The translations under genes were made by a program, and so were the position numbers. A DNA stretch of 37,812 nt from Candidatus Faecousia excrementigallinarum (GTDB lineage: Bacteria > Bacillota > Clostridia > Oscillospirales > Oscillospiraceae), in NCBI GenBank assembly GCA_018713285.1, contig DVFK01000022.1, positions 1 to 37,812 of the forward strand, given 5' to 3'. The notes under the pieces were generated by a model. The model saw nothing but the letters and a program-made list of their open reading frames with translations. It ran no database searches and was not told where the DNA came from. This document shows, piece by piece, positions 1-37,812 of this stretch (position 1 is the stretch's first letter; each line of letters begins with the position of its first letter).

Positions 1-2
1 GT

Positions 3-338
3 CTTGCTCTGATGTTCAACATGGCTCCACGCCTGGCAGACGCTTACAGAATAAATAACGACTTTCTTACAGTCATTCGCTCCTCCTCGTCCCAGGAGGG
101 CGGAAAATGGCTTACAGAGTGGTTATTCTCCGTGGAGGTAATGGATCTCCCGGAATTTCATGATTGCACCAAGGCATATCACAACTGGTACCGGGAAATT
201 CTCAACTCCATGGATGTCCCCTGGACAAACGGCTTTATAGAGGGCTGCAATAACAAGACAAAGGTTCTAAAAAGAGTATGCTACGGAATGAGGAACTTCT
301 CTAATTTCAGGAAAAGAATTCTGTTCTGTAATACATAA
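3..338 (+). CDS. ISL3-family transposase, C-terminal fragment (5' end outside window)
   Basis: The reading frame is open from the window edge, so this is the C-terminal part of a longer protein whose start lies upstream. The segment PWTNGFIEGCNNKTKVLKR followed by GMRNFSNFRKRIL is the typical C-terminal signature of ISL3-type DDE transposases, including the catalytic Glu in the NGFIEGCNN motif. ISL3 transposases are usually about 400 aa, so roughly three quarters is out of view and it cannot be told whether the element is intact. It lies on the plus strand, opposite to the host genes to its right, and ends 64 bp before the stop codon of the Dabb gene. The family is clear; activity is unknown. 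Confidence 0.85.
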   Translation, partial: LALMFNMAPRLADAYRINNDFLTVIRSSSSQEGGKWLTEWLFSVEVMDLPEFHDCTKAYHNWYREILNSMDVPWTNGFIEGCNNKTKVLKRVCYGMRNFSNFRKRILFCNT

Positions 339-340
339 AA

Positions 341-390
341 ATCGTGCCGGAGTTCTCGCTCCGACACGATCTGAACGTTTTTCTCTTTTT
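341..390 (+). terminator. Rho-independent terminator after the ISL3 transposase
   Basis: A 12-bp stem with one mismatch (341-352 with 359-370, six-base loop) is followed by a T-rich stretch on the plus strand. It begins two bases after the transposase stop codon and probably lies within the insertion sequence. Confidence 0.65.
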
Positions 391-402
391 GCGCGACCCC
401 AA
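391..402. other. Probable right end of the ISL3-type element
   Basis: The stretch between the terminator and the Dabb stop codon (minus strand: TTGGGGTCGCGC) is the likely terminal inverted repeat of the ISL3 element, because the host gene starts immediately afterwards. The partner end is outside the window, so the exact boundary and the target duplication cannot be confirmed. Confidence 0.35.
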
Positions 403-687
403 TTATACATCGTAGTCGGCGCAGACCCGGCTGTCCAGGTAATCCCAGAAGTGGGTTTTGGCTTCCTGGTGCAGAGGATGGTCGGCGTACACCGCCAACG
501 CCTCCCGGCTCTCGAACTCGGAGTACAGGGCATAGTCCATGCCCCCCTGATAGGCGGGGCGCACCTCCAGGTGAAGAAGGCCGGGAATCTTGCCCACCAG
601 GGGCTCCAGCACGGAGCGGATGGTCTCCACAGCGGCGGCCTTATCCACGCCCTCTTTCAACGTGTAAATCACAATATGCTTTACCAT
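403..687 (-). CDS. Dabb-family (stress-responsive alpha/beta barrel) protein
   Basis: A 94-aa protein starting MVKHIVIYTLKEG, with the Dabb (dimeric alpha-beta barrel) pattern: an N-terminal HIV-type strand, a helix, PGLLHLEVR, a Y-E-F strand, and a C-terminal YADHPLHQE motif. Members are small cytosolic ferredoxin-like barrels; most bacterial ones have no known substrate. A longer reading frame runs upstream to 825, but it crosses the ispH terminator, whereas the ATG at 687 has an AGGAGGT site six bases ahead, so that start is chosen. The stop codon lies next to the presumed end of the ISL3 element, yet the length is normal for the family, so the gene does not look truncated. Confidence 0.85.
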   Translation of the reverse strand: MVKHIVIYTLKEGVDKAAAVETIRSVLEPLVGKIPGLLHLEVRPAYQGGMDYALYSEFESREALAVYADHPLHQEAKTHFWDYLDSRVCADYDV

Positions 688-701
688 AGTTACCTCCTGA
701 T

Positions 702-730
702 AAAAAACCGGGGCTGGAATCCAGCCCCGG
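702..730 (-). terminator. Rho-independent terminator of the ispH operon
   Basis: A perfect 10-bp GC-rich stem (708-717 with 721-730, three-base loop) is followed on the minus strand by six Ts at 707-702. It ends the long operon immediately before the ribosome binding site of the Dabb gene, whose expression must come from readthrough or a hidden promoter. Confidence 0.93.
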
Positions 731-742
731 AAATTTGTGGCA

Positions 743-2689
743 TCAGGCTTCCTCAGAGGCCTCGTTGTTGCCCTCCAGCAGGGCACGGATGGACAGGGAG
801 ATACGCTTGTTCTCAGCGTCCACATCGGTGATCTTCACCTGAACCTCCTGACCCACAGACAGCACATCCTCGGGCTTGCCAATCCGACGGTCGGCAATCT
901 GGGAGATGTGAATCAGGCCGTCCACGCCGGGGATAATCTCAGCAAAGGCGCCGAAGGTCATCAGCTTCACAACCTTGGCGGTGACCACGTCGCCCACCTT
1001 GTAGTTGTTCATAAACTGATTCCAGGGGTTCATCTCAGCGGTCTTGTAGCCCAGGGAGATCTTGTGCTTGGCAGTATCGAAGGAGATGACATACACATCA
1101 ATCTCGTCGCCCACCTTCACAACCTCAGCGGGGTTCTTGATCCGGTTCCAGCTCAGCTCGGACACGTGAACCATGCCGTCCACGCCGCCGATGTCCACGA
1201 AAGCGCCGTAAGAAGTCAGGGACTTCACAACGCCGTGGTACTGCTTGCCTTCCTCGATTTCGCTCCAGATCTTCTCCTGAGCAGCCTTGCGAGCCTCAGC
1301 GGTCACGGCACGGATGGAGCCGATGACGCGGCGGCGGGCACGGTTGACCTCGGTAATCTTCATCTGCACGGTCTGGCCCACCAGAGCGGACATATCGCCG
1401 CCCTTGGCAACGCCGGACTGGGAAGCGGGGATGAACACCCGAACGCCCTTGTGGTTAGCCACCAGGCCGCCCTTGTTCTCCTCGGTGATGGTGCCTTCGA
1501 TGACGGTCTTCTCCTCGCAGTAAGTAGCCATCTCGTCCCACACCTTCATGCCGTCCAGCTTCTTCTTGGACAGCTGGCAAGTGCCCTCCTGGTCGTTCAC
1601 CCGGACCACGAAGACCTCAATCTCGTCGCCTACATGGAGGATGTCCTCAGGCTTTACAGCAGGGTCGGCGCTGACTTCGTCGTAGGGAATGTAGCCAGCG
1701 TGCTTGGTGCCCAGATCGATCTGGACTTCGGTAGCACCGATTCCGGTAACAATACCAGTAACCTTATCTCCTGTATTTAAAGTCTTGATGGACTGCTCGA
1801 GAAGTTCCTCGAAGTTCTCCTCCTGCACAGCCTCAGCATTCATGATTTCGCTCATAGTCTTGTTGACCTCCTTTATAATCCACGCCGGTGTAGAAGCACC
1901 GGCTGTGATTCCAACATCAGCCACACCGCAGAAAAACTCCGGTACCAACTCGGCGGCATTGTCCACCAGCGTGACCCGGCTGCAGTGCTCCCGGCAAATC
2001 ATAGCGAGACGGCCTGTGTTGGAACTGTGTGTGTCACCTACAACGACCATAGCCTGACAAATTGAACTCAATTTTGCCGCTTCACTCTGCCGAAATTCTG
2101 TAGCTTTGCATATTGTATCAAAGATTTTCAAATTAGTAAACAGTTTTTTTGCGATTTCGCCGCATTTTTTCCATAAATTTTCCGTGGAGGTGGTTTGGCA
2201 CACCATGCACACGGGCAAATCCGGGGAAAAATCCGGTTCCTGGGCCCATTTTTCCAGTTTTTCCGGGGTATCGAAAATGCGGCAGCTGGTGCACCACCCG
2301 GCAATCCCCTCCACCTCCGGGTGGGTTGGGGTGCCGATGATGATGGGAAGCCGCCCTTCCTCCTCTGCCCGGCTCACAATTTCGTGGATGCGCTTCACGA
2401 AAGGACAGGTGGCATCCACGATCTCCACCCCCTGCTCCTCCAGAAGCCGGTACACCTGACGGGACACCCCATGGGAGCGGATAATCACCGTATCCCCGGG
2501 CTGGGCCTCCTGGGGGCTCTCAATCACAGAAACACCCATCTGCTGAAAATGGGAAACCGCATGGCGGTTATGGATAATGGGGCCCAGGGTGCACACCCGG
2601 CCCTTTTCCCGGGCCGCCTGCTCCACCAGCTCCACCGCCCGGTTCACCCCGAAGCAGAAGCCGGCACTTTTTGCCACATGGATACTCAT
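743..2689 (-). CDS. ispH: 4-hydroxy-3-methylbut-2-enyl diphosphate reductase fused to ribosomal protein S1 domains
   Basis: A 648-aa fusion. Residues 1 to about 285 are IspH (LytB), the [4Fe-4S] enzyme that makes IPP and DMAPP in the last step of the MEP isoprenoid pathway. The three cluster cysteines are at C12 (FCFGV), C95 (DATCP) and C194 (TICKAT). The HPEVEG motif with the catalytic Glu and the substrate-binding SSN (222-224) are present. Residues about 305-635 form four S1 RNA-binding repeats; the last two are the most canonical (SYGAFVDI...GMVHVSEL and TFGAFAEI...GLIHISQI). The fusion is known in Clostridia, where the second half serves as an S1-like protein. The start overlaps the cmk stop as ATGA, indicating translational coupling. 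A terminator follows. Confidence 0.97.
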   Translation of the reverse strand: MSIHVAKSAGFCFGVNRAVELVEQAAREKGRVCTLGPIIHNRHAVSHFQQMGVSVIESPQEAQPGDTVIIRSHGVSRQVYRLLEEQGVEIVDATCPFVKRIHEIVSRAEEEGRLPIIIGTPTHPEVEGIAGWCTSCRIFDTPEKLEKWAQEPDFSPDLPVCMVCQTTSTENLWKKCGEIAKKLFTNLKIFDTICKATEFRQSEAAKLSSICQAMVVVGDTHSSNTGRLAMICREHCSRVTLVDNAAELVPEFFCGVADVGITAGASTPAWIIKEVNKTMSEIMNAEAVQEENFEELLEQSIKTLNTGDKVTGIVTGIGATEVQIDLGTKHAGYIPYDEVSADPAVKPEDILHVGDEIEVFVVRVNDQEGTCQLSKKKLDGMKVWDEMATYCEEKTVIEGTITEENKGGLVANHKGVRVFIPASQSGVAKGGDMSALVGQTVQMKITEVNRARRRVIGSIRAVTAEARKAAQEKIWSEIEEGKQYHGVVKSLTSYGAFVDIGGVDGMVHVSELSWNRIKNPAEVVKVGDEIDVYVISFDTAKHKISLGYKTAEMNPWNQFMNNYKVGDVVTAKVVKLMTFGAFAEIIPGVDGLIHISQIADRRIGKPEDVLSVGQEVQVKITDVDAENKRISLSIRALLEGNNEASEEA

Positions 2690-3366
2690 AGGGGTATCTT
2701 CTCCCCGATGATTTTCTTCATGGCGGCAATCACGCCGTCAATGTCCAGGTCGGAGGTATCCAGCTCTACAGCATCGTGGGCTTTTTTCAGGGGCGCAATT
2801 TCCCGGTGGGTGTCCTGGTAGTCCCGCTGCTCAATCTCCTTGAGAATCTGAGGAAGCTCCGCCTTCTGTCCCTTGGCAATCAGCTCATCATACCGACGCT
2901 TGGCACGAACCTGGGAGGAAGCGGTGAGGAAAATCTTTACGTCGGCCTTGGGCAGCACCACGGTGCCGATGTCCCGACCGTCCATAATCACATTGTGCTT
3001 TCTGGCCACATCCCGCTGCATATCCAGCAGCATATCCCGCACCTCTTTGTGGGCGGACACCAGGGATGCCTTCTGGGAAATCTCCTGGGTGCGGATGTCC
3101 TTGGTCACATCCATGCCGTTCATAATCATATGCTGGCTGCCGGTTTCGTCATATTCAATCTCCACCGTCAGTTCGTCAATGTACCGCCGGACCCCGTCCA
3201 CATCCTTGGGGCTTACTCCCCAAAGGTCCAGAAAATAGGCAACCGTCCGGTAAATTGCCCCTGTATCCACATAGCAGTAGCCCAGTTCGGCAGCCAAACG
3301 GCGGGCAATGGTACTCTTTCCTGCACCGGCAGGGCCGTCAATGGCAATGCTGTATGTCTTTGCCAT
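2686..3366 (-). CDS. cmk: Cytidylate kinase
   Basis: A 226-aa P-loop kinase that phosphorylates CMP and dCMP to the diphosphates. The N-terminal Walker A motif is DGPAGAGKST, followed by YVDTGAIYRTVAY; further motifs are DGRDIGTVVLP and the lid region RAKRRYDEL. Length and motif order match bacterial Cmk. The ATG at 3366 has an AAGGAG site. The stop overlaps the ispH start by four bases. The neighbourhood cmk next to ispH-S1 resembles the common bacterial cmk-rpsA linkage, with the S1 part here carried by the ispH fusion. Confidence 0.97.
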   Translation of the reverse strand: MAKTYSIAIDGPAGAGKSTIARRLAAELGYCYVDTGAIYRTVAYFLDLWGVSPKDVDGVRRYIDELTVEIEYDETGSQHMIMNGMDVTKDIRTQEISQKASLVSAHKEVRDMLLDMQRDVARKHNVIMDGRDIGTVVLPKADVKIFLTASSQVRAKRRYDELIAKGQKAELPQILKEIEQRDYQDTHREIAPLKKAHDAVELDTSDLDIDGVIAAMKKIIGEKIPL

Positions 3367-3386
3367 AATTTTCTCCTTCTTCCTGA

Positions 3387-4421
3387 TTATTGATTTTCCC
3401 GGAGCTTGGCAAGAGCCGCCCCTTCCAGGGCCACCACCCGCTCCGCTGTCAGATTCAGCCGCTGCCCCACTTCCTGGGGGCTCAGGGGCGTACCCCCTTC
3501 CAGGCCGAAGCGCAGGCTCAGAAGCTCCGCCTCCCTGGGTTCCAGGGTGGAGAGCATTTCCGCAATCCGCTGGCGGCTCTGGAAATATGCGGTGTTTTCC
3601 ACCGCCTGTTCATCGTCCGGCTCCTCCCGGGGCTTTTCCCGGTTGTCGATTTTCTGCCGCAGCTTGGCATCTGAGAGCATTTTTTCGTAAGTAGCCGCCT
3701 GTTCCGGGGTGACGTGAAGAAAGTCTGCAATCTCCTCCAGGGTGGGATTTCTTCCCAGACTGGTAAGGAGCTGCTGGTCCGCTGCCAGATAGTCCTCCAT
3801 CCCCTGCCGGAGCTTGCTCCCAAGCCCGGAGCTGCGCAGCTGCCAGAATATCACTTTCGCCAGATACTGGCGGATGTACCACAGGCAATGCCGGGTAAAG
3901 TCCCCGGATTCATACTGCAAAATCCCCTGCCACAGGCCAAGGCTTCCCTCCTGAATGAGATCCAGCAGCAGCACGCCGTAGCCGGTGCATTTCCGGGATT
4001 CCTCTACCACCAGGCTCAGCATCTCGTTTGCCAGCTGCTCTGCGGCAGCCTGATTCCCTTCCCGGTAGCGCTGCAAATACCCTTCCACATTTCCCGTAGC
4101 TGGGCGTGTTGCCAGCTCCTGAAGGTACAAAGCCAGGGGGTCATTTTCCGGGAGGTTCCCCAGCAAATCCGCCTGCCGGGCCAGCTTCATCTCCCAGGCC
4201 AGCCGCTCTCCGGCGGCACCGGAGACCGTCTCCCGGGGCACTCCCGCCAAATCCAGGGTGATTCCCCCTGCTTCCAGGGCATCCAGGGCATCCTGGGCCA
4301 CATCCTCCGGCTCCGCTTCCAGCAAGGTCAGCCAGTCCAAAAGATGTACGGTGTCTCCCCGATGCTTTGCCTGCAGCGCCGCCTCCCAGGGGGCAAGGTC
4401 AAACATAAATTCCTCTGTCAT
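3387..4421 (-). CDS. Degenerate sigma-70-like protein with a region 1.1-like N-terminus
   Basis: A 344-aa sigma-70 homologue that lacks several key residues. Residues about 13-60 resemble sigma region 1.1 (helices ending in [10 protein letters not shown]). [10 protein letters not shown] (94-103) matches region 1.2 and [13 protein letters not shown] (151-163) matches region 2.2. Region 2.3/2.4, normally YKFSTYATWWIRQ, is reduced to [11 protein letters not shown]. Region 3 ([11 protein letters not shown]) and region 4 ([18 protein letters not shown]) are recognisable, but the recognition helix reads [10 protein letters not shown] instead of the usual TRERIRQIE. It probably binds core polymerase or another protein rather than promoters, which is inference. 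The start overlaps the upstream sigma stop as ATGA, so the two are made together. It could also be a diverged functional sigma. Confidence 0.8.
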
Positions 4422-5278
4422 TCCAGAAAGTCCTCCAATCCAAAGCCGGTTCCCAGCTTTTGCAGCTTGTTCAGAGCCTGGCGCTCAATCTGGCGCACCC
4501 GCTCCTTGGACACCCCCAGCTGCTTTCCGATTTGCTCCAGGGTATGGCAGACGCCGTCCTCCATACCGAAGTGAAGACGCAGCACCTGCTGCTGCCGGGG
4601 TTCCAGCTGGGAAAGCAATGCATCCATGTTCTGCTTCAGCTCCCGGCGCACCAGCTCCTCCTGGGGCTGGGGTGCCTGCAAGTCCTCCAGAAGCAGCCCC
4701 AGGGTACTGTCCTCCCCTTCTCCCGTGGGGGAGTCCAGGGAGCATACCTGGGGCATCAGGTCCAGCAGCTCCTGCACCTTTCCTTCCGGAAGGCCGCAAT
4801 ACTTCGCCAATTCTTCCGCAGTGGGTTCCCGCTCCAGGCTCTGGCGCAGAGCGGTCTGCCCCTGAATGAGCTTACGCATCCGCTCCGCCGTATGGGTGGG
4901 TACCCGAATCACCCCGGCCTGGTTAATGAGGTACCGGCTGATTCTCTGGCGAATCCACTTGGTAGCATAGGTGGAAAACCGGTAGTCCAGGGTGTAGTCA
5001 AATTTCTTCGCCGCCACCAGAAGGCCGATGCTGCCCTCTTGAATCAGGTCCAGCAGGGGCACACCCCGCCCAGCGTATTCCTTGGCAATGGATACCACCA
5101 GACGGAGGTTGGAGTTTACCATCTTCACAATCGCATCCTTGTCTCCCTGGGCGCATTTTTTCGCCAGTTCCCGCTCCTCCTCCGGGGTCAGAAGGGGGAA
5201 ATTCCGGATTTGCTGCAAAAATTCCCCGGTATCCTCCTCCCAGACGGGCGGTTTTTTCTCCATAACCCCTGTACTCAT
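4418..5278 (-). CDS. Sigma-70 family RNA polymerase sigma factor (RpoD/SigA-like, no region 1.1)
   Basis: A 286-aa sigma factor with regions 1.2, 2, 3 and 4: [20 protein letters not shown] (core binding), [20 protein letters not shown] (region 2.2), [17 protein letters not shown] (-10 recognition), the region 3 [11 protein letters not shown], and a helix-turn-helix with [11 protein letters not shown] (about 255-266). It is short because it lacks region 1.1. Its place directly after dnaG is the classic rpoD position, but one of the two invariant Trp residues of region 2.3 is Lys (K107). It may be the primary factor or a group 2 relative; another rpoD elsewhere cannot be excluded. It overlaps the dnaG stop by four bases and the downstream sigma-like gene by four. 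Confidence 0.9.
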
Positions 5279-7014
5279 GTTTTCGTTCCTTTACTTTCTT
5301 TCAGCTTATTCCGCAGGGCCAGCAAATCCGCATCGGAAGAAACGGTTTTCTCCTGATGCTCCGTCAGCACCGTGCGGATACAGTCCCGGAAGGCCTTTTC
5401 ATTCACCGGCCCCTGGTGCCGCTGAAGCACACCTGTTAAATGGGCCATCTCCTCCGGGGTGATGTCCTCCAACACCCCCAGCTGCACCTCCAGCCCCTGC
5501 CGGTGCCGGTTCAGCAGCTGGGCAAACACCCGTCCCAGCAGAGGGACGGAAAAAGACTCGGGGGTGAGTCTTCCCAGGCTGTCCATTAAGGACGGGTCCC
5601 GGAGTACCTGGCAGAGGATTCCCTCCTCCGCCATAGCGGACTTCATATTGTCGTAGCGGATGGAGCGGTCCTTGGGCTGCAGAGCCTTCATGGGCTCCAA
5701 ATCAATCTTTTCCTGCCGCTTCTTCTCCTGGGCCACCCGCCGCCGAAAGGCTTTGTCCACCTCCAACTTCATGGCGTCCATGGTGATTTTGGCAGCCTCC
5801 GCCACCCGGCCGCTGTAAACCTCCCGCTTGACGGAGCTGTCCAGGGTGCAAATCAGCTGGGCACATTCCTGAACATAGCGGATTTTTTCCTCGTCCACCG
5901 CCAGATTATACTTGCTGGCAATGCCTGCCAGCTGGAACTCCACCCGGTTGGTGGATTCCTGCAAAAGCAGCTGGAACCGCTCTGCGCCGAATTTCTTGAG
6001 AAACTCGTCCGGGTCCTTGGCGTCGGGGATTTTCAGCACTTTAATGCGGATTCCCGCCTGTTCCAGCATGGGAATGGCCCGGCGGGTGGCGTTTTGCCCC
6101 GCCTGGTCTGCATCGTAAATCAGGTACACCTGCTCTGTGTAACGGCTCAGAAGGGTGGCGTGTTCCTGGGTCAGGCTGGTGCCCAGGGACGCTACGGCAC
6201 AGTCAAAGCCGTACTGGTACAGGGCAATGGCATCCATATACCCCTCCACCAGAATCAGGTAGCCCAGCTTGCTCTTCTTCGCCAGGTTCAGGGCAAAAAG
6301 GTTCTTACGTTTGTTGAAAATGAGAGTTTCCGGGGAATTGAGATACTTGGGGGTGGAGTCGTCCATCACCCGGCCGCCGAAGCCAATCACATTCCCCCGG
6401 ACATCGATAATGGGAAACATCAGCCGGTTGCGGAAGCGGTCGTAGATTCTGCCGCCCTTTTCCGACACCAGGCCTGCATCTTTCAGCTCCTGCTCCGTGT
6501 AGCCCTTGGCCTTCATGGCATCCACCAGGCCGTTCCAGCTGTTGGGAGCAAAGCCGATTCCGAATTTGGTGAGGATGGCCGGGGTCATGCCCCGCTTCTG
6601 GGCGTAGGCCAGCCCTTCCGCTCCGGCGGGGCTGTGCAGCTGGCTGTGGAAATACCGGGCTGCTTCCTTGGAAAGGGCCCACAGCCGCTCCTGCTGCCGG
6701 TACCGGCTCTGGTACTGCTCGTCCTCCGGGACCTCCATCCCAGCCCGCTTTGCCAGGGCCCGCACCGCATCCGGGTAACTCAGCCCCTCAATTTCCATCA
6801 TGAAATTGACCACGCTGCCGCCCTTGTGGCAGCCGAAGCAGTAGTAAATTCCCTTATCCGGAGCTACGGAAAAGGAAGCAGTTTTCTCTCCGTGGAAGGG
6901 GCACAGGCCAAAGAGGTTTGCACCGGAGCGTTTCAGGTGCACATACTGCCCCACCACTTCCTCAATGGGGTTTCTTGCCACCAGTTCATCCATAAATGAC
7001 GGGGGAAATGCCAT
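5275..7014 (-). CDS. dnaG: DNA primase
   Basis: A 579-aa primase that makes RNA primers at the replication fork. The CHC2 zinc-binding domain uses C38, H41, C59 and C62. The central RNA-polymerase core carries [16 protein letters not shown] and a TOPRIM fold with the conserved Glu in [10 protein letters not shown] and the acidic [10 protein letters not shown] motif. The C-terminal part (about 440-579) is the poorly conserved helicase-interaction domain. The ATG at 7014 follows an AAAGGAGGGG site. It sits in a macromolecular-synthesis-type operon with the sigma gene overlapping its 3' end. Confidence 0.97.
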
Positions 7015-7045
7015 GACTGCCCCTCCTTTCCCTTAAAAATTGGTC

Positions 7046-7492
7046 TTATCTCTTTTTCAGTCTCCGGGGTTCGTGGTGCACATCTTCCAGGGTCTCGGCC
7101 TTTTTATACATCACAAGGGCAATGAGGAACAGAATGCCCATGCAGATGGGGTGTACCACATTGGGCCGCACCATGGGGTCCTGCTGCAGCAGGATGGGGC
7201 AGGCAGAGAAGCACATAGCCAGGAAGGACACCACCTGGATGGCCCGGAGCAGCCCCCGCTTGGCCCGGATGGCATAGGTGATGGCAAGGCCGCCTGCCAC
7301 AGCACCCAGAATCGCAGCCATGGGGGTTGCCATCTGGATGGCGGCATCGGGGATGACGTCAAAGTAGGAATAGTACACATTCTTCTGCTCCTGGATGTAG
7401 GCCACCGTGACAGAGTTGGGGGCCAGAGCCATGCCTTCTGCAACCACTGCCAGCAGAATCATCAGCACTTTCAGCAATGTTTTCTTGTTCAT
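7046..7492 (-). CDS. Small four-helix integral membrane protein, function unknown
   Basis: A 148-aa hydrophobic protein with four likely membrane helices at about residues 5-25, 53-75, 82-102 and 111-130 and a basic C-terminus (EPRRLKKR). I do not recognise a named family. A ribosome binding site GGGAGGA precedes the ATG. The gene lies between dgt and dnaG, 31 bp upstream of dnaG, with a possible promoter in front of it, so it may be the first gene of a dnaG-sigma transcript. Nothing in its sequence suggests a direct role in replication; co-transcription may be incidental. Confidence 0.75.
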   Translation of the reverse strand: MNKKTLLKVLMILLAVVAEGMALAPNSVTVAYIQEQKNVYYSYFDVIPDAAIQMATPMAAILGAVAGGLAITYAIRAKRGLLRAIQVVSFLAMCFSACPILLQQDPMVRPNVVHPICMGILFLIALVMYKKAETLEDVHHEPRRLKKR

Positions 7493-7526
7493 AGTTTCCT
7501 CCCGTTTTTTCTATCTGTAAAAAGCT

Positions 7527-7555
7527 ATTATAGCACATTATCCCCGGATATGCCA
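7527..7555 (-). promoter_or_regulatory. Possible sigma-A promoter for the membrane protein/dnaG segment
   Basis: A perfect TATAAT (minus strand, 7532-7527) sits 35 bp before the start codon of the membrane protein gene, overlapping the end of dgt. The -35 region at 17 bp spacing (TGGCAT) is weak. Confidence 0.45.
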
Positions 7556-8551
7556 TCCCGCCGGGACAAATATTTCCGTGTATTTATGTACCGCATAGTT
7601 GTCGGTCATGCCGGCGATGTAATCGCACACCGTCCGCTCCATGCCATCCAAAGACAGCTGGGGCTGAAAGTCCTGGGGAATTGCCTCGGGATGGGCATAA
7701 TAATACTCATACAGCCGCCGGAGCATATCCTTGGCCTTGCTCTCCTCCCCCTTGGCAACGGGGTTGCGGTACACCCGCTCAAACATAAAGCTTCGCAAAT
7801 CCCGAAGGGCAATATCTACCTTGGGGGACAGAAGAATCCGCCCCTCCTCCCGGGATACCCGAATCATGTCGCACACCAGGGTGTCAATCCGCTCCCGGTG
7901 GGAATGGCCCAGCACCCGGGCAATGTCTCTGGGGATGTCCTCATTGGTGAGAATACCGCCTCTTATGGCATCGTCGATGTCGTGGTTTACATAAGCTATC
8001 TGGTCTGAACGGCGCACCACCTGGCCCTCCAGGGTCTCGGGAATCCGCTCTCCGGTGTGGCCCAGAATGGCCATCCGCACCTCATAGGTGAGATTCAGCC
8101 CTTCGCCCCCGTTTTCCAGCACATCCACCACCCGCAGGCTCTGCTCATTGTGGCGGAAGGGCTCTTTCATCATGGCGGACAAGGCCGCCTCTCCGGCGTG
8201 GCCAAAGGGGGTATGGCCCAGGTCGTGGCCCATGGCACCGGCTTCCGCCAAATCCTCATTCAGCCCCAAAGCCCGGCAGATGGTCCGGGCAATCCGGGCA
8301 ACCTCGATGGTGTGGGTCATACGGGTACGATAGTGATCTCCCTCCGGCTGCAAAAACACCTGGGTTTTGTGCATCAGCCGCCGGAAGGCCTTGCAGTGGA
8401 CAATCCGGTCCGTGTCCCGCTGGTAGACGGTACGCACATCCTCCTCCCTGGGCTCCTCCGGACGGATTCTGCCCCGGCTTTCGTCGGAAAACGCTGCCAA
8501 AGGATTCAGGCGCAAATGCTCCTGCCGCTCCAATTCTTCCCGAATGTTCAT
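7538..8551 (-). CDS. dgt: Deoxyguanosinetriphosphate triphosphohydrolase-like protein (HD domain)
   Basis: A 337-aa HD-domain protein of the dGTPase family, which hydrolyses dNTPs to the nucleoside and triphosphate and affects dNTP pools. Metal ligands are visible as H80 (MTHTIEV), the H109-D110 doublet in GHDLGHTPFGHAGE, and an Asp in NHDIDDA (about 191). The N-terminal R-x-F-R-R-L-x-H-K-T-Q motif is typical of this subfamily. The short form without the E. coli insertions matches the Dgt type 2 proteins of Gram-positives. An AGGAGG site precedes the ATG. In many Firmicutes dgt lies directly upstream of dnaG, as here apart from the small membrane gene. Confidence 0.93.
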   Translation of the reverse strand: MNIREELERQEHLRLNPLAAFSDESRGRIRPEEPREEDVRTVYQRDTDRIVHCKAFRRLMHKTQVFLQPEGDHYRTRMTHTIEVARIARTICRALGLNEDLAEAGAMGHDLGHTPFGHAGEAALSAMMKEPFRHNEQSLRVVDVLENGGEGLNLTYEVRMAILGHTGERIPETLEGQVVRRSDQIAYVNHDIDDAIRGGILTNEDIPRDIARVLGHSHRERIDTLVCDMIRVSREEGRILLSPKVDIALRDLRSFMFERVYRNPVAKGEESKAKDMLRRLYEYYYAHPEAIPQDFQPQLSLDGMERTVCDYIAGMTDNYAVHKYTEIFVPAGWHIRG

Positions 8552-8560
8552 GGCTGCCTC

Positions 8561-9187
8561 CTATTCCACCGGGAAAGCCCGGTACTCCTTGCCCACTTCC
8601 AGGGCCTCCACCTTGCCGCCGGTCATATCCGTAAGCCGGTCAAGAAAGCCCGGGGTCTGGGCCTCTGCCAGCAAAATGGTCATCTCCACCTCGGCGCCGA
8701 ACTGGGTATCCCGGATGATTCCCCCGAAGGCCGCCACTTCCAGCTTCACCCGCTCGTAATAGGGATAGGGACAGGGCAGGTACACCACCGACCAGATCCG
8801 CTTCATGGATTTTCCGGCGGCGTTCACCGCCAGCTTGGCCCCTTTGGTGTAGGCCCGGACCAGTCCGCCGGCGCCCAAAAGGATGCCGCCAAAGTACCGG
8901 GTGACCACACAGACCACATTGTAGAGCCCCTCCTTCTGGAGCACCTGCATCATGGGATTTCCGGCGGTGCCTCCCGGCTCCCCGTCGTCGGAGAACCGCA
9001 TGGCGCCGTCCCGGATGATGTAGGCCCAGCAGTTGTGGGTGGCATCATAATGCTGCTTCTTCATCTCCTGGATTTTCTCCAGAGCCTCTTCCTCCGTCTC
9101 CACCGGCCAGATTCTGCCGATGAACCGGGACTTTTTCTCCACAAACTCATCCTGGGCATATTGGGTGGGAACCAGATATTCCTCCAA
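8561..9187 (-). CDS. YigZ/IMPACT family protein
   Basis: A protein of about 208 aa with the N-terminal UPF0029 domain: KKSRFIGRI, the THNCWAYIIRDG motif, FSDDGEPGGTAGNPM, and VVTRYFGGILLGAGGLVRAY. This is the highly conserved YigZ/IMPACT signature. The C-terminus (about 140-208) is the small ferredoxin-like DUF1949 domain. Its biochemical role is unsettled; the eukaryotic relative regulates the translation kinase GCN2. A reading frame from a GTG at 9196 exists, but that codon touches the ribosome binding site. The TTG at 9187 lies eight bases after AGGAG and just beyond the hflX stop, so I prefer it. The start is uncertain by up to three codons. Confidence 0.92.
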   Translation of the reverse strand: MEEYLVPTQYAQDEFVEKKSRFIGRIWPVETEEEALEKIQEMKKQHYDATHNCWAYIIRDGAMRFSDDGEPGGTAGNPMMQVLQKEGLYNVVCVVTRYFGGILLGAGGLVRAYTKGAKLAVNAAGKSMKRIWSVVYLPCPYPYYERVKLEVAAFGGIIRDTQFGAEVEMTILLAEAQTPGFLDRLTDMTGGKVEALEVGKEYRAFPVE

Positions 9188-9189
9188 CC

Positions 9190-10458
9190 TCAACACTCCT
9201 TTATGATATAGGCCCGGAGCTTGCCGTAGAGAATGGCATCCACCACCGTCTCCACCTCAATGCCCTCGGGGGTATACTCCACATTGTTTACCCGGGCACT
9301 ACTGTGGAGGGTGTCAACCAGGCCGCCCATGGCATAGGGCAGCCGGACAACAATGTGATGACGGCCATTATCCAGAGCCTTTTCCACCGCTTGCAGCAGC
9401 TTGTCCAAGCCATAGCCCTGCTTTGCAGAAATGGCCACCACATCTTCTCCCACAGGAATCTCCTCCGGGCTTACCAAATCCGCCTTGTTATAACATTGGA
9501 GCACCGGGGTGCCGGGCTTGGCCAGCTGGGAGATGAGCTTTTCCACCACGGCGATGTGCTCCTGCCGCTCCGGGTCTGCCGAGTCAATCACATGCAGGAG
9601 CAAATCTGCATATTGCAGTTCCTCCAGGGTAGCCTGGAAAGCCTCCACCAGGTGGTGGGGAAGCTTGGCAATGAAACCAACCGTATCCGACAGCACCACT
9701 TCCAGGTTATCCGACACCCGAAGCTGCCGGGAGGTGGTGTCCAGGGTATCAAAGAGCCGGTTGTTGGCAGGGATGCCCGCATCCGTCAGGTGGTTCAGCA
9801 GGGTGGATTTTCCGGCGTTGGTATAGCCCACAATGGCCACCACCGGCACGGAGTTTTTCATCCGCCGCTGCCGCTGGACCCCCCGCACCTGCCGCACCTG
9901 CTCCAGCTCCGTCTGAAGCCGGGAAATCCGCTCCCGGATGTGCCGCCGGTCCGATTCCAGCTGGGTTTCGCCAGGGCCCCGGGTACCGATGCCGCCGCCC
10001 TGGCGGGACAGGCTCTTACCCATGCCGGAGAGCCGGGGCAGCAGATACTTGTACTGGGCCAGCTCCACCTGGAGCCGTCCCTCCCGGGTTTTGGCCCGCT
10101 GGGCGAAGATATCCAGAATCAGGGCGCTGCGGTCCAGCACCGTCACCCCGATGATTTCCTCCAAAGCCCGGATATTTCCCGGGGAAAGCTCGTTATCGAA
10201 CACCACCATGGTAGAGGCGGTGGCCTCCACCAGCATTTTCACTTCCAGAGCCTTGCCCTCGCCGATGAAGCTGTGGGCATCGGGGGCGTGGCGGTTCTGG
10301 AGTATTTTCCCGGTGCAGAAGCCCCCGGCGGTTTCCAGCAGGGCTTCCAGCTCCTCCAGAGTCTGGTCGGTGGCAGTCTGCTCCTTGGTGAAGCAGTCTG
10401 CGTTCAGCCCCACCAGCACCGCCCGCTCCTGCTGGGTCTCGTTGTGCAATTCTTCCAT
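9190..10458 (-). CDS. hflX: GTPase HflX
   Basis: A 422-aa TRAFAC GTPase that binds the 50S ribosomal subunit and splits stalled ribosomes under stress. The N-terminal HflX domain (FDNELSPGNIRALE, then DRSALILDIFAQRAKTREG) is followed by the glycine-rich GTRGPGETQLE linker and a helical segment. The G domain has P-loop GYTNAGKST, G3 DTVGF and G4 NKAD. The upstream in-frame GTG at 10464 lies inside the ribosome binding site, so the ATG at 10458 (AGGAGGT five bases ahead) is chosen. It begins the long operon and has its own promoter. Confidence 0.96.
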   Translation of the reverse strand: MEELHNETQQERAVLVGLNADCFTKEQTATDQTLEELEALLETAGGFCTGKILQNRHAPDAHSFIGEGKALEVKMLVEATASTMVVFDNELSPGNIRALEEIIGVTVLDRSALILDIFAQRAKTREGRLQVELAQYKYLLPRLSGMGKSLSRQGGGIGTRGPGETQLESDRRHIRERISRLQTELEQVRQVRGVQRQRRMKNSVPVVAIVGYTNAGKSTLLNHLTDAGIPANNRLFDTLDTTSRQLRVSDNLEVVLSDTVGFIAKLPHHLVEAFQATLEELQYADLLLHVIDSADPERQEHIAVVEKLISQLAKPGTPVLQCYNKADLVSPEEIPVGEDVVAISAKQGYGLDKLLQAVEKALDNGRHHIVVRLPYAMGGLVDTLHSSARVNNVEYTPEGIEVETVVDAILYGKLRAYIIKEC

Positions 10459-10493
10459 AGGCACCTCCTGGGAAAATCCATCAAATTCATTTT

Positions 10494-10523
10494 ATTATAG
10501 CATAGTTTCCCGGCTTCTATCAA
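10494..10523 (-). promoter_or_regulatory. Sigma-A promoter for the hflX operon
   Basis: Minus strand TTGATA (10523-10518), an 18-bp spacer and a perfect TATAAT (10499-10494), 35 bp upstream of the hflX start. Confidence 0.75.
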
Positions 10524-10555
10524 GGGAAAGGGGAAAAAATCCCGCCGGAAGATAC

Positions 10556-10590
10556 AAAAAGTCCGTACCGCTTTTGGCAGTACGGACTTT
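10556..10590 (-). terminator. Rho-independent terminator of rpmE
   Basis: The stem GTCCGTAC/GTACGGAC (10561-10568 with 10580-10587), extended by A-T pairs, is followed on the minus strand by a run of five Ts. It begins four bases after the rpmE stop codon. Confidence 0.93.
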
Positions 10591-10593
10591 CGC

Positions 10594-10794
10594 TTACTTC
10601 AGACCGAATCTCTTGTTGAAACGATCAACACGTCCACCGGTGTCAACCAGCTTCTGCTTGCCGGTATAGAAGGGGTGGCACTTGGAGCAAATTTCCACAC
10701 GGATGTCCTTCTTGGTGGAGCCGGTGGTAAAGACGTTGCCGCAAGCGCAGCGAATGGTCGTCTGCTCGTAGTTGGGATGGATTCCTTCCTTCAT
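10594..10794 (-). CDS. rpmE: 50S ribosomal protein L31, zinc-binding type
   Basis: A 66-aa protein starting [19 protein letters not shown]. The four zinc ligands C16, C18, C36 and C39 are present, so this is the zinc-containing form of L31 rather than the zinc-free RpmE2 paralogue. The C-terminal [12 protein letters not shown] is typical. The reading frame extends 18 codons upstream, but the ATG at 10794 has a GAGGTG site and matches the family N-terminus. It is monocistronic, with its own promoter and terminator. Confidence 0.97.
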
Positions 10795-10862
10795 GTAGTT
10801 CACCTCTTTCTCGTAATGGTAAAAGGGCGCAACTGCCCCGGCAATCATTGAATCGCTGAGTT

Positions 10863-10891
10863 ATAATATCACAACCCGCCAAGGATTGCAA
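10863..10891 (-). promoter_or_regulatory. Sigma-A promoter for rpmE
   Basis: Minus strand TTGCAA (10891-10886), a 17-bp spacer and TATTAT (10868-10863) with an upstream TGA extension, 68 bp before the rpmE start. It lies in the short gap behind the aminopeptidase gene. Confidence 0.65.
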
Positions 10892-10920
10892 GTGTTTTTT
10901 TGCAAAAATGCGAAATTTCC

Positions 10921-12144
10921 TTAAAATGCCCAAGTGCCTTTTCGGAAAATGGGTACGGTCTTGCCGTCCTCCGTGATGGCGTCGATGTCCATGGTGGGGC
11001 AGCCGATCATAAAGTCCACATGAATCATGGAGTCGTTCAGGCCCAGGGCACGGCACTCCTCCAGGGTGCGGTTTTCAAAACCCTCCATGGTATCGGCATA
11101 GCCGTTGCCCAGCGCCAGGTGGCAGGCGGCATTTTCGTCAAACAGGGTATTGTAGAACAGGATGCCGCTCTGGGCGATAGGGCTGTCCTCCGGCACCAGG
11201 GCGCACTCGCCCAAGTAGGCGGCGCCTTCGTCCATGGAAATCATGGTGGAAAGGGCTTCCTGTCCCTTCTCCGCCACCGCCTCTACTGCCTTGCCATTTT
11301 CAAAACGGATATAGAAATTCTCAATCAGCTGGCCCTGGTAGGACAGGGGCTTGGTGGCATAGACAATGCCCTCCGCTAAGCCCCGCTTGGGAGAGACGAA
11401 GCACTCCTCCGTGGGGATGTTGGGGTTGAAGAAAATCCCTTGCAGGCTCTTTTCTCCGCCGCCGCAGAACCGTCCCTCGGGCATCATGCCCACGGTCAGG
11501 TCGGTGCCGTTGTCTGCCCGGTAGTGAAGGCTGGCAATGTGGAGGCTGTTGAGGTAGTCGCACCGGGCTTTCAGCCGGGCGTTGTGCTCCTCCCAGGCCT
11601 TCACCGGATCAGAGTCCACCCGGGAGGTGTAGAGAATGGCCTCCCACAGCTTCTCCACCGCCTGATTCCGGCTCAGCTCCGGGAACAGCTTCTTTGCCCA
11701 AGCCACGCCGGGGACGGCGGCAATGCACCACTGCTCCCGGTTCTCCCGCCGCTCCAGATAAGGCTTGAGAATGGGATAGCGCATCTGCCGGGCCTTGGCA
11801 ATCTTATCCGTCCGCACACCTTTCAGGCCGTCCGGATCTTCGGAGATGAGGTGAATCCGGCAGGGCAGCACCTGGCAGTAATGCTCCTGCCGGGCAGCCA
11901 CCCAATCCTCCACCTTGCCCATGGTGGAAACACTCTGGTAGCGGCTGTGGAGCTTTTGGAGGGGCTGATAGTCCCACTCCACCGTCACCTTTTTGGCCTT
12001 GGCCTTGTAAGCCTCATCCACCACCATGGCCACAAATTCCGGCTGGTCCAGGTCTGCATAGACAATGACCTCCTGCCCCTTCTGGACATTCACGCCGCTG
12101 CGGACAATCAGCCGGGCATATTCCCGCAATACTGTTTTTTTCAT
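10921..12144 (-). CDS. M29-family aminopeptidase
   Basis: A 407-aa metalloaminopeptidase of the thermophilic-aminopeptidase family (AmpS/AmpT-like), which removes N-terminal residues from peptides in the cytosol using two metal ions. Likely metal ligands lie in NIPTEECF (Glu), LGECALV (Glu), FDENAACHLALGNGY (His) and IHVDFMIG (His, Asp). The N-terminal domain carries LIVRSGVNVQKGQEVIV. The frame continues 32 codons upstream, but the ATG at 12144 (MKKTVLREYARL) follows an AGGAGG site and matches the family start. A single-gene unit with its own promoter; no clear terminator was seen. Confidence 0.93.
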   Translation of the reverse strand: MKKTVLREYARLIVRSGVNVQKGQEVIVYADLDQPEFVAMVVDEAYKAKAKKVTVEWDYQPLQKLHSRYQSVSTMGKVEDWVAARQEHYCQVLPCRIHLISEDPDGLKGVRTDKIAKARQMRYPILKPYLERRENREQWCIAAVPGVAWAKKLFPELSRNQAVEKLWEAILYTSRVDSDPVKAWEEHNARLKARCDYLNSLHIASLHYRADNGTDLTVGMMPEGRFCGGGEKSLQGIFFNPNIPTEECFVSPKRGLAEGIVYATKPLSYQGQLIENFYIRFENGKAVEAVAEKGQEALSTMISMDEGAAYLGECALVPEDSPIAQSGILFYNTLFDENAACHLALGNGYADTMEGFENRTLEECRALGLNDSMIHVDFMIGCPTMDIDAITEDGKTVPIFRKGTWAF

Positions 12145-12211
12145 GTTTTTTTCCTCCTGGGGGCAAACCTGCCTTTTGGTACCAGTATGCCCCATAAAAT
12201 TCACTTTTGTC

Positions 12212-12240
12212 AGTTTACCAGATTTTTCTCTCTGCGTCAA
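12212..12240 (-). promoter_or_regulatory. Sigma-A promoter for the aminopeptidase gene
   Basis: Minus strand TTGACG (12240-12235), a 17-bp spacer and TAAACT (12217-12212). The -35 box overlaps the stop codon of the upstream ABC gene. Confidence 0.6.
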
Positions 12241-14129
12241 TCATTCGATTCTTCGTTGTAATACTGGGCCTGGGCGTTCCACAGGGCGTAGTACTGCCCC
12301 GCCTCATCGGAAAGGAGCTGGGTGTGGGTTCCCTGCTGGATCACGCTTCCCTCGTGGAACACCGCAATCTGATCGCAGAATTTGCAGGAGGACAGGCGGT
12401 GGCTGATGTAGATGGCGGTTTTGTCCTCTACAATCTCGTCAAACTTTTCGTAAATCTCTGCCTCAGCAACAGGGTCCAAAGCAGCGGTGGGCTCATCCAG
12501 GATGATGAAGGGGGCGTCCTTGTAAAGGGCCCGGGCGATGGCGATTTTCTGGGCTTCGCCCCCGGAAATGTCCACCCCATCCTTGTCATAGTCCTTGTAA
12601 AGATAGGTTTCCAGGCCCTTGGGCATTTTCTCCAGCCGGTCTCCGAAGCCGGCTTTTTGGAGGCAGTCCTCCGCCCGCACCGGGTCATAGTCCACCCGTC
12701 CTGCCACATTCTGACCCAGAGGCAGGGCAAAAAGCTGGAAATCCTGAAACACCACGGAGAAGATATTCATGTACTCGCTGTAGTTATATTTCCGGATGTC
12801 AATGCCGTTGAGAAGAATCTGACCCTCCGTGGGGTCGTACAGACGGCACAAAAGCTTTATGAAGGTAGTTTTGCCGCTGCCGTTCATGCCCACCACTGCC
12901 AGCCGCTTGCCCACCTCAAATTTCATATTCACATGGGAAAGGGCGTAGTTCTCGCTTCCGGGATACTTGAAAGACACGTCCCGGAATTCCACCTCGTATT
13001 TCCGGTCCCGGCGCTTTTCCACCGTCAGACTGCCCTGGTACATCCGGTCGGGAATGTCCAGGAATCGGAACTCCAATTCCAGAAAAGCGGCGTTGTTCCG
13101 CATATCCCCCAGGTAGTTTACCAGCTTGGATACGCCCCCGGACACCTGGGTTATGGAGGCCACATACTGGGTCACGGCTCCCAGACCGAAAGCCCCGGCC
13201 CAGGCCTTCAGGCAGACGAAGCCGTAGGCAACTCCGGTAAACATCACAGATACGGCACCGGAAGCGGCGCTGTATAGTCCCATAGGACCTCGGGCATATC
13301 GGGAAAAGATACCCTGGGAGTTAAAGGCATCCTCCTTGTTCCGATTGTACTTTTCACAGATACAATCCTGCTCATAGGTACGCACATCCGCAGCCAGTTC
13401 CCGGTTGTACCCCAGAAAACCGAAAAAACCGAAAAGGCGGTTGCTCAGGCGGAGGAGATCCGCATGTTTTGCCCAATAGCTTTCTGCCTGATTGGCAAGG
13501 ATGGGGGCAAGCAGCGTAATCCCCAGCATCACCGCCACCACCAGCAGCACCACCCAGGGGCTGTTCAGCCAGGTATAGGCAGAAGCCTGCCCCGGAACAG
13601 GAAGGAGAAAGAGGGTCACCGTGAGGGAGATTCCTGCAAGGATACTCACCACCGCCGAACAGCTTTCCACGAAATCATTCAACACCCGGTAAAAGCCCCA
13701 GCCGCCTGCATTTTTGTTCTGGCGGATGGTATACAGCAAATCCGCATTCTCCGTTTCGTCCAGATTCACATAATCCGTTTTCAGAATCTTCTCCGTAAGA
13801 AAATACTCCATCTGAAACCAGGCTCCGGCGTCTTGGGTTTCCTTCCACTTTTTCAGCAGGGCAGAAACCAGGGCAATCCCGGCTGCAGAGGCCAGGGTCA
13901 GCAGCACCCAGAAGCCCAGCCGCTGAGGGTCCCGCTGCCCCGCCAGCTCCTGAATCACCTGTGCAGAGAAGAAAATTCCCACATAGGGAGCCAGGGCAGT
14001 CCAGATTCCATAAAGGGTTTGGGAAAGGAGAATCTGGGGGCAGCTGCGGCAGAAATATGATAAGCCTCTGCGGTTCAGCCGGATAGTTTCCTTCCAGGTT
14101 TTTTTCTTATTCTTCTCCATTTTCAGCAT
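12237..14129 (-). CDS. ABC transporter, fused membrane and ATP-binding domains (second of a pair)
   Basis: A 630-aa half-size ABC exporter. The N-terminal membrane domain spans about 1-340 with several hydrophobic helices. The nucleotide-binding domain has Walker A GMNGSGKTT, signature ISGGEAQK, Walker B FIILDEPTAALD and the H-loop YISHRLSS. The longer frame to 14234 runs into the preceding gene, so the ATG at 14129 behind AGGAAGG is chosen; an ATG at 14120 (MEKNKKK) is a close alternative. It overlaps the end of the first ABC gene, and the two NBDs are clearly related, so they probably form a heterodimeric exporter. The substrate is unknown; the linked LytTR/GHKL pair suggests a peptide or antimicrobial. 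Confidence 0.9.
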   Translation of the reverse strand: MLKMEKNKKKTWKETIRLNRRGLSYFCRSCPQILLSQTLYGIWTALAPYVGIFFSAQVIQELAGQRDPQRLGFWVLLTLASAAGIALVSALLKKWKETQDAGAWFQMEYFLTEKILKTDYVNLDETENADLLYTIRQNKNAGGWGFYRVLNDFVESCSAVVSILAGISLTVTLFLLPVPGQASAYTWLNSPWVVLLVVAVMLGITLLAPILANQAESYWAKHADLLRLSNRLFGFFGFLGYNRELAADVRTYEQDCICEKYNRNKEDAFNSQGIFSRYARGPMGLYSAASGAVSVMFTGVAYGFVCLKAWAGAFGLGAVTQYVASITQVSGGVSKLVNYLGDMRNNAAFLELEFRFLDIPDRMYQGSLTVEKRRDRKYEVEFRDVSFKYPGSENYALSHVNMKFEVGKRLAVVGMNGSGKTTFIKLLCRLYDPTEGQILLNGIDIRKYNYSEYMNIFSVVFQDFQLFALPLGQNVAGRVDYDPVRAEDCLQKAGFGDRLEKMPKGLETYLYKDYDKDGVDISGGEAQKIAIARALYKDAPFIILDEPTAALDPVAEAEIYEKFDEIVEDKTAIYISHRLSSCKFCDQIAVFHEGSVIQQGTHTQLLSDEAGQYYALWNAQAQYYNEESND

Positions 14130-15945
14130 CCCCTTCCTGATAATATTTGCTCTGGACCTCATAGAGCTTGGCGTATTTTCCGCCTGCTTCCAAAAGGCTC
14201 TGGTGGGTCCCCTCCTCGCAAATGCTCCCGCCATCCAGAAGGATGATCCGGTCGCAGAACCGGGTGGAGGCCAGGCGGTGGGAGATGTAAACCGAGGATT
14301 TCCCCCGGGTCATCTCGTGGTACTTCCGGTACATATCCGCCTCCGCCAGAGGGTCCAGGGCTGCTGTGGGTTCGTCCAGCACCACAATGGGGCCGTCTTT
14401 ATACAGGGCTCTTGCCAGCATCAGCCGCTGGGTCTCGCCCCCGGAGAGGAGAATGGCCTCTTCATATACCTCCCGGTTCAAAAGTGTTTCATAGCCCTGG
14501 GGCAGGGATTCCACCTTTTCCCGAAGGCCTGCTTTTTCCAGGCAGTCCCTCACCTTCTCCAGGCAGATATTCTCCTCTCTCTGGGCAACATTTGCCGCAA
14601 TGGTCCCCGGAATCACGGAATAAGTCTGAAAAACTGCGGAGAACAGGCGGTAATAATCCCGGCGGTTATAGGCCCTGATGTCCTGTCCGTTCAGAAGCAC
14701 CCTGCCCTGGGTGGGGTCCAAAAAGCCGCAAAGCAATTTGATCAGAGTGGTTTTGCCTGCGCCGTTCAGACCTACCACAGCCAGCTTCTCTCCCGGGTGA
14801 AGGGTGAGGTTGATGTGGCACAGGGTGCCCTTCTCTGCCTCGGGGTACCGGAAGGATACATCCTCCAGCCGGATTTCCAGAGGCTCCCCCGGCTTCGGTG
14901 AAAGGGGCTGGCCATCTTCAAAGCGGAAAGGCTCCGGGTACTCCAGGCACTCCCGCACGATGGTCAAGTCCAGAGATTGGCGATAGAGGGTGCCGCAATC
15001 TCCCAGAATTCCTGTAACCCACTGGGCAAAGCCACCCACCGCCGTAAACAGCAGCAGAAACTCCGCAACACTTACATGTTGGTACAGCACCAGTCCGATC
15101 AGGTAGGCGTAAGCGATGCCGTTACGCAGGAAGGTCAGCACCAGATCTGCCACCGCTCCCCAGAGATACACCCCCTGGGCTTTCCTGTGAAATGCGGTGT
15201 TTGCCTCCATAGCCTTCCGGTTCAGCTCCTCCAGCCAGGGCCGCAGGCCAAAAATCCGGATATCCTTGGCCGCCTGGAAATTTCCCGCCCGTCTTGTAAT
15301 ATAGGAGATCTGACGGTCGTATTCCGCTTCTTCCTCCCGGTGGCGGAAACCATAACCGTTGAGGCGATTGGCAATGAGATAGCTGACTCCAGCCGTCAGA
15401 AGAATCACCGGAATCAATACCGGCTCCACACGGGCAAACAGGACAAGATAAATGAGAAAGCCCAGCCCATTGGCAGTCAGATTGGTCAGCGTGGTCCATA
15501 CCGCCTCCGTAGGCGCATTGTTGGAGCAGGTACATTGGCTGGCCTTGGGCAAAAGCTTCTGGAAACGGTCATCCTGCCAGTTGGGATAGGAGGTTATGGC
15601 TGCTTTGCGGTTCAGCAGGTTGATAATCTCCGAGCGGACAGTAATCCGTCCAAACAGAACATTGATATTGATATAGTTGGCAGCTGCCGACACCACCATC
15701 AGCGCCAGCACGAAGCCTCCCAGGGTTCCCGCCAGCTCCCCCAGGCTGCCGTGGCGCTCCACCACCCCCAGGACTGTGGGGGATACATAGAGGTTAATGA
15801 GGTTCAGGGCTACCGTCAGCAGGGCGGATAGGAGCCCCAGCACCAGGACCTTCTTCTCCTTGGATGTCCAGGCCAGCTTCACCATAAACCAGCTGTTCTG
15901 GGCCATGTTGTATTTGGGTTTTTCCTTCTTCTTCACGAAGCTCAC
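14107..15945 (-). CDS. ABC transporter, fused membrane and ATP-binding domains (first of a pair)
   Basis: A 612-aa half-size exporter. Membrane helices occupy about residues 30-340. The NBD shows Walker A GLNGAGKTT, signature LLSGGETQR, Walker B IVVLDEPTAALD and the H-loop YISHRLAS. Both members of the pair keep catalytic Walker B Glu residues, so neither site looks degenerate. The start is a GTG at 15945 behind AGAAAGG. It lies 64 bp after the kinase gene; that gap contains a GC-rich hairpin and a palindrome that may regulate it. Family assignment is firm; the transported molecule is not known. Confidence 0.9.
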   Translation of the reverse strand: MSFVKKKEKPKYNMAQNSWFMVKLAWTSKEKKVLVLGLLSALLTVALNLINLYVSPTVLGVVERHGSLGELAGTLGGFVLALMVVSAAANYININVLFGRITVRSEIINLLNRKAAITSYPNWQDDRFQKLLPKASQCTCSNNAPTEAVWTTLTNLTANGLGFLIYLVLFARVEPVLIPVILLTAGVSYLIANRLNGYGFRHREEEAEYDRQISYITRRAGNFQAAKDIRIFGLRPWLEELNRKAMEANTAFHRKAQGVYLWGAVADLVLTFLRNGIAYAYLIGLVLYQHVSVAEFLLLFTAVGGFAQWVTGILGDCGTLYRQSLDLTIVRECLEYPEPFRFEDGQPLSPKPGEPLEIRLEDVSFRYPEAEKGTLCHINLTLHPGEKLAVVGLNGAGKTTLIKLLCGFLDPTQGRVLLNGQDIRAYNRRDYYRLFSAVFQTYSVIPGTIAANVAQREENICLEKVRDCLEKAGLREKVESLPQGYETLLNREVYEEAILLSGGETQRLMLARALYKDGPIVVLDEPTAALDPLAEADMYRKYHEMTRGKSSVYISHRLASTRFCDRIILLDGGSICEEGTHQSLLEAGGKYAKLYEVQSKYYQEGDAENGEE

Positions 15946-15969
15946 CAGCCTTTCTGGGGGTATCTTATC

Positions 15970-15981
15970 ACAAAATTTTGT
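15970..15981. promoter_or_regulatory. AT-rich palindrome upstream of the ABC pair
   Basis: ACAAAATTTTGT is a perfect 12-bp palindrome 25 bp before the first ABC start. It could be an operator; no regulator is assigned. Confidence 0.3.
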
Positions 15982-16001
15982 CCCCGGGGAAAACCGGGGA
16001 C
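15980..16001 (-). terminator. GC-rich hairpin between kinase and ABC genes (possible attenuator)
   Basis: The stem GTCCCCGG/CCGGGGAC (15980-15987 with 15994-16001) is followed on the minus strand by AAAATTTT, so the T-run is short and displaced. At best it is a weak terminator that would reduce ABC expression relative to the regulators. Confidence 0.4.
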
Positions 16002-16009
16002 GAATGGTA

Positions 16010-16696
16010 TTATTTGAGGGATGAATTGCAAGGCTGCTCCAGGGGCAGGAGGATTTCCGTGGTAAAGGCGCCGTCCTCGCTGTTGCGGCTGAGGTACCCC
16101 CCTAACCGCTCCACAATGGCATCCATCCGCACCAAGCCGAAGCCGTGCCCCTCGCCCTTGGTGGAGCGGAAGCGGCCTGCCTGCTTCTTTAGCTTCTTTC
16201 CGGCGGTGAGGTTGGTAAAGGAGATATACAGCTGGGTTCCCTTGGTATCCATATACACCCGAATCATCCGCTGCTCCTCCGGCAAAGGGAGGCTGGCATC
16301 CATGGCGTTGTCAAAGAGGTTGCCGATGATGCAGCACAAGTCGATTTCCGAGATGGGCAGCTTCACGGGAATATGGGCATCCGCCACCACCGGGATGTGC
16401 TTGGCCTTGGCCAGGGAGATTTTGGAGTTGAGAATGGCATCGGTCATGGGGTTGCCGGTTTTGATGACCGTATCCACAGTAGTTAAATCCTCATCCAGCA
16501 AGTCCAGATACTGACAGATTGCCTCCCAGTCCCCGGCGGCAGCATAGGCCTTCATGGTCTGGATGTGGTTCCGGTAATCGTGGCGCCAGCCCCGGATTTG
16601 CCGGTACATATTGTCCACTTCCCGGTAATGTGTCTCCACCAACTCCTGCTGGTAAGAGCCAATCCGCTTGTCTATTACTTTGGAAAACAGTCCCAT
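16010..16696 (-). CDS. GHKL sensor histidine kinase without a membrane sensor
   Basis: A 228-aa kinase core: a DHp-type helix with the phospho-acceptor motif WRHDYRNHIQTM (about residues 38-49) and a GHKL ATPase domain with N-box NLFDNAMDAS and glycine box GEGHGFGL. This is the AgrC/VirS-like class that pairs with LytTR regulators, but the usual N-terminal multi-helix sensor is missing. The input must therefore be cytosolic or come through a partner protein. A GTG at 16705 overlaps the ribosome binding site, so the ATG at 16696 is chosen. The LytTR gene ends five bases upstream. Confidence 0.88.
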   Translation of the reverse strand: MGLFSKVIDKRIGSYQQELVETHYREVDNMYRQIRGWRHDYRNHIQTMKAYAAAGDWEAICQYLDLLDEDLTTVDTVIKTGNPMTDAILNSKISLAKAKHIPVVADAHIPVKLPISEIDLCCIIGNLFDNAMDASLPLPEEQRMIRVYMDTKGTQLYISFTNLTAGKKLKKQAGRFRSTKGEGHGFGLVRMDAIVERLGGYLSRNSEDGAFTTEILLPLEQPCNSSLK

Positions 16697-16701
16697 GTCT
16701 T

Positions 16702-17400
16702 TCACCTCAAGCCGATAATTGCCCGGTTTACCCCTTCATAAGCCCCCCGGGGCAAGGGGATTTGGGTGCCGTCCCGCAGGAGGATTTCCTTTTTGGACAC
16801 CCGGCTGATTTGGGTGAGATTCACCACCACGGAGCGGCCTGCCCGGTAAAACCGGTCATCCAGCTGCCCCTCCAGCTCCCCCAGGGTCATGCGCACCGTA
16901 TGGGCCTGACGGGCGTGGATGGTTACATAATTTCCGTAAACCTCTGCATATCGAATGTGGGGTACCGGGATGCGCACCATCTCTCCCCCGGATTCCAGGC
17001 ACAAAACCCGTTCATTTTTGGATAGCTTTTCCGCTGCCCGGTCCAGGACAGAAAAGAGCTTCTCCGGCTTTACCGGCTTCATCAGGTAATGAAGTGCCTC
17101 CACCTCGTACCCCTCGCTGATATAATCGGAGTAACCGGTGACAAAGACAATCTGCACCGTGTCGTTCTCCCGGCGGAGCTTTCTGGCCATAGTCACCCCG
17201 TCCATTGCTCCCATTTCAATATCCAGAAGCAGGATGTCAAAGTCTTTATGCTCGGCATAGTGAAAGAGAAATTCCTCCCCGGAGGCAAAGCTGCGAATCT
17301 GGAGGGTATGCCCCCGCTGAGCCGCCCACTGCCGGGCAAGGTCTTGTATATAGTTTCTGTCCGCTTCCGAATCGTCGCAGATTCCCACCTGATAAACCAT
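16702..17400 (-). CDS. LytTR-family response regulator
   Basis: A 232-aa regulator. The N-terminal receiver domain has acidic residues in VGICDDSEAD, the phospho-acceptor Asp in DILLLDIEMG, the Thr/Ser switch in VFVTGYSDY and the Lys in YLMKPVKPE. The C-terminal LytTR DNA-binding domain (about 130-232) includes IRYAEVYGNYVTIH and FYRAGRSVVVNLTQI. LytTR proteins bind paired direct repeats upstream of targets. The ATG at 17400 has an AGAGGG site and replaces a TTG six codons earlier. First gene of the regulator-kinase-ABC-ABC operon. Confidence 0.94.
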   Translation of the reverse strand: MVYQVGICDDSEADRNYIQDLARQWAAQRGHTLQIRSFASGEEFLFHYAEHKDFDILLLDIEMGAMDGVTMARKLRRENDTVQIVFVTGYSDYISEGYEVEALHYLMKPVKPEKLFSVLDRAAEKLSKNERVLCLESGGEMVRIPVPHIRYAEVYGNYVTIHARQAHTVRMTLGELEGQLDDRFYRAGRSVVVNLTQISRVSKKEILLRDGTQIPLPRGAYEGVNRAIIGLR

Positions 17401-17432
17401 ACTTCTACCCTCTGACAAATCAATCTGTTATG

Positions 17433-17462
17433 AGTATAGCACCGAAAGCCGCTTTTTGGCAA
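17433..17462 (-). promoter_or_regulatory. Sigma-A promoter for the LytTR/GHKL/ABC operon
   Basis: Minus strand TTGCCA (17462-17457), an 18-bp spacer and TATACT (17438-17433), 33 bp before the regulator start. It is adjacent to the terminator of the upstream operon. Confidence 0.65.
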
Positions 17463-17465
17463 CAG

Positions 17466-17497
17466 AAAAATCGCCGTGGTATGTCCACGGCGATTTT
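17466..17497 (-). terminator. Rho-independent terminator of the tmk-mltG-U32 operon
   Basis: A perfect 13-bp stem (17467-17479 with 17485-17497, five-base loop) is followed on the minus strand by Ts, two bases after the U32 gene stop. Confidence 0.93.
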
Positions 17498-17499
17498 AT

Positions 17500-18717
17500 T
17501 TACTTGGCAGATAAGTCTACCGCTTTGCGCAGGATGGAATAGGCCGGAACCGGGCAAGGCAGCTGCAAATAAAACTGCATCTGGGGCTTTCTGGGCTCTT
17601 CCAGAGGATTGCCCTCCAGGTCCTCCATGGTAAAGTTTTTCAGGGGGAAGGGGCGCAGGTCAGGCCCCACCATTTCCAGGGAATCCTCCGCTGTAAACTT
17701 GTTTCGCAGGCTGCATAGGGCAAGGCCGTTTTCGTCGCAGCTTTCCACAATGGCTGCCACCTGCCACTGGCGGATGTACCGGGAATTTTCCGTATACTGT
17801 CCCGGCTCTCCGTAATAGAAGCCGGTGGAGTAAATCCGGTGGGACACATGCTCCACCTCGTCCCGCCACACCGGGTCAATGGGCTTCCCTGCCGCCACAT
17901 CGTCAATCACATGGCGGTAAGCTCCGGTGACAATAGCGGCATAATAGGCAGACTTGGCCCGGCCTTCAATCTTGATACAGTCCACCCCGGCTTCCATCAG
18001 ATCCTTCAGGTGGTCGATGGTGCACATATCCCGGGAGTTGAGAATGTAGGTGCCCTTTTCGTCCTCGTACACCGGGAAATACTCTCCCGGCCGCTTCTCC
18101 TCCATGAGGGCGTACTGGTACCGGCAGGGCTGGGCACAGGCACCCCGGTTGGAATCTCTGCCGGTCATGTAGTTGCTCAGCAGGCACCGGCCGGAATAGC
18201 TGACGCACATGGCGCCGTGGCCGAAGGTTTCGATTTCCAGCTCCTTGGGGGTTTTCTCCCGGATGGTGCGGATTTCCTCCAGGCTCAGCTCTCTTGCCAG
18301 CACCACCCGGGTGGCTCCCAGGTCATACCAGGCTCTGGCACATTCGTAGTTTGCCACGGACTGCTGGGTGGAGATATGCCGCTGGCATTTGGGGGCGTAC
18401 TTCCCCGCCAGGGTAAAGGCTCCCAGGTCTGCCACAATCAGGGCGTCCACCCCGGCGTCCTGGAGCTGCTCTAAATACTGGGGAAGGTTGGCAACCTCGT
18501 CATTGCGGGGCATGGTGTTCACCGTCACATGGGTTTTTACCCCATGAGCGTGGGCAAAAGCCACCGCCTGGGGCAGCTCCTCCGGGGAAAAATTCCCCGC
18601 AAAGGAGCGCATGCCAAAGTCGGTACCTGCCAGGTATACCGCATCCGCACCGTAGAGAACCGCCATTTTCAGCCGTTCCATATCCCCGGCAGGACTGAGT
18701 AATTCTATTTTTTTCAT
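17500..18717 (-). CDS. U32 peptidase-family protein (TrhP/YegQ-like)
   Basis: A 405-aa TIM-barrel protein. The U32 family signature is complete: ETFGHGAMCVSYSGRCLLS, followed by GACAQPCRYQY with further conserved cysteines. Family members are annotated as peptidases, but characterised bacterial relatives (TrhP, RlhA) act in prephenate-dependent hydroxylation of tRNA or rRNA bases and bind an iron-sulfur cluster. Length and motif order fit the TrhP group, so tRNA wobble-uridine hydroxylation is the best guess. The start codon immediately follows the mltG stop with no gap, which suggests translational coupling. Confidence 0.88.
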   Translation of the reverse strand: MKKIELLSPAGDMERLKMAVLYGADAVYLAGTDFGMRSFAGNFSPEELPQAVAFAHAHGVKTHVTVNTMPRNDEVANLPQYLEQLQDAGVDALIVADLGAFTLAGKYAPKCQRHISTQQSVANYECARAWYDLGATRVVLARELSLEEIRTIREKTPKELEIETFGHGAMCVSYSGRCLLSNYMTGRDSNRGACAQPCRYQYALMEEKRPGEYFPVYEDEKGTYILNSRDMCTIDHLKDLMEAGVDCIKIEGRAKSAYYAAIVTGAYRHVIDDVAAGKPIDPVWRDEVEHVSHRIYSTGFYYGEPGQYTENSRYIRQWQVAAIVESCDENGLALCSLRNKFTAEDSLEMVGPDLRPFPLKNFTMEDLEGNPLEEPRKPQMQFYLQLPCPVPAYSILRKAVDLSAK

Positions 18718-20217
18718 TTAGTACCCCAATGCCTCAACCTTCTGCTCATGCTCTGTCAGAGTCTCGGAGAACAGGTGCTTTCTATCTTCCTTGGAGTAGA
18801 CATAGTAGTGGAAGTTGGTGTCGTCCGGATCCAGGGCGGCGTAGATGGCATAGATACCAGGGTTGCAGATGGGTCCGGGAGGCAGTCCCTGGCTCTTCCG
18901 GGTGTTGTAGGGGCTGTCGAAGTCCAGATCCGCCTGGGTCAGCTCCTCCTTCTCCCAGAAATAGTCCCCGATGGCATAGTATACGGTGGCATCGCAGTCC
19001 AGACGGGGGTACTCCTTCTGGTTGGTCAGCCGGTTATACAGCACGGAGGCAATCTTGAAGCTCTCTTCCGTGGTAGCCATTTCCTTCTGAACCATGGAAG
19101 CCATGGTCACCATCTGGGGCAGGGTCAGCTGGTGGCTGGCGATATACTCGCTGTCATAGCCGTTGCTGGAGAGCATATTGGCGTAGCGCTCCTGCAGGGT
19201 CTGGAATTTCTCCTTCATTACATCGGTGAAACGATAGTCGAAGTCATCCAGCATCTTTTCCAACACCCGCTTGGGGTCGTCGTTGGTGTAGAAGTCATAG
19301 GTGTCCGGGAACAGGAAGCCTTCCAGGCAGTACTTGTCTCCCCGCTCCACGCCATCCAGGAACCAATACTCCTTCAATTCTCCGTTGGCGGCGTATTCCT
19401 CCAGCTCCTTCACGGTGCACACGCCCTTTTCCTCCAGCAAAGCAAAAATCTGGGCGCAGGTGTAGCCTTCGGGAATCAGCAAATCTTCCACAATCTCCCG
19501 GGAGGGGGACTGGGGGGACATCTGCTGAATCAGGGCGTTATAGTCCAGAGAGCTGCTGAGGGTGAAGGTACCGGCGCTGATGTCGTCTTTCTTGCCGGTG
19601 AACTCCGCAAAGAACTTGAACACCCCGGGCTGCTCAATGAGGCCGGCGTCTACAAGCTTCTGGGTAATGACATCGATGTTGCCCACATCCGCATCGGAAA
19701 TGGTGATGGTAGCGGTGGTCTCCTCCTTACCGAAAGCCATAATGTCCGCACACCACACCCACAGGGTATTGCCCAGGGTCACGCCCACCAGCACAATGAT
19801 GCACAGCCAAACGGCAGTCACCACCAGGTGGGGCAGACCGAACAGGCCGTAGCCCCGCTTTCTTTTGGGGCGGGTCTTGGGTTTAGGCGGTTCCTCCTGA
19901 GTCTCTGCCACGGCTTCCTCAGGCTCCCGGGCACCGGTACCCTCCTGGTATGCCGCCGCTTCCTCCGGCACCGGGTCGAACTTCATGGTGTCGGAGCTTT
20001 CCCCGCCCATGGTCTTCTGGATGTCTTCCACCACCTGATCCTCGTCCCAGTTTTCCGCCAGGATGGCATCCACCTCCGCATCGCTGGGGTGGGTAAGCCC
20101 AGCAGAGGTGATGGCGTGCTCGTCGGCTTCGATTTCATCCAACGCTTCCTGCTCGCCTAAAATCTCGTCCAGCCAATCCTCCGTGGACTGCTGGGAGTCC
20201 TTTTTCTCAAAATCCAT
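18718..20217 (-). CDS. mltG: Endolytic murein transglycosylase MltG (YceG-like)
   Basis: A 499-aa membrane-anchored enzyme that cleaves nascent peptidoglycan strands. Residues 1 to about 120 form an acidic cytosolic tail ending in a basic patch (KTRPKRKR), one membrane helix spans about 130-153, and the YceG domain follows. It contains the LysM-like segment, LIPEGYTCAQI, EGFLFPDTYDF, the catalytic-Glu region MASMVQKEM, ASVLYNRL, YNTRKSQGLPPGPICNPG and FHYYVYS. The acidic N-terminal extension is longer than in E. coli MltG. An AAAGGAG site precedes the ATG. The gene lies between a DJ-1-like gene and the U32 gene in one operon. Confidence 0.94.
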   Translation of the reverse strand: MDFEKKDSQQSTEDWLDEILGEQEALDEIEADEHAITSAGLTHPSDAEVDAILAENWDEDQVVEDIQKTMGGESSDTMKFDPVPEEAAAYQEGTGAREPEEAVAETQEEPPKPKTRPKRKRGYGLFGLPHLVVTAVWLCIIVLVGVTLGNTLWVWCADIMAFGKEETTATITISDADVGNIDVITQKLVDAGLIEQPGVFKFFAEFTGKKDDISAGTFTLSSSLDYNALIQQMSPQSPSREIVEDLLIPEGYTCAQIFALLEEKGVCTVKELEEYAANGELKEYWFLDGVERGDKYCLEGFLFPDTYDFYTNDDPKRVLEKMLDDFDYRFTDVMKEKFQTLQERYANMLSSNGYDSEYIASHQLTLPQMVTMASMVQKEMATTEESFKIASVLYNRLTNQKEYPRLDCDATVYYAIGDYFWEKEELTQADLDFDSPYNTRKSQGLPPGPICNPGIYAIYAALDPDDTNFHYYVYSKEDRKHLFSETLTEHEQKVEALGY

Positions 20218-20227
20218 AATTGCTCCT

Positions 20228-20776
20228 TTACAGGTGACGGATGACGATTTGCTCCGCCACGGTCTTTGCTGCTTCCTTCCCCTTCAGGGCCTCCACCAGC
20301 GCCAGTCCAAAGGGAACGGCACACCCGGCAGAGGTTCCGGTAATCACCTTTCCGTCCCGGATGCAGGGTACATCCGACACCATCACCGCTTCCCCCATGC
20401 CGGTTTCACAGCCGGGATAGCAGGTAGCCTGCCGTCCGTCGGTGATGTGCAGGTCTGCCAGCACCGTAGGACCGGCGCAGATGGCAGCCATCCACTTATC
20501 GTTGTCCCGGGCAAAAGCAATGGCATCCATAGCCTGCTGGCTTCCCCGGATGGAGGCGACGCCTCCCAGACCGCCGGGAAGGACAATCATATCCATATCC
20601 GTCAGATCCATCTCCTCCAGGGTGATGTCCGCCACCACCGGGACCTTATGGCTGCTTACAACCGTCTTTCCGTTAATGCCCACCGTCAGCACCGGGATTC
20701 CGGCACGGCGCATAATGTCTAAGGGGGCTATGGCTTCCGTTTCCTCGAAGCCCGTTCCCAACAGCATATATACCAT
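20228..20776 (-). CDS. DJ-1/PfpI family protein
   Basis: A 182-aa class I glutamine-amidotransferase-like fold. It has the family N-terminus MLLGTGFEETEAIAPLDIMRRAG with the conserved Glu, VLPGGLGG, and the nucleophile-elbow Cys in AAICAGPTVLA (about residue 99). GRQATCYPGCE is typical of the YajL/DJ-1 branch. Reported roles include chaperone and protein or nucleotide deglycase activities, some of them disputed. It starts three bases after tmk, with a GGAGG site overlapping the tmk end, so it is co-expressed. Confidence 0.93.
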   Translation of the reverse strand: MVYMLLGTGFEETEAIAPLDIMRRAGIPVLTVGINGKTVVSSHKVPVVADITLEEMDLTDMDMIVLPGGLGGVASIRGSQQAMDAIAFARDNDKWMAAICAGPTVLADLHITDGRQATCYPGCETGMGEAVMVSDVPCIRDGKVITGTSAGCAVPFGLALVEALKGKEAAKTVAEQIVIRHL

Positions 20777-20779
20777 AGT

Positions 20780-21448
20780 TTACGCCTCCAAGCATTTCTT
20801 TACACATTGATAAATTTCTTCGTGAATATCCTCTATGGTGCGCATGGCTCCATCTTTTACGCAGGAAATCACCTGCCAGTGATAGAAGTCTGCGGCCTGT
20901 CTGCCCACTTCCCGGCAGGCGGCAAGGTATGCCGTGTCCTGCTCGTGGATGTCCGCCTGGGTATGGGTGTCCTGCTCCCGGCGGCGGAGAAGCTTCTCCG
21001 TAAAGTCCGTGGGTACATCCAGATACAGCACCAAATCGGGCTTGGGCAGCTGGAGTTTCTCAAACTCCAGGTCGTACAGCCAGTGAAGAAAGGTCATCCG
21101 CTCCTCCTGGGGCACTTTCACCGTCTGGTGCACCGCATTGGAGGTGGTGTACCGGTCCGACAGCACCAACCCGCCGGAGGTGTACCACTGACCCCAGTCC
21201 ATTTTGTAGGAGGCATACCGGTCCACCGCAAAGAAGGTGGAGGCGGCATAGGCATTCACGTCCTCCGGCTTGGTGCCAAATTCCCCGCCCAGATACATCC
21301 GAATCAGAGCGGAGCTCTCCTGGCTATATCTGGGAAACACCAAATGTTTGAAGGAAACCGCCTCCTTCTCCAGCCGCTCCGACAGAAGCCGGAACTGGGT
21401 GGACTTCCCGGATCCGTCCGTTCCCTCAATCACAATCAGTTTTCCCAT
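20780..21448 (-). CDS. tmk: Thymidylate kinase
   Basis: A 222-aa P-loop kinase that makes dTDP from dTMP. Motifs are EGTDGSGKST (Walker A), FPRYSQES, VLSDRYTTSN (DR-Y/T motif) and YLDVPTDFTEKLLRRR (lid). The length is near the usual 205-215 aa, with a slightly different lid. First gene of the tmk-DJ1-mltG-U32 operon; its promoter faces the helicase promoter. Confidence 0.95.
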   Translation of the reverse strand: MGKLIVIEGTDGSGKSTQFRLLSERLEKEAVSFKHLVFPRYSQESSALIRMYLGGEFGTKPEDVNAYAASTFFAVDRYASYKMDWGQWYTSGGLVLSDRYTTSNAVHQTVKVPQEERMTFLHWLYDLEFEKLQLPKPDLVLYLDVPTDFTEKLLRRREQDTHTQADIHEQDTAYLAACREVGRQAADFYHWQVISCVKDGAMRTIEDIHEEIYQCVKKCLEA

Positions 21449-21505
21449 GTTCTTTGCCCTCCTCTTACTGGAAAGAGGCTATGTAAGCCCAAATTATCAG
21501 CTTAA

Positions 21506-21534
21506 AATATAGCACATTTTTCCCCTTTTGTAAA
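21506..21534 (-). promoter_or_regulatory. Sigma-A promoter for the tmk operon
   Basis: Minus strand TTTACA (21534-21529), a 17-bp spacer and TATATT (21511-21506), 58 bp before tmk. Confidence 0.72.
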
Positions 21535-21593
21535 CCGTCCCCGGAAAACCATTGCTGAATTTTCTATGAATGGCAGGAAATCCCCCGGGACAG

Positions 21594-21622
21594 TTGCATA
21601 TTGGGAAAAAATCTGCTAAAAT
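21594..21622 (+). promoter_or_regulatory. Sigma-A promoter for the DEAD-box helicase/dprA pair
   Basis: TTGCAT (21594-21599), a 17-bp spacer and TAAAAT (21617-21622). The -10 lies inside a short inverted repeat, CTGCTAAAATAGCAG (21613-21627). It diverges from the tmk promoter. Confidence 0.65.
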
Positions 21623-21662
21623 AGCAGAAAAATCACTGTGTATTTACAAAGGAAGTCAGACT

Positions 21663-22850
21663 ATGGAAGAAAATATTCTCTCATTTCAGGATTTGGGGCT
21701 TTCCCAGCCGACCTTGCAGGCTCTGGAGCGGCGGGGCTATGGCTACCCCACTACCATTCAGCAGGAGGCCATTCCGCCCCTTATGGAGTGGAAGGATGTG
21801 ATTGCCAAGGCTCCTACCGGCACCGGCAAGACCTTCGCCTTCGGTATTCCCATGATTGAGCACATTGACCCGGAGCTGCCGGAGGTCCAGGGGCTGATTC
21901 TGGCTCCCACCCGGGAGCTGGCGATCCAGATCGGGGATGAGCTGCGGGAGCTGCTCACCTTCCACAAGGGCATCCGTGTTGCGGTGCTCTACGGCGGTGC
22001 CGGCATTGTGGGTCAGGCCAAGCAGCTGGAAAAGAAGCCCCAGATTGTGGTGGCTACTCCCGGACGGCTTATGGACCACTACAACCGGAAGAACATCCGG
22101 CTGGACAAAATCCGCACCGTCATTCTGGACGAGGCGGACCGGATGCTGGACCTGGGCTTTTTCAAGGATGTGACCCGGATTATTGAGCGGGTGAAGAACC
22201 GGAAGAATCTGGGGCTGTTCTCCGCCACCATCTCCCAGGAGGTTATGACCGTGTCCTGGATGTATCAGCGGGACGAGGTGGAAATCACCGTGGAGCCCAA
22301 GGAGGAGGACCGGCCGGACATTCAGCAGTTCTCCATTACCGTCACGCCCCTGGAAAAGGCGGAGACCACCCTGCGGCTCATCCGCACCCAGGACTATCAC
22401 CGGGTGATTATTTTCTGCAATACCAAGCATATGTGCCAGCGGCTTTGCGACGAATTCCAGCGGGCTGGAGCCAGCTGCGACTGCATCCACGGGGATATCC
22501 GCCAGAGCCAGCGGGAAAAGACCATGCAGCAGTATCGGGACGGAAAGCTGGAAATCCTCATTGCCACAGATGTGGCCTCCCGGGGCATCGATGTGGAGGA
22601 TGTGGACTGTGTCATCAACTATGATGTGCCTCTGGAGAACGAATATTATGTTCACCGAATCGGCAGAACCGGCCGGGCAAAGAAGAAGGGCGTGGCCTAT
22701 TCCATCATCGGCAATTTTCCGGAGCAGGCCAAGCTGGACGAAATTGCCAAGTACTCTCATTACCAGATTCAGCCCGTGGTACTCTTTGATGACGGTACTC
22801 TGACTCCCCAGGAGGTCAAGGCACCGGTCATCAAGAAGCGGTTCCGTTGA
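21663..22850 (+). CDS. DEAD-box ATP-dependent RNA helicase
   Basis: A 395-aa compact DEAD-box helicase with all core motifs: the Q motif region (FQDLGLSQPTLQALE), motif I APTGTGKT, Ia PTRELAIQ, Ib TPGRLMD, II DEADRMLD, III SATI, V ATDVASRGIDV and VI HRIGRTGRA. It has almost no C-terminal extension beyond the helicase core, so RNA specificity must come from the core or partners. Roles in ribosome assembly or mRNA turnover are typical, but the subfamily cannot be fixed. The ATG at 21663 has an AAAGGAAG site; an upstream ATG at 21570 precedes the predicted promoter and is rejected. Confidence 0.95.
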   Translation: MEENILSFQDLGLSQPTLQALERRGYGYPTTIQQEAIPPLMEWKDVIAKAPTGTGKTFAFGIPMIEHIDPELPEVQGLILAPTRELAIQIGDELRELLTFHKGIRVAVLYGGAGIVGQAKQLEKKPQIVVATPGRLMDHYNRKNIRLDKIRTVILDEADRMLDLGFFKDVTRIIERVKNRKNLGLFSATISQEVMTVSWMYQRDEVEITVEPKEEDRPDIQQFSITVTPLEKAETTLRLIRTQDYHRVIIFCNTKHMCQRLCDEFQRAGASCDCIHGDIRQSQREKTMQQYRDGKLEILIATDVASRGIDVEDVDCVINYDVPLENEYYVHRIGRTGRAKKKGVAYSIIGNFPEQAKLDEIAKYSHYQIQPVVLFDDGTLTPQEVKAPVIKKRFR

Positions 22851-23740
22851 CCCCCCTGGAGGAAGGGTTCCTGCTGCTCACCTGTCAGCTGGGAGACCCA
22901 AACTGCAAGGTACTTACCACGCCCCAGCTGCGAAACCTCTTTCGCAGCATGGAAGGCCTCTCCCTCCCGGCAGAAGCCCGGGAGCTGGAAGAAAAGGATT
23001 TGGGAGCGCTGGGCTGTTCCAAAGAATTAAGCCGCCGGATTCTGGAGCTGCTGAAAAGAACGGAACAGCTCCGGTGGTACTTAAAACAGGCAAAGATTCA
23101 GGGCTGCACCCCCATCACCCGGGTAAGCCAAGGGTATCCCCTGATTCTCCGGAAGCGATTGGGGCTGGAAAGTCCCGGCTGCCTGTGGGCCAAGGGGGAT
23201 GTTTCCCTTCTGGACTCCCCGGCGGCGGCTCTGGTAGGCAGCCGTTCCATTGAAGGGGGAAATCTGGCATTTGCCCAGGAAGTGGGCAGACAGGCAGCCC
23301 GGCAGGGCTACACCCTGGTCTCCGGCAATGCCAAAGGTGCAGACCAGGCGGCGCAGGAAGCCTGTCTGGAAGCCGGGGGACGGGTGATTTCCGTTGTTGC
23401 CGATACCCTGACAGACAAGGAGCACCGGGATAGGCTACTGTACCTGTCTTTGGACAGCTTTGACGCCCCCTTCTCCCCCGCTCGGGCGCTGCATCGGAAT
23501 CGGGTCATCCACGCCCTGGGGCAGCTGACCTTTGTGGCCCAGTGCAGCCAGGGTACCGGCGGCACCTGGGACGGCACCGTAACCAACCTGCGCCAGAGCC
23601 TTTCCCCGGTGTTTTGCTTCCAGGACGGCACTGCCGCCATGGAAGCCCTCCAATCCATGGGCGCCTGGGGCATTTCCCAGGAGGACTTGCAGGATTTTTC
23701 CCGGCTGATTCCGGGACAATGGAATTTTTTACAGGAATAA
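22847..23740 (+). CDS. dprA: DprA/Smf-like DNA-processing protein
   Basis: A 297-aa protein with a Rossmann-like DprA core: ALVGSRSIEGGNLAFAQEVG, LVSGNAKGADQAAQEACLEAGG and HRNRVIHALGQLTFVAQ. DprA binds single-stranded DNA and loads RecA during transformation. This copy is divergent: the usual SG-A-GID-AAH motif reads SGNAKGADQAAQ, the Y-P/SE-P segment is missing, and there is no C-terminal winged helix. It starts with a TTG whose last base pair overlaps the helicase TGA stop (TTGA), a coupled arrangement; it is not next to topA as dprA often is. It may be a DprA-like protein with another role. Confidence 0.75.
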   Translation: MTPLEEGFLLLTCQLGDPNCKVLTTPQLRNLFRSMEGLSLPAEARELEEKDLGALGCSKELSRRILELLKRTEQLRWYLKQAKIQGCTPITRVSQGYPLILRKRLGLESPGCLWAKGDVSLLDSPAAALVGSRSIEGGNLAFAQEVGRQAARQGYTLVSGNAKGADQAAQEACLEAGGRVISVVADTLTDKEHRDRLLYLSLDSFDAPFSPARALHRNRVIHALGQLTFVAQCSQGTGGTWDGTVTNLRQSLSPVFCFQDGTAAMEALQSMGAWGISQEDLQDFSRLIPGQWNFLQE

Positions 23741-23777
23741 CCACAACCCGGATGGACCAAGGCCTAAGGCTTGGCAC

Positions 23778-23843
23778 AAAGGCTCCCTTGCAAAAGGGAG
23801 CTGACAGGTTGTAAGCCGTGGCTGAGGGATTCACGGCAGGCAC
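23778..23843 (+). repeat. Left arm of a dispersed inverted repeat
   Basis: The arm begins AAAGGCTCCC and forms an 8-bp hairpin, GCTCCCTT-GCAA-AAGGGAGC (23782-23801), with a GNRA-type loop. A variable segment follows, then CTGAGGGATTCACGG. The same elements occur inverted at 23921-23939 joined to 25370-25413, where the second arm was split by the IS110 element. Its high structure and intergenic location are typical of dispersed bacterial palindromic repeats. Confidence 0.85.
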
Positions 23844-23858
23844 CCCATAAACGCAAAA

Positions 23859-23910
23859 CCCGATGTGGAACGGCTAATCCAGCCGAAAACCTTTCCACAT
23901 CGGGCTTTTT
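23859..23910 (+). terminator. Rho-independent terminator of the helicase-dprA unit, nested within the repeat
   Basis: A 12-bp stem, CCCGATGTGGAA (23859-23870) with 23893-23904, encloses a small second hairpin CGGCT/AGCCG (23871-23885) and is followed by five Ts. It lies between the two arms of the inverted repeat. Confidence 0.88.
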
Positions 23911-23920
23911 ATACCTTAAA

Positions 23921-23939
23921 GTGCGTACCGTGAATCCCT
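23921..23939 (-). repeat. Inner part of the right repeat arm, left of the IS110 insertion
   Basis: These 19 bases are the reverse complement of 23825-23843 with two mismatches. The arm breaks off after CCCT and resumes at 25370 as CTCAGTCGCC beyond the IS110 element. Confidence 0.85.
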
Positions 23940-23941
23940 TG

Positions 23942-23947
23942 TATAAT
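23942..23947 (+). promoter_or_regulatory. -10 half of the circle-junction promoter (IS110 left end)
   Basis: TATAAT preceded by TG, two bases inside the left end. It lacks a -35 partner in the integrated form but would lie 17 bp from TTGACT of the right end after circularisation. Confidence 0.75.
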
Positions 23948-23953
23948 AAGAGA

Positions 23954-24172
23954 GGCGAAAAAAGTGAATAAGTGGTGTATACTCAAGTAAGCGTTGTGGA
24001 GTGGATTGAATCCCTTACAGCTGCTTGCAGACTGGTTGACTGAGGCTACACCCACAACGTCTTGCTTGAGAGTTAATGAGTTGGATAACGCTTGGACGTT
24101 TGATATCTATCAAGGTTACTACGCAAGGCGAATGTGGAATCACAACGCAAGTCACGAAATGAGGTATGCATC
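23954..24172 (+). ncRNA. Candidate bridge RNA of the IS110 element
   Basis: About 220 bases of structured non-coding sequence between the junction -10 box and the transposase start. A long stem (23982-23999 with 24052-24070; one bulge and one wobble) encloses a loop holding TGAATCCCT (24007-24015), identical to the left target, and GACTGAG (24038-24044), the reverse complement of the right target CTCAGTC. Both guides include the CT core, matching the target-binding loop of characterised IS110 bridge RNAs. A second structured part (about 24079-24130, with TTGATA/TATCAA) is the likely donor-binding loop; AGTTGG (24079-24084) equals the right element end at 25363-25368. The 5' end is inferred from the -10 box and the 3' end is approximate. 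Confidence 0.82.
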
Positions 24173-25354
24173 ATGATCTATGTGGGAATCGACATCGCTT
24201 CGGAAAAGCATGACTGCTGCATTCTGGGGGAACACAACAAAAAATTGGAATCCTTTTCCTTTTCCAACACCAGGGACGGCTTCATATCCCTCCTGGCCGC
24301 CTGCAAGAAATACGCAGAACCGGAACAAACAAAGATCGGGCTGGAAAGCACCGGCATTTACGGCGACAATCTGCGTGATTTTCTCAGGCGTAATGGGTAT
24401 GAAATTCGCACCTTCAATCCCCTGCTCATTAAAAAGAGCATGCAAGCAACCACTCTAAGAAAAACAAAAACAGATAAGTCCGACGCCAGTTTCCTGGCAT
24501 CCTACCTTGCACGGGAGCTTCCAGACCCCGATCCGCAGATATCATACCACATCTCGGAGCTAAAGTCACTAACCAGAGCAAGATTTTCTGTGGTAGGAGC
24601 CTGCTCCAAGGCGAAAACTCAGCTGAAAGCACTGCTTGTGCAGGTATTTCCGGAATTTCACACCGCTTTTTCGGATGTATTTGGCGTAGCTGCCATTGCC
24701 ATCCTGCGGAAATATCCCACGGCAAAGAAGCTCTCTGCTGCCAAGAAGACGGCTGTTGCCAAAATCCTTTCGGAGGCCTCCAGACACCGCCTGGGGGAGG
24801 AGAAGGCTGCCATGCTCATAGATTTGGCGAAGAACTCTGTAGGCTGCCATTCGGAAACCAAGGCGCTGGAAATGCAATACTACCTTGACCAGATAGAATT
24901 GAACACAGCCTATATCCGGCGATATGAGGCGGCCATCCGGGAGATTATGAATGAGATAGATTCTCCCATTACCACCATTCCGGGAATCGGTCTGGTGCTG
25001 GGAGCCATGATTCTGGCGGAGCTGGGGGATGTGACAAGGTTTGCAACCCCGGAGAAAGTCCTGGCCTTTGCCGGCCTTGACCCCAGCATATACCAGTCCG
25101 GCAAGTACACCCCGGCCTCCGGCACCATGGTCAAGCGAGGCTCCCCCCAGCTACGCTGGGCCCTCCTCATGGCCGCCAGAAGCACCATTGTCCACAATCC
25201 CAATATCGCCATCTACTACCAAAAGAAGCTCTCTGAAGGGAAACATTACAACGTGATTTGTTCTCATATTGCCAAGAAATTGGTGAGAATCCTTTATTCC
25301 CTTTTGAAAAAGAATACACCTTATTCACTTTTTTATCCGCAAATTTCTGCTTGA
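24173..25354 (+). CDS. IS110-family transposase (DEDD recombinase)
   Basis: A 393-aa recombinase. The N-terminal RuvC-like domain carries the DEDD set: D7 (GIDIASEKHD), E58 (GLESTGIYG), D101 and D104 (TDKSD). A coiled middle region is followed by the C-terminal Tnp_20 domain, with a helix-hairpin-helix-like TIPGIGLVLGAMI and the likely catalytic S309 in YQSGKY. Spacing agrees well with characterised IS110 recombinases, so the protein looks intact. The ATG at 24173 follows GAGG; the frame extends 13 codons upstream without a ribosome binding site. The enzyme works with the RNA encoded just upstream. Confidence 0.96.
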   Translation: MIYVGIDIASEKHDCCILGEHNKKLESFSFSNTRDGFISLLAACKKYAEPEQTKIGLESTGIYGDNLRDFLRRNGYEIRTFNPLLIKKSMQATTLRKTKTDKSDASFLASYLARELPDPDPQISYHISELKSLTRARFSVVGACSKAKTQLKALLVQVFPEFHTAFSDVFGVAAIAILRKYPTAKKLSAAKKTAVAKILSEASRHRLGEEKAAMLIDLAKNSVGCHSETKALEMQYYLDQIELNTAYIRRYEAAIREIMNEIDSPITTIPGIGLVLGAMILAELGDVTRFATPEKVLAFAGLDPSIYQSGKYTPASGTMVKRGSPQLRWALLMAARSTIVHNPNIAIYYQKKLSEGKHYNVICSHIAKKLVRILYSLLKKNTPYSLFYPQISA

Positions 25355-25356
25355 CT
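25351..25356 (+). promoter_or_regulatory. -35 half of the circle-junction promoter (IS110 right end)
   Basis: TTGACT near the right end, pointing outward. Spacing to the left-end TATAAT in a joined circle is 15 + 2 = 17 bp. Confidence 0.75.
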
Positions 25357-25369
25357 TGTTATAGTTGGT

Positions 25370-25413
25370 CTCAGTCGCCTTCGGCGCCAGCTCCCTTTTG
25401 CAAGGGAGCCTTT
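25370..25413 (-). repeat. Outer part of the right repeat arm, right of the IS110 insertion
   Basis: On the minus strand it reads AAAGGCTCCC..., with the hairpin GCTCCCTT-GCAA-AAGGGAGC (25409-25390) and a second small stem CGCC/GGCG, ending ACTGAG. It continues the arm broken at 23939. The hairpin may also help end transcripts from the gene at 25465. Nothing further was seen between 25414 and 25464. Confidence 0.85.
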
Positions 25414-25464
25414 ACACCCCGGAAACCGTATACAGCACAGCTACATTAGAATTGGATTCAACAC

Positions 25465-26181
25465 TTACCGTTTCTCTATCTGAAAGCAAAAGGGATTGAC
25501 AATATTCTGGGCTCCAAACACCTTCACTGCCATCCTGAACATCGCTTTTGCGTGAATCCGGTCGTGCCAGAGAAAGCGGCGGAGGACTTTGGGAAGTGAC
25601 CATTCCTCTCCATAGCTTCCCGCAATGACTCTGTTTTGGAGAAAATTCGGCATCGCTTCCAGCGCTTCGAACCCCCGCCTGCGGCACGCAAATATATCCC
25701 CATGGTTGTCTGCCGACACCTCTATCTCCCCGAAATAATATGCGTTAACATTCTTTGTATGCTGGTACATCTCCTCTGCGGAGCGGGGAACCTGACCGTA
25801 AAAGGTCTTGCGTTGGGCAATGGCCACCGCGTTTTTGTCGGGAATGGACTGATATAAGGCAAGAAAATCCTTTGCAGACTTCAGCGCAAGCTCTTTCAGC
25901 CTTTCATACGCTTCTGCCGTCAACGGTTCTTTTTCCCTTTGAAAAAGAACATCGGAATCCGCATCTTTGATGTCCAGATTGGAACTTTTTTCCTGGACAA
26001 TGGCGATTTTCATATCGTCGTCAATAGAACCACCGCACCATTTAAGATATAACGCAATTTCCCGGGGCATTTTCCCGACAGCCGTTTTCAAGCTCTCTCC
26101 CCGGGTATATGCGCCGGGGTAATCCACCGCATACAGCAACGTGTCCTTGCCGTTATGTTCCCAAACACAGTTTACGGTCAT
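25465..26181 (-). CDS. Hypothetical protein with HicB-like N-terminus and DinB-like C-terminus
   Basis: A 238-aa protein. Residues about 1-55 resemble a HicB antitoxin-type fold (YAVDYPGAYTRGESLKTAVGKM, echoing the P-G-x-T-x-G-x-T/S-L pattern). The C-terminal part has LRRFLWHDRIHAKAMFRMAV, similar to DinB-superfamily helical proteins in which such His residues bind metal. There is no HicA partner gene nearby, so this is not a classical toxin-antitoxin pair. A GGAG site precedes the ATG. Both domain calls rest on short motifs and should be treated as tentative; the function is unknown. Confidence 0.7.
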   Translation of the reverse strand: MTVNCVWEHNGKDTLLYAVDYPGAYTRGESLKTAVGKMPREIALYLKWCGGSIDDDMKIAIVQEKSSNLDIKDADSDVLFQREKEPLTAEAYERLKELALKSAKDFLALYQSIPDKNAVAIAQRKTFYGQVPRSAEEMYQHTKNVNAYYFGEIEVSADNHGDIFACRRRGFEALEAMPNFLQNRVIAGSYGEEWSLPKVLRRFLWHDRIHAKAMFRMAVKVFGAQNIVNPFCFQIEKR

Positions 26182-26243
26182 ATTCTCGCTCCAATCAAAC
26201 TTTATCTTTAGAAGGGAGAAGTCGGTGGGCTTCTTCCTTTTGA

Positions 26244-27731
26244 TTATTCAAAAGCTTTTGCACAGGCCACGGCTTTTTGCCAGCCGGTGAGGCGGGTTTG
26301 GCGTTCCTCAGGGGAAATCTGGGGGGCAAAGACCCGGTCGCAGCGCCAGTTTTTCTCAATCTCCTCCAGGCTTTCCCAATAGCCGACCCCCAGGCCTGCC
26401 AGGTAGGCAGCGCCCATGGCGGTGGTTTCCACGCAGTGGGGCCGCTGCACCGGAGCGCTGCACAAATCCGCCTGGACCTGCAACAGATAGTTGTTGGCGC
26501 TGGCGCCGCCATCCACCCGCAGTCCCGGGATGGCCATGCCTGCGTCCGCCTCCATGGCCCGGAGCACATCCACCATCTGATAGGCGATGGAATCCAGGGT
26601 GGCACGGATAATATGGTACTTGTTTACCCCCCGGGTCAGTCCCACAATCGCCCCCCGGGCATAGGCATCCCAATGGGGTGCCCCCAGTCCGGTGAAGGCC
26701 GGGACCACATAGCAGCCGTTGGTGGAGTCCACCTTGTTGGCCATATACTCCGAGTCCCCGGCAGACTCCAAAAAGCGCAGCTCGTCCCGGAGCCACTGGA
26801 TGGCAGCTCCGGCCACAAACACGGAGCCTTCCAGGGCGTAATTCACCTTACCGTCAAGGCCCCAGGCGATGGTGGTCACCAGGCCGTTTTGGGAGTCCAT
26901 GGGGGTAGCGCCTGTATTCATCAGTAGGAATGCACCGGTGCCGTAGGTACATTTGCACTGTCCCGGATGGAAGCAGGTCTGGCCAAAGAGGGCTGCCTGC
27001 TGGTCCCCCGCTGCACCGGCAATGGGGATGGAGGCTCCCAGAATCCCCGGATCTGTATGTCCGTAAACAGCGCTGGAGGGCACTGGCTCCGGCAGCATGG
27101 ATTTGGGAATGTCCAGGAGCCGGAGAATCTCCTCGTCCCAGGTGAGGGTATGGATATTGAACAGCATGGTCCGGGAGGCGTTGGTATAGTCCGTCACATG
27201 GACCTTGCCCCCGGTGAGCTTCCAGATGAGCCAGGTCTCCACCGTGCCGAACAGCAGCTCCCCGGCCTGGGCTTGCTCCCGGGCTCCCGGCACATGGTCC
27301 AGAATCCACCGCAGCTTGGTGGCGGAGAAATAGGGGTCCAGCACCAGGCCGGTTTTCTTCCGGAAGAAATCTTCATAGCCCAGCTTTTTCAGCTCCTGGC
27401 AATGGTCTGCCGTCCGGCGGCACTGCCACACGATGGCAGGACACACAGGCCGTCCGGTGAGGCGGTTCCACACAATGGTGGTTTCCCGCTGGTTGGTAAT
27501 ACCGATGGCCGCCACATCCCCGGCGGCGATTCCCCCGTTGCTCAGGGCCATTCTGGCCACCTCTACCTGGGTGGCGTAAATCTCCTCCGGGTCATGCTCC
27601 ACCCAACCCGGCTGGGGGAAATACTGGGTAAATTCCTTCTGGGCCATTGCCACAATTTCCCCATCTTTTCCAAAAAGAATACACCGGTTACTGGTGGTAC
27701 CGGAGTCCAAAGCCATAATATACTTGCCCAT
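26244..27731 (-). CDS. glpK: Glycerol kinase
   Basis: A 495-aa FGGY-family kinase that makes glycerol 3-phosphate. The N-terminal phosphate-binding [43 protein letters not shown], the family signature around FLLMNTG and GLGAPHWD are all present. The His phosphorylated by the PTS in Firmicutes enzymes would lie near [14 protein letters not shown]. An AGGAGG site precedes the ATG. No glpF or glpD lies next to it. Monocistronic with a strong promoter. A 10-bp hairpin with one mismatch (about 26202-26229) follows the stop but has no clear T-run. Confidence 0.97.
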
Positions 27732-27798
27732 AGGGATTCCTCCTGCTCTGTTTCGGCTGCTGCCGTTTTCATGGTTCCATCATATCACATAGAAAGAG

Positions 27799-27827
27799 AT
27801 TATACAAGGGCAAGTTATTTGTGAAAA
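27799..27827 (-). promoter_or_regulatory. Sigma-A promoter for glpK
   Basis: Minus strand TTTTCA (27827-27822), a 17-bp spacer and a perfect TATAAT (27804-27799) preceded by TG, 67 bp before glpK. Confidence 0.68.
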
Positions 27828-27894
27828 ATGACCTTTCAAAACCTGTCACCCCCGGGGAGGTACCACATACTTTCTTCAAATTGGCTTTGCGCCC

Positions 27895-27960
27895 GCAGGC
27901 TCCCTCCGTCTTGGGGCTGCGCCCCAAGCCACCTCCCTCCCGGAGGGAGGTATTACGGGC
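27895..27960. repeat. Palindromic intergenic repeat with two hairpins
   Basis: Two adjacent perfect hairpins, CTTGGGGC/GCCCCAAG (27910-27928) and ACCTCCCTCC/GGAGGGAGGT (27931-27951), are flanked by related GCCCG/CGGGC arms. It is distinct from the repeat at the IS110 site. It lies in the 286-bp gap between pepD and glpK, which otherwise holds only the pepD terminator and the glpK promoter. Confidence 0.7.
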
Positions 27961-27978
27961 AGATGCATCGATTTCTAT

Positions 27979-28011
27979 AAAAAATGACCTGCCGCCGAGG
28001 CAGGTCATTTT
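27979..28011 (-). terminator. Rho-independent terminator of pepD
   Basis: A 13-bp stem (27981-27993 with 27999-28011, five-base loop), with six Ts on the minus strand (27984-27979), seven bases after the pepD stop. Confidence 0.92.
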
Positions 28012-28017
28012 GTGTGG

Positions 28018-29460
28018 TTACAGGTTTTTGAGAACTTCCAGCAGGAACTTCCAGGTGCGCTCTGTGGAGGCGATGTTCAGCCGCTCCCGGCTGGTGTGGA
28101 TGTCCTGCATCTCCGGGCCGATGGACACGCAGTCCAGTCCCGGCAGCTTCTCGCTGAGGAGGCCGCACTCCAGGCCGGCGTGGATAGCCTGCACCTTCGG
28201 CTCCTTGCCGAACATCTGCCGGTAGGTGTTCACCATAACCTCCCGGAGGTTGGATTCCTTCCGGTACTCCCAGGCGGGATAGTCGCCGGATTCCTCGCAC
28301 TGGGCACCGTGGAATTTGGCCAGCTCCTGGAGCCGGTCCAGCAGCTCCCGCTTCTCCTGGTTGACGCTGCTGCGCACGGAGAAGTCCAGATGCAGTCCCT
28401 CCTCCAGCTTCAGCACGCCCAGGTTCAGGCTGGTCTGGGGCAGGCCCTTTATGTCCTGGCTCCAGGACTGGACACCGTTGGGGGTGCTGTTCAGCAGGGC
28501 AATCACCCGGGCGGTATCCTCCGTACTCAGGCCGTTGCCCCCCAGGGCATCCACATTGTCCCCGTGGATGGAGGCGTTGGGCTCGTCGTACTCCCGGCGG
28601 ATCTCCTCTTGCAGCTCCTGGGCAATGTCATTGATTTTCTCCGGGTGCATTCCCAGGGTCACCAGGGTGCACTGGCAGCGGTTGGGAATCACATTGTCCT
28701 TGTCGCCGCCGGCAAGCTGGGTCAGGCTGATGGGCATGGTCTTTTGAATCCGCTCCAGAAGCAGTCCCATGACCTTGTTGGCGTTGGCACGGTTTTTGTC
28801 AATCTCCACACCGGAGTGGCCGCCCCGGAGCCCCTCCACCACCAGGCGGACACAGGGACCGTAAATAGCCCGGCGCTCCACCGGCAAAGTCAGGTGGGCT
28901 CTGGCGCCGCCGGCGCAGGATACGGTGAACACCCCTTCGTCGTCGGAGTCCAGGTTGATGAGGGTACGGCCCCGAAGCCCGGAAAGGTCAATATCCGCAG
29001 CGCCGAACATTCCCGTTTCCTCGTCCACGGTGACAATCACTTCCAGCGGGGGGTGAGGAATGGTCTTGTCCGCCAGCAGAGCCATGGCAAAAGCCACCGC
29101 AATGCCGTCGTCGCCGCCCAGGGTGGTGCCCTTGGCGAACACCCACTCTCCGTCGTGGGTCACATCCAACCCTTCCGTCTGCATATCAATGGGGCAGTCT
29201 GCATCCTTTTGGCACACCATATCCATATGCCCCTGGAGCACCACCGGGGGATGATCCTCATACCCGGCAGTCCCCTCCTGGAACAGCAGCACATTGTTGA
29301 GAGAATCCTGAACATAGGAAATCCCCTGTTCCTTGGCAAAGGCTACCAGATAGTCGCTGATGGCCTTGGTATTGCCGGAGCCGTGGGGAATGGCACACAG
29401 GGCCTCAAAATAGCCCATAACCGCCTTGGGCTCCAGCCCGGCTAACTTGATTGCTTCCAT
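28018..29460 (-). CDS. pepD: Aminoacyl-histidine dipeptidase (M20 family)
   Basis: A 480-aa cytosolic metallopeptidase that cleaves Xaa-His and other dipeptides. Metal and catalytic residues are H78 and D80 (LQGHMDMV), D117 (TTLGGDDGI), E147/E148 (TVDEETGMFG) and the Asp in INLDSDDEG; HAGLECGLLSEKLPG near the C-terminus supplies the last His. The inserted lid domain (about 190-370) gives the length typical of PepD. A GGAGG site precedes the ATG. It follows secG in the same direction, separated by the secG terminator, with no strong promoter of its own seen. Confidence 0.95.
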   Translation of the reverse strand: MEAIKLAGLEPKAVMGYFEALCAIPHGSGNTKAISDYLVAFAKEQGISYVQDSLNNVLLFQEGTAGYEDHPPVVLQGHMDMVCQKDADCPIDMQTEGLDVTHDGEWVFAKGTTLGGDDGIAVAFAMALLADKTIPHPPLEVIVTVDEETGMFGAADIDLSGLRGRTLINLDSDDEGVFTVSCAGGARAHLTLPVERRAIYGPCVRLVVEGLRGGHSGVEIDKNRANANKVMGLLLERIQKTMPISLTQLAGGDKDNVIPNRCQCTLVTLGMHPEKINDIAQELQEEIRREYDEPNASIHGDNVDALGGNGLSTEDTARVIALLNSTPNGVQSWSQDIKGLPQTSLNLGVLKLEEGLHLDFSVRSSVNQEKRELLDRLQELAKFHGAQCEESGDYPAWEYRKESNLREVMVNTYRQMFGKEPKVQAIHAGLECGLLSEKLPGLDCVSIGPEMQDIHTSRERLNIASTERTWKFLLEVLKNL

Positions 29461-29517
29461 AAAAACGCCTCCATTTAGTGGTAAAATATCCTTTTTCCCG
29501 GGAGAACCCCGGATAAC

Positions 29518-29549
29518 AAAAAGACCACAGAAGAAAATCTGTGGTCTTT
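29518..29549 (-). terminator. Rho-independent terminator of secG
   Basis: A 12-bp stem (29520-29531 with 29538-29549, six-base loop) followed on the minus strand by a T-run at 29522-29518, five bases after the secG stop. Confidence 0.9.
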
Positions 29550-29554
29550 GTTTG

Positions 29555-29791
29555 TCAGATCAGGCTCAGGCTCAGAGCCAGCAGAATCCACACCAGTGCA
29601 ATCCACTTGGTAGAAGTGGCCAAAATCTTGTCCAGGCCGCCGGTCTTGTTCTTGTTCATGTAGGAGTTGCTGTTGCCGGTAATGGCGCCGGACAGGCCGG
29701 ACTCCTTGCCGGACTGCATCAGCACAACCACAATCAGGGCCAGGCTGGCAATCAGCTCCAGAACAATGAGAACAATCTTCAAAACTTCCAT
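29555..29791 (-). CDS. secG: Preprotein translocase subunit SecG
   Basis: A 78-aa membrane protein with two helices (about 3-24 and 57-77). The central loop VVLMQSGKESGLSGAITGNS, followed by the L-x-K-x-T/L segment, is the SecG signature. It is an auxiliary part of the SecYEG channel. A GGGAGGGAGG site and a consensus-like promoter precede it. Confidence 0.95.
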   Translation of the reverse strand: MEVLKIVLIVLELIASLALIVVVLMQSGKESGLSGAITGNSNSYMNKNKTGGLDKILATSTKWIALVWILLALSLSLI

Positions 29792-29884
29792 TTCGTAACC
29801 TCCCTCCCACAGCAGTCACACCCTTTGTGGGGAATGTTTCGTAATTTCACATCCGAAAAACACGGATTCACAATAAGCCCATAC

Positions 29885-29913
29885 ATTATAGCACAGACTT
29901 TTTCAAATATCAA
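29885..29913 (-). promoter_or_regulatory. Sigma-A promoter for secG
   Basis: Minus strand TTGATA (29913-29908), a 17-bp spacer and TATAAT (29890-29885), giving a leader of about 85 bases with a small ATCCG/CGGAT hairpin. Confidence 0.78.
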
Positions 29914-29936
29914 GGGGAAACCCGGGATATTTTCGA

Positions 29937-31064
29937 TTATTTGGTGACCCAGTTTCCGGTGGCGGCGCAGGTCAGGTAGGCGTTGATAAAGGGGTCCAGA
30001 GCGCCGTCCATGACTGCGTTGACATTGGAGGTTTCGCAGCCGGTGCGGGTGTCCTTCACCAGGGTGTAGGGCATGAACACATAGTTGCGGATCTGGCTGC
30101 CCCACTCAATCTTCTGCTGCACGCCCTTGATGTCGGAGATTTTCTCCAGGTGCTCCCGCTCCTTGATCTCCACCAGCTTGGAGCGGAGCATCCGCAGACA
30201 GGTTTCCTTGTTCTGGAACTGGCTGCGCTCTGTCTGGCAGGACACCACAATGCCGGTGGCCTTGTGAATCAGACGGACGGCGGAGCTGGTCTTGTTGATG
30301 TGCTGACCGCCGGCGCCGGAGGAACGGAACACCTGCATTTCATAATCCTCGGGACGGATGTCCACATCCTGGCTGTCGTCCTGGATTTCGGGAATGACCT
30401 CCACCGCAGAGAAAGAGGTCTGCCGCCGGGCATTGGCATCAAAGGGAGACACCCGCACCAGACGGTGCACGCCGTTCTCCCCCTTCAGGAAGCCATAGGC
30501 ATTTTCACCCTCGATGAGAATGTCCGCAGACTTGAGGCCTGCTTCTTCTCCTTCCAGATAGTCCAGAATCTTATAGGTGTAGCCGTGGGCTTCGGCCCAG
30601 CGGGTATACATCCGGTAAAGCATCTGGCACCAGTCCTGAGCCTCGGTACCGCCGGCACCGGCGTGGAAGCTCATGAGGGCATTGTTCTTGTCGTACTGGC
30701 CGGTGAGCAGAGTTTCCAGACGGCACCGCTCCATATTTTCAGAGAGCTTCTGGAAGCCTTCCTTCAGCTCCGGCAGCATGGAATCGTCGTCCTCCTCCGC
30801 TGCCATTTCGCAAATGGTCATCATGTCCTCCCAGGAGCTGACCATATTCTTGTAGCGGCTGAGCTTGTTCTCGATGGTCTTGGTCTTCATAACCACCTGC
30901 TGGCTCTTTTCCGGGTTGTCCCAGAAACCGGGAGCCTCCTGCATGGCGTGAAGCCGCTCCAGCTCGTTTTGGAGCCCTTCCAGATTCAAAGAGCCAGCCA
31001 AATCATCCAGTGTGGGACGGATTTCGCCCAGCTTCTGCTTATAGGTATCAAATTCAATATTCAT
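29937..31064 (-). CDS. prfB: Peptide chain release factor 2
   Basis: A 375-aa class I release factor that recognises UGA and UAA. The SPF tripeptide that defines RF2 is in VRVSPFDANARRQTSF, and the peptidyl-hydrolysis GGQ motif is in SSGAGGQHINKTSSAVR. In most bacteria prfB carries an in-frame UGA near codon 25 and needs a +1 frameshift; here the region reads through in one frame (LAGSLNLEGLQNEL), so autoregulation by frameshifting is absent. The ATG at 31064 (MNIEFDTYKQKL) is preferred over an upstream start at 31094. Confidence 0.96.
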   Translation of the reverse strand: MNIEFDTYKQKLGEIRPTLDDLAGSLNLEGLQNELERLHAMQEAPGFWDNPEKSQQVVMKTKTIENKLSRYKNMVSSWEDMMTICEMAAEEDDDSMLPELKEGFQKLSENMERCRLETLLTGQYDKNNALMSFHAGAGGTEAQDWCQMLYRMYTRWAEAHGYTYKILDYLEGEEAGLKSADILIEGENAYGFLKGENGVHRLVRVSPFDANARRQTSFSAVEVIPEIQDDSQDVDIRPEDYEMQVFRSSGAGGQHINKTSSAVRLIHKATGIVVSCQTERSQFQNKETCLRMLRSKLVEIKEREHLEKISDIKGVQQKIEWGSQIRNYVFMPYTLVKDTRTGCETSNVNAVMDGALDPFINAYLTCAATGNWVTK

Positions 31065-31104
31065 GCCATTACTCTCATTTCCTAAAAATTGCATACTTTT
31101 GGAT

Positions 31105-31133
31105 ATTATATCCCAAAAATGTCATTCTGTAAA
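31105..31133 (-). promoter_or_regulatory. Sigma-A promoter for prfB
   Basis: Minus strand TTTACA (31133-31128), a 17-bp spacer and TATAAT (31110-31105), 40 bp before prfB and directly downstream of the ABC-operon terminator. Confidence 0.78.
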
Positions 31134-31144
31134 GTAGAAAATAC

Positions 31145-31175
31145 AAAAAAGAAGCACCGCTTTTTGCGGTGCTTC
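31145..31175 (-). terminator. Rho-independent terminator of the lipoprotein/ABC operon
   Basis: The stem GAAGCACCGC/GCGGTGCTTC (31151-31160 with 31166-31175) with six Ts following on the minus strand, 45 bp after the ATPase gene. Confidence 0.93.
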
Positions 31176-31219
31176 CCGATTTGTTCTCCTTCAACGCCCG
31201 AATCCGCCGTTTCATAGGT

Positions 31220-31888
31220 TCATTCCATCATGGATTGGCTGTCAACCGTCTGGAGCATCCCATCCTGGAGTAAATAAATGGTATCGGCAGATCGGGCGAC
31301 CTCCATATCGTGGGTAATGAGGATTACGCCCCGGCCTTTTTCGTGCTCCCGCCGCAGCAGCTGCATAATCAGGTCCCGGTTTTTGGGGTCCAGGTTTCCT
31401 GTGGGTTCATCCGCCAGAATCAGGCAGGGGTCCAGAATCAAGGCCCTTGCGATGGCCACCCGCTGCTTTTCTCCTCCGGAAAGGGTGTTGACCCGCTGGC
31501 TCAGCAAAGGCTGCAAATCCAGCAGCTCCACCAGTTCGTCAAAATCCTGCACGGCATTGTGCTTGTTATACAGCAGGGGCAGGAGAATGTTTTCCTTGCA
31601 GGACAAGGTGGGAATGAGATTGTAGGACTGAAAGATAAATCCGATATTCTCCAGCCGCAGGCGGGAGTAGTCCACCCCGTTGACAATGGGTATTCCATTA
31701 AAAATGTACTCACCGCCGCTGCAGTTCTCCAGCAGGCCCAGGATGTTCAGCATGGTGGACTTGCCGGAGCCGGATTTTCCCACGATGGTCACATAGGAAT
31801 CGTTGGTCACTTCCAGGTTCACATCCACCAGCACCGGGCGGGTATAGGTTTTTTTGAGATGACGCAGTTCCAAATGGAGTTCTTTCAT
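31220..31888 (-). CDS. ABC transporter ATP-binding protein (MacB/LolD-like)
   Basis: A 222-aa stand-alone ATPase with Walker [10 protein letters not shown] (37-45), Q-loop Q87, signature LSGGEKQR (136-143), Walker [14 protein letters not shown] and H-loop H193. The ADEPTGNLD sequence places it in the MacB/LolD/FtsE-type group that energises mechanotransmission permeases. It overlaps the adaptor stop by four bases (ATGA) and is the last gene of the operon, so it most likely works with the FtsX-like permease at 34674-35945. Confidence 0.95.
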
Positions 31889-32742
31889 TTGTCATCCCCA
31901 CCTACCACCACTTTATAGCCGCTGTCGAACCACTGGCCTTCCTCAATTCCGCTGACCACCGCCATGGCTGCATCGGAATAGGAGATGGTGACCTCCTTTT
32001 CCTGAATCAGGAAACCGTCCTGCGAAACCTGCCGGACATACCAGGGCTCCTCCTCCCCCTCTACCTTTTGGTAGATGCAGGAAATGGGCAGTACCAGCAC
32101 CTGCGGATAGCCGGTCCCCAGGAAAATCGTCAGTCCTTCCTCCGTGTCTCCATAGGTATCCCCCTCCCGGTCCAGGGAAAGGAGAACCTTTGTGGTTCCG
32201 TCGGGATTCTTTCCTTTGGCAATGTGCTGGATGGTCACCTTCGTTCCGTCCTGCAAAGACAAGCTGTCAGGGAATTGCTTCAGGGAAGCCAAGGTTTTGT
32301 CTTCCACCGAGCATTCCAGCACCAGGGGGGTGAAGCAGTCCACCATGAGATAGGCATCCGAGCCGGAGGCATTGATGTTGCTGATGATGCCCTCTACCGT
32401 GGAGATCACTTCCTCACCACGGTAATAGCCCAGCACCTGACCAACCTGAATCTCATCCCCCTGGGAGACCGTCCAGCGAATGTCATAGGGCGAGAAATAA
32501 TCCAGTTCCATGAATGCCACCTCCGTGGAGGCAAAGGTACCGGAGACGGTAACATACAGGTCAATGTCCATCCGCTGGGCCTGGATTGGCGTTCCGATGG
32601 AGCTTTGCCGGATCACCGGGGATTCCAGCGGTTCATAAGATTTCATTTCCTCCGAGGAAATCCGGTAAATCAGTCCCAGAGGCAATACCAGCAATGCAAA
32701 AATCAGCACCCAAAAGAGTACCTTCAGCAGTTTTCTTCCCAT
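31885..32742 (-). CDS. Membrane-anchored adaptor-like (HlyD/MacA-type) protein
   Basis: A 285-aa protein with an N-terminal membrane helix (about 8-27) and an extracellular beta-rich domain. SQGDEIQVGQVLGYY followed by VEGIISNINA resembles the lipoyl/barrel segments of periplasmic adaptor proteins, and a C-terminal segment (VLPISCIYQKVEGEEEPWYVRQV) matches the pattern of their membrane-proximal domain. It lacks the long coiled coil of Gram-negative MacA. Similarity is by pattern only. It sits between a lipoprotein gene and the ATPase gene and probably belongs to the same envelope complex. Confidence 0.75.
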   Translation of the reverse strand: MGRKLLKVLFWVLIFALLVLPLGLIYRISSEEMKSYEPLESPVIRQSSIGTPIQAQRMDIDLYVTVSGTFASTEVAFMELDYFSPYDIRWTVSQGDEIQVGQVLGYYRGEEVISTVEGIISNINASGSDAYLMVDCFTPLVLECSVEDKTLASLKQFPDSLSLQDGTKVTIQHIAKGKNPDGTTKVLLSLDREGDTYGDTEEGLTIFLGTGYPQVLVLPISCIYQKVEGEEEPWYVRQVSQDGFLIQEKEVTISYSDAAMAVVSGIEEGQWFDSGYKVVVGGDDK

Positions 32743-32745
32743 AGC

Positions 32746-34662
32746 TTATTCTCCCCCCAGTTCCTTGGTCAAATCAATGGTTACAGTATAGGCATCAGTA
32801 TTGTTTTCCGTCAGGACAAAGGTCATGGTTTCCGGCTCTCCGATTCTTTCCAGCGTTTCTTCGGTCATGCCCACATATAGAGTATAAAGGGCGTAACTTT
32901 CGCCCCGAACTGCACATACTGCCGTCAGGTCCACAGCCACTCCATTTACCCTGCAATCCGAGCCCACAAAATCCACATTATCTTTATCCAGGTTTTCTAT
33001 CAGGAGTGTAACCTCCCACATGGGGGACCAGGTGAAGGCAACCAACCTGCTGTGGGGTTCGGTTTCAAACGCCACTGCATACAGCCGGGCCCTGTCCGTC
33101 TCCAGCAGGAGGGTTTCCGGAAGGGTGGGAGATGTCACCGCCTCCTCTCCCAGGGGGTAAATGCAGGTGTACTCCTCCGGGATGAAGGGCTTTCCATCCT
33201 GGTCTGTGGGGAGCTCCCCATCCCGCATGGGGGTGAGGATAAATTCAATGGAGGTGATGTCCTCCCCGGTACTGGCCTGGATTCCCCATTCCTCCAGTGC
33301 TTCCCAGGGAACAACCCAGGCAAACTCCCCGGCCTCCCCCGGTTCCAGATGTATGGAAAAGTCCAGCTCACCCCCCAGAGCCATTTGATTCCAATACGGA
33401 TTTCCCATAACCAAATCCAGCACCTGATCGCTCCGGTTCTGGGCAGAAAACCGGAGGGTGTAGGCAAAATCGTCCCACTCTGCCCCTGTGACAGACAGGG
33501 CGTAATCCTCCGTATCTGCCACGGTCACGGTCTCCAAGGGGATTTCCCGGGTCTGGGGCAGGGGCCTGGGCTCCGGCTGCTCCCACCCGGCGCTGTAAGC
33601 GTAATACGCCCCAATATCCAGGCCATCCACCATCATGGCATAAAGCTCATAGATATTCCAGCTCTGGGAAATTGCGGCAAAGTACCACAGCCGCTGGGTC
33701 AGGCCCTCCACCTCCCGCTGAATCAGGATGTTGGCATCCTCGCAGTAACCCACGGTCTGGTTTGCCTGGGTTTTCAGGGTCACCGTCAGGGATGCGGAGG
33801 TGTTGGCAGGAATCTCTATGGGTGTGCTGCCGTCCCAGCTCCGGGTATCCCCGCCAACGGAGACCTGAATATCCAGGATCTCTCCTGCAATGCCATACAG
33901 AGCCAATTCCGTCAATGTCTGGGGTGTATCCTCCGAGGCAATTTTTATTGCCTCCAGAGTGACAATTCCATCTCCCCAATAGGTGGGGCGGGCATCCGAA
34001 AGCCGCCCGGCATAAACATCCTGGCAATTCCCTTCCGCCGGATATTGATCCCAGCCCTTATCATGCACATTCAGAGTTCCCACAGCCACATCCATTTCCA
34101 CCCCGTCAATGGAGAAGGGGATCTCCTCATAGCGGGCCGCTCGGTTGTTGAATGTTGCCGTCAGATCGTTGGTCACCCAGTAGCCATAAATCTGGGGAAG
34201 GTCCTGAGGGGTGAGCGCTTCGTAATCCTCCAGATACATGGTTTCATAGGCTGCCAGCTTTTCTTTGGCAGCCTCGTCCCCTCCTTGTGCCGCCTCCTTC
34301 AGGGCAGCCATCTCCTTCCAGTCCATACCACGGTAGGTCTGGTAGAGCCAGAATGGGAACTGGGTCATCCACTCCTCGCTGCACTGGGTTTGCATAGATT
34401 CCCAGCCTTCCGCAATCATACACCAGACCTGGGAATCCTGCTTCAGGGGTTCGCCGGTCAGCAGCATATAGGTCAGCCGGGTATCCATAACGGGGCAAAG
34501 ATCCCACTCCCCCTGGCTGGAGATATTGATATAATAGGAAAAGTCTCCGTCCGTTCCCTCCAGACCGGCATTGCCGCTGGGGGTGGTTTCCTGCTCTTCC
34601 CCTGTGCAGCCTGCCAACAACAGCACCAGCAGGCAAAGCAAACACAAAAGCCTCTTCTTCAT
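32746..34662 (-). CDS. Large lipoprotein, paralogue of the 35975-37240 product
   Basis: A 638-aa secreted protein with a lipoprotein signal peptide; the lipobox LLAGC gives C19 as the lipidated residue. The rest has no domain I recognise. It resembles the product at 35975-37240: YQTYRGMDWKEM versus YQSYAGMDWKAL, then LEDYEALTPQDLPQIY versus VEDYMGLEVSDLPRFY, and SWDGSTPIEI versus PWDGTTPIYV. The C-terminal third (about 380-638) contains additional beta-rich segments not found in the shorter paralogue. A GGAGGTG site precedes the ATG. It is probably displayed on the outer face of the membrane with the ABC permease. Confidence 0.82.
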   Translation of the reverse strand: MKKRLLCLLCLLVLLLAGCTGEEQETTPSGNAGLEGTDGDFSYYINISSQGEWDLCPVMDTRLTYMLLTGEPLKQDSQVWCMIAEGWESMQTQCSEEWMTQFPFWLYQTYRGMDWKEMAALKEAAQGGDEAAKEKLAAYETMYLEDYEALTPQDLPQIYGYWVTNDLTATFNNRAARYEEIPFSIDGVEMDVAVGTLNVHDKGWDQYPAEGNCQDVYAGRLSDARPTYWGDGIVTLEAIKIASEDTPQTLTELALYGIAGEILDIQVSVGGDTRSWDGSTPIEIPANTSASLTVTLKTQANQTVGYCEDANILIQREVEGLTQRLWYFAAISQSWNIYELYAMMVDGLDIGAYYAYSAGWEQPEPRPLPQTREIPLETVTVADTEDYALSVTGAEWDDFAYTLRFSAQNRSDQVLDLVMGNPYWNQMALGGELDFSIHLEPGEAGEFAWVVPWEALEEWGIQASTGEDITSIEFILTPMRDGELPTDQDGKPFIPEEYTCIYPLGEEAVTSPTLPETLLLETDRARLYAVAFETEPHSRLVAFTWSPMWEVTLLIENLDKDNVDFVGSDCRVNGVAVDLTAVCAVRGESYALYTLYVGMTEETLERIGEPETMTFVLTENNTDAYTVTIDLTKELGGE

Positions 34663-34673
34663 GGCGCACCTCC

Positions 34674-35945
34674 TTATTCTGCCTTCAGGTAATCAATCAC
34701 CTGCACCTGGGTAGACTTGTAAGCAAAAATCAGGCTGAAAACCACCGTCAATGTCACGGCGCAGGTAAGGAAAATCCCCATGGAATAAGGGCTTAGATAC
34801 AGGGTATAGGTTTCGTACAAAAAATCGGTTTTCCCCCGGGTATTCTGCACCACCAGGCGGTAAATCAGCCCCGCATCCACCACCAGCGCAATGGAAATCA
34901 GAATATTGACCACCATCACCGTGATGCTTTCATAGAGGAACTGGCGGACGATGTGAAAGCTGGAGGCTCCAATGGCCCGCTTCACACCAATCTCAAATTT
35001 CCGCTCGCTGAGGGCATTGCTAAAGCTGGAATACAGATTGATGCCCAGAATCAGCAGCATGGCGCAGGCAATCAGCGCCTTCGTCCCCTTCTGGGTCTGG
35101 ATGGATTCCAGCACCGAATCCTGCCAGCGGTACACAGAGTCTGCCAAGGCTAAATCAAAGCCCAGGTCCGTTGCCAGCTGGTATAGCCCCTGGGGATTTT
35201 CCGTGTAGAACACCGCATACCGGGATGGGCGCAGCATGGAAATATCCTGGGGGGTCAAGCCGGTCATGGGCAGAAGAATCAGGGGAGAATAATCGCTGTA
35301 ATTATAATCCAGCCCCTCTTCGCTCTCTGTGAAGAACGGTCCGCCCACATCCACCAGCCCCACGATTTTCACGGTCATTTCCAGGCAGGCATTTCCAGAC
35401 CCAGAAAACCGGAAGGTGTAGACCGGTTCCTCCAATTTATCCAGCCCCAGGGCATAATAGCTTGCCAGGTCCAGAATCGCCTCCCCCTGGTGTAAATCCA
35501 CATAGTCATGCGTCTGGCCATCCAGCCATTGGATGAGACAGGACTCCCCGAAAAAACGGAAAAACTCCCAGACATACCCGGAAAGAAATTCAGCTCTTAT
35601 TTCCCTTGCATGCAGGGTATTGCCGGCACTGGTAATATACTCCCCGTCGCTCATACTCACCCAAGTGCTGTATACGGTATAAAAGCAGGTATCCTCCATC
35701 TGGGCAGCCTTCTCCAGCAGGGTATCCAAGCGCTGGGGATTGCCCATGTCCTGCACTCTCAGATTTCCCCGGTTGATCTGAAAGATATGCTTATTGGCGT
35801 TGTAAACCTCACTATCCACCAGGCCCAGATAACCCAGCAGCAGGGAAAAGGACAGAACAATGGTGACGCTGAGGAGCATATAACTCCGGAGAGTCCTGCC
35901 CACCATTGTCAGACTATGGCGAAAAATCCGAAAGCTGTTTTTCAT
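34674..35945 (-). CDS. FtsX/MacB-like ABC transporter permease
   Basis: A 423-aa permease with one N-terminal helix (about 21-43), a 240-residue extracellular domain, and three C-terminal helices (about 289-309, 342-364, 388-409). The conserved SERKFEIGVKRAIGAS motif just after the second helix is the FtsX-family hallmark. Such permeases usually do not move solutes through the membrane but pass mechanical force to extracellular partners. A GGGAGGTG site precedes the ATG. It is flanked by the two related lipoproteins, which suggests that they are its partners. Confidence 0.92.
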   Translation of the reverse strand: MKNSFRIFRHSLTMVGRTLRSYMLLSVTIVLSFSLLLGYLGLVDSEVYNANKHIFQINRGNLRVQDMGNPQRLDTLLEKAAQMEDTCFYTVYSTWVSMSDGEYITSAGNTLHAREIRAEFLSGYVWEFFRFFGESCLIQWLDGQTHDYVDLHQGEAILDLASYYALGLDKLEEPVYTFRFSGSGNACLEMTVKIVGLVDVGGPFFTESEEGLDYNYSDYSPLILLPMTGLTPQDISMLRPSRYAVFYTENPQGLYQLATDLGFDLALADSVYRWQDSVLESIQTQKGTKALIACAMLLILGINLYSSFSNALSERKFEIGVKRAIGASSFHIVRQFLYESITVMVVNILISIALVVDAGLIYRLVVQNTRGKTDFLYETYTLYLSPYSMGIFLTCAVTLTVVFSLIFAYKSTQVQVIDYLKAE

Positions 35946-35974
35946 ACTTCACCTCCCAAGAAGATCCCAGGCGG

Positions 35975-37240
35975 TCAGGGATTGGCCTCACTGTTTTCCG
36001 CCCTGCTAAGGCGGACACTGTCCATCACATAGTAATAGTCGTTAAAATAGCTCTCCAGGCTCATGCCGTCCAGCCCCAGGGCGTACAGCAGCCATATATC
36101 GTTGTAGTTCCGATACATGACCAGATCACATGCCGTCTCCCAACGGCTTCCCTGGCAGTCAAATTCCAGCACCGGATAGAGCTTGCTGTGGTAGTTGATT
36201 TCCTGCATCCGGGGATCCTGCACCGTAAAAAACAAGGTCACATATTTCCCCTGCTCCACATAAATGGGGGTCGTCCCGTCCCAGGGGATTTCCACGCCGT
36301 TTCCGCCACCGATATTGTCGCGACTGTCTGCCAAAACAACCGTCACATCCACCACCTCTGCGGTGGACATGGTGTTTTCCCAGTAATCCAACCCGGTAAG
36401 GGTCAGGGGTTCCTCCGTATAGAAGACCTCGTATTGACACTGTGCAATTCCCTCCCCATAGGGGAAGGTGGGTATCCAATAAGGGGGAGAACCAACAGGA
36501 CACAAATATTCGAAGGCTTCCAGGTTTTGTTCGGGCGTGGGCCTGAGAACCACTTGGCCAATTTCCACATTGTGGACAGTATCTCCGATGGTCACCTCCA
36601 CGCTGGTGAAGGTCTCCTCCTTCTCCGCTTCGCTGATAAAGACTTGAATGGTATATTCATAGAATCGGGGAAGGTCCGATACCTCCAGCCCCATATAGTC
36701 CTCCACATACTCTGTTGCTTTGTTGTCATAGGCTGCTCCGGCAGCCTTCAGCTGGTCTAACTCCACCTCTCCATTCTCGTACTGATCCATGGTTGCAAAA
36801 TAGTCTGCATAAGCCTCCCCTAACGCCTTCCAGTCCATCCCGGCATAGCTCTGGTAAAGATACAAGGAAAAGAAACCCGCATCCGTCATTGTGACCTGCC
36901 GCACCCCATCCACCTCCTGGATTTCGTAGGTGCTCAGAGATCTATTGGTTTCCTGCTGTATTACATCCACGGTATAGGGGGTTTGAATGTCCAGGGAGAC
37001 CTGGATGGTTTCCGGGTCGATTTCCTCCCGGCTCAGGAGCGTAATCTCCGGGCCGGGCATCCAGGAAGCAGCCGCATAAAGGTCATAATAGTCATTGCCC
37101 GTGGCAAAGTAGATGTCGCAGGGATTCTTACCCACCAATACCTCCGCCGAATCCCGCTCTTCCGGGGTATCTTCCCCACAGCCTCCCAGAAGGAGCACCG
37201 CCGCCAGCAATCCGGCGGCAATCGCCGCAAACTTCTTCAT
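35975..37240 (-). CDS. Lipoprotein, paralogue of the 32746-34662 product
   Basis: A 421-aa secreted lipoprotein: signal peptide MKKFAAIAAGLLAAVLLLGGC with C21 as the lipidated residue. The ATG at 37240 has an AAGGAGG site; the frame extends 57 codons upstream, but that part crosses a strong terminator and is not coding. It shares a helical YQSYAGMDWKAL region and a beta-rich IPWDGTTPIYVEQGKYV region with the larger lipoprotein of the operon. No known enzyme motif was seen. First gene of the five-gene ABC operon. Confidence 0.85.
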   Translation of the reverse strand: MKKFAAIAAGLLAAVLLLGGCGEDTPEERDSAEVLVGKNPCDIYFATGNDYYDLYAAASWMPGPEITLLSREEIDPETIQVSLDIQTPYTVDVIQQETNRSLSTYEIQEVDGVRQVTMTDAGFFSLYLYQSYAGMDWKALGEAYADYFATMDQYENGEVELDQLKAAGAAYDNKATEYVEDYMGLEVSDLPRFYEYTIQVFISEAEKEETFTSVEVTIGDTVHNVEIGQVVLRPTPEQNLEAFEYLCPVGSPPYWIPTFPYGEGIAQCQYEVFYTEEPLTLTGLDYWENTMSTAEVVDVTVVLADSRDNIGGGNGVEIPWDGTTPIYVEQGKYVTLFFTVQDPRMQEINYHSKLYPVLEFDCQGSRWETACDLVMYRNYNDIWLLYALGLDGMSLESYFNDYYYVMDSVRLSRAENSEANP

Positions 37241-37269
37241 TTTCCCGCCTCCTTGTATGGTATGGATAT

Positions 37270-37308
37270 AAAAAAGCACGGAGGAGCCGCATTTGCGGCT
37301 CCTCCGTG
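37270..37308 (-). terminator. Strong rho-independent terminator before the lipoprotein/ABC operon
   Basis: A perfect 14-bp stem (37277-37290 with 37295-37308, four-base loop) with six Ts on the minus strand (37275-37270). It ends the secreted-protein gene; only 29 bases separate the T-run from the next start codon. Confidence 0.93.
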
Positions 37309-37314
37309 ACTTGA

Positions 37315-37809
37315 TTAGTTGGTTAGATCTGCCGCAATGATATAACTGATTGGTGCAGAAACAAAGCTGCCGCTTCTCAAAGTGGCATTGCCGTCTGTGC
37401 TTACGGACCAAATGCCCCTAGCGCGTGTAAGCTTCAAATAGACCGAATAGGTGCCTGTGGGCCTCGACGCCAAGACAATCTTGTGACCGGACTCGGCGTT
37501 AACCCTAAGCGACTGAGGCAGGCCTTCAAGCGCATAAGCTCTCATCAGCTGGCTGCGATAGGTAGTCGGGAACTGCGCCTGATCAAATGGGTATGTTTTG
37601 GCTGAAACGGAATATGGAATGGAATCCGACGAGCCCTGCACATGGTTGGTCAGGACCTCACTTACTACTTCCCTTACCTCTATTGTGGCAGTCCTAGTGA
37701 CCGTATAGTAGTAAGTTTCCGTAATTGTTGCAGCCAGCGCCGGAGCGGACAAGGAGAGGATAAGTACCAGTACCAACACAAACGACAAAATTTTCTTGTT
37801 AATCTTCAT
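37315..37809 (-). CDS. Secreted hypothetical protein
   Basis: A 164-aa protein with a clear signal peptide: basic MKINKK, a hydrophobic core of about 15 residues and a cleavage site near SAPALA-A (about residue 26). The mature part is beta-rich and Thr/Ser-rich, with no cysteine and no motif I recognise. The start codon is three bases from the window end, so its ribosome binding site and promoter are out of view; a slightly longer start cannot be excluded. It lies upstream of the lipoprotein/ABC operon in the same direction and might be related to it in function. Confidence 0.75.
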   Translation of the reverse strand: MKINKKILSFVLVLVLILSLSAPALAATITETYYYTVTRTATIEVREVVSEVLTNHVQGSSDSIPYSVSAKTYPFDQAQFPTTYRSQLMRAYALEGLPQSLRVNAESGHKIVLASRPTGTYSVYLKLTRARGIWSVSTDGNATLRSGSFVSAPISYIIAADLTN

Positions 37810-37812
37810 GTT

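Follow-up and report, generated by a model that had tools for sequence, protein, structure and literature searches.

A predicted bridge RNA in an IS110-group insertion sequence of a gut clostridium matches the dispersed repeat that the element occupies, and many relatives appear set to ribosome-binding sites

REP elements are high-copy extragenic palindromes that often occur together with a RAYT transposase. Bridge RNAs and the insertion of IS110 elements into REPs are already known (PMC11208160, PMC11187229, PMC1525189; see also PMC11208158). According to the passages on IS621, an IS110-group element of E. coli (Durrant et al. 2024, PMC11208160), an RNA encoded in the left non-coding end (LE) has a target loop before a donor loop, the left target guide (LTG) pairs with the bottom strand and the right target guide (RTG) with the top strand, all guides include a CT core, a sigma-70 promoter forms at the circle junction, and the target is a dispersed palindromic repeat, a REP. 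The right guide is given there as 4 bp in the wild type and 7 bp when extended. The abstract of Tobes and Pareja (2006, PMC1525189) reports specific insertion into high-copy palindromic repeats (REPs) for ISPpu9/ISPpu10, ISPsy8, ISPa11 and ISRm19/22 of Pseudomonas and Sinorhizobium, and it speaks of transposases and mentions no guide RNA. In the passages on IS1111/IS110 elements (Siddiquee et al. 2024, PMC11187229), a seekRNA from a non-coding region selects the target; its region is mainly upstream of the transposase gene in IS110-type elements, whereas IS1111 elements have the RNA downstream and subterminal inverted repeats, with seekRNAs of 70-100 nt.

The element described here lies in a stretch of 37,812 nucleotides that was analysed as a whole (the window), from the genome of Candidatus Faecousia excrementigallinarum. 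It resembles IS621 in a predicted LE-encoded RNA with the target loop before the donor loop, in the pairing predicted for the two target guides, in the CT core of all guides, in a predicted junction promoter and in insertion into a dispersed palindromic repeat, here a REP-like one. It differs from IS621 in that the recombinases are distantly alike, the right non-coding end (RE) has only 15 bases, the right guide has 7 nt, and the exact target stretch occurs in 3 of 400 genomes drawn from the family. The elements of Tobes and Pareja share the specific insertion into a high-copy palindromic repeat but belong to other hosts and use other repeats. The seekRNA elements share the predicted choice of target by an RNA from a non-coding region, which in the window lies upstream of the gene, unlike that of IS1111.

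Positions 23940-25369 are an IS110-group insertion sequence that combines a bridge-RNA region in its left end with a DEDD/Ser recombinase. The 1430 bases between the two CT cores contain a single recombinase gene (24173-25354; this and the following features are on the forward strand), with a long LE of 233 bases upstream (23940-24172), which encodes the predicted bridge RNA, and a short RE of 15 bases (25355-25369). This is the IS110-group layout, and the IS1111-group trait of an RNA region in a long right end is absent. The recombinase of 393 amino acids matches the DEDD RuvC-like family PF01548 (2.6e-37) and the transposase family PF02371 (7.1e-26), both above the curated cut-offs. Its alignment to the IS621 recombinase has an E value of 1e-22 with best stretches of 47.6 and 34.5 bits, and D7, E58, D101, D104 and the serine S309 of a YQSG motif are all present. 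These we take to be the active-site and catalytic residues. The protein can also be aligned to the other solved relative, the IS110-type recombinase of ISCro4 (PDB 9t56), which was compared at the level of protein sequence.

The element separates a left target half, TGAATCCCT (23931-23939, core CT at 23938-23939), from a right target half, CTCAGTC (25370-25376, core CT at 25370-25371). The corresponding locus in a second genome of this genus (G134, locus L133) is an empty site, where 347 of 348 bases are identical to the joined flanks of the window, including both target halves, and a single CT replaces the two that border the element. The empty site with its single CT defines the element boundaries and identifies a scarless insertion at a dinucleotide core. 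The genome G001 also has the gene of the left flank (94%), but its fetched stretch lacks both the joined flanks and the target and was not used as an empty site. In the window genome, several copies have the same flanking bases, which might suggest that the two repeat halves are ends of the element and not a pre-existing target. This reading is refuted by the G134 locus, which has the repeat and lacks the element. It also disagrees with the right flanks of the copies, which diverge past the repeat, and with a 14-base stretch spanning both halves, TGAATCCCTCAGTC, that occurs uninterrupted 32 times in the window genome (22 of the 32 were read), against none for a reversed-pattern control. Its probability is negligible.

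In the window genome (G000), a search for the element gave one complete copy, four partial copies located at the ends of contigs, and a single diverged match (L006). Three of the partial copies are right ends (C69, C104 and C58), each followed by CTCAGTC and then by differing stretches of the same repeat. The fourth is a left end (C33) with the flank GTAATCCCT, which agrees with the guide at 7 of 9 bases and has its two mismatches at the far end of the guide. Only one side of each of these four is visible. Since C33 and one of the right ends may be the two sides of a single copy, the minimum number of insertions in the genome is four. Candidatus Faecousia excrementipullorum has a copy with 99.5% identity (L033), which sits at TGAATCCCT|CAGTC in different flanking DNA. 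The right flank is CTCAGTC in all five same-guide copies where it is seen. Copies with these guides at unrelated sequences would have spoken against the original prediction; those found sit in the same repeat, the left flank of C33 being the imperfect one. A relative with 82% identity (L035) occupies an imperfect site, TAATTCCT|CTCGGTC, in a genome that lacks the exact target stretch. A DNA search across the genus detected the element in 2 of 136 genomes, scoring at most two candidates per genome, a procedure by which short end fragments may be missed. The same two genomes also contain a second IS110 (L027 and L028) next to another palindrome, GGGGGGAACAA..TTGTTCCCCCC; the RTG of L027, TTCTTAAG, matches its right flank CTTAAGAA, and L028, which has an internal TGA, shows no match on the right.

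The exact stretch TGAATCCCTCAGTC occurs 80 times in G001 and 14 times in G134, in addition to the 32 occurrences in the window genome, and it is absent from the other 397 of the 400 genomes drawn from the family. In the window, the rest of the repeat (25372-25410) consists of CAGTC, a short hairpin and CCAGCTCCCTTTTGCAAGGGAGCC. Reading of 22 exact sites in 20 fetched stretches showed that 20 of them continue, after a short variable stretch, into the palindrome CCAGCTCCC...GGGAGCC. The exceptions are L085, which diverges before CCAGCTCCC, and L087, which is cut off by the end of a contig. Judged by its letters, the target is a REP-like dispersed palindromic repeat that is lineage-specific. Rfam searches with 7 of the 20 fetched loci gave nothing above threshold, and three sub-threshold matches were regarded as chance. 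An unoccupied near-target, TGAATCCCTCAGCC, with one mismatch in the right half, lies on the reverse strand at 23820-23833, about 100 bases left of the insertion and within a second repeat unit.

The original prediction had proposed that a bridge RNA in the LE carries both halves of this target as guides. Its two matches are exact: the LTG TGAATCCCT at 24007-24015 is identical over 9 bases to the left flank 23931-23939, and the RTG GACTGAG at 24038-24044 is the reverse complement of the 7 bases CTCAGTC at 25370-25376. The layout is also as proposed, with the LTG equal to the top strand on the left, the RTG complementary to the top strand on the right and the CT core in both. The two matches might be coincidental, and the 7-mer by itself is found in 669 of 20,000 dinucleotide shuffles of 23954-24172 (3%). 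The 9-mer by itself is found in 5, and no shuffle among the 20,000 has the two together with correct order and spacing, which agrees with the claim that the pair is hard to obtain by chance. Chance is refuted by covariation, since relatives with other guides show the same relation, and it retains next to no probability.

For the study of covariation, relatives were gathered from the genus (136 genomes), one Siminovitchia record, the family (400) and the order (394), and loci were fetched for the best-matching relatives only. There were 56 loci with at least 38% identity, from which two duplicates of L033 and nine loci without a target loop were removed, leaving 45 parsed loci; 13 rows below 38% were not used and L031 was outside the filtered set. 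One row was kept for each distinct guide pair, giving 33 rows per permutation test, and L042 was omitted from the left test. Guides were cut out by pattern because a MAFFT alignment fails to bring the guide columns of the window clade into register with those of the other elements. Only segments with the CT core and a closing motif could be cut out in this way, and the core was therefore omitted from all scores.

The LTG agrees with its own left flank at a mean of 6.12 of 10 positions, compared with 3.87 after permutation (z 10.2), and the RTG agrees with its own right flank at 4.09 of 5, compared with 2.21 (z 11.0); neither value was reached in 100,000 permutations, which take no account of relatedness among the elements. 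Identity is raised at positions 3-9 from the junction on the left and up to position 7 on the right, and is near background further out. These extents imply family-wide guide lengths of 9 and 7 including the core, equal to the numbers of the original prediction. Taken singly, 17 of 33 left guides and 18 of 33 right guides score best or equal best with their own flank (strictly best in 6 and 9), a modest ranking that reflects the similar targets of many relatives. The LTG of L062 and L037 matches the left flank only with a one-base shift, and matches are poor for L063 and L072 on the left and for L034, L010 and L011 on the right. A class-level test with 8 and 6 distinct guides was weaker than the main set, 5 of 100,000 permutations on the left and 853 of 100,000 on the right reaching the observed value. 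Within the window clade (the window element, L033, L035 and L036) the guides predict the targets GACTGAGGGATTCA, GACTGAGGGATTAG and CCCGTAGGGAGGAA.

Recognition of the target by protein alone is the rule in most other families of insertion sequences. The bridge RNA of the window is a prediction from sequence, and the recombinase itself might read the repeat, with the matches in the LE being chance or captured target DNA without function. This is very improbable, because across 33 distinct elements the left and the right guide each vary together with their flank, the signal extending to base 9 (left) and base 7 (right) and no further. In addition, a conserved stem places the two guide segments in a single loop, and the donor guides covary as well. 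The alternative of an element RNA-programmed for a genomic repeat, as originally proposed, is supported by the covariation of guide with target and of donor guide with element end. This covariation, of which the donor part had not been considered in the original prediction, makes the bridge-RNA reading far stronger than a single coincidence would.

The predicted bridge RNA comprises about 177 nt (23954-24130), both ends being inferred from the fold and from the length by analogy with IS621. The stem proposed to close the target loop has the arms CTCAAGTAAGCGTTGTGG (23982-23999) and CCACAACGTCTTGCTTGAG (24052-24070), and it folds as claimed. The arm 23980-24073 forms one long stem with a large internal loop, the guides being in or beside the loop, and a small hairpin cap (hairpin region 24017-24036). 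Its energy is -37.9 kcal/mol and changes to -37.7 when both guides are forced to be unpaired. The same arm also forms within 23954-24130, and in the ensemble of that segment the guide bases are partly open, with unpaired probabilities from 0.17 to 0.94. A consensus fold of 33 left ends has 26 pairs, 10 of which are kept in at least one row with both sides changed. It would have counted against the guides if a conserved fold placed them outside a loop; the consensus keeps both inside, and every column between the arms of the target stem is unpaired. The whole 219-nt segment 23954-24172 is no more stable than its shuffles (z -0.90, with 36 of 200 at least as stable) and its minimum-energy structure differs from the arm fold, and the folding energy of the whole segment was dropped as evidence because of this z value. 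Rfam gave no above-threshold match in the LE region and one sub-threshold IRE_I outside the element.

The donor loop shows a corresponding relation to the ends of the element. The left donor guide (LDG) AGTTGG at 24079-24084 matches the left donor AGTTGG in the RE (25363-25368), and the right donor guide (RDG) region (24105-24114) contains the anchor CAAG (24111-24114), complementary to the core and LE start CTTG. In the window element, pairing of the RDG is assigned over CAAG. Both LDG and left donor were found in 45 of 54 rows, and in 43 of these the last four LDG bases are the same as those of the left donor, with GG, AG and AA states; L063 and L056 are the exceptions. The RDG base that faces the first LE base agrees with the right donor in 42 of 42 rows (37 T:A and 5 C:G), under a pattern that admitted only A or G at this base. 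Among the donor rows, a single element can be represented by several copies. When placed on the tree of the recombinases, the combination of a C right donor with an AG left donor needs four changes, or three when only well-supported branches are counted. Both predicted donor guides thus covary with the element ends. A hairpin in the donor loop of the consensus fold (24087-24100, AACG/CGTT) keeps two of its four pairs through two-sided changes, in 5 and 1 of the 33 rows. When right end, core and left end are joined as in an excised circle, a -35 box TTGACT (25351-25356, near the right end and overlapping the stop codon) comes to lie 17 bases from a -10 box TATAAT (23942-23947), a promoter predicted from sequence only.

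The best explanation, which we regard as almost certain, is an IS110-group insertion sequence with a bridge RNA encoded in the LE, whose target loop reads the repeat and whose donor loop reads the circle junction. The LTG would pair with the bottom strand of TGAATCCCT and the RTG with the top strand of CTCAGTC, in both cases including the core CT, and the donor loop would pair with the circle junction of the element itself. With this RNA, the recombinase would recombine the circle into the repeat at CT, and no bases would be lost. The scarless insertion site, the covariation of guides with target and donor, the placement of the guides in a loop and the conserved recombinase can all be read from the DNA. 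Transcription from the junction promoter, an RNA-protein complex and RNA-directed strand exchange would follow by analogy with IS621.

Many relatives appear to be set to ribosome-binding sites, which was unexpected. In these sister elements, which are about 40% identical, the left flank read on the other strand contains AGGAG, a spacer and ATG in many rows. Examples are L010, L011, L013, L032, L038, L040, L046, L047, L054 and L060, among others, and in most sister elements the side of the junction that faces the gene retains AGGAG or a similar sequence. The statistical test scored only the position of the start codon and not AGGAG itself, a site passing when an ATG lies 9-17 bases from the first A of AGG and opens a reading frame of at least 60 codons. 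A first sample comprised 36 sister-clade sites, of which 34 had 250 or more bases of flank and were evaluable. With ATG, 21 of 34 pass, and 25 of 34 with any start codon. Controls from both strands of the same flanking DNA pass in 271 of 6618 cases for any position (4.1%), 53 of 1054 for AGG (5.0%) and 12 of 78 for AGGAG (15.4%), and some of the AGGAG control hits are probably true ribosome-binding sites. The binomial P is 3e-19 against AGG and 1e-9 against AGGAG, with sites treated as independent. The offsets of the start codon peak at 12 and 13 with seven rows each, and the majority reading of 33 joined empty sites is GAAAGGAG(A/G).

An independent sample was taken from 26 class-level loci that had not been used in forming the idea, the own-genome locus L097 being omitted. 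Four had no left end and two had too little flank, and of the 20 evaluable loci 13 pass. The corresponding controls pass in 30 of 425 cases for AGG (7.1%; P 5e-11) and in 4 of 33 for AGGAG (P 4e-8). Ten open reading frames were chosen from 34 that pass with ATG, and each of the ten has one or more Pfam matches at 1e-5 or better: GcvT, DHDPS, PurD, ABC, TetR, MazE/AbrB-like, DUF1653, MFS, a PucR-like regulator and fumarase. The guides give the same picture when the flanks are ignored, 26 of 38 distinct sister guide pairs encoding AAAGG, 21 AGGAG and 16 AAAGGAG. Elements that share one guide also occupy several such sites within a genome, as in G1055 (4 of 4 copies), G208 (3 of 4) and G559 (3 of 4 with ATG, and all 4 when any start codon is allowed).

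Homing of the sister clade to ribosome-binding sites is strongly supported as a prediction. The sister LTG most often ends in CUCCU and the RTG in GAAAG, so that guides and core would spell an anti-Shine-Dalgarno sequence. The elements would home to AAAGGAG-spacer-ATG with AGGAG staying with the downstream gene, and the first LE base, usually T, would restore the A of AAGGAG. Some sister elements look as if they are aimed elsewhere, namely L027/L028 beside their palindrome and three copies in G1024 (L103, L116 and L120). The latter have the left flank ACACCCACCT, equal to the LTG, and right flanks that differ from the RTG, and all three fail the start-codon test, which suggests another repeat as target or a later change. 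It is likely that the wider clostridial IS110 lineage is RNA-programmed for ribosome-binding sites and the window clade would then be a branch reprogrammed to a dispersed repeat. Among the titles and opening parts of abstracts listed for this subject in the open-licence literature, none reports an IS110 element targeting Shine-Dalgarno sequences or ribosome-binding sites, and the passages from PMC11208160 and PMC11187229 are silent on such targeting.

The window element represents a clean natural example of a predicted RNA-programmed element in a gut clostridium. With an empty site, several copies that share its guides and covariation of all four guides, it could serve directly as a bridge-recombinase ortholog. 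As the sister clade suggests, a bridge RNA may target a functional signal in front of many genes instead of a repeat of the lineage. If this is true, ribosome-binding sites would offer a transposon many landing sites outside coding sequence. Guides aimed at a repeat and guides aimed at ribosome-binding sites on related recombinases make the evolution of guide change testable.

Single loci show further peculiarities. The left flank of L042 equals the start of the LE of another copy up to and including the LTG of that copy, as if the element had entered the guide DNA of a sibling and the remainder had then been lost by recombination. In L048, L055, L056 and L068 the right end closes with TCA and not TCT, perhaps with a different core, and the right flank of L048, CACCTCAAAG, matches the segment TTTGAGGTG of its own left end.
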